A program made the translations under genes and the position numbers. Shown here piece after piece: positions 1 through 53,813 of a stretch of DNA of 53,813 nt. Numbering within the stretch: the stretch's first letter is position 1; every line of letters starts with the position of its first letter. Source of the stretch: Elusimicrobiota bacterium (GTDB lineage Bacteria; Elusimicrobiota; Elusimicrobia; UBA1565; UBA9628); assembly GCA_027327915.1 (NCBI GenBank), contig DAHVWT010000008.1, forward strand, positions 1 through 53,813. The letters are read 5' to 3'. The notes under the pieces were generated by a model. The model did not search any database. It was given only the letters and a program-made list of their open reading frames with translations, and was not told where the DNA came from.

Positions 1-107
1 TTTAGCTCGTGATATATAATGTTCGCGAAGAGAAATCCCGTGGAGGACGCGTTGTTTTTTGATTTCGGCGGCGCCTATGATCAAAGCTCGCATGCGCGGG
101 CTTCCCG

Positions 108-1244
108 TTGATGGCCCGCTCTCGACGGAAGCGGAGATCGATCTCGCCGCGAGACTGCGTCGCGCTCGGACTCATGTCGGGAACCTCGATGGACGGGATC
201 ACCGCCGCGCTCGTTATCTTCGACGGGGAGGGCGTCCGGGTCCTCCGCCATAGGACCTATCCCTACCCGCCCAAGCTGCTCGAGCGGCTGGGCCGCGCGG
301 CGCGGCTCACCACTCCCGAGCTGTCGAGGCTCAATTTCGCCTTGGGCGAGGCCTTCGCCGAAGCGGCGCTAAAGCTTAAGGGCCGCGCGAAGCTCGACGC
401 GATCGGCTCCCACGGACAGACGGTTTGGCACGGTCCCGGAGATGAGCCGCGCAACACCCTGCAACTGGGCGAGCCCTCGGTGATCGCCGAGAGGCTGAGG
501 ACGACGACGGTGGCGGATTTCAGGCCGCGGGACATGGCGGCGGGAGGGGAGGGGGCGCCGCTCGTTCCCGCCTTCGATCGATTCTGCTTCGGAGGAGGGC
601 CGCCAAGGGCGGTCCTGAATATCGGCGGCATCTCGAACGTGTCCTTCGTTGGGAAGGGCCGACTGTGGGCGGCCTTCGACACGGGACCCGGCAATTCCCT
701 TCTGGACGCCGCCTGCAGGGCGGCTACCCGCGGCCGACTGGAAATGGACCAGGGAGGAAGGCTCGCATCCCAAGGGCGGGCGGACCGGGACAAGGTGGAG
801 CGGCTCCTGGAGGACCCCTATTTCAATCGCAAGCCGCCGAAATCGCTCGACAAGGGGTATTTCGGCGAAGGCTATTTGCGCCGGCATTTCGCGCCGCTCT
901 CTCCGGCGCGCTTGCCGGATATCCTCGCGAGTTTGTCGCTTCTCACCGCGCTCTCCATCGCGCGAGCCTGCGGACGTTTCGCCCCCAAGGGCGAACGGCT
1001 TCTGGAAATGATCGTGAGCGGGGGGGGCGCGAAAAACAAATGTCTCATGGAGATGCTGCGCGAGGAGCTTCGAGGCCTGTCCCTTCATAGGAGCGACCGC
1101 TACGGCATCCCGGCCATGGCCAAGGAGGCGGCGGCCTTCGCCTGGATGGCACGGGAGGCCTTGAGCGGCCGGTCCAACAACTGTCCCGAGGCGACCGGGG
1201 CGGGCCGCGGCCCCAGGATATTGGGTAAGATCATTCCGCCATGA
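108..1244 (+). CDS. anmK: Anhydro-N-acetylmuramic acid kinase
   Basis: GLMSGTSMDGI N-terminal motif, DTGPGNSLLDA, VSGGGAKN; full-length. Confidence 0.95.
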   Translation: MMARSRRKRRSISPRDCVALGLMSGTSMDGITAALVIFDGEGVRVLRHRTYPYPPKLLERLGRAARLTTPELSRLNFALGEAFAEAALKLKGRAKLDAIGSHGQTVWHGPGDEPRNTLQLGEPSVIAERLRTTTVADFRPRDMAAGGEGAPLVPAFDRFCFGGGPPRAVLNIGGISNVSFVGKGRLWAAFDTGPGNSLLDAACRAATRGRLEMDQGGRLASQGRADRDKVERLLEDPYFNRKPPKSLDKGYFGEGYLRRHFAPLSPARLPDILASLSLLTALSIARACGRFAPKGERLLEMIVSGGGAKNKCLMEMLREELRGLSLHRSDRYGIPAMAKEAAAFAWMAREALSGRSNNCPEATGAGRGPRILGKIIPP

Positions 1245-1537
1245 TAGCCGCAAGCATCAGAAAGCGCATGACGCGCTACCCGCTTTTCTACCGCCGGGTT
1301 TGGGCGGCCTGCGCCCGGATCCCGAAGGGCGAGACACGCAGCTATGGCTGGATCGCGCGACGGATCGGCAGGCCCGGCGCGGCCCGCGCCGTGGGACGGG
1401 CCTTGGCCGCGAACCCCTTTGCGCCCGCGATACCCTGCCACCGCGTGATAGCCGCCGATGGGCGTCTTGGCGGCTATTCGGGCCCCGGCGGGTTGAGGAC
1501 GAAGATCCGGCTTCTTAAGAAAGAAAGAGCGAGATAA
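1241..1537 (+). CDS. Methylated-DNA--protein-cysteine methyltransferase-like protein (single C-terminal domain)
   Basis: IPCHRVIAADGRLGGYSGPGG active-site motif with Cys; 4-bp ATGA overlap with anmK. Confidence 0.9.
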   Translation: MIAASIRKRMTRYPLFYRRVWAACARIPKGETRSYGWIARRIGRPGAARAVGRALAANPFAPAIPCHRVIAADGRLGGYSGPGGLRTKIRLLKKERAR

Positions 1538-1608
1538 GCCCACGGGGAGGATCGAACTCCCGGCCTACCGCTTACAAGGCGGTTGCTCTACCGCTGAGCT
1601 ACGTGGGC
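1537..1608 (-). tRNA. tRNA-Thr (anticodon TGT)
   Basis: Reverse complement gcccacgtagctcagcggtagagcaaccgccttgtaagcggtaggccgggagttcgatcctccccgtgggc folds as cloverleaf; loop CTTGTAA; CCA not encoded. Confidence 0.95.
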
Positions 1609-1894
1609 GAACGCGATTATTCTACCCGATCCGCGCGAAGCGCGCCATGTCGGCGCAAGGCTTTGTTCCTTAGCCGGGTTTTTTAGGGTTGCCTCACGGT
1701 CGCCTCCGCTCTTCCTTAGGTTTTTGCCAAGATCCTGAAAGACAGGTCAATTCGTTTTGAGTTGATCGTCGGGCAGTCCACTGAGCCGGCTCATGGCTCT
1801 TGGGTTTTTTAAAGCCATGTTTTAACCGCCCAAATTAGCCTCAAAGTTGCCAACTTTCGGGCTTCAAATTAATCCGCCGGTTGTTCAGTTCTTA

Positions 1895-2115
1895 CGATTT
1901 TCAAGTTATCAACAAAATTTGAACATTACCAACACTGCTAGTTTTAAATATCGATAAACAATATTGAATATTTTTATATATCAATATAAAACAAGCATAT
2001 TATTAATAAACAAATAAATTGTATTGTCGAAATAATAGAATCAGCAATGCATATTATAGAAACATAATAATTATTATCATTAATATATAAAGCAAGGGAA
2101 GCTGCACCATAAATT
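1895..2115. other. AT-rich non-coding island in a GC-rich context
   Basis: Runs such as aataattattatcattaatatataaa; no ORF in the supplied track. Confidence 0.8.
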
Positions 2116-2167
2116 AGCCTAATTGCTTTCCCTTTGCGCACGGATTCGGTATGATAGGCACTGACCG

Positions 2168-3226
2168 ATGACGACCGCTCTTGAGCAGCTTGCGGCTCTT
2201 TTTCATGATCCGCATGTCATTGAGGTCATGATCAACGAGGACGGCGCCGTTTATGCCGAAAATGCCGACGGAAAGCTTGAAAAGTGGCCATTGAGCCTAG
2301 GCAAGACTGATTTGGACGCCTTTCTTAATTCCTTGGGCCCTCAGGCGGATGGGATAGGCCCCGCCAGGCCCTATGCGGACCTGTCGGCCGTGGACGGCTC
2401 CCGGGTGCACGTCATCGCGCCGCCGCTGACTCGCCGGGGACTCTGCGTGACGGTTCGCAAGCGCCCAGCCAGACGGCCGAGCCTTGATGAAATGGTCTCA
2501 AGCGGCTCATTGAGCCCCGGCTGCGCGGGCTTCCTGCGCTACGCCGTCTCCTGCCGAAAAAATATCCTGATCGCGGGCGGCGCGAGCTCCGGAAAGACCA
2601 CCCTCTTAAACGCCCTTGCGGCCCTGGCTCCGGCCTCCCAGCGATTCTTGGTCCTTGAGGACGTCCCGGAGCTGGCGCTGCCGCAACCGCACGTGATTTA
2701 CTTGAAAACCAGGCTCCGGGACCCCAAGGGCTTGCCGGATGTCGGCCTGCGCGAGCTCGTCCTCAACGCCCTCAGGATGCGTCCGGACAGGCTTATCGTG
2801 GGCGAGTGCCGTGGACTCGAAGCCTGGGACATGCTCCAGGCGATGAATGTGGGCCACGAGGGCGTCCTGAGCACGATCCACGCCAATGCCGCCCGCGAGG
2901 CGCTCCAGCGGTTGGAAACTTTGGTTCTGGCCGCGGGGTTCGATATCCCGCTCCGGGCCGTGCGCGCCCAGATCGCCTCGGCGCTGGATATCATCGTCTT
3001 CGCGGCAAGATTCGAGGACGGCTCCCGGAAGGTCCTGCAGGTCGCGGAGATCACCGGCATCGAGCTCGACAACTACACGTTGGCCGAGATTTTCACGGTT
3101 CAGGATAGAAAGGCCGGGAGCGGCGCCTCGGCGGAGTTAAAGCCCACCGGGACTCTCCCCCGATTCTACGAGTCGATCAGGCTTCGCGGGGGCTCCCCCC
3201 CAATCGATTTTTTCCAGACAAGCTAG
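2168..3226 (+). CDS. CpaF/TadA/VirB11-family secretion ATPase (orphan)
   Basis: Walker [63 protein letters not shown]. Confidence 0.9.
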
Positions 3227-3233
3227 AAATCAG

Positions 3234-4667
3234 CTAGAACCGGCCGACGGCCAGGAAGGAGTAGACGTTCGCGGATCCGGAGCCCGTCGTCTGCGAGGCG
3301 GTTCCAGCCTTGAAAAGGCCCATGGAGGCCTCAAGAGTCAGATGTTGGCGGATGTCGTAGTGGAGGTCGGCGTCCCATTCCGTCCCCAGCGTCTTCGATC
3401 CCGAGAGGACTCGGTCGGCCTGGAAAAGATAGTAGCCCGCGTCGAGCACGATGCCGTGCCAGGCCGGCGGCGTGATCCCCACGCCCACGGTGTCGATGCC
3501 GCTCGCCCCGGGAGCGAGGCCGCTGGCGTTGGCGCTGCTCCCGGTGGTTGCGTAGTTGCCGCCGAAGGCGCTGTAAGGCGTCGCGCCGAAGAAGTTCCCG
3601 TAGCCGTCTCGGGCCATGCCGTCGAACTGGTGCCCGTGCGAGGGAAAGAAGGCGCCGTCGATCCCGCTGCTTCCTCCCCGGTCTCCGCTTCCTCGGGCGA
3701 TGATGATCCGGGCGATCCCGGGCTTTTTGAGGTGGTAGAGAGGCTGGGTCCATTTGAAGTTGAGCACCTCGGCGTCGCCTTGGTAGGTGATGTGGGCGGG
3801 CGTGGGAGCGACCCCGGAACCCTCCCCCCGCTCAAGCGCCGCCTCGCCGTTGAAGGAGAGATGGCCCCAGTCGATGTTGTATTCAAGGTCGGAGAAGCTC
3901 TTGAAGGACTTGGTCGTGAGGCAGGAAGGCCCCGGGTCGATGCAGCCCTCGACGGGGACAGGGGCGGTCGGGTTGTCCTTTTCCACGAGCTCGTTGATCT
4001 GCAGATTTCCCTTCTTTTTTTGGACGGGCAGATCCGCGCCGAAGCCGTAGAGGCCCAGGTTGTCCGGGACGGCGTAATGGGCGTCATGGGTGACGAAAGC
4101 GAAGGCTTGGGTTTTAATCTCCCACCATGGGAGCGTGGCTTGGACGCGCGCGCCGTCGAAGCCCGCGCCGTCGTCGTCGAGGAGCATCCCGCTTCCAAGC
4201 TTGAAAGACTGCCGCCCGATGGACATCTTCAAGGGGACGCCGTAGGGGTCTTTGATGTCGACGTAGGCGTTCTCGACGAAGGGCGAGTAGTCGACGGCGG
4301 GGTAGTTCTGGGAGATTTGCTTGAAAGGCTGGCTTCCCAGGACGCCGCTCGCGGTCGAGCCCGTCTCGAGCCCCGAGTTCGTGACGCCGATCGCGTGCAG
4401 CTTCAAGACGGCGTCCATCGTCGTGTTGTCGAGTTTAGGCTCCCCTAATTGCTTCAGGGAAACGCCGTCGATGGCGACTCCCAGCTGGGCGTTCGTCTCG
4501 AGAAAGTCGCGATTGTTCGGGGAGGCGGAGTTGAGATTGAGATCCGAATAGGAGTAATCGTCCATCTTGAGCGCGCCGTTGATGTTGAGGTTGGCGGCGA
4601 GGGCCGGGGCCGGGACGAACGCCAGCAGGGCGAAGAGGCGGGCCGGAACGGATCGCGAGGTCCGCAT
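3234..4667 (-). CDS. Outer-membrane porin-like beta-barrel protein
   Basis: Signal peptide MRTSRSVPARLFALLAFVPAPALA, porin-type repeated amphipathic segments, terminal Phe (FLAVGRF). ORF extends upstream to 5054 but the signal peptide fixes the start at 4667. Confidence 0.75.
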   Translation of the reverse strand: MRTSRSVPARLFALLAFVPAPALAANLNINGALKMDDYSYSDLNLNSASPNNRDFLETNAQLGVAIDGVSLKQLGEPKLDNTTMDAVLKLHAIGVTNSGLETGSTASGVLGSQPFKQISQNYPAVDYSPFVENAYVDIKDPYGVPLKMSIGRQSFKLGSGMLLDDDGAGFDGARVQATLPWWEIKTQAFAFVTHDAHYAVPDNLGLYGFGADLPVQKKKGNLQINELVEKDNPTAPVPVEGCIDPGPSCLTTKSFKSFSDLEYNIDWGHLSFNGEAALERGEGSGVAPTPAHITYQGDAEVLNFKWTQPLYHLKKPGIARIIIARGSGDRGGSSGIDGAFFPSHGHQFDGMARDGYGNFFGATPYSAFGGNYATTGSSANASGLAPGASGIDTVGVGITPPAWHGIVLDAGYYLFQADRVLSGSKTLGTEWDADLHYDIRQHLTLEASMGLFKAGTASQTTGSGSANVYSFLAVGRF

Positions 4668-4681
4668 TTTGAGGATTACAC

Positions 4682-4722
4682 TAGCAAAAAAGAAGCCCCC
4701 GGACTTTGGGGCCCGGGGGCTT
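4682..4722 (-). terminator. Rho-independent terminator downstream of the TPR gene
   Basis: Minus strand aagcccccgggccccaaagtccgggggcttcttttttgc: GC stem followed by T tract. Confidence 0.85.
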
Positions 4723-4726
4723 GACT

Positions 4727-5377
4727 TCAGTTCTTGAGGGCCTGCTGGGCGTCGTTGGCCCAGGGGGTCCCGGAATACTCGAGGACGATGCGCTGATAGG
4801 CGGCCTTGGCCTCGGCCTTTTTGCCTTGGGCAAGGAAGCAGCGTGCTAGGGCCGAATGGACTTGGGGGGCTAAAAATTGGTCGGGGAAGGCATCCAAAAA
4901 CGCCTGGGCGTCGCGGGAGGCGTCGGCGTAGCGGCCGAGGGCCTCCTCCGCCGCCTCTTGGTCCGCGAGGGCGAAGGGCATGAGGTCCGAAGGGCGGCCC
5001 GAGGCGTAGAGCTTCGAATAAGATTCGAGGGCCTTCGCGTAATCCCCCTTCCAATAGGAGAGATCCCCTAAGAAGAGGAGCCCGAAGCCCGCCGCGCGAG
5101 TGCCGGGATACAGGTTGATGAGATCCGTGATGCCTTGAGCGGCGAGATCGGGGCGGCCCGCGTAGGCGGCGGCTTCCGCCATGTTGAGCTTTTCCCAGGA
5201 GGCGTTCTGAACGGCGTTGCGCTGATAGAAGATGAGGGAAAGGGCGATGGCCGCGGCGGCGATCCCCCCCGCGATCCAGGCGGAAAGCCTCCTGTTCTCG
5301 CGGACCCAGCCCGCGCCCTGGAGGATCGCCTCCTCGAGATCGTTGCGCTTAAGCTCCGTCTTTGCCCAATGAGCCAT
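4727..5377 (-). CDS. Membrane-anchored tetratricopeptide protein (YfgM-like organisation)
   Basis: N-terminal cytoplasmic segment, single TM (IAGGIAAAAIALSLIFY), TPR-like repeats. Confidence 0.7.
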   Translation of the reverse strand: MAHWAKTELKRNDLEEAILQGAGWVRENRRLSAWIAGGIAAAAIALSLIFYQRNAVQNASWEKLNMAEAAAYAGRPDLAAQGITDLINLYPGTRAAGFGLLFLGDLSYWKGDYAKALESYSKLYASGRPSDLMPFALADQEAAEEALGRYADASRDAQAFLDAFPDQFLAPQVHSALARCFLAQGKKAEAKAAYQRIVLEYSGTPWANDAQQALKN

Positions 5378-6461
5378 GGGATTGAGAGCCGATTCTATCA
5401 AAACTGGCGGCGATTTCCCTGAGGACCTCCTCGACCGATACGGACATGAGGCAGTCAAGGCTTGGGCAGCGGTCCTTCATCGTCGCCGGGCCCGACTCGC
5501 ATCGGCAGGATTTCTTGATCGCCCGGTGCCGGAGGCCGTCGGGATGGGTCCAATGGACGGGGTCTCCGGGTCCGTAGACTGTCACGGTGGGGGTTCCCAC
5601 GGCCTGGGCGACCTGCCTCGCGCCGTTGTCCGGCCCCAGATGCAGATCTGCTTCCTTTAAAAGAGCCGCCAAGTCGAGGAGAGAGGGCGATTCAGGAGCG
5701 ACGGAGGGGCGGAAACTGCAGAGTCCGGCGATCTTATCCGCGAAGGGCCGCTCCCCCCTCCCCCAGACCAGAAAAACTCCGGTTTCCATCCCGGGATCCA
5801 GAAGGTCGATCAGGGCGGCGTAGCGCTCGGCTGGCCAGAGCTTATAAGCGGTGGGCGATGCCGGAGCGATCGAGACGAGCCGACGAGGCCGAACCTTAAA
5901 GGACTCCTCCAGGAAGCGCTTGGCGCGAGCCGCCGGCGTGGCGGGGATCTTGCAGCCGAAATCCAAGGCCGGTTCTTTTTCCCCCCGAGGTCGTCCCGAA
6001 AGCCCTGCTACCCAATCCACGTAGTCGAGGCCCTTGTATTGAGGCCGGGGCGGCTTGTAGAGATGGGTGTAAGCCAGGCGATGGGGAAGGCCGATGCGGG
6101 CGTATCCCGAGCGGACCCGCGCCCCGCTCGCGGCCGCGAGGAGAGCGCTGCGGGAGGTCGTCTTGAAATCCAAGACCCAGTCGTAGCGCCGGCGCCGGAG
6201 ATCCAAGAGCAAGGAGAACGGACGATTCGAGTCGTAGGGCAGGATTTCGTCGTGCGCGTTCGAGCCTAAGAGGCCCTGCTCGTAGGGCGGTTCGATGAGG
6301 AGATCGAGGCGGGCCTTCGGAAAGGAATCACGCAGGGCGTGAATCGAGGGAAGAGCGGCGACGACGTCGCCGAAGCTCCTGAGGAGGATGACGAGGATTT
6401 TGGACGGCGGCGTCTCGGTCGCGGGCGTGCTCTTTGCCCCGAGAGGGAATCGAACCCCCAT
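5349..6461 (-). CDS. Glycosyltransferase family 9 (heptosyltransferase-like)
   Basis: KILVILLRSFGDVVAALPSIHALRDSFP, LHLGPDNGARQVAQAVGTPTVTVYGPGDP; start codon uncertain (see findings). Confidence 0.9.
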   Translation of the reverse strand: MGVRFPLGAKSTPATETPPSKILVILLRSFGDVVAALPSIHALRDSFPKARLDLLIEPPYEQGLLGSNAHDEILPYDSNRPFSLLLDLRRRRYDWVLDFKTTSRSALLAAASGARVRSGYARIGLPHRLAYTHLYKPPRPQYKGLDYVDWVAGLSGRPRGEKEPALDFGCKIPATPAARAKRFLEESFKVRPRRLVSIAPASPTAYKLWPAERYAALIDLLDPGMETGVFLVWGRGERPFADKIAGLCSFRPSVAPESPSLLDLAALLKEADLHLGPDNGARQVAQAVGTPTVTVYGPGDPVHWTHPDGLRHRAIKKSCRCESGPATMKDRCPSLDCLMSVSVEEVLREIAASFDRIGSQSHGSLGKDGA

Positions 6462-6506
6462 CTTCTCCTTAGGACGGAGTAGCTCTATCCATTGAGCTAT
6501 CGGGGC
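6435..6506 (-). tRNA. tRNA-Arg (anticodon CCT)
   Basis: gccccgatagctcaatggatagagctactccgtcctaaggagaagatgggggttcgattccctctcggggca; loop GTCCTAA. Confidence 0.93.
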
Positions 6507-6535
6507 GTTGGGTCGGCAACGGTTGGCAACGGAGG

Positions 6536-7063
6536 CTAATACGAGAGCAACGAGCGGATGGGGCGGCCGTCGAGCTTGTGTCGGCCGTTGAGGAACTTGA
6601 GCTCCATCAGGAAGGCGATGCCCTCGATCTTGCCGCGGAGCTTCTCGATCAAGCGGCAGGCCGCCTCGGCCGTGCCGCCGGTCGCGAGGACGTCGTCGAC
6701 AAGGAGAACCCGGGAGTCGGGCTTGATGGCGTCGGTGTGCGCCTCCATCGTCTCCTCGCCGTATTCGAGGGTGTAGTTGGCGGAGACCGTCTGGCGCGGC
6801 AGCTTTCCTTTCTTTCGCAGCGGGACGACGCCGGCGTTCAAGCGGTAGGCGATCGGGGTGGCGAGGAGAAAGCCCCGCGACTCGATCCCGGCGACGACGT
6901 TGATTCCCTTCCCGATGAAGGGCTCGCTTAAGGCATCGATCGCGGCCGCGAAGGCGCCGGCGTCCGCGAGGAGAGGCGTCATGTCCTTAAAAACGATCCC
7001 CTTCTTGGGGAAGTCGGGAACGTCTTTGATATAGGAAGACAAATCTAGGGTCGCCGTTTTCAT
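6536..7063 (-). CDS. apt: Adenine phosphoribosyltransferase
   Basis: VAGIESRGFLLATPIAYRL, VLLVDDVLATGGTAEAACRLIEKL. Confidence 0.97.
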   Translation of the reverse strand: MKTATLDLSSYIKDVPDFPKKGIVFKDMTPLLADAGAFAAAIDALSEPFIGKGINVVAGIESRGFLLATPIAYRLNAGVVPLRKKGKLPRQTVSANYTLEYGEETMEAHTDAIKPDSRVLLVDDVLATGGTAEAACRLIEKLRGKIEGIAFLMELKFLNGRHKLDGRPIRSLLSY

Positions 7064-8124
7064 CGGACTCTCCGGAGGTTTTTGTGGTTGAGTTTATGGT
7101 TCTTGCCGCCGCCGTTTCTGGCGTTCTTGATGATGAGAATGGGTCGTCGCACGGCCGCGCGGGCGGCGGTCGCCCCGGCTGGGCCGCGGGGCGACGAAAC
7201 CGTCTCCCCCAGGATATTGGTCTTGGTGCGCGGAACGTGCCATCCAGGCTGGAAATTGGGCGCGGCTGCCATCCGGCCCTCCCCCACCTCGATGAGGCCC
7301 ATGCGGTTGGCGACACGGCGCAGCCGCAAGAGAGCCCGTTCCTCGATCTGGCGGATGCGCTCGCGCGAGAGCTTGAGGCGCTTGCCGACTTCTTCCAGGG
7401 TCATCGGGGACTGCCCCGTCAGACCGTATCTGAACTGGAGGATCAGCTGCTCGCGCTCGCCGATCTGACCCAGGGCGGCGTGGAGCTCGTCGTGAAGCTT
7501 CAAAATCGATATGAGGGAGTCCGGCGATTGAGCCTGCGACTCGGAAAGCGTATCCTCGAGCGTCATGGAACCGTCCTCGTGGTCCAGGGGCGCCTCGATC
7601 GACCCGATTCCCCGAGCGGCCTCCGCGGCGTCCAGGACCGATCGGACCTGACGCGCGGTCCAATGCATGCGTCGAGCCATCTCGGCCAAGGTCGGGTCGC
7701 GGCCCAGAGCGGCGTGCATCTTCTCCCACTGCTTGAGCCATTTGCGCAGCGCCTCCCAGGCGTGGGGCGGGATGCGGATCGTTTTCGACTGCTCCTCGAC
7801 CGCGCGGCGGATGGCCTGCTCGATCCAGTAGGAGGCGTAAGTCGAGAAGCGGAAGCCCTTCTTGGGCTCGAACTTGTCGATCGCGTGGAGAAGGCCGAGG
7901 TTGCCTTCCTCGACCAAGTCCATGAAGTCGATGCCGTGGCGGTGGTATTTCTTCGCGATGGGGATGACGAGGCGTAGATTCGCCTCCATGATGCTCTTCT
8001 TCGACTTCTTGTCCCCCTTCTTGGCCTTTTTCCAAAGCTCGTACATATCTTCGCGCGGCATCTCCGCGAGCTTCTGGATGCCCTTGAAATACTGGCTGAT
8101 CGTGTCGGTCGATTCTATGGCCAT
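7060..8124 (-). CDS. RNA polymerase sigma-70 family factor (RpoD/RpoS-like) with C-terminal extension
   Basis: Region 2 DLVEEGNLGLLHAIDKFEPKKGFRFSTYASYWIEQAIRRA; region 4 TLEEVGKRLKLSRERIRQIEERALLRLR. Confidence 0.95.
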   Translation of the reverse strand: MAIESTDTISQYFKGIQKLAEMPREDMYELWKKAKKGDKKSKKSIMEANLRLVIPIAKKYHRHGIDFMDLVEEGNLGLLHAIDKFEPKKGFRFSTYASYWIEQAIRRAVEEQSKTIRIPPHAWEALRKWLKQWEKMHAALGRDPTLAEMARRMHWTARQVRSVLDAAEAARGIGSIEAPLDHEDGSMTLEDTLSESQAQSPDSLISILKLHDELHAALGQIGEREQLILQFRYGLTGQSPMTLEEVGKRLKLSRERIRQIEERALLRLRRVANRMGLIEVGEGRMAAAPNFQPGWHVPRTKTNILGETVSSPRGPAGATAARAAVRRPILIIKNARNGGGKNHKLNHKNLRRVR

Positions 8125-8453
8125 TGGTTTTTATGGTATTGGAGGATCTCGAAGGCCTTAGACCCGCCCACAGGCTTCAACGCCGTGCGCGCGACTTCAT
8201 CGACGCTTGCGTAAGGGTGGCCCGTCCGCAACATGCTCAAAAACCTTTCCACCGCCTCCTTGGGTCCTTCCGCCTCGACCTCTACGCCCCCCTCGGGCAG
8301 GTTCCGGACCCATCCCGACACTCCCATGGCCCGCGCCTGTTGGCGGGCGAAGTAGCGAAACCCGATGCCCTGCACCCGGCCCCGCAAAACCCACCGCTCG
8401 CGGACCAACCTTATTTTACCAATAATTAATGCCGTCAAATGGAATCGGGGCAC
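8115..8453 (-). CDS. acyP: Acylphosphatase
   Basis: VLRGRVQGIGFRYFARQQARAMGVSGWVRNLPEGGVEVEAEG; true start may be the in-frame TTG downstream because 8453 lies in tRNA-Pro. Confidence 0.9.
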   Translation of the reverse strand: MPRFHLTALIIGKIRLVRERWVLRGRVQGIGFRYFARQQARAMGVSGWVRNLPEGGVEVEAEGPKEAVERFLSMLRTGHPYASVDEVARTALKPVGGSKAFEILQYHKNQWP

Positions 8454-8517
8454 TGAGACTTGAACTCAGAACCTCTTGGTCCCGAACCAAGCGCTCTGCC
8501 AATTGAGCTATGCCCCG
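8445..8517 (-). tRNA. tRNA-Pro (anticodon CGG)
   Basis: cggggcatagctcaattggcagagcgcttggttcgggaccaagaggttctgagttcaagtctcagtgccccga; loop TTCGGGA. Confidence 0.94.
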
Positions 8518-8535
8518 ATCGGAAAACTCTGAACT

Positions 8536-8607
8536 TCGGGGACCCGGGAATTGAACCCGGAACCTCTCCCACCCCAAGGGAGCGCTCTACCTTTGAGCCA
8601 GTCCCCG
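8536..8607 (-). tRNA. tRNA-Pro (anticodon GGG)
   Basis: cggggactggctcaaaggtagagcgctcccttggggtgggagaggttccgggttcaattcccgggtccccga; loop TTGGGGT. Confidence 0.93.
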
Positions 8608-8665
8608 TCGCCATCATGAGAGCATTTTTTCAATCTATCGGCAACGGAAAGCCAAGAAAATCCTC

Positions 8666-9025
8666 TCACTTGAGCTCCTGGATCATCGCATTGATCTCGC
8701 GGCGAACCTCTCGCAGGAGATCGAGAACTTCCCGCGAGGCCCCGTCCGAGGGGGCTCCCCGCGAGCGGCCTGTCCGTTCGAACTTGAGCGCGCGGTGCGC
8801 GGCCCGGGTCGTGAGGCCTTCTTGCGCGATGAGTGTTTTGACCGAGAGGATAGCCTCCAGGTCCTTGCGGGTGAAGCGCCGGTGGCCGCTGGATCGACGG
8901 GCGGGGCGCGGGAAGCCCACGCGATGTTCCCAGTAGCGTAGAGTGTGGGGAGGGACGCCGACGATGCGGCTCACTTCCCCCATCGAGAAGAATTCCTTGT
9001 CCGGCAGCTGGATCGGGGGCAGCAT
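8666..9025 (-). CDS. MerR-family transcriptional regulator
   Basis: FSMGEVSRIVGVPPHTLRYWEHRVGFPRPARRSSGHRRFTRKDLEAI. Confidence 0.92.
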   Translation of the reverse strand: MLPPIQLPDKEFFSMGEVSRIVGVPPHTLRYWEHRVGFPRPARRSSGHRRFTRKDLEAILSVKTLIAQEGLTTRAAHRALKFERTGRSRGAPSDGASREVLDLLREVRREINAMIQELK

Positions 9026-9037
9026 GGCGGGCGGCGA

Positions 9038-9298
9038 TTAGTCGAGAAGGCGCCGCGAGGCCTTGAAGCGCACGCGGCGGCGGGTGGGGACGCTCACGGT
9101 CTGGCCGGTCTTGGGATTGCGACGGGTGCCCGGCGGATGCTCTTTGACGCGGAACGCCCCGAAATTCGAGATCATGACCTTCTCGCCGCGGTTTAAGGCC
9201 GCGCGGATCGTCTCGAAGGCGACCCGCACCGCCGTGGCGGCGTCCGAACGGCTGGGCAGCGCTTTCGCGACGGCGTCAATCAAATCCTTCCTGTTCAT
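9038..9298 (-). CDS. HU/IHF-family DNA-binding protein
   Basis: MNRKDLIDAVAKAL...VMISNFGAFRVKEHPPGTRRNPKTGQTVSVPTRRRVRFKAS. Confidence 0.97.
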   Translation of the reverse strand: MNRKDLIDAVAKALPSRSDAATAVRVAFETIRAALNRGEKVMISNFGAFRVKEHPPGTRRNPKTGQTVSVPTRRRVRFKASRRLLD

Positions 9299-9300
9299 TC

Positions 9301-9927
9301 CTACTCCTCGGGTCCCCCGGGCTTCTCCCCCCCTTTATCCCCCTTATCCTTAGGGGGCTTTTTTTCCTCGGCGGGGCCGTCCTCCTTTTTCTTCGCCTCG
9401 GGCAAGTCTCGGAAGATGTCCTCGGGTTTGAGGCTCTTGAGCTCGGACTTGAACTTCTCGACCTCGTCCTCGGTGATTGGCTTGGGAAGGGTCTGGCACT
9501 TCTCGAAGACGCGCGTGGAGACCCGGATCGCGCAGCCGGCCCTCACGGCGATCGCGATAGCGTCGGACGGCCGGCTGTCGAGTTCGTGCGATACGGCGCC
9601 CTTGTGGATATGGATGCGGGCGTAGAAGGTGTTCTCCTTGATGTCGTTGATGACCACCTTGTCGACGGAGAAGCCGAGGCTCTTGATGGCATTGAGAAGG
9701 AGATCGTGGGTGAGGGGCCTGGGAAGGACCAGCCCCGAGAAGCGGATCGCGATCGCCTGGCCCTCGGCGAGGCCGATCCAGATGGGGAGCAGGCGGTTCC
9801 CCGTCGTTTCCTCGAGAAAGAGGATGCACTCGTTGGGCGTGGTCGCGAGGGAGTAAATCTTGACTTCCTTGTCCTGGTCGTTGGAGGACTTGCCCTCGCC
9901 TCCGGTTCCCTTTTCGTTTTTAGCCAT
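9301..9927 (-). CDS. Bifunctional nuclease family (DUF151) protein
   Basis: ILFLEETTGNRLLPIWIGLAEGQAIA...SRPSDAIAIAVRAG; acidic/Lys-rich C-terminal tail. Confidence 0.9.
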   Translation of the reverse strand: MAKNEKGTGGEGKSSNDQDKEVKIYSLATTPNECILFLEETTGNRLLPIWIGLAEGQAIAIRFSGLVLPRPLTHDLLLNAIKSLGFSVDKVVINDIKENTFYARIHIHKGAVSHELDSRPSDAIAIAVRAGCAIRVSTRVFEKCQTLPKPITEDEVEKFKSELKSLKPEDIFRDLPEAKKKEDGPAEEKKPPKDKGDKGGEKPGGPEE

Positions 9928-10936
9928 GGTTGATGTCCTTGAACCCGAGCGACGCGAGCACCCGTTCGGGCCGTTTGCCGCCGTGAACGACATCCCAGAT
10001 GGCGGAGAGAAGCGGAAGCTTGAGCTTGAGGCTGCGGGCGAGGCGGCGCGCGGACTTCACGGCCTCGATCCCCTCGACAATGGTCGGGATTTCGCGTCGG
10101 GCCTGGGAGACGCGCCGGCCCCCGGCGAGCTTCTCTCCCAGGGCGCGGTTTCGAGACTCAAGCGATGTCCCGCTCAGGACGAGGTCTCCTAGTCCCGCGA
10201 CGCCGTAGATCGTCTCGGGCTTCCCGCCCAAGGCGCGTACGATGGCGGCCATCTCCTGGATGCCTTGGATGATGAGGGCGGCTTTGGTGTTGGCTCCGCT
10301 TCCCAGGCCGTCCAGGATGCCGCAGGCGATCGCGAGGACGTTTTTCAGAGAACCGCCGACCTCGACGCCGACCCGGTCGGGGGTCCAATCGACGCGCAGG
10401 ACCCCGCCGTCGAGGAGGCGGCGCAGACGTTCGGCGTCGGGGCCCGAGGGACCGGCGAGGGCGAGCTTGGTCTTGACCCCGCGGGCGACTTCCCTGGCGA
10501 AGCTTGGGCCCGAGAGGGTGTAGACCGCCCGGGCCTTGGGCAGCTCGGACTCGATCACTTGCCCCATGGTCTTGAGGCTGTCGTGGTCGATCCCTTTCGA
10601 GGCGTTGATGACGTAGGGGCGCGCGCGGGGGATCATGCCCCTGATGACGCGCGCGGTTGTCCGCACCGCGGTCGAGGGAAGCGCGAAAAGGATCACTTCC
10701 GCCCCGTCGGTCGCCTGCCGGAGGTCCGAGGTCACCGTCACGTCGCGGTCGAGCCTCAGTCCCGCCAGATGCGGATGGCGACGCGTGGAGGCGATGAGCG
10801 CCGCTTTATGAGGGTCGAATTCCCAGAGCGAGACGCGGGCCCTCCCCCGGCTCGCCGCCCAAAACTGCTCAGCCAAGACCGTCCCCCACATGCCGGCTCC
10901 CAGCACGGTGATCCGAGGTTTTTGATCGAGCCCCAT
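9920..10936 (-). CDS. gpsA: NAD(P)H-dependent glycerol-3-phosphate dehydrogenase
   Basis: ITVLGAGMWGTVLAEQF; SGPSFAREVARG; LKNVLAIACGILDGLGSGANTKAALI. Confidence 0.96.
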   Translation of the reverse strand: MGLDQKPRITVLGAGMWGTVLAEQFWAASRGRARVSLWEFDPHKAALIASTRRHPHLAGLRLDRDVTVTSDLRQATDGAEVILFALPSTAVRTTARVIRGMIPRARPYVINASKGIDHDSLKTMGQVIESELPKARAVYTLSGPSFAREVARGVKTKLALAGPSGPDAERLRRLLDGGVLRVDWTPDRVGVEVGGSLKNVLAIACGILDGLGSGANTKAALIIQGIQEMAAIVRALGGKPETIYGVAGLGDLVLSGTSLESRNRALGEKLAGGRRVSQARREIPTIVEGIEAVKSARRLARSLKLKLPLLSAIWDVVHGGKRPERVLASLGFKDINHG

Positions 10937-10954
10937 ATCGGTACTTCAGAAATT

Positions 10955-12238
10955 TTAACATTTAGTCGCGGCGCCGGATTCCACGGCCGTGAACCCGTCC
11001 ATCCGCTTGAGAAGCCGCCCCCAGTTGGCTTGTGTGATGCGCAGCCCGATTTTTATCCGCTCGCCCTCGGTCTCCACGGAGACGACCTGGGCGGCGCTGT
11101 GGATCATCCCGAGCCGCGAGGCCTCGGAGAGCGGCAAGTAAAGATGCTTGAGGATCCAGCGCTTCGATAAGGCCCCGGCGAGAGCCTCGTAAAGCTTGTT
11201 CAATCCCTCCCTCGTCCGGCAGGAGATCAAGGGACGAAGCGGGTCTTTGCGCTCGAGCGCGCGCCTCGTCTCCGCGTCGACGGCGTCCGCCTTGCTGAAG
11301 GCGCGCACGAGCGGGATCTCCTGGGCCCCCATCTCCTCGAGGATCGAGGCCACGGCGCGTTCCTGCATCTCGCGATCCGGGGAAGCGGCGTCGGAGAGGA
11401 AAAGGAGGCAGTCGGCCAGGGTCAGTTCCTCCAGCGTCGAACGGAAGGCGGCGACGAGCGTCGTTGGAAGACGCTGGATGAAGCCCACGGTGTCCGTCGC
11501 GACGGCCCAGCCGAAGCCGGGAATCTTGACGCGGCGCGCGGTGGGGTCGAGCGTCGCGAAGAGCTTGTTGTCGGCATAGATGGGCGCGGCGTTTGGCGCG
11601 AGGGTATTGAGGAGGGTGGACTTTCCGGCGTTTGTGTAGCCGATGATCGCGATTTGAGGGACCGGGACGCTGAGCCGAGCTTCGCGTCTCACCGCGCGGG
11701 CGCGCTTGACGGACTCGATTTTCTTGCGGAGCTCGAGAATGCGGCGCTGGATATGGCGGCGCTCGTATTCGAGCTTCTGCTCCCCGGGGCCCCTCGTGCC
11801 GATGCCGCCCACCTGCTGGGAAAACGCCCTCCAGGCGCCCGTGAGCCTCGGAAGAAGATAGGAAAGCTGCGCGAGCTCGACCTGGAGCCGCCCTTCCCGG
11901 GTATGAGCCCGCTGGGCGAAGATATCGAGGATGAGCCTGGTGCGATCGACGATTTTCGCGGGGATCGCCCCCTCGATCGCCTTTTGCTGGGAGGCCGAGA
12001 GTTCGGCGTCGAAAATGACGGTCTGGGCCTTATGCTCCCGGACGGCCAAGGCGATTTGCTCGATTTTTCCCGTTCCGGCGAGCGTGCGGGAGTTCCAGCG
12101 CGACAGCGCCTGGGTGCTGACGCCGGCGATGACCGCCCCGGCCGTGAGAGCGAGGCCCTCGAGCTCCGCCAGGCTCGTCGGGATGTCGGCGGCCGCGCGC
12201 TTGAGGCCCAGGCCCACGAGGATCACGCGCTCAGGCAT
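10955..12238 (-). CDS. hflX: GTPase HflX
   Basis: RLQVELAQLSYLLPRLTGAW, GIGTRGPGEQKLEYERR, IGYTNAGKSTLLNTL; start at MPERVILVG. Confidence 0.95.
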   Translation of the reverse strand: MPERVILVGLGLKRAAADIPTSLAELEGLALTAGAVIAGVSTQALSRWNSRTLAGTGKIEQIALAVREHKAQTVIFDAELSASQQKAIEGAIPAKIVDRTRLILDIFAQRAHTREGRLQVELAQLSYLLPRLTGAWRAFSQQVGGIGTRGPGEQKLEYERRHIQRRILELRKKIESVKRARAVRREARLSVPVPQIAIIGYTNAGKSTLLNTLAPNAAPIYADNKLFATLDPTARRVKIPGFGWAVATDTVGFIQRLPTTLVAAFRSTLEELTLADCLLFLSDAASPDREMQERAVASILEEMGAQEIPLVRAFSKADAVDAETRRALERKDPLRPLISCRTREGLNKLYEALAGALSKRWILKHLYLPLSEASRLGMIHSAAQVVSVETEGERIKIGLRITQANWGRLLKRMDGFTAVESGAATKC

Positions 12239-13223
12239 CGCGGATGAAAGCCAATGCCTGCGCGGCCATCTCGGGAACCGGCCCCCCCTCGATCTCGGCC
12301 GCTCGGAGCTTGTTGCGCAGGTAGGTTCGCTGCCTTTTCGCGTAGGCCGACGTTTGGCGGATGAGCTCTTCAAGGCCTTTGTCGGGCGCCAAACGCCCCC
12401 GGAGGCACGAAACGGCCTCCCGGTAGCCGAGGCTTTGGAAACCGGGCTCCTCGCCCGTGAATCCTCGGCCTAGGAGCTCTCGCGTTTCCGCGAGGATGGC
12501 CGGCCAGAGGCTCCGCGATCGGGCTTCAATTCTCCGGCGCAGTTCCTCGGTCTTCCAGCGGATCGCGATCAGGAGGCGGCGGTGAGGCAGGGGGTCGGGG
12601 CGGACCGCCTTCCAAAGCTCCGAGATGGGCCTTCCCGAAAGCTCCGCCACCTCGAGGGCCCGTATCGTCCTTTGGATGTTGCCCGCTGGAATCGCCGCCG
12701 CCGCCTCGGGGTCCGCGGCCTTGAGCCGCTCGTGAAGCCAGGCCCGGCCGCGTCGCGCGCTCTCCGAAAGGAGCCGCGCGCGGATCGAATCCTCTCCGCG
12801 GGGAAGCGGCGCCAAGCCGTTGATAAAGGCGGAAAGATAAAAGCCCGTCCCCCCTGCCAGGATGGGGAGCCGGCCGCGATCTAAAATTTGCGCGCAAAGG
12901 GCGCGAGCCTCCCGGGCGAAGGTCCCGGCGTCATAGCTCTCCCGGGGGTCCAGGCGGTCGAGAAGATGGTAGGGAACTCCCTCGACAAGGCCGTCTGGGG
13001 AGCGCGCGGGCTTCGCCGTGCCGGCGTCGATGCCTCGATAGAGAGTGCGTGAATCCGCGGCGACGATCTCGGCGGGAAACTCCCGCGCCAGGGCGAGCGC
13101 GAGATCCGTCTTGCCGCCGGCGGTCGGGCCGGCGATGATGAGGACGAAGTCTGATTTCGTGGCTAAGAACGCTGCCAGTAGGGCCCCTTCTGGGGCTTGC
13201 TGCAGAGAGGGTGGAAGGAGCAC
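12231..13223 (-). CDS. miaA: tRNA dimethylallyltransferase
   Basis: LIIAGPTAGGKTDLALALA, DSRTLYRGIDAGTAKP, YHLLD; only upstream in-frame start is GTG at 13223. Confidence 0.95.
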   Translation of the reverse strand: MLLPPSLQQAPEGALLAAFLATKSDFVLIIAGPTAGGKTDLALALAREFPAEIVAADSRTLYRGIDAGTAKPARSPDGLVEGVPYHLLDRLDPRESYDAGTFAREARALCAQILDRGRLPILAGGTGFYLSAFINGLAPLPRGEDSIRARLLSESARRGRAWLHERLKAADPEAAAAIPAGNIQRTIRALEVAELSGRPISELWKAVRPDPLPHRRLLIAIRWKTEELRRRIEARSRSLWPAILAETRELLGRGFTGEEPGFQSLGYREAVSCLRGRLAPDKGLEELIRQTSAYAKRQRTYLRNKLRAAEIEGGPVPEMAAQALAFIRDA

Positions 13224-13630
13224 TCGGCCATGCAGGCTTCCGGAAGGCGCAGCGCGATGCGCGTGTCGCAGTCGGCGTTGTTCTCCGCCATTTTTTCGAG
13301 AAGCTGGCGGTGCTTGACGGCGATCTTGGAGAAGGCGATGCCGAGGGAGTAAGTCTCCCCTTTCGCGGCGCTGCGAACGACGCGGCCCTCGAGCGGAAGC
13401 TTTCGAAGCCCCGGGAGGCTCAGGACCATCTGGAGGCTGCGGGCGGCCGGAGGGCGGCTGAAGAGGACAACCGACATCCCGCCGGCGGAGAGATTCGTGA
13501 GAACCGCCGGAACGCTCGCCGACCTGCGCGCCGCCGCCGTGGAAATCTTGAAGTCGACCGTGACGGGCTCCGCGAGGCCGTTGAGAATCTCAAAGCGGGG
13601 AAATTTCCGGCGTTCGCTGGAATGGGACAT
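13163..13630 (-). CDS. PilZ-domain protein with Cys-rich C-terminal tail
   Basis: RRKFPRF (RxxxR) and LTNLSAGGMSV (NxSxxG) PilZ motifs; tail NADCDTRIALRLPEACMAECSFHPLCSKP. Confidence 0.85.
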   Translation of the reverse strand: MSHSSERRKFPRFEILNGLAEPVTVDFKISTAAARRSASVPAVLTNLSAGGMSVVLFSRPPAARSLQMVLSLPGLRKLPLEGRVVRSAAKGETYSLGIAFSKIAVKHRQLLEKMAENNADCDTRIALRLPEACMAECSFHPLCSKPQKGPYWQRS

Positions 13631-13631
13631 G

Positions 13632-14942
13632 CTAATTGGCGATGCGCTCCGCGATGAGGGTTTGGCGCTCGAGGAAGGCGGCGCGCGCCGAAAGAAGGGT
13701 CTGCGGCTCGACGGGGCGTTCCCAACGGGTCTTGAAGCCCTGGCGAGAGCGGCCCGTGGTGGCGGTGTCCGATAGGATCTGGAGGGTCTTTCCAACCCAG
13801 CGCGAAAGCCTACGGGAGGCTGTCTGGGCGACAAACTCGTTGAGCCTGGCGAGGCGCTCTTCCTTGACGGCGGTGGGCACATCGTCTTCCATGGCGGCGC
13901 TCGGAGTTCCGGGACGCGGCGAGTACTTGAAGGTGTAGACCGAGGACGGCTCCAGCGCGGCGATCAAACTCAATGTTTCCTCGAAATCCTCGTCTGTCTC
14001 TGAGGGAAATCCTACAATAATATCCGTCGTGATCTCAATTTCCGGGATGAGGCGGCGCAACGTTCCGACCTTCTCCATATAGGAGTCCCGCGTGTAGTTG
14101 CGGCGCATGAGCTTCAAGATGCGGTCGGAGCCGGACTGGACCGGCAAATGAAGATGCTCGCAGACGGAGCGGCACTCCGCCATCGCCCGGATCATCTCAA
14201 CGGTGACAAAATGAGGGTGGGGGCTCATGAAGCGCAGACGCTCGAGGCTCGGCACGGCGTCGACCAGGCGAAGAAGGTCGGGGAAGCGGATCTCGCGGCC
14301 TTCCCGCTGAGACCGGTAGCTGTTGACCGTTTGGCCGAGGAGCGTCACCTCCTTGAGACCCGCGGCGGTCTTGGCCCGGACCTCCGCCAGGATTGCCTCC
14401 GTGTCCCGGTAGATTTCCCGTCCCCGCACGCCGGGGACGATGCAGTAGGAGCAGGAATAGTTGCAGCCGCGCATGACGGTGACGAAGCCGTGCGCGAGGC
14501 GCGCGTCGCGGCTTTCAAGCTCCGTTTTCGAGAGGCCCCAGACCGCCCGGGCCTGCGACGACTCGCTTGACTCAAGGAGGCGCGAGCGTCCCTCGAGAAT
14601 CTCGGCCGCCATCGCCGGGAAGCGCTGCAGGGATTTGGCGCCCACCACGAGATCGACATGAGGGAAGCGCTTCCGGATTTCCCCCCCGATCCTCTCGGCC
14701 GCGCAGCCCGCGACGACGAGAATACGCCGCGGGTCTTCCTCCCTCCAGGATCGAAGCCGCCCGATGAGCGAAATCGCCCGGTGCTCCGCGTGATCGCGGA
14801 CCGTGCAGGTGGTGAGAAGCACGCAGTCGGCCTCGTCGACCGACGAGGCGCGTTCGGCGCCTCTTTCGAGGAACGGCCGCGACATCTCGAGCCCGTCCGC
14901 GACCGACATCTGGCAGCCCAGGGCGATCGTATGGATCTTCAT
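13632..14942 (-). CDS. miaB: tRNA-2-methylthio-N6-dimethylallyladenosine synthase (radical SAM methylthiotransferase)
   Basis: GCQM..., CNYSCSYCIVPGVRG, TTDIIVGFPSETDEDFEETL, TRAM-like C-terminus. Confidence 0.93.
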   Translation of the reverse strand: MKIHTIALGCQMSVADGLEMSRPFLERGAERASSVDEADCVLLTTCTVRDHAEHRAISLIGRLRSWREEDPRRILVVAGCAAERIGGEIRKRFPHVDLVVGAKSLQRFPAMAAEILEGRSRLLESSESSQARAVWGLSKTELESRDARLAHGFVTVMRGCNYSCSYCIVPGVRGREIYRDTEAILAEVRAKTAAGLKEVTLLGQTVNSYRSQREGREIRFPDLLRLVDAVPSLERLRFMSPHPHFVTVEMIRAMAECRSVCEHLHLPVQSGSDRILKLMRRNYTRDSYMEKVGTLRRLIPEIEITTDIIVGFPSETDEDFEETLSLIAALEPSSVYTFKYSPRPGTPSAAMEDDVPTAVKEERLARLNEFVAQTASRRLSRWVGKTLQILSDTATTGRSRQGFKTRWERPVEPQTLLSARAAFLERQTLIAERIAN

Positions 14943-15409
14943 CGGGAGCAGACGGCGCAAAGGCCGAAAATTTCGTGGCGGTGCCACTTGGGGGCGAAGC
15001 CGATCTTACGGCAGGTTCTTTCCTGGATGGCCTCGAGCTTCGGCCATCGCACCTCCTGGATATGCCCGCAGGAGATGCAGACGAGGTGGTCGTGGTGCGG
15101 ACGCTCCCAGCGCAGTTCGAAGCGGGGGCGGTCCGTCCCCGAAACTTGCTCCACCAAGCGGCACTCCTTCAAAACCTTGAGCGTCCGGAACACCGTCGTG
15201 CGGCCGATGCCGGAGGAGGCGAGGGATCGGTAGATTTCCTCTTCGCTCAGATGCCGGTCGGTTTTCATGAGCTCGTCCAAGATGCGCCGGCGTTGGGAGG
15301 TCAGGCGCAGGCCCTGGCGCGATAGCTCCCGGGAAAAGATGGCCGAGACCTCCCGGCGGTAGTCCCGCGGGCTTAGCGTCGGGGAGAAGTAGACGAGTTC
15401 GCGAGGCAC
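14939..15409 (-). CDS. Fur-family transcriptional regulator
   Basis: RLTSQRRRILDELMKTDRHLSEEEIYRSL; RPHHDHLVCISCGHIQEV; CAVC. Confidence 0.95.
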   Translation of the reverse strand: MPRELVYFSPTLSPRDYRREVSAIFSRELSRQGLRLTSQRRRILDELMKTDRHLSEEEIYRSLASSGIGRTTVFRTLKVLKECRLVEQVSGTDRPRFELRWERPHHDHLVCISCGHIQEVRWPKLEAIQERTCRKIGFAPKWHRHEIFGLCAVCSR

Positions 15410-15413
15410 GGCG

Positions 15414-16853
15414 CTACGGCTTGGAGCGACCGTGATCCAGGATGCCGGTGACGGCGCGTGGATCGAAGAGCTTCTTGATCTCCGCGGGGCTCAGGAGGCC
15501 GTGTTTTCGGGCCACTTCCGGAATGGAGAGATCGCTCGCGACGGCTTCCTTGAATACTTGGGCCGCCTTGGCGTAGCCGATCTTGGGGTTGAGCAGCGCC
15601 GCCAGGGAGGGGCTCTTCTCAAAATACGCCCGGCAGCGCTCCTTCTCGGCGCTGATGCCGGCCACGCAGCGCTTGTCGGCGACGGGCAGGAAGCGAATGA
15701 GGAGCTCCATCGAGTCGAGGAGATTGTAGGCCGTGAGCGGCGTCATGACGTTAAGATCCATCTGTCCCGCCTGGGTCGCGAGAGCGACGGCGGCGTCGCG
15801 CCCGACGATCTGAAAACAGATCATGTTGAGGCATTCGAGGATGGAAGGATTAACCTTGCCCGGCATGATCGAGGAGCCCGGCTGGACGGCGGGAAGAAGA
15901 ATCTCCGCGAATCCCGTCATCGGACCCGAGGCAAGAAGGCGCAGATCGTTGGCGATGCGGATGAGCTCGAGCGCCGTCTCCTTGAGGGCGCTTGAGAGCG
16001 CTTGGAGAGGCTGGTGGCTCTGGAGCGCCATGCGCGGGTCTGCGGCCGCAACGAGGGGAAGGCCGGTGATCCGCGCCAGGTTTTGAATGGCAAGACGGCG
16101 AAATTCGATCGAGGCGTTGGCTCCCGTTCCCGCCGCGGTCCCGCCCAAAGCGACCGCCCGCAATAGCTCCGAGCGTCGCGCCAGCTCCCGCGCGCAAGCC
16201 GAGACCGCGGCGCCGTAGGCCGAGAATTCCTGGCCCAGGGTGATGGGAACGGCGTCCTGCAGATGGGTGCGCGCCGATTTCACGACGTTGTGAAACTCCC
16301 GGCCCTTGGCCTTGAACGCGTCCGCGAGGCGATCGAGGACGGGCGCGAGTTCGCGGACCTGCGCCAGACAGGCGACGCAGCTTGCGGTGGGGAAGGTGTC
16401 ATTCGTCGATTGGGACATGTTGACGTGGTCGTTGGGGTGGACGCGCCGGTATTCCCCCCTCGGCTCCCCCAGAAGCTCCGCCGCTCGGTTGGCGATCACC
16501 TCGTTGGCATTCATGTTGAAGGAAGTGCCGGCGCCGGCCTGGTAGACGTCCACCACGAACTGGTCGTCGAATCGTCCGCGCAGGACCTCATCCGACGCCT
16601 GGATGATGGGATCGGCGATCATGGCGTCGAGCTTACCCAGGGACTTATTGGCAAGGGCGCAGGCTTTTTTGATCGAGGCGTAGGCGCGGATGAGCGCCGG
16701 GTGGGCCTTGAGGCCGGAAACGGGGAAATTCTCGACTGCCCTCAGCGTTTGGATGCCGTAATAGGATTCGGTCGGCACGCTTTTTTCGCCAAGCGAGTCG
16801 CGCTCGACTCGGGACGGAGCTTTCGCCGCCTTCGAAAAAACTTTTTTAGCCAT
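15414..16853 (-). CDS. aspA: Aspartate ammonia-lyase
   Basis: NEVIANRAAELLG, HVNMSQSTNDTFPTA, GSSIMPGKVNPSILE. Confidence 0.93.
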   Translation of the reverse strand: MAKKVFSKAAKAPSRVERDSLGEKSVPTESYYGIQTLRAVENFPVSGLKAHPALIRAYASIKKACALANKSLGKLDAMIADPIIQASDEVLRGRFDDQFVVDVYQAGAGTSFNMNANEVIANRAAELLGEPRGEYRRVHPNDHVNMSQSTNDTFPTASCVACLAQVRELAPVLDRLADAFKAKGREFHNVVKSARTHLQDAVPITLGQEFSAYGAAVSACARELARRSELLRAVALGGTAAGTGANASIEFRRLAIQNLARITGLPLVAAADPRMALQSHQPLQALSSALKETALELIRIANDLRLLASGPMTGFAEILLPAVQPGSSIMPGKVNPSILECLNMICFQIVGRDAAVALATQAGQMDLNVMTPLTAYNLLDSMELLIRFLPVADKRCVAGISAEKERCRAYFEKSPSLAALLNPKIGYAKAAQVFKEAVASDLSIPEVARKHGLLSPAEIKKLFDPRAVTGILDHGRSKP

Positions 16854-16896
16854 GGGAGCCGCGACTATTATAGTCAAAAAGAGGGAATCGCGGCCC

Positions 16897-17712
16897 TCAA
16901 AGCCTTTCCACGGCGTCCGAGGGGAGCCAGCCTTCCGCGCCTTCCTTGATCACCCCGACTTCGATCCAGCCATGCTTGTGGTCGAGAATCGACACGCGTC
17001 GACCCGCGGGAGCCGTAAATCCGACGCTGAAGTTCTCTCCGGGCCCGCTGCGGATTTGGGCGTCGGCCTGTACGATGACGCCGGGATCGCGGGGCGCCAA
17101 CTGAACTCGCGCGAGCCACCACAGCCCCGCCACGCCCGCGAGCGAGAGGCAGGCAAGGCCGGGCTTCAGGCACGCTCCTTTCCCGCGCCGCGACAATACG
17201 AGATGAAGCGTCAGAAGCAGCAGAGCCGCCCACCACAGGACCCAGAAAAGGCCGGCGAGCTCCGCGCGGCTCAGCCCATGGAAGAGTTGGAAGACGAAGG
17301 GTGGAGTTCCGTCCGGCACGAGCGATTCGCCGGCTTTTTGGAGCGCGAGATTTAGATTGTAGGCGATGTCGCTATCGCGGGGCGCCGCTTCATACGCCCT
17401 TAGGAAACTGGCGACGGCAGGCCCCAGATTCCCCTCGCGGTAGAGGCAGTCTCCTAAATTATAGTTAAGCGCGGCGCTTTTCGGATCCGCCGCGAGAAAG
17501 TCCTGGTAGGCGTCGGCGGCAGCGCTGAAGTTTCCGGCGTCGTAGAGTTTCTGCGCGGAAGCCCAAGAGCCGTTGTCGGCGGCTGACGGCGATGGAAGGC
17601 AGCAGAAGGCGATAGAAAGCAACAGAAGGCAACGGGGGGCAATGGGTAGAAGATGGCCTTCCACGCCTTCCGTAGCCTTCGGTTGCCTTCTGTTGCTTTC
17701 CGGCGCTTTCAT
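16897..17712 (-). CDS. batE: BatE-like TPR and SH3-type protein
   Basis: Signal peptide, TPR (AADAYQDFLAADPKSAALNYNLGDCLYREGN), two TMs, C-terminal SH3b-like; end of Bat operon. Confidence 0.8.
   Translation of the reverse strand: MKAPESNRRQPKATEGVEGHLLPIAPRCLLLLSIAFCCLPSPSAADNGSWASAQKLYDAGNFSAAADAYQDFLAADPKSAALNYNLGDCLYREGNLGPAVASFLRAYEAAPRDSDIAYNLNLALQKAGESLVPDGTPPFVFQLFHGLSRAELAGLFWVLWWAALLLLTLHLVLSRRGKGACLKPGLACLSLAGVAGLWWLARVQLAPRDPGVIVQADAQIRSGPGENFSVGFTAPAGRRVSILDHKHGWIEVGVIKEGAEGWLPSDAVERL
17591..17700. repeat. Decameric inverted-repeat element, copy 1
   Basis: 5 x 10-nt units ending GAAGGC-like (gatggaaggc agcagaaggc gatagaaagc aacagaaggc aacggggggc), then 4 units ending GCCTTC-like; perfect 19-nt inverted match 17615-17633 / 17682-17700. 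Confidence 0.9.
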
Positions 17713-19556
17713 TTAAATGGCGTCCTCTCGATCGACTGGAGGAGGTTTCGCAGCGCCTCGATCGTCATCGTCGTCTCGTCGGAGTCCCGGCCTCCCGGCG
17801 ATGGCGCGAAGCTCTGGCGTTCAAGATCTTGCCAGAGCGCCCGGATCCCCTCCACGAGCTCCGGCTTGGTCCCGTCTTTCCAGCGTTCGTTAAGGAGATC
17901 GAGCGTCCTCTGAAGGGTCAAACTCGCCGGAGGCTCATGGAGCTTGTCCGCCAAGTAGCGCCGCATGGTTTCGTAGAGGACCGAGGGAACCCGGGCGGGG
18001 TCCGTCTGTTCGGAGGCCGCTTTAAGCCTGGCCTGCGCCGCCCTCCAAGCGCGGCGCGCGCGCTCGACGGAGGGATTTTGAGCCTTGAAATCGGAATACT
18101 TGGCCCAGGAGAACGCCAGGATCAAGAGAAACAAGGGAATCGCGTGGGTGGATCCGCCCCGGGATACGGCGCCTAGGGCCTTCGTGGCCCAGGACTCGAC
18201 GGGGGCCGTTTTGAGATAGCGGATGTCGTTTGAAACGGCGGTAAGTTCTGGGGCCTCGGCTGTTTCCGGGGAAGGAGAGGCTTTCGAGGCTTCGCCGGCC
18301 GGCGCCGGAGCCACCTTAAGAGGCAGCGCGGTCGTGCGCAGCGTCCGGTACGAGCCGCTCTTGGGGTCGAAATAGGAAAACGTGACGGGAGGCACTTCGA
18401 GATTTCCGGGCGCCCTCGGGACGATCAGGGTCTTAAAGACCGCCGCGCCCCCGACCACGTCTCCCGTCTTCGACGTATTAAAGGAGGAGACGGTGTCATA
18501 GGACCGAAACGAGGGAAGGGGCGGCAACGTCGGGGCGGCGATCGACTTGATGTTTCCTTCCCCTTCGACCTTGACCGCGAGCGTGACGGCGTCTCCCACG
18601 CGCGCCGAGGAGCGGTCAAGGGAAGCCGCGAGCCGGAATCGTCCCACCGCTCCCGAGAAGTCGGAGGGCTTCCCCTGCGCCGGCAGGGGTCTGGCTTCGA
18701 CGGTGATCGGACGCGATTGCAGGACCTTGGGAACGCCCCCTCCCGCCTGGGAGAAGAACTTGTTGAAAAAATCGGGAGAGAACGGATCCCAGGCGGCTTG
18801 GCTCTCCACCTGGCATCCCACTTTCGCGGGTCCTATTGAAGCCCGACCGGGCCGCAACGGGAAAAGAGCCGTCTTGATTTCGGAGAAATAGTAGCGCCGG
18901 CCGTTGACGACGCGCTCGCCATGACGCTCTGGCGGGAGATCCTCCGAAATGAAGCCCGAGAGCTCGGGCGGGCTGTACTGAGGATTGCCCAGGAGGTTGA
19001 CGGCCGTGAAAAAGCGAACCGAAAGAGTGACCTGCTCATTGACGTAGGGCCGGGGCTTGTCGATGGACGCGTCGAGGAAGACATCCGGACCGCCTTGGTT
19101 GGGTCCGGCTCCGGCGCCAGGATTCGGCGCCATGCGGCGCGCGCCGCGGGATGCTCGCGGAGACTGGGATGCGTCTCCCGTCACATCGACTTGGATAGGC
19201 GGGGTCCTGTACTCCTTGCCGCGGTAGACGACGCTTACGGGGCCGATCGTCTTGCGGCCCGTGAAGCGGGGAGACAAGAGGTAGATGTATTCGATATTGC
19301 TGCGCGCCGCGCCGTTGACGATGGAGAGGCTTTGAGTGTTGCCGGCGCTGTAGACCTCGAAGTCGCCGAGAGCCGGAAGGCGCGGGTGAGGCAGGTCCGA
19401 GCCGGAGCCCGAGACGCTGATCGTGAGAGTGAACTGCTCGCCGGGGGCGATGCGGTCGCTGTTGACCGAGGCGTTGATCGTGATCTGGGCTTCGGCCCGG
19501 ACAAGGCCGGCCGCGCCCAGAGCGCAGGCGCATGCCAGCCGAAGAAATCTCCTCAC
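17709..19556 (-). CDS. batD: BatD (oxygen-tolerance / aerotolerance protein)
   Basis: Signal peptide, Ig-like repeats (ITINASVNSDRIAPGEQFTLTISVSGSGS...YRGKEYRTPPIQVDV), C-terminal TM. Confidence 0.88.
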   Translation of the reverse strand: MRRFLRLACACALGAAGLVRAEAQITINASVNSDRIAPGEQFTLTISVSGSGSDLPHPRLPALGDFEVYSAGNTQSLSIVNGAARSNIEYIYLLSPRFTGRKTIGPVSVVYRGKEYRTPPIQVDVTGDASQSPRASRGARRMAPNPGAGAGPNQGGPDVFLDASIDKPRPYVNEQVTLSVRFFTAVNLLGNPQYSPPELSGFISEDLPPERHGERVVNGRRYYFSEIKTALFPLRPGRASIGPAKVGCQVESQAAWDPFSPDFFNKFFSQAGGGVPKVLQSRPITVEARPLPAQGKPSDFSGAVGRFRLAASLDRSSARVGDAVTLAVKVEGEGNIKSIAAPTLPPLPSFRSYDTVSSFNTSKTGDVVGGAAVFKTLIVPRAPGNLEVPPVTFSYFDPKSGSYRTLRTTALPLKVAPAPAGEASKASPSPETAEAPELTAVSNDIRYLKTAPVESWATKALGAVSRGGSTHAIPLFLLILAFSWAKYSDFKAQNPSVERARRAWRAAQARLKAASEQTDPARVPSVLYETMRRYLADKLHEPPASLTLQRTLDLLNERWKDGTKPELVEGIRALWQDLERQSFAPSPGGRDSDETTMTIEALRNLLQSIERTPFK

Positions 19557-21403
19557 CAGTCCTCCTCCGGTTCTCCGGAAGGCTTTGTCCCCTGGCTTTG
19601 GCCCGTTCGTGGCGGAGCTGTCTTTTCTCGCTCGGAAACGGCCCTCATGATCCGCTGGGCGTCTTCCCGGGAGAACTTGTCCTTTTTTTCGGCGGGCTGC
19701 TGACGGTTCGGCGCGGCCTTGCTTGAGCGAGAGGAGGAGCCGGTTTTGCCGCCCTTGTTATTTCGAGATTTTTGTCGTTGATTGCGAGGGGACTGCTGAA
19801 GCCTCATGAGGGCGACGGCAAGATTGTGTTGGGCGTCGGCGTCTTGGGGAGCGATAAGGAGCGCCTCTCGGAAGTCATCGACCGCGCTCTTGTAGTCCTT
19901 TTGCTGGTAGTCGCTGTTGCCTTGGTTGTAGTAAGCCTTCTCGGCTAAGGGGCCCCTCCCGGGGAATCCCTTCTGTGTCCGTGCGACGTCGGCGAACGCC
20001 TTCGCGGACTCGGAAAAGTTCCCTAAGCGGTAGAGGGCGTCGCCCGTGTTGAAGAGCGGTCGAGGGTCCTTGGGATGCTTGAGGACCGCGGCGGCATAAT
20101 CCCGGGCGGCGTCGTCGAAATGGCGCTTCGCGTAGCTCGAGTTGCCGCGGCGCAGAAGACTTTCCACGCCCGTCCACCAACCGGTCTTGGAAGTCTCGAG
20201 AGGGGCGGAGGGCTGATCGGATGGCCCCGCGGGGGCTTGTGGCTGGGGTTGGAGCCCCGCATCTTGGGAGACCGCGCGGCGTTCTCCGGCTCCGAGGAGC
20301 AGGATCAGCAGAGCCATGGGAACGGCTGCCGAGGGACCTTTCCCGGCCGCGGCGGGAGCAGGAGGCTTTCGAAATCCCATCATGCGTCGGCGCAACTTCT
20401 CGATCCGGTTGTCCGGCGTCTCCGGCATGAGGAATTCGGCGAGAAAAAGAAGGAAGGACAGGAAGAGCGGGATCATGAATTGATTGCGGTAGCGCCTTCG
20501 CCCGGAGCGCCCTGGGCCCGCCTTGCCCTGCTTGAGGATGAGGTTGGCGATTGTCTGGGCCTCGCTTAAAGAGGGGCTCGCGTGGAAATAGGCGCCGCCC
20601 GTCGCCTTCGCGAGTTGGGTGAGAAGGCCCTCATGAAGGTGGGTCATGACGGTCCGGCCTTGCCGGTCCTTTTTATAGCCGGAGATGGCTCCGGCGGCAT
20701 TCGACACGGGGATGGGCCCCCCTTCTTTCGTGCCGATCCCGATCGCGAAAATCCTCATTCCCTCGGCCGCGGCGGTTTTTGCGGCCTCGAGCGGCTGGGA
20801 ATGATGGTCGCCTCCGTCCGAGAGGAGGATGAGGAACTTGGGCGCCGGGTAGGGGGCCATCTCTCGGGCGGCGAGCCGGATCGCCTCCGAGAGTCGGGTC
20901 CCCGGGACCTGCACGGCGCGGGTGTCGAGGCCCCGGAGGATGGAAGCCGCGGCGTTTGTATCGCTCGTGATCGGACAAAGGAGCGCCGCGTCGTAGGCGA
21001 CGGCGATGATGCCGACGCGGTTGCCCTTGAGGGCGTCGAGAAGAACGCCCATCTCCTCCTTGGCTTTTTCGAGCCTCGACGGGGGGACGTCTCGGGTGAG
21101 CATCGAAAGGGAAGTGTCGACCGCCAGCATGGCGACGCGGCCCCCCTCCTGGGTCGCCACGAGCTCGACGCCCCATTGAGGCCCCGCCAGGGCGATGAAA
21201 AGAAAAAGGAGCGCCGCCAGGCCCAGCGCTGCCTTGATCCCGCGGCGTCTCTCAAGGCCCCGAGGCAGCAGGCGGGAAAGCGTCCCGGAAGCGCCCAGGG
21301 CGATCGCTATCCGGCCGCGTCCGCGTCGGCCCCATCGCTGGGCGGCCCATGTGAAGGCCAGGACTGGCAGGGCCGCGAGAAGAAGCCACGGTTTTTCAAA
21401 CAT
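19553..21403 (-). CDS. BatB VWA protein fused to BatC-like TPR domain
   Basis: TM-VWA with MIDAS DTSLSM, two C-terminal TMs, then TPR region (DPRPLFNTGDALYRLGNFSESAKAF...YNQGNSDYQQKDYKSAVDDF). Confidence 0.88.
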   Translation of the reverse strand: MFEKPWLLLAALPVLAFTWAAQRWGRRGRGRIAIALGASGTLSRLLPRGLERRRGIKAALGLAALLFLFIALAGPQWGVELVATQEGGRVAMLAVDTSLSMLTRDVPPSRLEKAKEEMGVLLDALKGNRVGIIAVAYDAALLCPITSDTNAAASILRGLDTRAVQVPGTRLSEAIRLAAREMAPYPAPKFLILLSDGGDHHSQPLEAAKTAAAEGMRIFAIGIGTKEGGPIPVSNAAGAISGYKKDRQGRTVMTHLHEGLLTQLAKATGGAYFHASPSLSEAQTIANLILKQGKAGPGRSGRRRYRNQFMIPLFLSFLLFLAEFLMPETPDNRIEKLRRRMMGFRKPPAPAAAGKGPSAAVPMALLILLLGAGERRAVSQDAGLQPQPQAPAGPSDQPSAPLETSKTGWWTGVESLLRRGNSSYAKRHFDDAARDYAAAVLKHPKDPRPLFNTGDALYRLGNFSESAKAFADVARTQKGFPGRGPLAEKAYYNQGNSDYQQKDYKSAVDDFREALLIAPQDADAQHNLAVALMRLQQSPRNQRQKSRNNKGGKTGSSSRSSKAAPNRQQPAEKKDKFSREDAQRIMRAVSEREKTAPPRTGQSQGTKPSGEPEEDW

Positions 21404-21412
21404 GGAATTTCT

Positions 21413-22408
21413 TCACGGCCACCGCAGCCACAACGTGTTCGCGAGTCCCGCCGCCGCGAGGAATAGGGTCGCGGCGGCTGTTGCGGGAGTGCGGTAGAGA
21501 TCCGTCTTCTCGACCGAGCCCGTCTGCTTGAGCTCCGATTTTTCCAGCTTGTCGATCGTGTCGTAAATCTTGGCGAATTTGGTCTTGCTCGACGCCCGGA
21601 AATAAAGCCCGCCCGTTTCATCGGCGATCTTCTCGAGGACGGGCTCGTCGAGATCGTCCCCGATGGGCACCATTGTCTTGCCGCCGAAGGGATTGTTCAT
21701 GGGGACGTAGGATTGCCCGATCTTCGCGCAGCCGATCGTGTAAATTTTAACCCCGTACTGGTTGGCGAGGGCGGCGGCGGTCATGGGGTCGATCAGCCCG
21801 GTATTGCTGCGCCCGTCGGTCAGAAGGATCATGACCTTCGACTTGGCCGTCCCCTCCTTGAGGTGGTTGAGGCCGGAAACGATTGCGTCTCCGATCGCGG
21901 TGCCGTTCGCTCCGGTGTCGCCCGGAGTCAGGGAGTCAAGGGCATGCTCGATCGCCCCGTAGTCGGTCGTCATGGGGCAGGAAAGCTGGGGGGCGCCGCC
22001 GAAGTTGACGAGGCCGATCTGGTCCGAGGTCCGGCCCTGGATGAAATGCGTCGCGGCGTCAATGGCGGCCTCGAGCCTGTTTTGCGGGTCGAAGTCGATC
22101 GCGCTCATGGAAAGCGACGTATCGACGACAAGCATGATGTCGATGCCGCGGCCCATGCCGCCGCCGATGGGCTTGAGAGCTTGGGGCCTGGCGAGGGCGA
22201 CGGCGACGAGGCCGAGGCAGAGGACGCGCAGAACGTCGGGGCCCCATCGAGAGGCGAGAGCCCGGAGCGAGGGAGGCGTCCTCCAAAACGTCTCGTCGGC
22301 CGGCAGGGCCGCGCTCGCCTGCCGATTGTCCTCGCCGGAAAAGACCCACCACGCGGCGAGCGCCACGGGAAGCAGGAGAAGCAGCAGCCAGGGATGGTCC
22401 AAGGTCAT
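21413..22408 (-). CDS. batA: BatA VWA-domain protein
   Basis: DIMLVVDTSLSMSAIDFDPQNRLEAA, TDGRSNTGLIDP, N- and C-terminal TMs. Confidence 0.9.
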   Translation of the reverse strand: MTLDHPWLLLLLLPVALAAWWVFSGEDNRQASAALPADETFWRTPPSLRALASRWGPDVLRVLCLGLVAVALARPQALKPIGGGMGRGIDIMLVVDTSLSMSAIDFDPQNRLEAAIDAATHFIQGRTSDQIGLVNFGGAPQLSCPMTTDYGAIEHALDSLTPGDTGANGTAIGDAIVSGLNHLKEGTAKSKVMILLTDGRSNTGLIDPMTAAALANQYGVKIYTIGCAKIGQSYVPMNNPFGGKTMVPIGDDLDEPVLEKIADETGGLYFRASSKTKFAKIYDTIDKLEKSELKQTGSVEKTDLYRTPATAAATLFLAAAGLANTLWLRWP

Positions 22409-23415
22409 GAGGTCTTGCCGGCAGCCGGCTCCTTCGGCTCCGGGGGCGTCGCCGGCGGAGGCTCCAGGGAGGAGACGATGGCGAGCGCCGCGTCGATATC
22501 CTCATCGCCCCACCCGCCGGCGGGCGCCAGCTTCGCGAATTTGACGAGATCGGCCCGATCCATGATCTTGCGGACGGCACCGCCCACTTCCTTGTCGATC
22601 TCGGCCTGCCTGAGATGCCGCAGGAGTTCCGTGGTCGTCAACCTCGTCGCGGGAATATGGACGCGTTTTTCCAGGTACAGGCGCAGGATCTCGGTCAGTT
22701 CAAAGTAAAACTCCCGGCGGCGGCCCTCGGGCCACAAGCTCGAGGCTCGAAGGGTCTCCAAGGCTTCCCGGGCCAGTTCCTCGGGGCTTCGAGGAGGGCC
22801 TTGGGAAGCCTCCATCGCCAAGCCGCCTCCTCCCCGCGGTCTCCTTCGCCAGGCGTAGACGAGGCCGGCCAGGAGTCCCAGCAGGAGCAGCCAGAGCCAT
22901 AGAGGCCGCCGGGCTCTCAACGGACCCTTGATGTCCCGGATATCGCTTGCCTTGGTGACGCCCGGAGGCGGCGTAATGTAGAGGGTGACGGGAGCCGCTG
23001 GGATGACGGACGCGGATCCGGCCTGCGTGACGCGGAAGGCGAGGTTGACAGTAAGCTTCCCCAAGGCGAGCGGCAGGATGTCGAAGCGAAGAGTTAATCC
23101 GGAAGTGTCAGGGGCTTTGGCGATATGCTGGATGGCGAAGACGTCGGTCGCCGAGTGTTGAAGGTCCAACTCGAGGGCGGTTCCGGCGGGAAGGTCGGCC
23201 TGCGCCAAGAAAGGGACTGGCTGGGCCAACGTGGCGGAGGTGGTCGAAGGGATGACTTGCACCGAGACGGCCTGCGCGGGCGAGGGCCAAAGCCACGGAA
23301 GGCCCAGGAAGGCAACGAAGGGCCAAGGAAGGGCGGAGATGGAGAAAAAGCAAGGAGCTTTTAACCGCTTTCCGCGGCCTTCCAGGGCCTTCCATTTCCT
23401 CCCACTGCTTATCAT
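22405..23415 (-). CDS. Secreted/membrane protein of Bat operon (DUF4381/BatD-like single-TM protein)
   Basis: Signal peptide, extracytoplasmic domain, TM LWLWLLLLGLLAGLVYAW, cytoplasmic FYFELTEILRLYLEKRVHIPATRLTTTELL. Confidence 0.7.
   Translation of the reverse strand: MISSGRKWKALEGRGKRLKAPCFFSISALPWPFVAFLGLPWLWPSPAQAVSVQVIPSTTSATLAQPVPFLAQADLPAGTALELDLQHSATDVFAIQHIAKAPDTSGLTLRFDILPLALGKLTVNLAFRVTQAGSASVIPAAPVTLYITPPPGVTKASDIRDIKGPLRARRPLWLWLLLLGLLAGLVYAWRRRPRGGGGLAMEASQGPPRSPEELAREALETLRASSLWPEGRRREFYFELTEILRLYLEKRVHIPATRLTTTELLRHLRQAEIDKEVGGAVRKIMDRADLVKFAKLAPAGGWGDEDIDAALAIVSSLEPPPATPPEPKEPAAGKTS
23291..23400. repeat. Decameric inverted-repeat element, copy 2
   Basis: agccacggaa ggcccaggaa ggcaacgaag ggccaaggaa gggcgg... 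then cggccttcca gggccttcca; inverted match 23297-23313 / 23377-23393 (16 of 17). Confidence 0.85.
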
Positions 23416-24296
23416 CGCCGTAGCTTCATGATTCGCGTCCGGAAAAACTGGATCAAGGGATCGATGTAGGGGCGGTCGGTGCTGACGCGGATGGGGTCGA
23501 GCCCCGTGCGCTCGAAGAGATCCTGAAGAGTCTCGAGCCGCCGCCGCTCGCGCAGAGAGTGGGCGGCCAGGAGTGAGCGGGAACGCGCGTCGACGAGCGC
23601 GCGTCGTCCGGTTTCGGGATCCGAAACCTCGATCGTCGCGGGCAGCTCCGGGACGTTGAGCTCAAGAGGGTCCGTAATGACGATGGGGATGAGGTCGTGC
23701 TTGAGGGAGCAGAGCTTGAGAGTTTGTTCAAAGCCCTCGTCGCGAAAATCCGAAATCAGAAACAGGATCGAGCGGCGGCGGAGCACCCGCATGGCGGCGT
23801 CCAGGACCGCCTTGATGTCGGTTCCACGCCCGCGCGGGTTGAAGGCGAGAAGATCGCGTATGAGGCGGAGGACGTGGCTTCGGGCCTTGCGGGGCGGCAT
23901 GTATTCCTCGACGCCGTTCGTGAAGAGCAGGAGCCCGGCCTTGTCGTTATTGCGCAGCGCCGAGAAGGCCAACACGGCCGCGATCTCGGCCGCGATCTCC
24001 TTTTTGAGCCGTCCGCGGCTGCCGAAGAATTGCGAGCCCGACAGGTCGCAGGCGATGGCCACGACAAGCTCGCGCTCCTCGGAGTGGATCTTGACGAAGG
24101 GGCGCCCCGCCCGGGCAGTGACGTTCCAGTCGATCGAGCGCACGTCGTCTCCCGGCACGTACTCCCGGACCTCGGAAAACTCCATGCCGCGCCCCTTGAA
24201 GACGCTCAGGTACTCGCCGGCGAAAGTTTCGGAGACGAGCTTGTTGGTGATGATCTCGATGCGCCGCACCTGGGCGAGTATTTCGGGAGCGATCAA
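23412..24296 (-). CDS. DUF58-domain protein
   Basis: FSEVREYVPGDDVRSIDWNVTARAGRPFVKIHSEERELVVAIACDLSGS. Confidence 0.95.
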   Translation of the reverse strand: MIAPEILAQVRRIEIITNKLVSETFAGEYLSVFKGRGMEFSEVREYVPGDDVRSIDWNVTARAGRPFVKIHSEERELVVAIACDLSGSQFFGSRGRLKKEIAAEIAAVLAFSALRNNDKAGLLLFTNGVEEYMPPRKARSHVLRLIRDLLAFNPRGRGTDIKAVLDAAMRVLRRRSILFLISDFRDEGFEQTLKLCSLKHDLIPIVITDPLELNVPELPATIEVSDPETGRRALVDARSRSLLAAHSLRERRRLETLQDLFERTGLDPIRVSTDRPYIDPLIQFFRTRIMKLRR

Positions 24297-25282
24297 GGGA
24301 CTTCGACCGTTTCAAAGAGGGCCTGGAGTATATTCTCGGCGGTGACGTTCTCCGCCTCGGCCTCGTAGGTGAGGAGGATGCGATGACGCAGGACATCCCT
24401 GCCGATGGCCTTGACGTCCTCGGGAGTGACGTAGCCGCGGCCGTTGAGGAAGGCGTAGGCCTTGGCGCCTTGGGCAAGGTAGATCGTCGCGCGCGGGCTC
24501 GCGCCGTAGGCGATGTGGGCCTTGTGGGCGTCGAGATGGTACTCGGCGGGCCTCCTTGTCGCGAAGACGAGGTCCACGATGTAATTCTTGACCTTCTCGT
24601 CGATATAGACCTGGCTCGCCAGTTGCTGGGCCTTGAGGATTTTTTCAGGGTTCGCCGCCTTGGAGGGCTGGGGCAGGGTCGTTCCCGTCATGCGCTCGAG
24701 GATCGATTTTTCCTCGGGCTTGCTCGGGTAGGAGATGTTGATCTTAAACATGAAGCGGTCGATCTGGGCCTCCGGCAACGGGTAGGTGCCTTCCTGTTCG
24801 ATCGGATTTTGGGTGGCTAGGACGAGGAACATGTCCGGCAACGGGTAGGTCGAGGTCCCGATCGTGACGTGTCGCTCCTGCATGGCTTCGAGGAGCGCGC
24901 TTTGAACCTTGGCCGGCGCGCGGTTGATCTCGTCGGCGAGCACCAGGTTGGCGAAGACCGGCCCTTTGTGCACGAAGAACTGGGACTCCTTAGGATTGAA
25001 GACGAGAGTGCCCGTGAGGTCAGCCGGCAGCAGGTCGGGAGTGAACTGGATGCGCGAGAAGGCCGCGTCGATCGCCTGGGCCAGGGTTTTGATGGTGAGG
25101 GTCTTCGCGAGCCCCGGCACTCCCTCGATGAGAACGTGCCCCCCCGCCAGGAGCGCCGTCAGGATCCTGTCGACAAGCTCGTCTTGCCCCACCAGCACGC
25201 GGGCGATCTCGCGACGCAAGACGGCCAGGAACTGGCTTTCCTCCGACACCTTGCGATTAATTTCCGCAATTCCCGTTTCCAT
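24293..25282 (-). CDS. moxR: MoxR-family AAA ATPase
   Basis: HVLIEGVPGLAKTLTIKTLA, FTPDLLPADLTGT, DEINRAPAKVQSALLEAMQE. Confidence 0.96.
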   Translation of the reverse strand: METGIAEINRKVSEESQFLAVLRREIARVLVGQDELVDRILTALLAGGHVLIEGVPGLAKTLTIKTLAQAIDAAFSRIQFTPDLLPADLTGTLVFNPKESQFFVHKGPVFANLVLADEINRAPAKVQSALLEAMQERHVTIGTSTYPLPDMFLVLATQNPIEQEGTYPLPEAQIDRFMFKINISYPSKPEEKSILERMTGTTLPQPSKAANPEKILKAQQLASQVYIDEKVKNYIVDLVFATRRPAEYHLDAHKAHIAYGASPRATIYLAQGAKAYAFLNGRGYVTPEDVKAIGRDVLRHRILLTYEAEAENVTAENILQALFETVEVP

Positions 25283-25946
25283 GTTGATCCTCCGTGAACC
25301 CGAGCGTTCGGGCGAGTTTTTTCCAAAGAGGCTCGTCGGCGAGCCGCGCCCGGCAGGCGGCCTGGATCTCAGCCAGCTTCTGCGCCTTCATGTCGGCGAG
25401 CACCTTGGCGTTCCATTTCGACTGCAAGTCGTTGAGGCTGACGAGCGCTTGGCGGCGAACGTCGGCGTTCGTGTCCTTGCTGAGGCTTTCGGTCAAAAGC
25501 GGCGAAGCGGCGTAATCGTTCAACTCGTCCAAGACCTTCATGGCCTCAATGCGGACCTTGGCGCCGGGGTCGTGGACGGCTGATTCGATCTGGCGGATGA
25601 CCTCGGGAGCGTCGGGGCCGACGTTCTTGGAGAGGAGGCCGATGAGCTTGACCTTGAGATCCGCGTCCATGTCGTGGTGGAGCATCCAGAAGATGACGGG
25701 CTTGGCCTTCGGGGAGCGCATGTTGACGAGAAAGAGCACCGCATTCCAGCGCACGCTCGGATTATTGTCCTTCGTCGCGTTGATGACTCTTGCTTCCTGG
25801 GCGGGGTCGATGATGGGCGCGGGTGGCGGCTGGACGGGCGGCGGCGGCGGCGGCGTCCTGGCGGCGCCCGACGCACTCTCGTTGAGACGCATGACGGCCG
25901 CGGCGATGGCGATAATGAGGACGGCGACGGCGATGTAGTATTTCAT
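25257..25946 (-). CDS. HEAT-repeat membrane-anchored protein
   Basis: N-terminal TM, polyproline linker, alpha-helical repeats (PSVRWNAVLFLVNMRSPKAKPVI...DPGAKVRIEAMKVLDEL). Confidence 0.75.
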   Translation of the reverse strand: MKYYIAVAVLIIAIAAAVMRLNESASGAARTPPPPPPVQPPPAPIIDPAQEARVINATKDNNPSVRWNAVLFLVNMRSPKAKPVIFWMLHHDMDADLKVKLIGLLSKNVGPDAPEVIRQIESAVHDPGAKVRIEAMKVLDELNDYAASPLLTESLSKDTNADVRRQALVSLNDLQSKWNAKVLADMKAQKLAEIQAACRARLADEPLWKKLARTLGFTEDQHGNGNCGN

Positions 25947-26791
25947 GAGGGATTCCTCGGGAGCGGAAGCTGCAATTCCCGGACGGAGACGCGGAGACGT
26001 CCGGTGTCGACATCGGCCGTCAGGAGCGCCGGAGGCGTCAGGCGCTTCCAGGGCTTTCGGTCAAGGCCCTCGCTCGACACGAGGAGCCTGGTGTCGCGCC
26101 GCGCAAAGGTCATCACGGTCCAGGGAAGCCCGGGAGTGAACAGGGAACGCGCGGGCTTGGGCCGGAAGGCATGGCAGAAAGCGTGCAGGCGCGTTGGCTC
26201 CGCGATGAGCGCGTTCAGGCTCGTGTAGGGCTTCTCCTTGTCGGGGTGCTTGTCTCGGCACTCCCTCCAGAGGTCCCAGTCTTCCTTGACGCAGAGCTTG
26301 AGCGCCTGGGCGACGTCGCGGGTCTTCCGGTAGTGCTTGATGAATTGCCAGAAATAGACCTCGCTGTCGTTGCGGGATCGGAGATTCCGTCTGAGCGGGC
26401 CGAGGGTCCGCGCGACCTCCAGGGGAATTTCGAGCGTTCCGTTGTGGGCGAAAAGGACACGGCCGTCCGTGAACGGCTGGGAGTTGGCCTTCGAGATGAG
26501 CTTGCTGATCGGGAGGCCCAGAGGGTTGGAGGCGGCGCGAAGATGGGCGACGGCGCTTCGGGAGACGACTTTCTCCGCTTCCCGCTCAAAGCGCCGGCGT
26601 TCCTTGGAGGCGGCGCCCGCGCTTTTGACAAGCACGGGCCGCCTTCCCTCGAAATAAGCGATCCCCCAGCCATCCTTCTGAGGTCGCTTGGGGTCGGCGT
26701 CGCTCTGGCGCAAAAGCGAGTAGGCCGAGTCGGCCAGATAAGGCCGGGCTGGAGTCGGGGCCGCTGAGAGTTGAGCGAAGAGTCGGCACAT
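25943..26791 (-). CDS. Class II glutamine amidotransferase (YafJ-like)
   Basis: MCRLFAQLSA with Cys2 nucleophile; QKDGWGIAYF; FAHNGTLEIP; SEVYFWQF; start set at MCRLF. Confidence 0.9.
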   Translation of the reverse strand: MCRLFAQLSAAPTPARPYLADSAYSLLRQSDADPKRPQKDGWGIAYFEGRRPVLVKSAGAASKERRRFEREAEKVVSRSAVAHLRAASNPLGLPISKLISKANSQPFTDGRVLFAHNGTLEIPLEVARTLGPLRRNLRSRNDSEVYFWQFIKHYRKTRDVAQALKLCVKEDWDLWRECRDKHPDKEKPYTSLNALIAEPTRLHAFCHAFRPKPARSLFTPGLPWTVMTFARRDTRLLVSSEGLDRKPWKRLTPPALLTADVDTGRLRVSVRELQLPLPRNPS

Positions 26792-26908
26792 GGGCCAAAT
26801 AGAAACTATATTAAGAGTATAAGAAGACTCGCGAAGGATTGACAAGGCCTTGACATCGCAATGAGATCGCGCGACACTTAATCGTCTTTTATTTATTAAG
26901 GAGATACC

Positions 26909-27625
26909 GTGCCCGAACAGGATTCCGCCGTCCCGCAGGAAATCAACGATCTCGATACGGCGAAGCTCGCTCTCCGGTGGGCGCTCGACCGGATCCGCCG
27001 CACCGCCGCGGAGCTCGACGCGGCCAAGGAGGCCGATGGGCGGCAGCAGGCCGAAATCAATCGCCTGCGCTCCGAGATCGGCGTCAAGGAGGACGCGGCG
27101 CGGCGATGGAGGGCGACCGCCGAGGAGTGGGAGGAAGCCGTCAAGGGGTATCAACGGCTCGCCCGGGATGCGGAGGGGCAGGCACAGGAGCATCTCGAGC
27201 GCCGCGAAGGCGCCGAGTTCGAGCGTCTGCGCCGGGAGGCCGATGGACTCCGGGCCGAGATTTCACAACTTCGTGCCGCGGTCGACGACTTGACGAAGAG
27301 CCTCTCCGACGCCGAACGCCGCGGCCGAGAGGCGGGGCGCCGGGAGACGGCCTTCCTCGTCGAGAATGAAAAGCGCGCGCACGAGCAGGAGCGGCTTGAG
27401 ATGTTGGCGCAGTGGAAGACCGTCGAAGAAGATATCCTCGCGCGCGGCCGCGGGCTCGCGGAGCGCGAGGCTGCTTTTGGGGAGTGCCGGCTGAAGGGCT
27501 TGGAGGAGCAGTCGCGGCAATTTCTTGAACTGGAACGCGCTTTCGACGAGGCCTTGCGCAAGGTCGCGGCCGAATACGCGGAAAGGCTTTCCCGATTTAG
27601 AGATCCGGAGAGCGCAGGAAAATAA
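26909..27625 (+). CDS. Coiled-coil protein of unknown function
   Basis: Heptad-rich Glu/Arg/Ala sequence throughout; aaggag SD upstream. Confidence 0.75.
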   Translation: MPEQDSAVPQEINDLDTAKLALRWALDRIRRTAAELDAAKEADGRQQAEINRLRSEIGVKEDAARRWRATAEEWEEAVKGYQRLARDAEGQAQEHLERREGAEFERLRREADGLRAEISQLRAAVDDLTKSLSDAERRGREAGRRETAFLVENEKRAHEQERLEMLAQWKTVEEDILARGRGLAEREAAFGECRLKGLEEQSRQFLELERAFDEALRKVAAEYAERLSRFRDPESAGK

Positions 27626-30600
27626 GCCGGAATCGTGTCGGACGCCCGCCGAGAGCCTTCTCGGCCGCGGCGCGATAGAATTCCCCCTGCCTCTCGTAGG
27701 CGCGGCGCTTGCGCTCAAGTTCTTCCTTGGAGCCGATCCGGTCGGTCTTGTAGTCGGCGACCCAAAGCCCCTCCTCGTCGCGGTATAAAAGATCGATCGT
27801 GCCGCGCACGACGGCGCCATCCCGGGAATCGAGGAAGGAGACCTCGCGGCCGAGGATCTCGACGTTGCCAAGCCGTTGCGCCGTCGCGGATGCGAAAAAC
27901 CCCCCCAGGATCGCAAGCGCTTCCGCCACGGCATTCTCCCAGCGGGCTCCAGGCGCGCTCGCGGCGAGCCGCCTCCGGGCGTCATGGAGCGCCGCGGGGA
28001 TGTCGCCGCCTCGGCGGTAGTCCCATCCCTCGAGGACTGCGTGGCAGAGCTGGCCGACCAAGGCGGCAGGGGACGGGGAAGCGGTGGCCGGAGGCCATTT
28101 TAAATTGAGACGAGTCGCATCTTCCGTCTCCTGACTCATGGCCCCCGCTCCCTGTTTTTGGTCGGAGGGGACGATATGCCACGGGCGGCCCTGGAGCGCG
28201 CGGCATCTCTCCGCGCGATCGCGCCAGAGTTTCCCAAGACTCGCGGCGCTGGGGGCAGCGTCTGGGTCCGGAGGCTTTTGAAACCGCGGCGGAGCCCCTT
28301 CGGCCTTGGCGTCGAGCCGGTGGACCGGGACGCAGACCCCTCCCAGCCGCAAGGAGCCCTCGGTTCCCGGCCAAGCCCCCGCCTTGTCCAGAAGAGCCGC
28401 GAAGCTGCGGGCGGTGGGTTTGGCGCCCCCGACGATGACGAGCTTCTCCTGGGCGCGCGTCAGCGCGACATAAAGAAGCCTCACCGTTTCCCCCTCGGCC
28501 CGGGCCTTTTCGCGGCTCTCAAGAAGGGCCATGGCGGCGTCCGCCTCCTTGCCGAGACGCAGGCCCGCGACGCCAAGACCCCAATCGTGGAGCATCGAGG
28601 GCTTTTCATGGCCTCCTCCCGGCGGCGCCTGCGCATTCGGGACGAAGACGACGGGAAACTGAAGCCCCTTGGCCTTATGTATTGTCAGAAGCCTTACGGC
28701 GTCGTAGCGCTCGTCGGCCAGCGCGCTCTCCCCCTCCTCGAGACCCTCCCGCCGACGGTGGAGGATAAAGTCGGCGAAAGATCCGGGGCTCAAACCAGAC
28801 TCCAGGGCGAGACGGCGCAGCTTCGCGAGGTTCGCCGCGGTCTGCTCTCCGTGGTAGGCCGCGCCCAGGAGTTCGGGAAGCCGCAGGCGGTGAAAGACGC
28901 CGTCCCAAAGGACCGCGAGCGGGGCGCGCCGCGCGAGATCGTGGAGGCCTCGCAGGTTCGAGAACAGGCTCCTCAGCGCCCTCGACGACTCCTCGTCCGC
29001 TAGAATCGTCTTCGGAGGATCGCGCCGGAAATCAAGGGCTCCTGTCCGAGCCAAGCGCAGAAGCTCGGCGTCGGAGAGGGCGATCATAGGGGATCGCAGG
29101 ATCCCGCAGAGGCTCTCGACGTCCTCCGGTTCCGAGAGCGCCCTGAGGACGTTGACGACGTCGCCCAACTCCGGAGCCGCGAAAAAACCGCGCTCCGACT
29201 CCGAGACATAGGAGATCCCCGACTCGCGTAAAGCCGTGACGAACTCGGGGAGGGCGCTCGCCGACCGAAATAAGAGGGCCACGTCGCCCAGGCGCCGCCG
29301 TCCCTCGCCGCAGTGTTCGACGATCCAGCGGGCGATCCAGGCCGCCTGGGCTTTTCGCCCCGCCGCCGCGTTCGCCCCGCCCTCGACGACCGCGATCTCG
29401 ACGGGGTCTTCCCCCTTCGCCGCGGGCGCGGCTCCCTTCAAGGGTTGGTAAGGGCATTGAAGCCCCGGGTTCTCGGACATAATCCTTGAGAATATCGCGT
29501 TGACGGCCTTCAGCATGGGCTCGGGGCTGCGGTAATTGACGTCCAAGGTCTCGGATTTGCCGCCGCCGTCGAGGAGTTTCGCGGTGAATCGCTGGTAGGC
29601 CAGCATATCCGCCCCCCGGAAGCGATAGATGGATTGCTTCGGATCCCCCACGATGACGAGCCGCCCGGGCGCGGGAACCGTCAGATCCCAGCGGCTGGCG
29701 GCGCCGCCGGGGGCTTCCGCCAGGAAAAAGAGCATCTCGCCCTGTAGAGGGTCGGTGTCCTGGAATTCGTCAACGAGGAAGACGTCGTAGCGCCGCTTGA
29801 TTTCCTCGCGCACGGCGGGATGGTCGCGCAGGAGGTTGCGCGCCTTGAGAAGAAGGCCGTCGAAGGATACCCGGCCCAGCTCGTTCAATCGCCACCGCAG
29901 CCTCGCGACAAACGGATCGAGGAGGATGATGGCGAGCCTTAACCTGTTTTCGCCTGCCGGTGAGCTCGCGCGGCAAATGCGAAGGGCCTCGTCGAGAAGC
30001 CGTCCTTGGTCCTCCTCCAAGCCGGAGGGAAGGCGCTCTGGCAAGGAAGGTCGGAGATCGCGGGCAGGGGTTGGGGAGCCGACGCCGACCGTTCGTTTTT
30101 CGCCTAATTCCCGACCCCCATCGTCGGTCCCCTTTCGCGCGGCGGCCGCCAAATCCCTCAGCCGTCCGGCAAGGTCGCGGGCGAGGCCCGGGGCCCGGCT
30201 CCTGCGGCCGCCGGGCGAGGATTCTGGAAACGGCGCCTCTTCGAGCCTTCGCGCCAACGCGGCGATCTCCCGAGCGACGGACTCCGCGGGGCGCCGGAGC
30301 GCTCCCGGGTCGAATTTCTCGCAGGCCATCGCCTCCGCCAGGATGGCGAGTTCCTCGAGATCGCAGTCGCGCAGGATGTTCAGCCAGAGATCCCTTCTCG
30401 ATGCGTCGGCGCTCAGCTCCCTCTCGAGCCACTTCGGCCACTCCTCCTCGAAGAGTGCGGCGAGATAGGTCCCGTCGTCCACCTTGAAGTCGGGAGCGAT
30501 GCCGGACTCCAGGGGGTAGAGGCGCAGGAGGCGCGCGGCGAAGCCGTGGATGGTGTCGATCGCGGCCTTCTCGATGCCGGCGAGGGCCTCCTCGCAGCGC

Positions 30601-30863
30601 TCCTGGCGCTCGTGGCTGGTCGCGCGGCCGATTTCTTCCTCAAGCCGCCGCGCGAGGCGCTCCTTGATCTCTCCGGCGGCTTTTTTCGTGAACGTGACGG
30701 CCGCGATTTTCTCGATGGGCAGGGGATCGCGCGCCGCGGAGCCCAGGACGAGATCGGCCAGGAAGTCGATGAGCTTCTTCGTTTTTCCCGTCCCGGCGCC
30801 GGCCTCGATCGCCGTGTTCGAGGCGCCTTCGGGCGTTGTCGCGGGGCGCTTAAGAGTCTCCAC
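27597..30863 (-). CDS. addA: UvrD/RecB-type helicase-nuclease (AddA-like)
   Basis: Walker A EAGAGTGKT, VTFTKKAAGEIKERL, VDEFQDTDPLQ, LLYVALTRAQEKL, nuclease motif WVADYKTDRI. Confidence 0.92.
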   Translation of the reverse strand: METLKRPATTPEGASNTAIEAGAGTGKTKKLIDFLADLVLGSAARDPLPIEKIAAVTFTKKAAGEIKERLARRLEEEIGRATSHERQERCEEALAGIEKAAIDTIHGFAARLLRLYPLESGIAPDFKVDDGTYLAALFEEEWPKWLERELSADASRRDLWLNILRDCDLEELAILAEAMACEKFDPGALRRPAESVAREIAALARRLEEAPFPESSPGGRRSRAPGLARDLAGRLRDLAAAARKGTDDGGRELGEKRTVGVGSPTPARDLRPSLPERLPSGLEEDQGRLLDEALRICRASSPAGENRLRLAIILLDPFVARLRWRLNELGRVSFDGLLLKARNLLRDHPAVREEIKRRYDVFLVDEFQDTDPLQGEMLFFLAEAPGGAASRWDLTVPAPGRLVIVGDPKQSIYRFRGADMLAYQRFTAKLLDGGGKSETLDVNYRSPEPMLKAVNAIFSRIMSENPGLQCPYQPLKGAAPAAKGEDPVEIAVVEGGANAAAGRKAQAAWIARWIVEHCGEGRRRLGDVALLFRSASALPEFVTALRESGISYVSESERGFFAAPELGDVVNVLRALSEPEDVESLCGILRSPMIALSDAELLRLARTGALDFRRDPPKTILADEESSRALRSLFSNLRGLHDLARRAPLAVLWDGVFHRLRLPELLGAAYHGEQTAANLAKLRRLALESGLSPGSFADFILHRRREGLEEGESALADERYDAVRLLTIHKAKGLQFPVVFVPNAQAPPGGGHEKPSMLHDWGLGVAGLRLGKEADAAMALLESREKARAEGETVRLLYVALTRAQEKLVIVGGAKPTARSFAALLDKAGAWPGTEGSLRLGGVCVPVHRLDAKAEGAPPRFQKPPDPDAAPSAASLGKLWRDRAERCRALQGRPWHIVPSDQKQGAGAMSQETEDATRLNLKWPPATASPSPAALVGQLCHAVLEGWDYRRGGDIPAALHDARRRLAASAPGARWENAVAEALAILGGFFASATAQRLGNVEILGREVSFLDSRDGAVVRGTIDLLYRDEEGLWVADYKTDRIGSKEELERKRRAYERQGEFYRAAAEKALGGRPTRFRLIFLRSPDL

Positions 30864-33855
30864 GGGCTTGTCCTTGCCAGTAATGGTCCGCGCGAACGCG
30901 AGTCCAGCGGTGATCCTTGCGGCACAAAAGAGAGTGCGGGCACCAGCCGCAATGGCCGCCGAAGCCTTCCTGGGGGAAAATGGGGAAGAGGCCCCGCGCG
31001 AGACGGTCGAGGGCCGGGGCCAGGCGCCGACGGAATTCCTCGCGGCTGAGGGGGTGCTCTTTGGAGCGCTCCTCCCCCTCCGCGCCGTCCGCCTCGATGA
31101 AGAGCAGGCGGGCTCTCGGGGCGGCGCCCGGCCCTAGCGTCTGCGCGAGCATTTCCCGATAGAGACCGAGCTGGAAGAGGGCCCCCCGCTCGTGGCTCGA
31201 ACCCGGTCTCGGCCGGCGCATCTTGTAGTCGTCAAGGACAGGGGGCCCGCCCTCCCGCTCTTGCGCCGCGCGGTCCACGCGGCCATAGAGCCTGAGTCCT
31301 TCGAGGCCTCGCGGCGGATCGGGACAGATCCCCTCTATTTCGCGCTCCCAAAATACGGGTCTGAGCCCCATCCGGACAAGCTCGCGCAGGTCCCAAGCAA
31401 CGAAGTCCCTCAAAGCGGCTGCGGCGCGGTCGCGAAACGCCTCCCAGACCAAGGGATAGACGCCCAAACTCCGCGCGTCGCAGCGCTTGAAGGTCTCGGC
31501 GATCGCGGACTCAAGATAAGCCGGCGCCTCGGTTTCGATATGGTCCCAGGCATGCCGCGGCAGGGATTGGTGCAGGCGCTCAAGAACCTCGGCGTAGAGC
31601 CGGCCGCGGATGGTCGGGGCGATCTCGCTGCGCGGGGAGGGCTCGTCGGCCGGCGAGATGCCGAGGAATCGCTCGGCGAAAAACCGGAAGGGACAGGCGT
31701 CGAGAGTGACGAGCGCCTTCGCGGAGAGGCGGCTTGAGAGCGGCCGTTCGCCCCGGTCCGTCGGGCCCGCGACGCCGTCGAAAGGGCCCGGATCGCCCCA
31801 CGAGTTGAGGCTTGCAAGACGCGAGAGGGCGAAGGGCAGAACGTCCTCGGACGGGTCGAGGCTCTTGAGCGTCTCCAGGGACGATCCCCCCTCGAGCGCG
31901 AGCTTAAGGCACCATTCCCGCGGCGAGAGAAGAGTGGGCGGCGCCGAGCGCAATTTCTCAAGGGGCGAACGCGGTATCCGGCGCTCTTCGATCGGGGATA
32001 GGAGGCGCAGATAGGGCGAGGGGACCTCGACCGAGCCGTCCTCGGCCGTGCGCGGATAGACGGCATAGAGCTTGATCTTCGCGGAGGAGACAAGCAGATG
32101 AAACAGGAGCCTTTCCTCGGCGACCCCGTCGAGCTTGCGGGAGATCCAAAAGCCTCCGGGGTGGCGCAGGAATCCCCGCCAGGAATCGCGCAGGATGGGA
32201 TCCTCTCGGACTTGGCGCGGAAAGAGGCCGGACTTGAGGCCCAGGAGAAATAGGACGTCGAAGCATTCTCCCCGCGCGTCCATGGCGTCCAGCACCCGCA
32301 CGCCGCGCCCCGGCCTCGTGGGAGGCAGCGCGGCGCCGTCGAATTTTTGCTCGAGGTAGTCGAGAAAGGTCTCCCAGGAAACAATCTCTCCCAGGACCGA
32401 GAAGACCTCCAGGGAGGCGATCGCGTCCCTGACGGCGGCGAAAACCGCCGCTTCTTCCTCCTGGGCGTCATCGGGAAGCCGCCAAGCATCATCGAGAATT
32501 GCCGCGGCTCTTTGAGCGTGCTCGGGCCAAGAGGCCGAACGGTCCTCGAGGCTTCGGTCGAGACGTTCAAGCCAGGCGTTCAACGCCCGGCGTTCCTCCG
32601 GGTCCATCTCCCATGGGGCCGAGCCTCCCTCCGGTGGTGTCTGGAGCTTCCCTTGCCATTGAGAGAGCCCCGAATGGACGCCGAGCCAGCGGAGGGCGCG
32701 CCTCCAGGAGCGTCTCCTTCCCGCGAGCGGGGAAGGGGCTTGGACGTAGGGAGATCCCAGAAGCTCCGCGACCACGTCCGCTTTGAAGTCTCGGCGCCTG
32801 AGGGTCAGCAGCGCCCGCGCCGCCCGGGCCGCCGGATGGCTCGTGAGCGCCGGCCGCTCCTCCATCGCGAAAGGGATCGCGTTTTCCGAAAAGCACGCCC
32901 GGATCTCGTCGTGGTACGGCGCGAGAGTTCGCGCGACAACCCCGATCGACTCGAAGGGGACCCCCTCCTCCTCGCGAAGCCGCAGGATTTCCTTGGCCGC
33001 CGCCCAGACCTCGCCGCGCTCTCCGGAGGCGTTGACGATGGAAGCCGCGGCGGCCGGTCTGGTTTCACGATCCGGCGATTCCTCGATCTCGTGTCGGGCG
33101 AGTCTTTCCTCGAAGAGGGGTTCGGCGAAGCGGTAAGCGGGATGGCGGATTTCGTAGGGAAAAAAGAGGGTCGTCGGCCGGGTGTTCGCGACGGACTCGA
33201 AAAAATCGAGTTGGCGCCCGGTGAGGTCGTAGAAGCCGTAATAAAGGACGCGCGAATAACGGCGAAGAGCCGCCGAGTCGGGCGCGAGCTCCGCGGCTCT
33301 CCTGGCGAGCTCCGAGCCGGAAAGCACGCCGGCGGCGTCCAGGCGTCTTGAGAGCGCGTCGAGAAGACGGGCGAGAGCCTTGAGGCGCGAACGTTCCTCG
33401 TCCCCCGCCCCGCGGTGCTCGGGGAGAAGTTCCTCGAAGGCCTCGGCGCCGATCCCGGCGTCCGCGAGATCCTTGAGGCTCGCGGCGAGTGCCGAGAGGA
33501 AGCCCCGGGGCCTCTTGGCGCCGCCGAAGAAACGCGCGATATCGGGGCTGCCGTCGAGGATCGACTCGATCGCCCGTTGAAACAAAAGGCCGTCGGCGAC
33601 CGCTTGACGGCCCTCAAAGACTCCATCCGCCCCGGCGATTGTCCGGGCGAGGCTATGGAAGGTGTGGAATTCGACGTTCAGGAGCGTCAGGCCCCGCTCC
33701 ACCGCGAGAAGACGCTCGAGACGAAAGGAGAGCCGGCTGGAGGGGGCGACGACGGCTAGGCGCGGCGCGAGTTCCCCAGGGGCGCCGCGCGCGGCGCCGA
33801 CGTCCTGTGCGAGGGCCTCCTCAAGTCGCGCGAAAGGCCCGACGATGACTTTCAT
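30850..33855 (-). CDS. addB: AddB-like PD-(D/E)XK nuclease/inactive helicase subunit
   Basis: LDACPFRFFAERFLGI and CGWCPHSLLC (Fe-S staple), VLDDYKM nuclease motif; coupled to AddA. Confidence 0.88.
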   Translation of the reverse strand: MKVIVGPFARLEEALAQDVGAARGAPGELAPRLAVVAPSSRLSFRLERLLAVERGLTLLNVEFHTFHSLARTIAGADGVFEGRQAVADGLLFQRAIESILDGSPDIARFFGGAKRPRGFLSALAASLKDLADAGIGAEAFEELLPEHRGAGDEERSRLKALARLLDALSRRLDAAGVLSGSELARRAAELAPDSAALRRYSRVLYYGFYDLTGRQLDFFESVANTRPTTLFFPYEIRHPAYRFAEPLFEERLARHEIEESPDRETRPAAAASIVNASGERGEVWAAAKEILRLREEEGVPFESIGVVARTLAPYHDEIRACFSENAIPFAMEERPALTSHPAARAARALLTLRRRDFKADVVAELLGSPYVQAPSPLAGRRRSWRRALRWLGVHSGLSQWQGKLQTPPEGGSAPWEMDPEERRALNAWLERLDRSLEDRSASWPEHAQRAAAILDDAWRLPDDAQEEEAAVFAAVRDAIASLEVFSVLGEIVSWETFLDYLEQKFDGAALPPTRPGRGVRVLDAMDARGECFDVLFLLGLKSGLFPRQVREDPILRDSWRGFLRHPGGFWISRKLDGVAEERLLFHLLVSSAKIKLYAVYPRTAEDGSVEVPSPYLRLLSPIEERRIPRSPLEKLRSAPPTLLSPREWCLKLALEGGSSLETLKSLDPSEDVLPFALSRLASLNSWGDPGPFDGVAGPTDRGERPLSSRLSAKALVTLDACPFRFFAERFLGISPADEPSPRSEIAPTIRGRLYAEVLERLHQSLPRHAWDHIETEAPAYLESAIAETFKRCDARSLGVYPLVWEAFRDRAAAALRDFVAWDLRELVRMGLRPVFWEREIEGICPDPPRGLEGLRLYGRVDRAAQEREGGPPVLDDYKMRRPRPGSSHERGALFQLGLYREMLAQTLGPGAAPRARLLFIEADGAEGEERSKEHPLSREEFRRRLAPALDRLARGLFPIFPQEGFGGHCGWCPHSLLCRKDHRWTRVRADHYWQGQARGDS

Positions 33856-33902
33856 GGCCGATGGGTTCTTGAGGAAGCTTCAAAGATATTACAATACGCT
33901 GA

Positions 33903-35210
33903 ATGATTTCGAACCTGCCGCCCTCGGGCTTTCGCGACTTCCTTCCCCGCGAATGCCGCGCGCGCGCGAAGGCCGCGAAGGCCCTCTCGGAAGCCGCCGT
34001 CGCCGCGGGCTTCCAGGCGATCGAGACGCCGGCGGCCGAGGACTTGGCCGTGCTGACCGGCAAGGGCTCGGGCGAGAATGAAAAGCTCATTTTCAAGATT
34101 TTAAAGCGCGGCGAGAAATTGAAGCAGGCCTCCGTGGAGAGCCTCGCGGACTCGGGCCTGCGCTTCGACCTGACGGTGCCGCTCTCTCGCTACTACGCCC
34201 GGCACCAGGGCTCCCTCCCCCATCCCTTCAAGGCGTTCCATATGGGTCCCGTCTGGAGGGCCGAGCGCGCCCAGAAAGGGCGCTATCGGGAGTTCCTCCA
34301 GTGTGATTTCGATGTCCTGGGTTCCGAGGACCTCGGCTCCGAGCTCGACGTCGTTTCGACGATCGTCTCCGCCCTGCGGGATTTGGGCCTTGCGGAGGGC
34401 CTTTCGGTTTCCCTCAACGATCGCAGGGTGCTGTCTGGTGATTTGAAGGAAGCGGGGGTGCCCCCGGAACTCGAGGGCAAGACCTTGATCCTCCTTGACA
34501 AGAAGGACAAGATGGCCGAGGGGGATTTCACGCGGGAGCTCGACGGGCTGCTGGGCGAGACGAAAGCGAAAGCGCTTTCGGGGGCGCTGGCCCGGGATGG
34601 CTCGACAGCGGCCCCGGAGCCTCTAGCGAGGCTGCGGGAGCTCCGCGAATCGCTCTCGAGGCTTTGCCCGTGGGCCGAGTTCAAGATCGATCGCGGTCTC
34701 GTACGGGGCTTCGACTACTACACGGGCCCCGTCTTCGAGATACGCCACCCGAGGGCCGCTGGTTCGATCGCGGGCGGCGGTCGCTATGACGGCCTCATCG
34801 AGGCTTTCGGCGGAAGGCCGACGCCCGCCTTCGGAGGGTCGATCGGCTTCGAGCGCGTCATGCTCCTCTTGGAGGAACTCAAGGGATCCGAGCCCGCCGA
34901 GGATGGCGCGCGCGTGTGCGTCACGATCTTTTCCCCCGAGCTCAGGAGGGAGGCCTTCGCCGCGGCCGCGAGGCTCCGTACTCAGGGCTTGAAGGTCGAC
35001 GTCTGCCCGCTCGCGGGCCGTCTTAAATCGCAGTTCAAGTACGCCGACGCGACGGGAGCGCGCTGGGCCCTCGTCATCGGCCCCGATGAGGCCGCGGCGG
35101 GACGTTTCAAGCTCAAGGACTTGAGAAGCGGCGAGGAAGCTCTCGAGACTTGGGAGGGACTCAACGCCCGGATCGAATCCGCGGCGGCAAGGGAGGGTAC
35201 TCATGCGTAA
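33903..35210 (+). CDS. hisS: Histidine--tRNA ligase
   Basis: SGFRDFLP, LRFDLTVPLSRYYA, RGLVRGFDYYTGPVFEI, GGGRYDGL. Confidence 0.95.
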   Translation: MISNLPPSGFRDFLPRECRARAKAAKALSEAAVAAGFQAIETPAAEDLAVLTGKGSGENEKLIFKILKRGEKLKQASVESLADSGLRFDLTVPLSRYYARHQGSLPHPFKAFHMGPVWRAERAQKGRYREFLQCDFDVLGSEDLGSELDVVSTIVSALRDLGLAEGLSVSLNDRRVLSGDLKEAGVPPELEGKTLILLDKKDKMAEGDFTRELDGLLGETKAKALSGALARDGSTAAPEPLARLRELRESLSRLCPWAEFKIDRGLVRGFDYYTGPVFEIRHPRAAGSIAGGGRYDGLIEAFGGRPTPAFGGSIGFERVMLLLEELKGSEPAEDGARVCVTIFSPELRREAFAAAARLRTQGLKVDVCPLAGRLKSQFKYADATGARWALVIGPDEAAAGRFKLKDLRSGEEALETWEGLNARIESAAAREGTHA

Positions 35211-35784
35211 GAACATATCGACTTTCTTTCTGGCGGCGGCATTCGCGTGCGGCTGCGCGCTCCTAATGAGGCGCGTCCACGCCCAGGACGGCTCAGGGGC
35301 TCTCTTCCCGAACGATCTCGGCCCAACGACGATCGACGTCTCGGGTTATCCCAAGCCTTACCAAGAAACTTACAAGGTGTTCCGCTTCAAGTGTGCCGCA
35401 TGCCACACGATCGCGCGGCCCATCAACTCCGAATACCTGGAGGTGACGGACCAGGAAATGGCGACGCTCAGGCAGAAAATGCCCGAGGCTTTCCAGTCGA
35501 CGGGATTGCTTCGTCCGGGTGTCGGTATTTGGAAGCGCTATGTCAAGAAAATGATGGCGAAGCCCGGTTGCCCCGTGGGCAAGGACGGCAAAAGGATTTG
35601 GGAGTTTCTGGTCTACGACAGCAAGTTCCGCAAGACCGGCCTCAACCTCGACGATCCCGCCAAGCTGGGCGCCTGGAAGCATTTCCGCTGGGAGCTCCTC
35701 CAGAAATTCAAGGCCATCAATCCTGATCGTTACCAGCAGCTTTTCCCCCGCTGCACGAGCCTGTTGCTTTGTACTGGCAGCTGA
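35203..35784 (+). CDS. Exported monohaem c-type cytochrome-like protein
   Basis: Signal peptide; single CxxCH (FKCAACHTI) with downstream Met candidates. Confidence 0.8.
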   Translation: MRKNISTFFLAAAFACGCALLMRRVHAQDGSGALFPNDLGPTTIDVSGYPKPYQETYKVFRFKCAACHTIARPINSEYLEVTDQEMATLRQKMPEAFQSTGLLRPGVGIWKRYVKKMMAKPGCPVGKDGKRIWEFLVYDSKFRKTGLNLDDPAKLGAWKHFRWELLQKFKAINPDRYQQLFPRCTSLLLCTGS

Positions 35785-35785
35785 T

Positions 35786-36214
35786 CTACTTGCGCCCCAT
35801 GCGGCGCAGGAACGTCAGGGTCGCGAAGATGATGCCGGTCGCGGCCACGGCGCCCGTATAGTAGGCCGCGCCGCAAGCCATCCCGATTCCAGCCACCGAC
35901 CAGAGGCTCGCGGCGGTCGTGAGGCCCCGGATGCCCATCGTGTCGTGGATGATGGTGCCGGCGCCTAAAAAACCGATGCCGCTGACGATCTGGGCGGCGA
36001 TGCGCGTCGAGTCCGAACCCGGGACTTGGCCGATGTGCATGGACACCAGCGTGAAAAGCGCGGCTCCCACCGCGACGAGAATATGCGTTCGAAGGCCCGC
36101 GGGCCGCTCGCTGGCTTCCCGCTCGTAGCCGATGAGTCCGCCCAGGATGGTCGCGAGCAGCAGCCGTCCGATGAGTTCAAATTGGGTCGGATGGGCGAAG
36201 GAGAAGGATGTCAT
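35786..36214 (-). CDS. MgtC/SapB family membrane protein
   Basis: LLATILGGLIGYERE, AGLRTHILVAVGAALFTLVS, VSGIGFLGAGTII...GLTTAASLW. Confidence 0.93.
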   Translation of the reverse strand: MTSFSFAHPTQFELIGRLLLATILGGLIGYEREASERPAGLRTHILVAVGAALFTLVSMHIGQVPGSDSTRIAAQIVSGIGFLGAGTIIHDTMGIRGLTTAASLWSVAGIGMACGAAYYTGAVAATGIIFATLTFLRRMGRK

Positions 36215-36314
36215 GGCTGCATTATGCCACGAAATGGCGGACGGTCTCAATGTCATGCCAGGCGCCATTTTATCGGCCTTGACCGTTTCCGGCTTCGGGG
36301 TTAAACTGAGGGCC

Positions 36315-37199
36315 GTGAGCAAGGCCTTGGAGGAGTCGGAAATCCGGTCGCTCGTCAAACTTCTGGACGAGGAAAACCCTGAAAGCTTGAGTTTTGTCCG
36401 CCGTGAAATCCTTTCTTTGGGAAAAAAGGTCCTGCCTTATCTCGATGAGGTCCAGGGGATGGAGCTGTCGAAGCCTCAACTAGCCGAGAACGCGCGGCAA
36501 ATCGCCTCTCATCTGCGCTTCAGCGATCTGAAAAGAGAATTCAGGGCCTGGGCCGCCAAGTCGTCCCCTGATCTCGAGGACGGCGCCTTTTTGGTCGCGC
36601 GATTCGCCTACCCGGGACTCGATCCCGCCCCTTATCAACACTGGCTCGACGAGGTCGCCGCCGCGACGGCGGAGCAGATGCCGTCCGAATTCGAGTCCTT
36701 TGAGGCCTTCCAGCGCCTGAACGGCCAACTTTTCCACAAGCTGGGCTTTGTCGGCAACGAGACGAATTATTACGATCCCGACAACAGTTATTTAAACCGC
36801 GTCATTGACTCCCGTCGCGGCATCCCCGTGAGCCTGAGCGTCCTTTATCTCCTTCTTTGCCGGCGTCTGCGATTGAGAGCCTACGGAGTCGGGGCGCCGG
36901 GGCATTTTCTTGTAGGTTTTAAGGAAGGCAAGTCCGCCTGCTTCGTCGACACCTTCCATCGGGGCGCCTTTCTGGATTTCGACGAAGCGCGCCGGTTGAT
37001 CGTGAGGGCGGGCTATGAATTCCGGCCCGAATATCTCGCTCCCGGCTCCGCGCGCGGCATCCTTTTAAGGATGGTTCGCAATCTTATCTCGATTTACCAA
37101 AATTCAGGCTCCGCAAACGCGGGGCGGCTCTCGGAACTGGCTGAAATACTCCTTTTAAAGCGGCCCCTCCCTTCCACCGGCCAGCCCGATGGGCTTTAG
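36315..37199 (+). CDS. SirB1-like transglutaminase-fold protein
   Basis: YYDPDNSYLNRVIDSRRGIPVSLSVLYLLLCRRLRL, GVGAPGHFLVGF; GTG start (MSKALEESEI) inferred. Confidence 0.85.
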   Translation: MSKALEESEIRSLVKLLDEENPESLSFVRREILSLGKKVLPYLDEVQGMELSKPQLAENARQIASHLRFSDLKREFRAWAAKSSPDLEDGAFLVARFAYPGLDPAPYQHWLDEVAAATAEQMPSEFESFEAFQRLNGQLFHKLGFVGNETNYYDPDNSYLNRVIDSRRGIPVSLSVLYLLLCRRLRLRAYGVGAPGHFLVGFKEGKSACFVDTFHRGAFLDFDEARRLIVRAGYEFRPEYLAPGSARGILLRMVRNLISIYQNSGSANAGRLSELAEILLLKRPLPSTGQPDGL

Positions 37200-38292
37200 A
37201 CGGAATCCTGCCGAAATCGTCGATATCCGGGCGGAGCCGTTCAACGCTCCCCTTCATGAGCCCTTCGCAATCGCCACGGGCTCCAAGAGCGAGGCCCGCA
37301 ACATCCTGATCCGCGTCAAGCTTCGTAGCGGCGTGCCGGGCTACGGCGAGGGCGCGGGCTCCGCGGCGACCGGACGCGCCGACCAAGACCTGGAGTTGCT
37401 CCGGGCGCGCGCTGCCGGCAGGGTTCTTTTAGGAAAGGACGCGCGTTCTTGGCGGCGGCTCCTTGAGGTGATCGAGGAGGAAGTGGAGCCTCGTTGGGGA
37501 TTTTTGCGCGCGGCGCTGGGAATGGCCGTGCTCGACGCCTTGACGCGCCAATGCCGCATCCCTTTGCGGCTTCTTTTCGGAGGGGCCGAGAGCTCGGTGT
37601 CGAGCGACGTGACGGTGACGATCGTTCCTCCCTCCAAAGCCGCCATGGACGCCCGCCGCATCGCGGCCATGGGAGTCAAGACGATCAAGATCAAGGTGGG
37701 GACGGATTTGGAAGCCGATCTCGGCCGGGTCTTATCGGTGCGCGCCGCCGCCCCTCGCGCGAGTCTCTTTCTGGACGCCAATCAGGGCTACTCCCCCCGG
37801 CAGGCGATCGCGCTCGTCCGGAGGCTGCGGTCGCGCGGCGTCGAGCCCATGTTTTTTGAGCAACCGGTCGCGAAAGACGATTTTCCGGGCTTGGCCGCGG
37901 TCGCGCGGCTTGCCCGAATTCCCGTCGTCGCCGACGAATCCGCGCAGGAACCCGGGGACGTGCCGCGGCTCGCCAGGCTCAAGGCCGCGCAGGTCGTCAA
38001 CATCAAGCTCATGAAGCGCGGCCTCCTCGCGGCCTATGACGCCGCCGTTTGCGCCAGAGGCCTGGGGCTCGGCCTGATGATGGGCGGGATGGTGGAGTCA
38101 TGCCTCGCGATGGGCTGCGCCGCCCACTTCGCGGCGGGGCTCGGGGGCTTTAAGATCGTCGACCTGGACACGCCGCTCTGGTTTCAAAGGAGCCTGACGA
38201 AAGGGCTTTCCCTGGGCCCGGGCGGGGTTTATGATCTCTCGAAGGTGACGGCCGGGATCGGCGTTGTTCCGCGCGGGCGCCGCTCGACTTGA
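37189..38292 (+). CDS. Dipeptide epimerase (enolase superfamily, L-Ala-D/L-Glu epimerase-like)
   Basis: VKTIKIKVG (KxK), LFLDANQGYSP, FFEQPV, VVADESAQ, NIKLMKRG, MGGMVES. Confidence 0.9.
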   Translation: MGFRRNPAEIVDIRAEPFNAPLHEPFAIATGSKSEARNILIRVKLRSGVPGYGEGAGSAATGRADQDLELLRARAAGRVLLGKDARSWRRLLEVIEEEVEPRWGFLRAALGMAVLDALTRQCRIPLRLLFGGAESSVSSDVTVTIVPPSKAAMDARRIAAMGVKTIKIKVGTDLEADLGRVLSVRAAAPRASLFLDANQGYSPRQAIALVRRLRSRGVEPMFFEQPVAKDDFPGLAAVARLARIPVVADESAQEPGDVPRLARLKAAQVVNIKLMKRGLLAAYDAAVCARGLGLGLMMGGMVESCLAMGCAAHFAAGLGGFKIVDLDTPLWFQRSLTKGLSLGPGGVYDLSKVTAGIGVVPRGRRST

Positions 38293-38318
38293 CGCGGGGC
38301 GGCGGCGGCGGGTATAAT
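38289..38318 (+). promoter_or_regulatory. Sigma70-type promoter of the tetR gene
   Basis: TTGACG (38289-38294), 18-nt spacer, TATAAT (38313-38318). Confidence 0.85.
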
Positions 38319-38345
38319 TTATTAACCGATCGGTAGGTTAATAAA
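38318..38345. promoter_or_regulatory. Putative TetR operator
   Basis: TTTATTAACC-gatcggta-GGTTAATAAA, perfect 10-bp inverted repeat with inner palindrome ACCGATCGGT. Confidence 0.85.
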
Positions 38346-38357
38346 CGCCCAGCTCCG

Positions 38358-39008
38358 ATGCCGCGCAAACCAGACCCCGCGATTCGAAGCAGAATCTTGG
38401 AAGAAGCCGAGCATCTCATCCACTTGAAGGGCTTCAACAGCACGAGCCTGGAGAAGATCGCCCGGCGTTGCGGCATGTCGAAGGCCAACGTCCTTCATCA
38501 CTTCTCCTCTAAAGAGGAGTTGGGGCTGGCGGTTCTCGACGCCAAGATCGCGGACTACCGCCAGAAGCGCGTCGACGGCTGCTGCCGCAGGCGCGACCCG
38601 GAAGAGGCGCTCGACAGACTTTTTACCGACGCGGCCGGCTTTCAGCGTCGCAACGGCTGCCGGGCGGGCTGCCTCGTCGGCAATATCGCCCTCGAGATGA
38701 GCGATCTAAGCGAGGCATTCAGGAAGAGGACGAGCGAATTCTTTTCCCACTGGGAGCGGGAGTTCGCCAGATCCCTGCGGGATAACGGCAGCGGGCCCGC
38801 CGACGCGCGCGCGGTCTCCGAGGCGGTGATCGCGCTTTATGAGGGTGCCGTGATGCTCGCCCGCTCGCGGCGCGACGCCGGCGTCCTCTTGCGCGTAGGA
38901 CGAGTCGCCCGCGGCCTGCTCGCCGAGGCCAAGACGGACGCCGCCCGCCAGGTTCATGGTTTTCACGGCGGATGGAAGCAACCTAAAACTAAAAAGAGGA
39001 GGTCATAG
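38358..39008 (+). CDS. TetR-family transcriptional regulator
   Basis: IRSRILEEAEHLIHLKGFNSTSLEKIARRCGMSKANVLHHFSSKEEL; GCLVGNIALEMSD. Confidence 0.93.
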   Translation: MPRKPDPAIRSRILEEAEHLIHLKGFNSTSLEKIARRCGMSKANVLHHFSSKEELGLAVLDAKIADYRQKRVDGCCRRRDPEEALDRLFTDAAGFQRRNGCRAGCLVGNIALEMSDLSEAFRKRTSEFFSHWEREFARSLRDNGSGPADARAVSEAVIALYEGAVMLARSRRDAGVLLRVGRVARGLLAEAKTDAARQVHGFHGGWKQPKTKKRRS

Positions 39009-39031
39009 ACACATGGGACCCAAGACGCCCT

Positions 39032-39125
39032 GCGGGTGCTAACCCGCCACGCCCCGGCGCCGTTCTGACGCGCGGGGATGCCAAGAAGCTTGGCATTCCC
39101 GGATAGAGCGGCGCCGGGTTCATTT
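39032..39125. terminator. Structured convergent intergenic region, probable bidirectional terminator
   Basis: Hairpin GCGGGT-gcta-ACCCGC; long stem CCCGGCGCCG / CGGCGCCGGG (39053-39062/39109-39118) enclosing 13-bp inner stem (39073-39085/39089-39101). Confidence 0.6.
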
Positions 39126-39146
39126 TATGGATTCCACAGCTTCTCA

Positions 39147-42100
39147 TTAGAACTGGAACACCATGTTGGCGCCCATCGTCAGCGACATATAGTCGGTTTG
39201 CGGCAGATACGGGTTGGTGAGGTAGGTAAAGCCCCCGTTGAGAATGATGCGCAGGTTCTTCGCCACCTGGTAGTCCGCGTTGGTGGTCAGGGACCAGGTG
39301 CGGTTGTTGTTGTACGTGACGACGGGCGAGGACTGCATGCTGTAGGACAGCGTCGTCGTCCAGAGGAGACGGTTGACCATCGTGAAGACGGTGTTGGTGA
39401 AGGGCAGCTTGAGCCCCTCGGGGAACTTGAAGTCGCCGCGCACGAGGAGGCTGGGCGAGAGCGTCGTCGTGTTGTTCGTCGCCTGTCCGGTCCCGAGGAC
39501 CGTCGTGTCCTTGGCGTAATAGACCTTGGGCGTGATGCTGAAATCCCCCTTGATGAACGTCGTCTGCAGCGTCGCGTCGATGTGGCCCACCGTCTGCGTG
39601 ACGGTGTTCGTGACAAGGCTGTCCGTCTGGGAATTGTTGGTGTTCACGCTCAGGAGGGTGTCGTAGCGCTTGAGGACCATCGTGCGCAATTCGATCCACA
39701 GCTGCGAGTCGCTCTCATAGGTTGATCCCACCGTCGTGTTCTGGTGGGCCTGATAACGCACGTTGGTTGTCGTCTGTCCAAACCATCGGCTGATGCCGAG
39801 GAGATCCTGGATGTCCGATAAGTTCGCCGTCACGTCGGGAAGGGTCTGGGAGATGCTTTCTCCCGCGGTGTCGTAGCTTCCCGTCCGGTTGACGGAATAA
39901 ACATAGTTGTCCAGGAAAGAGAAGGTCTTCAAGGCTTTCCAGCGGCCGCGGAGGTCGTAGGCCGAGAGCGGCGCCCAGCGCAGCGTCCCCAGGTAATCGT
40001 CGCGGAAGCTGTAGTTTGCCAGCTGGGCGAATGGGTCGCTCGTGTGGATGGGGGTTCTCAGCCAGAAAGCCCATTCGTCCGAGCCTGACATCGGGAGGTT
40101 TTCCCATCCCTCGCCGTCGTTGAGCTGATAGCTCATGGTGATGTTCATGGACCGCAGGAGCTTCGAGGAACGGAAGATGTCTCCGATGGCGAGCGGCAAG
40201 GCCACGGTGCCGTTCGACGTTCGAGTATAGGTCATGAGCTGGCCGACGCCGTAGACATAGTAATTGGTCGAGATGCTGATCGTGCCGTCCGTGTTGGTGG
40301 AAATCATGACGGCGGCGTTGCTCGAAACGTTGAGGAGGTTGTTCTCGTTGATGTTCGCCGTGTAGTTCACCTGGGGGTTGAGCCAACGGTTGAGCTTCCA
40401 GTTCGAGGTGAACCCCGCGGTCTCGGTCAGGGCCTTCGGGTACTGGGCCGAGTACTTCTGCCCGACCCCGTAGGGCGCGATGTCGCCGCTCCAGTCGTTG
40501 CGGTCCTCAAAGGTGGTCGAGAGGGAGTAGTTGGGGTCGAACGTCGAGCCGGTCCAGGGAACGAAGGACATCTGGAGCCCCATCGAGTGCGTGAAGTCCA
40601 CCTGGTCGTAGACGGGGGTCATGCTGCTTTCGAGCACGCTCATCGAATCGTACTGCACGGAAGAACGCGTGTAGGAATAATTGGCCGATATGGACTTCGG
40701 AAGGATGGGCAGCCGCGAGGCGAGCGTGTACTGCAGCGTGGCGTTGATCGTCTTGGTATCATCCGTGCGGTTTAAGGCGTCGTAGTGGGTGTTGGTGTGG
40801 AGCGCATTGACGTTGAGATGCGGGAGAGCCCCGTAGACGAAGGCGGCGTTGGCCGTCTCGTTCCACGTCGTGACCGTGCCCTGCTGGAGGAGATTGACGA
40901 GGTTGCTGTTCGTTCCGGTCATGTACTCGCTGGGGATGTCGGAAATCGTGCGCATGACGTTGAAGGACATGGGCAGGAAGTTGAACTTCGTGATGTTGAG
41001 GTAGGCCGAGGTCTGCTCGTTGTTCTGGTTTGTGACCACCGTCGTCGGCGTCATCCAGTTCTGGTCGATCGAACGGTCCTTGATTCCGAAGCTGGCGACT
41101 CCGGGGATCACGAAATCGGCTTGATAATCGTGGGCGTTGCCGATGCGGACAACGGGTTGGGAAACGAAAATTTCGTCCACGTAGACGATGCCCGTCCCGG
41201 CCGTGGCCCCGCCGTAGGCCGTGGAGCAGTTGCCTCCGGTGTTGCGCAGCCCGACCACGATTTCGCCTACCGTCTGGAGGCTCGGGATCCCGTCGGTTTG
41301 GACCATGTCGACCGTGGTGCCGGGAGGCGAGCCTGGACCCACTTGCCAGCCGCTCGCCACGTCAAAGCCGTTCATGATCTGTTCGATGTTGACTTCCTCC
41401 CAGCCGGTCGTCTCATTCGAGCCCGGCGGGGTCTGGGAGAGCGGCACCTGGACCTCCCAATAGCTCTGGGCCGCGCCGAAGCGCATGAAAAAGGTCATGC
41501 TGCTTTCGCAGGAGTCGTACTGCCCCCCTCCCGCCGCCTGTTCCTGGGCGTTCGGATAGAGCAGGAAGTGGAGCTGGCGGTGCTGGCTGATGTCGATCGG
41601 GGCCGGGAAAATTTCCTGTGTCGTGACGACGGCGCTCGCCGTATTGAGATCGTAGTAGTGCAGCGCGAGGGACTGCTCCTGGATGTTCTGGGTGTTCGAC
41701 TGCTGCTGGAGGTTCTGGATGCTCCCGTATTCCTGGTCAAAGACCTGTTCCGCGACGCCGCCGGCGTTGTAGATGGGGATATAGCTCGGGTCGTCGACGT
41801 TGTTGACCGGGACGACGGTCATGCTCGCGAAGCCAACGGGCGGGGCGTCGGTGGCGGGGTCGATCGCCTGGCCCGGCTGCCAGGAAGTCCCCACGACGTC
41901 GATGTTGGCGATCTTGATCGTGCCGGAGGAAGGGGCGGCCCCTTCGATGCAGGTTCCGTTGTTGTTGCTCGCGCAGTCGGCGTTCCAGCGCACCGTGACG
42001 CGAACCTCATGGATCGAGTTCCAACTGGTGACATCGGCGGTCGAGATGTTGAGCGGGATGAGGAAGGTCTGCCAGCCCCTGTCCTGCGTGTTCGAGGCCC

Positions 42101-44999
42101 CAGGGCCAAAGTCGATGACGGTGTGCGATGAGTTGTCCGTCTCGTCGAAGAGACCCGTCTGGCCGAATGGAGCCTGGTCGCCCAGGTAGCCATAGTTGCC
42201 GCCGTCGAAGGCGTCGGGATCGAGGATCCCGTTGCGGTTGAGGTCGTCGGACTCGATGACCCCCATGTTGGGGAAGAAGCGCTTCGAGGGGAAGCCGGGG
42301 ATGGGGGTCTGGTAGAGCCAGCCGATATCCTCCTGAGGGCTTACGATCCCGTCCCCGTCCGTGTCGTTGGTGCGCAGGATGCCGGAGCCGTCGGCGTCCT
42401 CGCTGATCGAGCCCAGGCGGAAGTTGATCGTGTTTCCGGAGTTATCGCCAAGCATGGTGACTTTGAGAGCTGTTTTCTGCGAGAAACTGATTCCTTGCGT
42501 CGAGAAGACATAGACGAGGGAGGCTTGGTTGGAGGCGAGCGGGTCGGAGAAGTTGTAATTGATGTCGAGCACCGTCTGGGTTTGCTGAGGGGTCGCCGAG
42601 GCCGAAGGGTTGATCGAGAGGATCGGATCGTATTCGTTTCCCCACGTCAGCAGCGTCGGGTCCGTGACGTTGTAGCTCGATTCATTCACCGTCAATCCGC
42701 CGAAGGTGCAGCCCGAAGCCGAGCAATTGGGGTCGGAGTAGCTCGAGTTATAGAGCGGATTGATGGTCGTCCCGACGGGAACGATGGGGTTGGCGGCGAT
42801 GTTCCAATTGGTCCAGAGGAGGTTGGCGATGGTGTCCTGGCCGATCCCCTCCATGTTGTCGACGATCGCGACGGAGTTCAAGTTGGGCGTGTAGCGGCTC
42901 TGCGCCGCCTCGAGAGAGAGATCCTTCAACTGGAGGTAGTGGCCCAGGAGGTCGATGTTCTGGAGCTTGACGGTGCCGTCGTAGTCGAGGATGCTGCCCG
43001 AGATGGCCGTGATTTCGGGCGCCGTGGGGGATTGGTTGCCGGCTTGGTAGAGGACGGTCGAGCCGATGCTGAAATGGTCGTTGAACTTGTAGCCTAAGCC
43101 GCCGCCCAGGATGGCGACGTTGGAGATGCCGGCTCCGGGCTCGACCTCGTAGCTGATGTTGAGGACCGAGGTCGGGCCGATCATGCTGGGATTGAAGAAC
43201 GTGATGAAGCCCGAGGTGTAGTCGATGAAGTAGTCCACGTTGCGCGTCAGCCTGCGCCCGTCGAGAAGCACGACGTCGCTCATGGGCGCGATGTTAGGAT
43301 CGAGCAAGAAGGTCTTCAAACGGAAGCTGTATTCAACGTGGATGATGTACTTCGAGATGGGGGGCTGGTTGTAGATTTGGGGGTCCATCTCGGACACGGT
43401 GCCGATTTGGACCATGAAGGGCTGTTGGAGATAAAAAAGCCCGTCGGGGAAGTCAACCGAGATCGTCTGGGGGTATTCCTCGGGCGGGTTCAGGTTCGGG
43501 CCGATGATCTGTTGGTTCTGGTTGAGGACCTGGATAAAGAAGTTCCCCTGGCCGTTGTCGGGAATGATCTGGGTCTGGCCGAGGAAATACCACGTCTTGA
43601 GCTCGCGGTCCCAACCCAATTGAGTCGAGGTCGATATCGGATTGCCGTAGGGATCGTCGGGGATCGGGACGTCGCCGGGCGTCTTGATGAGGCGGGGATT
43701 GCCGTCCCCGCCAAGTTGGTAGGGGTTGCTCGAGGTCTCGATCGAGAGATGGTGGCCCGTCGCGTCGATATAGTCGATGGCGATGGCGTAGCCCTGTTGG
43801 GTCGGCTGCGTGAGTTTGAGGAAGCCGTGAACGTAGTCGATCGTGTAGTTGACGCCGGCGACCAATTGCGTGAAGGTGCTCGTGACCACCGCCGCGGTGG
43901 ATGTCAGGTCCTCGGCCGTGAGGATGACGTTGTTCGTGTTGAAGACCATGGGCTGGAGAGTCGCGAGGTAGACTTTCTCCGAACCGGCGAGGATGGGGAG
44001 CCGTCCGGGGGCGCCGAAGGTGAGATCGTAGTACTGTTCTTGCAGGTAGGAGATGTCGCTGATGTTGGTCTGGACGAACTGGGTGTTGCCGATGAATTGC
44101 TTGACCTTGTTCGTGCCCATTTGGCGGCTCGCGATGAAGACGCCGCTCAAGCCGTGGTATTTGACCTTGCCGCTGATGCCGAAGAGCTGCTTGTCGTAGG
44201 AGAGGAATTCCGTGGGCGGGAGCGCCAAATCGATGTCTCCAAAGGAGACGTTCTGGACCGCCTCGCCGGGCTTGCCGTTGTAGATGACGTTGACGTCGTC
44301 ATGGTGGGCTACGGCGTCGTTATAGTCGACGTTGACCGAGATGCGGGGGCCGACCTTGCCCTGCATGCGCATCTGAAGCTGCTGGGTGATGTTGAGGGCT
44401 GTCGAGGTCATGGGCGCGCCCGTGACGGTTTGCGCGTGGAGATATTTTTTTTCGGTGTAGGAGAAGCCGATCGTTTTCCGGCCCATGACGGAAAGGCTCG
44501 TGCCATAGTCGGGGAGCTCGAACTCGGGCGGCGGGGGCTTGATGACCGCGAGGACCCCGCTTGAGATGCCGATATTCTCCTCGATCGACTCAATGACCGC
44601 CTCCCTCGGCTGCTGGCCCGCCTCCAGATGCTCCCGCGCCTGCGTCCAGGCCTCCAGGCTGTAGTTGAAGGGCCTGAACCGCTCCTCGAACTGAAGGAAA
44701 TTAGTCGGGGTTGAGGCCGCCGTGCTCGTCGAGCTCGGCGGCGGCGTGAGGATATACCGGGGATCGGGGCGGTCCAGAAGCAGGAAGGGCCCCGCCGATT
44801 CGAGAATAAGAGCCGGGCCCCCATTCTCTTGGGGCGCGGACGTTACGGCGGCAGTGGAGAAGTCATCGCCGGTGGAGAACTCGGCGGTGGAGGAGAAAAC
44901 CGTCGCGGTTGAGAATTCCTCCGCGGAAGCGATCTGGGGGACGCGCGCCGGCGCGCATAAGATAAAGAGATAGAGAAGGAGGCGCCCGAGGTGTCGCAA
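39147..44999 (-). CDS. SprA-like giant outer-membrane protein (1950 aa)
   Basis: Signal peptide; LSVMGRKTIGFSY; VNVDYND...DDVNVIYNGKPGEAVQNVSFGDIDLALPPTEFLSYDKQLFGISGKVKYHGLSGVFIASRQ resembles SprA/Sov N-terminal region; Ca-binding-like DTDGDGIVSPQED, DLNRNGILDPD; terminal FQF; TTG start. Confidence 0.75.
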   Translation of the reverse strand: MRHLGRLLLYLFILCAPARVPQIASAEEFSTATVFSSTAEFSTGDDFSTAAVTSAPQENGGPALILESAGPFLLLDRPDPRYILTPPPSSTSTAASTPTNFLQFEERFRPFNYSLEAWTQAREHLEAGQQPREAVIESIEENIGISSGVLAVIKPPPPEFELPDYGTSLSVMGRKTIGFSYTEKKYLHAQTVTGAPMTSTALNITQQLQMRMQGKVGPRISVNVDYNDAVAHHDDVNVIYNGKPGEAVQNVSFGDIDLALPPTEFLSYDKQLFGISGKVKYHGLSGVFIASRQMGTNKVKQFIGNTQFVQTNISDISYLQEQYYDLTFGAPGRLPILAGSEKVYLATLQPMVFNTNNVILTAEDLTSTAAVVTSTFTQLVAGVNYTIDYVHGFLKLTQPTQQGYAIAIDYIDATGHHLSIETSSNPYQLGGDGNPRLIKTPGDVPIPDDPYGNPISTSTQLGWDRELKTWYFLGQTQIIPDNGQGNFFIQVLNQNQQIIGPNLNPPEEYPQTISVDFPDGLFYLQQPFMVQIGTVSEMDPQIYNQPPISKYIIHVEYSFRLKTFLLDPNIAPMSDVVLLDGRRLTRNVDYFIDYTSGFITFFNPSMIGPTSVLNISYEVEPGAGISNVAILGGGLGYKFNDHFSIGSTVLYQAGNQSPTAPEITAISGSILDYDGTVKLQNIDLLGHYLQLKDLSLEAAQSRYTPNLNSVAIVDNMEGIGQDTIANLLWTNWNIAANPIVPVGTTINPLYNSSYSDPNCSASGCTFGGLTVNESSYNVTDPTLLTWGNEYDPILSINPSASATPQQTQTVLDINYNFSDPLASNQASLVYVFSTQGISFSQKTALKVTMLGDNSGNTINFRLGSISEDADGSGILRTNDTDGDGIVSPQEDIGWLYQTPIPGFPSKRFFPNMGVIESDDLNRNGILDPDAFDGGNYGYLGDQAPFGQTGLFDETDNSSHTVIDFGPGASNTQDRGWQTFLIPLNISTADVTSWNSIHEVRVTVRWNADCASNNNGTCIEGAAPSSGTIKIANIDVVGTSWQPGQAIDPATDAPPVGFASMTVVPVNNVDDPSYIPIYNAGGVAEQVFDQEYGSIQNLQQQSNTQNIQEQSLALHYYDLNTASAVVTTQEIFPAPIDISQHRQLHFLLYPNAQEQAAGGGQYDSCESSMTFFMRFGAAQSYWEVQVPLSQTPPGSNETTGWEEVNIEQIMNGFDVASGWQVGPGSPPGTTVDMVQTDGIPSLQTVGEIVVGLRNTGGNCSTAYGGATAGTGIVYVDEIFVSQPVVRIGNAHDYQADFVIPGVASFGIKDRSIDQNWMTPTTVVTNQNNEQTSAYLNITKFNFLPMSFNVMRTISDIPSEYMTGTNSNLVNLLQQGTVTTWNETANAAFVYGALPHLNVNALHTNTHYDALNRTDDTKTINATLQYTLASRLPILPKSISANYSYTRSSVQYDSMSVLESSMTPVYDQVDFTHSMGLQMSFVPWTGSTFDPNYSLSTTFEDRNDWSGDIAPYGVGQKYSAQYPKALTETAGFTSNWKLNRWLNPQVNYTANINENNLLNVSSNAAVMISTNTDGTISISTNYYVYGVGQLMTYTRTSNGTVALPLAIGDIFRSSKLLRSMNITMSYQLNDGEGWENLPMSGSDEWAFWLRTPIHTSDPFAQLANYSFRDDYLGTLRWAPLSAYDLRGRWKALKTFSFLDNYVYSVNRTGSYDTAGESISQTLPDVTANLSDIQDLLGISRWFGQTTTNVRYQAHQNTTVGSTYESDSQLWIELRTMVLKRYDTLLSVNTNNSQTDSLVTNTVTQTVGHIDATLQTTFIKGDFSITPKVYYAKDTTVLGTGQATNNTTTLSPSLLVRGDFKFPEGLKLPFTNTVFTMVNRLLWTTTLSYSMQSSPVVTYNNNRTWSLTTNADYQVAKNLRIILNGGFTYLTNPYLPQTDYMSLTMGANMVFQF

Positions 45000-45131
45000 C
45001 TAGTTGTCCTTTCCGTAGCAGGGCGCCAGCCCCCCTCTCGCGCGCGCGATGATAAAAGTAAGGGGAACGTATTGCGCTTTCAAGACTCGGCGTCCCCGGG
45101 CTCGCGGGAGGCGGGCGCCGGCTTTTCGGGC

Positions 45132-45176
45132 GGACAAAACAGAGCCATGGCCGCCTGGGAGGCGGCCATGGCTCTG
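45132..45176 (-). terminator. Perfect 17-bp hairpin with T tract (riboswitch expression platform)
   Basis: cagagccatggccgcct-ggg-aggcggccatggctctg at 45140-45156/45160-45176; minus strand continues GTTTTGTCC. Confidence 0.85.
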
Positions 45177-45205
45177 AAAACGACATCCGGCGTCAAAGCG
45201 CCGGG

Positions 45206-45318
45206 ACGCATTCAGGGACATCCCAGTTTCGGCAACCAGACGCTCCCCGACGGGGAGTCTTGGCTTTGCGCCCCCGCCTCGCGGCGAGTTTGCCTTTTTC
45301 GTCTTGTCCCAATGCGTC
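45206..45318 (-). ncRNA. GEMM / cyclic-di-GMP-I riboswitch aptamer
   Basis: Minus strand GACGCATTGGGACA...AAGGCAAACTCGCCGCGAGGCGGGGGCGCAAAGCCAAGACTCCCCGTCGGGGAGCGTCTGGTTGCCGAAACTGGGATGTCCCTGAATGCGTC: GGCAAAC, P2 with GNRA loop GCGA, GCGCAAAGCC, GGTTGCCG and long P1. Confidence 0.9.
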
Positions 45319-45372
45319 GCCCGGATTTTTGATCCAACCCCGTTCGCGCCCGGGCGTGAGACAAGCGCTATG

Positions 45373-45400
45373 AGTATAAGGCTGGGGTTTGAAAAGTCAA
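45373..45400 (-). promoter_or_regulatory. Sigma70-type promoter of riboswitch/SprA-like transcript
   Basis: Minus strand TTGACT-16 nt-TATACT. Confidence 0.8.
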
Positions 45401-45460
45401 GGGAGCTGTTGACAAATTTGCGAAATCTGCGAATTTGACTTTGGAATCGCTCAACAAGAA

Positions 45461-45555
45461 CGGAACAGAATGCAACGAAAGGCTCAGAAAGGCAACGGAA
45501 GGCAAGATAAAGATCGGAGTGTCGGGAAACGCTTCCCGTAGCCCTCTGCTGCTTT
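45461..45555. repeat. Decameric inverted-repeat element, copy 3
   Basis: GGAACAGAAT GCAACGAAAG GCTCAGAAAG GCAACGGAAG GCAA ... GCTTCCCGTA GCCCTCTGCT GCTTTCTGCT; same 10-nt period as copies 1 and 2. Confidence 0.8.
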
Positions 45556-45563
45556 CTGCTGTC

Positions 45564-46685
45564 TTAGAAAAGCCCCGAAAGTGCCTCGGACCAGGCCGAG
45601 ATCATTCGGGGGAGGCTGAATCGGGAGGCGATCGTCTGCCGGGCGGCCTCCCCCCAGCGATGGGCTTCACTAGGATGCGCGCGGGCGCGCGCGAGAGCCG
45701 CGGCCAGGGCCCCCGGATCGCCCGGGGTGACGAGGAGGCCGTCATGGCCGTCGGTCAAGACGTCTTCAACGCCATCCACGCGGCTGGCGATGACGGGAAG
45801 GCCGAGGGACATCGCCTCGAGGAGGGCGTTGGGCAGCCCCTCCCACAGGGATGGGAGGACGAAGGCATCGAAGGCGCAAAACAAGGCTTTCGGATCATGC
45901 TGCTCGCCCCAAAGACGGGCTTTGTCCCCGATTCCGAGCGTCCCGATGAGGGCCTCAAGCCGCCGTCGTTCCCCCCCCTCGCCCAGGATGGCGAGGCGCG
46001 CGCGATCGTCGCTTCGGCTCGATAACTGGGCGAACGCCCGAATGAGCGTGGCGTGATCTTTCTGCCTGTCGAGCCTCCCGGCGGCGCCTAGGAGGAAATC
46101 CGTTTCGTCGAGACCGAGATCGGCGCGGACGCGCCGGCGCAGTTTCGCGTCGGGCGCCCAAAACTCGGCGTCGACTCCGTTGGGGATCGCCGCCGTTTTT
46201 TCCGGGGCGTAGCCAAGCCGTTCGACGAGGTGGCGGCGGCTCGACTCGCTTTCGGCGACGAGAAGATCGTCCTCCCCGCGCAGAGCTCGGTCGACGGCGA
46301 GCGTGGCGATGCCGCGGCTGCGATAGCTCACTCGGGGAGAACTGACGAGCTTGAAGGCCGCCCCCGGGAGCTTTTTGACGAGCCTTGAAAGCTCGATCGC
46401 CTGGTACATGAATGCCACGACCAGGTCGGGGTTGGCTTCGCGGAGGCGTCTTGAAAGATCCAGCACTTCCCGCGGTCCGGGGAATCTCCCGACGCCCAAG
46501 CTTTCCACTCGAAGGCCCCGCTCCCGCATCCTTTCCCCGTAAAACCCGACGGGCTTGAGGCTGATGACGCCCAAGATGTCGAAGCGAGCGCGATCGAGCC
46601 CCAGGGCGATGGCCGAAAGAATTTTTTCGGCGCCCCCCAGCGTCGTCGATGTCGAGACGAAGAGGGTCCGGATCGGCGTCGCCAA
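45564..46685 (-). CDS. GT4-family glycosyltransferase
   Basis: GGAEKILSAIALGL; AIPNGVDAEFW; GRLDRQKDHATLIRAFAQL; PSLWEGLPNALLEAMSLGLPVIAS. Confidence 0.93.
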   Translation of the reverse strand: MATPIRTLFVSTSTTLGGAEKILSAIALGLDRARFDILGVISLKPVGFYGERMRERGLRVESLGVGRFPGPREVLDLSRRLREANPDLVVAFMYQAIELSRLVKKLPGAAFKLVSSPRVSYRSRGIATLAVDRALRGEDDLLVAESESSRRHLVERLGYAPEKTAAIPNGVDAEFWAPDAKLRRRVRADLGLDETDFLLGAAGRLDRQKDHATLIRAFAQLSSRSDDRARLAILGEGGERRRLEALIGTLGIGDKARLWGEQHDPKALFCAFDAFVLPSLWEGLPNALLEAMSLGLPVIASRVDGVEDVLTDGHDGLLVTPGDPGALAAALARARAHPSEAHRWGEAARQTIASRFSLPRMISAWSEALSGLF

Positions 46686-46686
46686 G

Positions 46687-47799
46687 CTACTTGAAAAACG
46701 ATCGAATCCGGGAGCAGACCCGGGAGACGTCCGCGGAAGTCATTTCCGCATAGATCGGGATGGCGAGCACCGTCTTGGCCGCTTCCTCCGCGCGCGGGAA
46801 TTGGCCTCTGCGGTATTTGAGGGCCGCGAAGGCGGGCTGGAGCGAAAGCGGGATGGGGTAGTAGACGCCGGTTCCGATTCCGTCCGCCTTAAGATGTTCG
46901 GCCAACTGATCGCGCTCTTTCAGTCTTATGACAAAAAGATGACAGGCGTGCTGGGTGGATCCCGAACCCAGATCGGGTAGGATGATCGGCAGGCCCTTGA
47001 GTTCCGAAACGTATTGCCGGGCGATCTCGCGGCGCCGCGCCGTCCAGTCGGCCAGGCGTTTGAGCTTGACGCGCAAGACGGCGGCCTGGATCTCGTCCAA
47101 GCGGGCGTTGGTTCCGACGCGAAGGTACAGATAGCGCCGCTTCTCCCGCTGGCCCGCGTGCCGGAGTTCCTTGAGAAGCTCTGCCATCCGTCGGCTTTGT
47201 GTTGTGATGGCGCCGGCGTCCCCCACGGCGCCCAAATTCTTGGAGGGATAGAAGCTGAAGGCGCCCGCGTCGCCGAAGGTGCCGACCTGACGGCCGCGCC
47301 ACGTCGCGAGGTGGGCCTGGGCGCAATCTTCCACCACGGCAAGCCTTTTTTTCCTCGCTAAGGTCATGATCGGGCCCATTTCCGAGCTGCGTCCATAGAG
47401 ATGGACGGGGATGACGGCGCGCGTCCTCTTCGTGAGCGCGGCCTCGATCTCGGCGGCGCCGACCGTGAGCGTTCCCGCGTCGATGTCCGCGAAGCGGGGC
47501 GTGGCTCCCGCCGCGCAGACGGCGGAGGCCGTGGCGACGAAGGTGAACGCGGGGACGACGACCTCGTCGCCGGGTCCGATCCCCATCGCCTTGAGCGGGA
47601 GCTCGAGGGCCGAGGTTCCCGACGAGACCCCGACGCAGAAGGGCGAGCCCGTGAGCCGCGCGAACTCCTCCTCGAAGGCCCGAATCTCCGGCCCCAGAAT
47701 GTAGGCTCCGGAATCGATCGCTTTGAGCGCCGCCCGGCGCATTTCGGCGCGAAGGCTTTGGTACTGGGCTTTTAAATTGAAGAGAGGGATGGGTTTCAT
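46687..47799 (-). CDS. DegT/DnrJ/EryC1/StrS aminotransferase
   Basis: IPLFNLKAQYQSL, GVSSGTSALELPLKAMGIGPGDEVVVPAFTFVATA, EDCAQAHLA, FSFYPSKNLGAVGDAGAI. Confidence 0.95.
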   Translation of the reverse strand: MKPIPLFNLKAQYQSLRAEMRRAALKAIDSGAYILGPEIRAFEEEFARLTGSPFCVGVSSGTSALELPLKAMGIGPGDEVVVPAFTFVATASAVCAAGATPRFADIDAGTLTVGAAEIEAALTKRTRAVIPVHLYGRSSEMGPIMTLARKKRLAVVEDCAQAHLATWRGRQVGTFGDAGAFSFYPSKNLGAVGDAGAITTQSRRMAELLKELRHAGQREKRRYLYLRVGTNARLDEIQAAVLRVKLKRLADWTARRREIARQYVSELKGLPIILPDLGSGSTQHACHLFVIRLKERDQLAEHLKADGIGTGVYYPIPLSLQPAFAALKYRRGQFPRAEEAAKTVLAIPIYAEMTSADVSRVCSRIRSFFK

Positions 47800-47806
47800 A
47801 TCGGAG

Positions 47807-48802
47807 TTAGAGTCCTTGCGTCCTTAGATCGTGGATTTGGAGCATGCCCAAGGCGCGGCCGCTCCGGTCCACAACGGGCAAGACGTTGAGGGGCGATCGG
47901 CGGTCTTCCATGAGACGCACGGCCTTGGCGGCCAGCATGTCGGGGCGGGCCGTCACGGGGCGGCGATTCATGACGTCCTTGACCGAGAGGGAGAGGGCGT
48001 CTTTCCCCTCGCGCAATAGCGCCTGGCGCACGTCGAAGTCCGTCACGAGCCCGCGCAGCTTCCCCTTCCCGTCGACGATCGAGACCGCGCCCGCGCGGCC
48101 GCGAGTGATGGCGTCGAGAAGTTCCGCCATGGTGGCGGAGGCGCGGGCGACGGGGTTGTCCTCCCCCGAGCGCATGACGTCCGCCACGGCGAGAGTGAGC
48201 CGTCGTCCGAGCCGGCCCCCGGGGTGGTTGCGCGCGAAGTGTTCGGCCTTGAAGCCCTTGAGCTTCATGAGCGCTACGGCCATCGCATCCCCGGCGGCGA
48301 GCGCCAGGGTGGTGCTCGTGGTGGGCGCGAGGTTCAAGGGGCATGCTTCCTCGGCGACCGGAAGATGAAGGACGAGGTGGGCGCCCTTGGCGAGCGTCGA
48401 ATGGGGGTTGGAGGTCATGGCGATGAGGCGGGCGCCGATCGAGCGCAGACGCGGAAGGAGAGAGTTGATCTCCGCAGATTCTCCGGATTTTCCAAGGAGG
48501 AGGACGATGTCGCCCTTCCCGACGAGGCCCAAGCCGCCGTGAAGGGCGTGAAGAGGGTCCAGATAGACCGCGGGGGTCCCGGTCGAGGAGAAAGTCGCCG
48601 CGATCTTTTCCGCCACATGTCCCGATTTGCCCACGCCGGTCGCGACGATTTTCCCCCGGCAACGCTGAAGCCAGGAGACGGCCGTCGCGAAGGATTGATC
48701 CAGGGACTTCGCCGCCAAGCCGATGGCGCGGGCTTCCAGGGATAGGACACGACGCATCTCCGGCAAGATCGTCCGTTCGGCCGATCGCCTCCGCTTGGTC
48801 AC
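47807..48802 (-). CDS. kdsD: Arabinose-5-phosphate isomerase (KpsF/GutQ SIS plus CBS)
   Basis: VATGVGKSGHVAEKIAATFSSTGTPAVYLDPLHALHGGLG; two CBS repeats; start may be internal ATG at MRRVLSLEA. Confidence 0.93.
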   Translation of the reverse strand: MTKRRRSAERTILPEMRRVLSLEARAIGLAAKSLDQSFATAVSWLQRCRGKIVATGVGKSGHVAEKIAATFSSTGTPAVYLDPLHALHGGLGLVGKGDIVLLLGKSGESAEINSLLPRLRSIGARLIAMTSNPHSTLAKGAHLVLHLPVAEEACPLNLAPTTSTTLALAAGDAMAVALMKLKGFKAEHFARNHPGGRLGRRLTLAVADVMRSGEDNPVARASATMAELLDAITRGRAGAVSIVDGKGKLRGLVTDFDVRQALLREGKDALSLSVKDVMNRRPVTARPDMLAAKAVRLMEDRRSPLNVLPVVDRSGRALGMLQIHDLRTQGL

Positions 48803-48976
48803 GGGCGCATTGTATCAGAAAGACGAGAATCGTTTCCTTGCGGGGATTCGCTAAAATATCTCCTCGGCGCAAAAAATGTGCTAACATTCCGAGGCTTATA
48901 ATGTCATCAAAGCGTCCTAGAAGCTATTTAAAAAAGAAATACTCACTAGCTGCTAATAATTAAGGAGAGAGCAAGA

Positions 48977-49561
48977 ATGAAATTACAAAGGAAGCTCGAA
49001 GTCCTGGCCATGGGTTCTGTTGCGGCCTTGTGGGCGATTTCTGCCTGCTCCAAACCCCATATCAAGCAAGTGCAGACCCAGACGCCGCCGCCTCCCCCCG
49101 CCCCCGTCGCGGTCTCGACGCCCCCCGTTCAGCAGAACCTGACCGAGGCGAGCTTGCGCATGACGGATTTCGCGGTCGTCCCCAAGCTCAAGACCATCCA
49201 TTTCGCCTATGATAAGTCCAACTTGTCGAGCGAGGCCCGGGCTATTCTCAAGGCGAATGCCTCCTACCTCAAGGCTCACGATCAAAGCAAGTTCCGCATC
49301 GCGGGCTACTGCGACCCCCGCGGCACCGAGGAATACAACCTGGCCCTAGGCCAGCGCCGGGCCAAGGCCGTGCGCGACTATTACATCAACCTCGGCGTTT
49401 CCGCCGACTCCCTCGCGACAATCTCCTACGGGAAGGAAAACCTGGCCTGCGCCGAGAAGACGAAGCCCTGCTACGCCCGATGCCGCCGCGCGGTGACCGA
49501 GGAGAGCGCCCCAGCGCCCGCGAGCGAGGCGCCGGAATCGACGCCGCCGGCCGGCCAATAG
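48977..49561 (+). CDS. pal: Peptidoglycan-associated lipoprotein
   Basis: Lipobox AISAC; OmpA-like IHFAYDKSNLSSEARAIL...IAGYCDPRGTEEYNLALGQRRAKAV. Confidence 0.93.
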   Translation: MKLQRKLEVLAMGSVAALWAISACSKPHIKQVQTQTPPPPPAPVAVSTPPVQQNLTEASLRMTDFAVVPKLKTIHFAYDKSNLSSEARAILKANASYLKAHDQSKFRIAGYCDPRGTEEYNLALGQRRAKAVRDYYINLGVSADSLATISYGKENLACAEKTKPCYARCRRAVTEESAPAPASEAPESTPPAGQ

Positions 49562-49584
49562 GCAACTTCTCTCATCGGGAGAGA

Positions 49585-50421
49585 ATGAGAGGCCATCAGC
49601 GGCCCGTTTATCTCGGCATCGCCCTGGCCTGCGCGGGGCTCATGAGCGGCTGTCTCGCGACCCAGTCGGACGTCTTCGACCTTGAAAATCAGACCGACTC
49701 CTTAAAGCGCGAGATCGAGTCGTTGAGCAAGACGATGTCGTCTCTGCAGGCCAACCAAGCCGATCTCGCGTCGCAGATTCAGGACTTGCGCCACGATCTG
49801 GGCTCTTATACCGATGCGGTGCAGGAGACCCAGAAGACCATGAAGGATCTTTCGGCCAAGCTCGACGACATGTCGGTTTCCGTGGCCAAGAACGTAGCCT
49901 CCATCGGCTCCGCTTTGAGCGCCGAGGAGGCGAAAGCCATGGCCGAGGAGCAAAAATCGCTTGAAAAGAAACTCCTCGCCGAAACCACCACGCCCAGCGC
50001 CCTCTATCAGACCGCCCAGGCCCGTCTGGCGCTCAAGAATTACATCCTCGCGGCCCAAGGCTTCGAGGATTATCTCAAGAAATTCCCTCGAGGGGCCCTG
50101 GCGGACGCGGCGGCCTATCAGGCGGGCCAATCCTATTACGGCCTTAGGCAATGGGAGAAGGCGGGACAGGCCTTCGCGCTCGTTCTTGAGCGCTATCCCC
50201 AAAGCGACCTAACGGCCTCGGCCCGGCTGATGTATGCTCTGAGCCTGACGCATCTTTCGGGCAAGCTCCCGGAGGCCCGCCAATACCTCAATTCCATCCT
50301 CCAGGACTTCCCGAAGAGCCCCGAGGCCCGCGTGGCATCGGTCGAACTCAAGAAACTCTCCGGCGCCAAGACCGCTGGAGCGAAAAAGAAGCGCTTGGCG
50401 GCGAAACCCGCCAAGCGGTGA
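49585..50421 (+). CDS. cpoB: CpoB/YbgF-like coiled-coil TPR lipoprotein
   Basis: Lipobox LMSGC; coiled coil; TPRs LYQTAQARLALKNYILAAQGFEDYLKKFPRGALADAAAYQAGQSYYGLRQW. Confidence 0.9.
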   Translation: MRGHQRPVYLGIALACAGLMSGCLATQSDVFDLENQTDSLKREIESLSKTMSSLQANQADLASQIQDLRHDLGSYTDAVQETQKTMKDLSAKLDDMSVSVAKNVASIGSALSAEEAKAMAEEQKSLEKKLLAETTTPSALYQTAQARLALKNYILAAQGFEDYLKKFPRGALADAAAYQAGQSYYGLRQWEKAGQAFALVLERYPQSDLTASARLMYALSLTHLSGKLPEARQYLNSILQDFPKSPEARVASVELKKLSGAKTAGAKKKRLAAKPAKR

Positions 50422-51761
50422 TCCTCAGCCGCCGCGGCGACCGCGGCTCCGGCAGCAGCGGCAGGCTTTTCGCCGCATGTGCCGCCTTGGCCTCTATGGC
50501 CTCAATTGCCGCCGTCTCCGCTTCAGCCCAGGAGAACGTCTACTTTCAAATCGGCGCGAAGGCGAAGGGGCCCGCGAAGATCGCCCTGGGCCTTCCTTTC
50601 TTTGTCGCGAAAAAAGCCGACCGAAAGGAGGAGAGCCTCGCGGCCCATGACCTGTGGGACGTGGTGCGATCCGATCTCCTTTTGAGCCGCTATTTCGACT
50701 TGCCCCAGGGCGGACCCGCCTACGACGGCAAAAACATGAGGGCCATCGAAGGCCCCTGGGCCAAGGCGGGGGCGTCGTATCTCTTGGCCGGTTCGGCCTA
50801 CGAGGACGCCGCCGGCGTCGCTTTGGAGGCGTTGCTCGTCGCGACGGCGAACGGCGACCGGATACTCGGCAAAACGATCCACGGCCCCAAGACCTCCTTG
50901 CGGCAAATCGCGCATCGGCTTTCCGACGAAGTCGTCCTGGCCTTGACCGGCAAGCCCGGCATCGCCCAAAGCCGCGTCGCGTTCTCAAACGACTCGACCG
51001 GCCATAGGGAAATCTATATCGCGGATTACGACGGCGCGGGACTGACGAGGCTCACCCATGACCGATCCCTCGATCTTCTTCCCCGCTTCTCGCCGGACGG
51101 GCGCTTCCTCGTTTACACGAGCTACAAAAACAAGAATCCCGACCTTTACCGGATGGATCTGCGGACCGGCCGGGTGAGCCTTCTCTCGGGCCTCCAGGGC
51201 CTCAATGTCGCCGGGGGCTTTTCCCCGCATGGCTCGCGGCTCTTGATGACCGTCTCCTCGGGGAGCACGCCCGGCATCTGGCTCCTGTCGCTTAAGTCGG
51301 GCAAGATCGAGAGGCTGACCCATCCGGAAGGCGCGGACAGTTCGCCGACCTTCTCTCCCGACGGAAGCCAGGCCGCCTTCGTGAGCGATCGGGCCGGCAA
51401 CCCCGAGATCTATCTTCTGGACCTCCTGACGCGCCGCTCCACGAAGCTGACCTCGCTCAACTGGTGCGATTCCCCCTCGTGGGCCCCGACGGGCGAATGG
51501 ATCGCCTTCGCCGGCCGGGAAGCCTCCGAGGACCCCATCGACATTTTCCTCACGGACATCACGGGGAGGCAATTGAGCCGAATCACCCGCGGCGAGGGCT
51601 CCAACGAGGACCCCCGGTGGTCGGCGGACGGGCGGTTCATCGTTTTTAGCGGCAATCGCTCGGGGCGCTATGAGATCTACGTGATGGATGGCGACGGCTC
51701 GGCGCCCCATCGGCTCGTCTCCCTGCCGGGATCGAGCATCACGCCGGACTGGTCGCGATAA
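50418..51761 (+). CDS. tolB: TolB-like beta-propeller protein
   Basis: FSPDGRFLVYTSYKNKNPDLYRMDLRTG, PTFSPDGSQAAFVSDRAGNPEIYLLDL; GTG start overlapping cpoB. Confidence 0.93.
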   Translation: MILSRRGDRGSGSSGRLFAACAALASMASIAAVSASAQENVYFQIGAKAKGPAKIALGLPFFVAKKADRKEESLAAHDLWDVVRSDLLLSRYFDLPQGGPAYDGKNMRAIEGPWAKAGASYLLAGSAYEDAAGVALEALLVATANGDRILGKTIHGPKTSLRQIAHRLSDEVVLALTGKPGIAQSRVAFSNDSTGHREIYIADYDGAGLTRLTHDRSLDLLPRFSPDGRFLVYTSYKNKNPDLYRMDLRTGRVSLLSGLQGLNVAGGFSPHGSRLLMTVSSGSTPGIWLLSLKSGKIERLTHPEGADSSPTFSPDGSQAAFVSDRAGNPEIYLLDLLTRRSTKLTSLNWCDSPSWAPTGEWIAFAGREASEDPIDIFLTDITGRQLSRITRGEGSNEDPRWSADGRFIVFSGNRSGRYEIYVMDGDGSAPHRLVSLPGSSITPDWSR

Positions 51762-51767
51762 TCGCAG

Positions 51768-53015
51768 CTACGAGGCTTTCCCGTCGAGCGCCGGGATGGT
51801 CACGACGAAACGCGCGCCCAGACCGGGGCCGAGGCTTGCGGCCTCGATCGTTCCCCGATGCTTTTGGATGATGCGAAGCGCGCCGGCAAGACCGAGGCCG
51901 GTGCCGTCTTTCTTGGTCGTGAAGAAGGGCTTGAAGAGATTGGGGAGATGCTCCGGGTCGATGCCGTTTCCCGAGTCCTCGATCGTCAGCCGGTAGAATG
52001 GGTCTTGGAGGGATATCTTCCAGGCATCGCGCCTCATGAGAGGCCGGCGCGATTTGTTGAGCTTGATCCGGATGATCCCTCCGTGGGGCGACGCCTCGAT
52101 GGCGTTTTGAAGGAGAGCGGAGACGGCCTGCGCGAGCATGGTCTTGTCGCCGACGACGCGCGCGGAACTCTCGAGCCCGGACTCCTCGATTTTAAGCCGG
52201 AATTTCCTGATTTGCGGGCCGGCCGCGCGAAGGGCGGAGCGGACGCATTGGGCGAGGTCCGTCGGGTCCAAATCCAGTTCCTCGATGCGCCCCAAGCTCA
52301 GGACGTCCTTGAGGATTTCGCCGCAACGCGCCGCCTCTTCCCGGATCTCGCCCAGGACCTTCGCGAGGCCGGGCGCCCGTGTCTTGGCGGAGGCGTATTC
52401 GGCGTTCACCATGATCGTCGTGAGCGGGCCCTTGATCTTGTGGGCGACCTCGGCCGCCATCTGGCCCAGGGAAGAGAGCCGCTCGGCGTCCACGAGGCGC
52501 TTCTCGTAGGAGCGCCGCTCCTCGCTTTGGGCGCGCTCCGCGTCGGCCGACAAGAGCGCCATCAAGGACGCCGCGACCCAGATGAAGAGAAACTGGAGCC
52601 AGAATCCCGTCGGCCGCGCGATGGCGAACCCCGGGCGATAGGACTTCGCGATAAAGAGGATCGAGCTGACAAGCGCGATGAAAAGGCTCTGCAGGAGGCT
52701 CCTGGAAAGCGCCGTCCCGAATATCAAGAGGACGTAGATCAGGTAGAGATTGGCGCCGGCTTGGGCCCATTGCAGAGCGACCGAAGCGACCGCCGCGTCT
52801 CCCACGAAAAGGGCGGCTTGGAATCCCCAGGAGGAAAGGGCTTTCGGGGAGATGATGCGGATCAGGACGAGCGGCGAACCGAGGATCAAGACGAGGGAGG
52901 CGAAGCGCTCGTACCAATCAGGCCCATGTCTCGGCACGTCGTAGATGAAGATCAGGAGCAGGACCGACAGGAACAAGCCCTGGAAGGCGAAGTAGGAGCT
53001 TCGGCGGTCAGGCAT
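51768..53015 (-). CDS. Membrane sensor histidine kinase
   Basis: Multiple TMs; HisKA box SSLGQMAAEVAHKIKGPLTTI; HATPase GNGIDPEHLPNLFKPFFTTKKDGTGLGLAGALRII. Confidence 0.92.
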   Translation of the reverse strand: MPDRRSSYFAFQGLFLSVLLLIFIYDVPRHGPDWYERFASLVLILGSPLVLIRIISPKALSSWGFQAALFVGDAAVASVALQWAQAGANLYLIYVLLIFGTALSRSLLQSLFIALVSSILFIAKSYRPGFAIARPTGFWLQFLFIWVAASLMALLSADAERAQSEERRSYEKRLVDAERLSSLGQMAAEVAHKIKGPLTTIMVNAEYASAKTRAPGLAKVLGEIREEAARCGEILKDVLSLGRIEELDLDPTDLAQCVRSALRAAGPQIRKFRLKIEESGLESSARVVGDKTMLAQAVSALLQNAIEASPHGGIIRIKLNKSRRPLMRRDAWKISLQDPFYRLTIEDSGNGIDPEHLPNLFKPFFTTKKDGTGLGLAGALRIIQKHRGTIEAASLGPGLGARFVVTIPALDGKAS

Positions 53016-53706
53016 TGAATCGATAGCCCGTCTTGGGAACCGTCTCGATCATGGCGGCGCCGCGCGGGCCCAGTTTCTTGCGGATATTTTTGATGTGAGT
53101 GTCGAGGCTCCTAGTCGAGACGGGCATGCCGTAGGCGGAGCTGTTTTCGATGAGAAAGCCGCGGCCGAGCGTCCGGCCCGGGTTCGAGGAGAGAAGGCAG
53201 AGGATCTCGAACTCGCGCGGCTGGAGGCGCAGCGTCCGGCCGTTGTATCGCGCGGTCTTGTTCTCGGCGTCCATGTAAAGTCCCGCAAGCCTCCTTTTGG
53301 AAGATCCGCCGTCATCGGGCGCTTTGGAAGGGGCGTAGCGGCGCAGGACGGCCTCCACGCGGGCCACGAGTTCCATCGCGCCGAAGGGCTTGGCGACATA
53401 ATCGTCCGCGCCCATGTTGAGGCCGAGGACCTTGTCTCCCTCGGCGGCCAGGCCCGTCAGGAAGATGACGGGAATCGGTTTTGTCGCGGCATTCGTCTTG
53501 AGGGCCTTGAGGATCGCCCGGCCGTCCTGGCCGGCGAGCCGGATGTCGAGGAGAATAAGATCGGGCTTGAGCTTCACGGCCTGCGCGACGGCGCGCGAGG
53601 GATCCCGGCAGGGAGTGAGAGAAAAGGAGGCGCGGCCGAGGGAGAGCGATTTTTCGATCGCCTCCAGAATCTTGGGGTCATCGTCGACGGCGAGGATCCG
53701 GGGCAT
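53008..53706 (-). CDS. OmpR-family response regulator
   Basis: ILAVDDDPKI, LILLDIRLAGQDG, GADDYVAKPFGAMELVARVEAVLRR, winged-helix RSLDTHIKNIRKKLG. Confidence 0.95.
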   Translation of the reverse strand: MPRILAVDDDPKILEAIEKSLSLGRASFSLTPCRDPSRAVAQAVKLKPDLILLDIRLAGQDGRAILKALKTNAATKPIPVIFLTGLAAEGDKVLGLNMGADDYVAKPFGAMELVARVEAVLRRYAPSKAPDDGGSSKRRLAGLYMDAENKTARYNGRTLRLQPREFEILCLLSSNPGRTLGRGFLIENSSAYGMPVSTRSLDTHIKNIRKKLGPRGAAMIETVPKTGYRFNA

Positions 53707-53748
53707 GATGGCGACGCCCCATTATAATGGATTCTCCGTCAAGCCGCC

Positions 53749-53785
53749 ATGGAGAATATTCACAATTTGTTCAGATATTCTCCAT
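53749..53785. promoter_or_regulatory. Inverted repeat upstream of the two-component operon
   Basis: ATGGAGAATAT-15 nt-ATATTCTCCAT, perfect 11-bp arms. Confidence 0.6.
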
Positions 53786-53813
53786 CCATTAACCAGCCAG
53801 GCCTCCTATACTA

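Follow-up and report, generated by a model that had tools for sequence, protein, structure and literature searches.

A c-di-GMP-I riboswitch ahead of a distant SprA homologue in Elusimicrobiota: a candidate OFF switch with its terminator inside a putative leader ORF

The window, a stretch of 53,813 nucleotides from the draft genome of an Elusimicrobiota bacterium, carries a c-di-GMP-I aptamer ahead of a gene for an SprA-like outer-membrane protein; all features of the window described here lie on the minus strand. The aptamer core (45228..45304), delimited by Rfam and a 36-sequence alignment, comprises P3 and a P2 with a GCGA loop, and the gene (39147..44999) encodes 1950 aa from a TTG at 44999. 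A promoter, TTGACT-16-TATACT (45373..45400), stands where an earlier note on this DNA had placed it: our consensus scan found TTGACT at 45400-45395 and TATACT at 45378-45373 with a spacer of 16, making 10/12 consensus matches, whereas shuffles gave 0.0 (sd 0.1). It is kept in three genomes of the genus, and the sister genus has TTGACA-16-TACACT at the same place. Between aptamer and gene lie a putative leader ORF, a small hairpin, an intrinsic terminator and a possible second promoter.

The identity of 45304-45228 as a c-di-GMP-I aptamer is almost certain. A cmscan of the entire window matched RF03167 (c-di-GMP-I-GGC) at 63.8 bits against a gathering score of 59 (E 7.8e-13), and RF01051 was matched at 64.4 bits against a gathering score of 35 (E 1.9e-12 per genome); the earlier note had called a GEMM riboswitch and proposed an Infernal search of Rfam, and both families score above their gathering scores. 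Sub-gathering matches (P17, Scr3202 and others) were taken as chance. P2 and P3 are supported by covariation, with 12 of 20 pairs altered on both strands in the 36-sequence alignment, and the GCGA tetraloop of P2 is of the GNRA type, as had been noted before. The interhelical C44-G83 pair is present, both columns being invariant across 36 relatives. In Vc1/Vc2, the contacts to c-di-GMP are G20, A47 and C92 (PMC4744006), and the model alignment places equivalents of all three Vc2 residues in the window aptamer; the same triad occurs in 83/96 related aptamers. RF03167 is the best Rfam match within the clan, and from its name and consensus we read "GGC" as the ligand-contact triad. The RF03167 consensus has G at the A47-equivalent position, whereas the window aptamer has A; we therefore treat the latter as the canonical c-di-GMP type and reject the GGC-variant identity. 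Another cyclic dinucleotide, such as 3',3'-cGAMP, is very improbable as the true ligand: nine relatives in the class (L009, L024, L026, L031, L034, L066, L070, L089 and L114) carry A at the Vc2 G20-equivalent, the change reported to permit cGAMP binding (PMC7288161), but the window aptamer has G20, A47 and C92, and with G20 kept cGAMP specificity is ruled out for it. Two of these A20-type aptamers, L026 and L031, precede PorV-like genes. The window aptamer is thus a fresh member of an established family and ordinary in itself.

The gene at 44999 was matched by the Sov/SprA model TIGR04189 with an E value of 5.8e-40 and 136.5 bits, below the curated equivalog cut-off of 200. All 12 scanned relatives of the protein match the same model, and a profile built from SprA-like proteins finds the F. 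johnsoniae SprA structures 6h3i/6h3j at about 7e-21. Judged by these matches, the product is a real but distant SprA homologue; we call it "SprA-like" because it is homologous yet falls under the equivalog cut-off. The named relatives of this SprA protein are from Elusimicrobiota MAGs, the best being 95% identical. The earlier note had recognized an SprA-like gene here, and this agrees with our result; its label "gliding / type IX" exceeds the evidence, as no part of a motor was detected and the score is below the SprA equivalog cut-off. GldM (TIGR03517) gave no match in 28 genomes, and a search for a gingipain-type C25 peptidase found none; the controls were silent too in both cases. Since these searches thus had no positive control, we do not claim that a T9SS motor or a C25 peptidase is absent. 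In the same genome (G000), there are 11 PorV-family matches and 3 matches to the sorting-tail model TIGR04183, and in relatives sorting tails often directly precede PorV genes (e.g., G007:C73).

The pairing of aptamer and gene, which the earlier note had proposed from this single locus, is retained across two genera. The riboswitch lies directly upstream of sprA on the same strand in 3/3 genomes of the genus (G000-G002) and in 5/5 genomes of the sister genus (G007, G015, G019, G022 and G025), that is, in 8/8, with SprA identity between the two genera of about 46%. At the sprA loci of other genera, a riboswitch was found in 0/13 (best 12.3 bits, E 0.27), and the 6 of 80 named SprA loci that have one all belong to these two genera. 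A riboswitch on SprA in general is therefore ruled out. On this conservation, the link between riboswitch and sprA is not a matter of chance. In the SprA tree the two riboswitch-bearing genera form a single clade with support of 97/98; because of this, and because the riboswitch is absent elsewhere, the simplest reading would be one gain, retained since the common ancestor of both genera.

Two helices overlap at the 5' side of the aptamer. The first, P0, pairs CTTGTCTCA (45357..45365), at the likely transcript start, with TGGGACAAG (45303..45311) over 9 bp, and its 3' strand overlaps the 5' strand of P1. The P0 helix has p=0.02 against shuffles and retains 9/9, 8/9 and 9/9 pairs across the three genomes of the genus; the equivalent position in the sister genus holds CCTGCCT/AGGCAGG. 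Helices of this kind adjoining the aptamer are common among relatives (16/95 at p<=0.05 against shuffles, about 5 being expected). The second helix, P1, had been described in the earlier note as unusually long, which is not supported as stated. Only its inner part is conserved: the 6 bp formed by GGGACA (45305..45310) and TGTCCC (45215..45220) are paired 6/6 in three genomes with two pairs changed on both strands (GAGGCA/TGCCTC in genus member G002), whereas the outer half, GACGCATT/AATGCGTC, decays to 7/8 and 5/8 pairs in relatives. The inner 3' strand holds the U and G of the leader AUG, which are paired when P1 forms. Mutual exclusion of P0 and P1, and an AUG within P1, are clear in this genus only.

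The putative leader ORF (45000..45221) runs from an ATG at 45221-45219, 6 nt downstream of the aptamer, through 73 codons to a TAG at 45002-45000 that directly adjoins the SprA TTG; a Shine-Dalgarno-like AAGGA (45007..45011), conserved in three genomes, precedes that TTG. The frame is open in 3/3 members of the genus, one of which carries a frame-keeping 24-nt deletion. In the five genomes of the sister genus, the ATG is 4 nt past the aptamer and 59-60 codons lead to a TGA overlapping the SprA TTG, so that all 8 of the 8 genomes in the two genera retain the frame. Indels within the leader ORFs measure 24 and 3 nt, and two upstream indels measure 1 nt each. At this G+C content, open frames this long are not unusual. 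The peptide is not conserved: its differences are scattered over all codon positions without a clear coding signature, which rules it out as a conserved functional product. The leader is probably translated, and since the peptide is not conserved, any use of the ORF would depend on the act of translation rather than on its product. The ATG found at the corresponding place in front of PorV genes seems to start the PorV reading frame itself; most PorV leaders have their AUG close to the aptamer and outside P1. An AUG within P1 is not supported as a general rule (24/64 leaders by a loose criterion).

Within this ORF lie the two hairpins that had been read in the earlier note. The small one, H (CCGGCG-CTTTGA-CGCCGG, 45187..45204), is found with the stem described there, at 45204-45187. 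The intrinsic terminator (45136..45176) has the perfect 17-bp stem that had been reported (45176-45140), followed by TTTT; its T tract is short (TTTTG, 4 T), and the stem is perfect (17/17) in this genome alone, relatives having 16/17 and 14/17 pairs. H at +19 to +40 and the terminator at +47 to +87 keep the same spacing in sprA and PorV leaders, and their stem sequences differ between leaders despite it. A hairpin at H's distance follows most related riboswitches, and a terminator-like site occurs within 200 nt (<=200 nt) downstream in 48/96 related leaders compared with 14-21 in shuffles. At PorV targets, the terminator or a strong hairpin falls in the target's own signal-peptide codons. The leader as a whole folds more stably than dinucleotide shuffles, by 5.2 sd. 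Its predicted ground state has P1 and the terminator already formed in the absence of ligand, and the aptamer and the terminator can coexist in one fold. A conserved antiterminator strand was looked for in 24 related leaders, and none was shared. The best complement to the 5' arm of the terminator is a 6-bp segment of the aptamer, no better than in shuffles, and a classical antiterminator was rejected. Without a conserved antiterminator strand, the evidence leans away from a classical two-hairpin switch, and the simple aptamer-terminator switch of the earlier note is not supported as stated. Could such a leader be locked off, or attenuate irrespective of c-di-GMP, with the aptamer still binding? 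The very stable 17-bp hairpin lacking an antiterminator would allow it, and the Bacillus Bc1 leader provides a precedent (PMC11218506). The covarying P1 and the ligand residues conserved over deep divergence favor ligand-dependent use instead, and we consider a locked leader improbable.

We propose that the c-di-GMP-I riboswitch controls the distant SprA homologue as an OFF switch in which the ribosome serves as antiterminator, and we give this proposal as a whole a probability of roughly 0.55. That the riboswitch controls sprA is likely; that the sign of control is OFF is a modest preference; and for the antiterminating role of the ribosome we would put the chances a little under even. In the absence of ligand, P0 would hold the 5' strand of P1 and leave the leader AUG open; a ribosome on the leader ORF would then stop the terminator from forming and reach the SprA start. 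When c-di-GMP is bound, P1 would close over the leader AUG, no ribosome would follow the polymerase, the terminator would form and sprA would be switched off. High c-di-GMP may in this way lead the cell to lower SprA/PorV-type surface secretion. We infer the steps from ligand binding onward. The OFF model is preferred because the AUG lies beside or in P1, the terminator is inside the ORF, no conserved antiterminator strand was found and the fold is compatible. Weighing against the proposal are the predicted ground state with P1 and the terminator formed in ligand-free RNA, the short T tract, the restriction of clear P0/P1 exclusion and of an AUG within P1 to this genus, the lack of a coding signature in the leader peptide, a possible bypass through the second promoter, and the Bc1 case, which shows that an aptamer followed by terminators may fail to respond to c-di-GMP in vivo (PMC11218506).

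An ON switch, in which c-di-GMP favors read-through or translation and SprA is made at high c-di-GMP, seems unlikely, at about a quarter of the weight. Both activating and repressing examples exist among c-di-GMP class I riboswitches; surface secretion and adhesion would suit a sessile, high c-di-GMP state, and FlgO/CsgG-like and fn3 surface proteins, along with FecR, are among the other targets in the class. Against this, P1, which the ligand is expected to stabilize, pairs with the leader AUG in this genus, and since aptamer and terminator fold together without conflict, there is no obvious route from ligand to antitermination.

A further alternative places most sprA transcription under a second promoter, TTGAAA-17-TACTTT (45055..45083), recognized downstream of the terminator from sequence and conservation; the riboswitch would then govern a short leader RNA or some of the transcripts. 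This stretch is kept within the genus, and G002 has a consensus -35, TTGACA, there. In other genera, which lack the riboswitch, a promoter lies near sprA: L051-L056, L060 and L062 have TTGACN-17-TATACT or TTACACT close to the sprA TTG. The -10 in the window is poor (3/6), however, and the promoter scan, which covered this part of the leader, did not report it; in the sister genus, TACAAT is retained with no -35 at the right distance, and the upstream module has long been maintained by selection. We hold this alternative to be slightly less probable again than the ON switch.

Two further aptamers in the window's genome, a 2.0-Mb draft with three c-di-GMP-I copies and 4 GGDEF domains (the type of domain that makes c-di-GMP), place this locus in a wider setting. 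The second copy (L004 6761-6686, minus strand) lies 4 nt before the ATG of a PorV/PorQ-family protein (6681-5059, minus strand) that matches NF033709 at 96.6 bits against a cut-off of 90 and carries TPR repeats. A strong terminator-like hairpin occupies signal-peptide codons of this gene (+55 to +83). The third copy (L005 877-804, minus strand) precedes a 182-aa protein with no family match, and short proteins like it (VGLEAQGVDPW..LDxRDA.GRPVS) follow riboswitches in several relatives. The aptamer is carried by 100/196 genomes of the class, and in a phmmer test of the class-wide set PorV/PorQ-like genes follow 37/96 related riboswitches; a T9SS-like surface pathway is therefore the main target. 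Individual loci vary. In the sister genus (L119-L122), the P2 region of the PorV-linked aptamer is expanded by an insertion of some 50 nt; L113 has tandem aptamers (853-932 and 1173-1245, the second weak at 29.9 bits) ahead of a single PorV-like gene; and at L079 (G044:C85) the riboswitch has on one side an open frame of about 12,000 aa with a sorting tail of the T9SS type, and on the other a PorV-like gene. The earlier reading, partly borne out, had missed this wider PorV-linked regulon as well as the leader ORF, P0 and the possible second promoter.

More tentatively, and with distinctly less confidence than in the OFF switch at sprA, we suggest a design common to these loci: the aptamer would gate an adjacent AUG, the ribosome would act as antiterminator and the terminator would sit inside the translated region, setting the level of T9SS-like surface secretion in much of the class. 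At PorV, the translated region would be the target's signal-peptide codons; at sprA, it would be a sacrificial leader ORF coupled to the SprA start. If true, an RNA would link a second messenger directly to an outer-membrane translocon and the PorV-type proteins that partner it, in a phylum that is largely uncultured, offering testable predictions for when Elusimicrobiota cells build their surface, and the locus would be a natural riboswitch with its terminator in translated sequence, fusing control of transcription and translation. We found no literature joining c-di-GMP riboswitches with SprA/T9SS, PorV or Elusimicrobiota in a search that covered papers outside subscription; this is consistent with the earlier note's remark that such a target is not a standard description. 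What could be new here is the set of targets and the design with a terminator inside an ORF.

Comparison with known systems sets the locus apart in several respects. With the Vibrio riboswitches Vc2/Vc1 of RF01051, it shares the aptamer fold, the GNRA loop of P2, the interhelical pair and the G20/A47/C92 contacts; unlike them, it has an SprA-like target, a P0 abutting the aptamer, an AUG 6 nt after it and a terminator in a putative leader ORF. For Vc1, neither a terminator nor an anti-SD is reported (PMC4744006). In Bc1 of Bacillus thuringiensis, the aptamer is followed by two terminators in an untranslated leader that is unresponsive to c-di-GMP in vivo (PMC11218506). The long expression platform, intrinsic termination and combined effects on transcription and translation recall Bc1; unlike Bc1, the present leader has a single terminator, which lies within a putative ORF running up to the start of the target. 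On the side of the target, the likeness to the Bacteroidota T9SS translocon, in which SprA/Sov works with PorV, consists in a homologous large outer-membrane protein and in PorV/Q-like proteins and T9SS-type sorting tails encoded in the same Elusimicrobiota genome, whereas the window protein differs from F. johnsoniae SprA in being about 400 residues shorter and in scoring below the equivalog cut-off.
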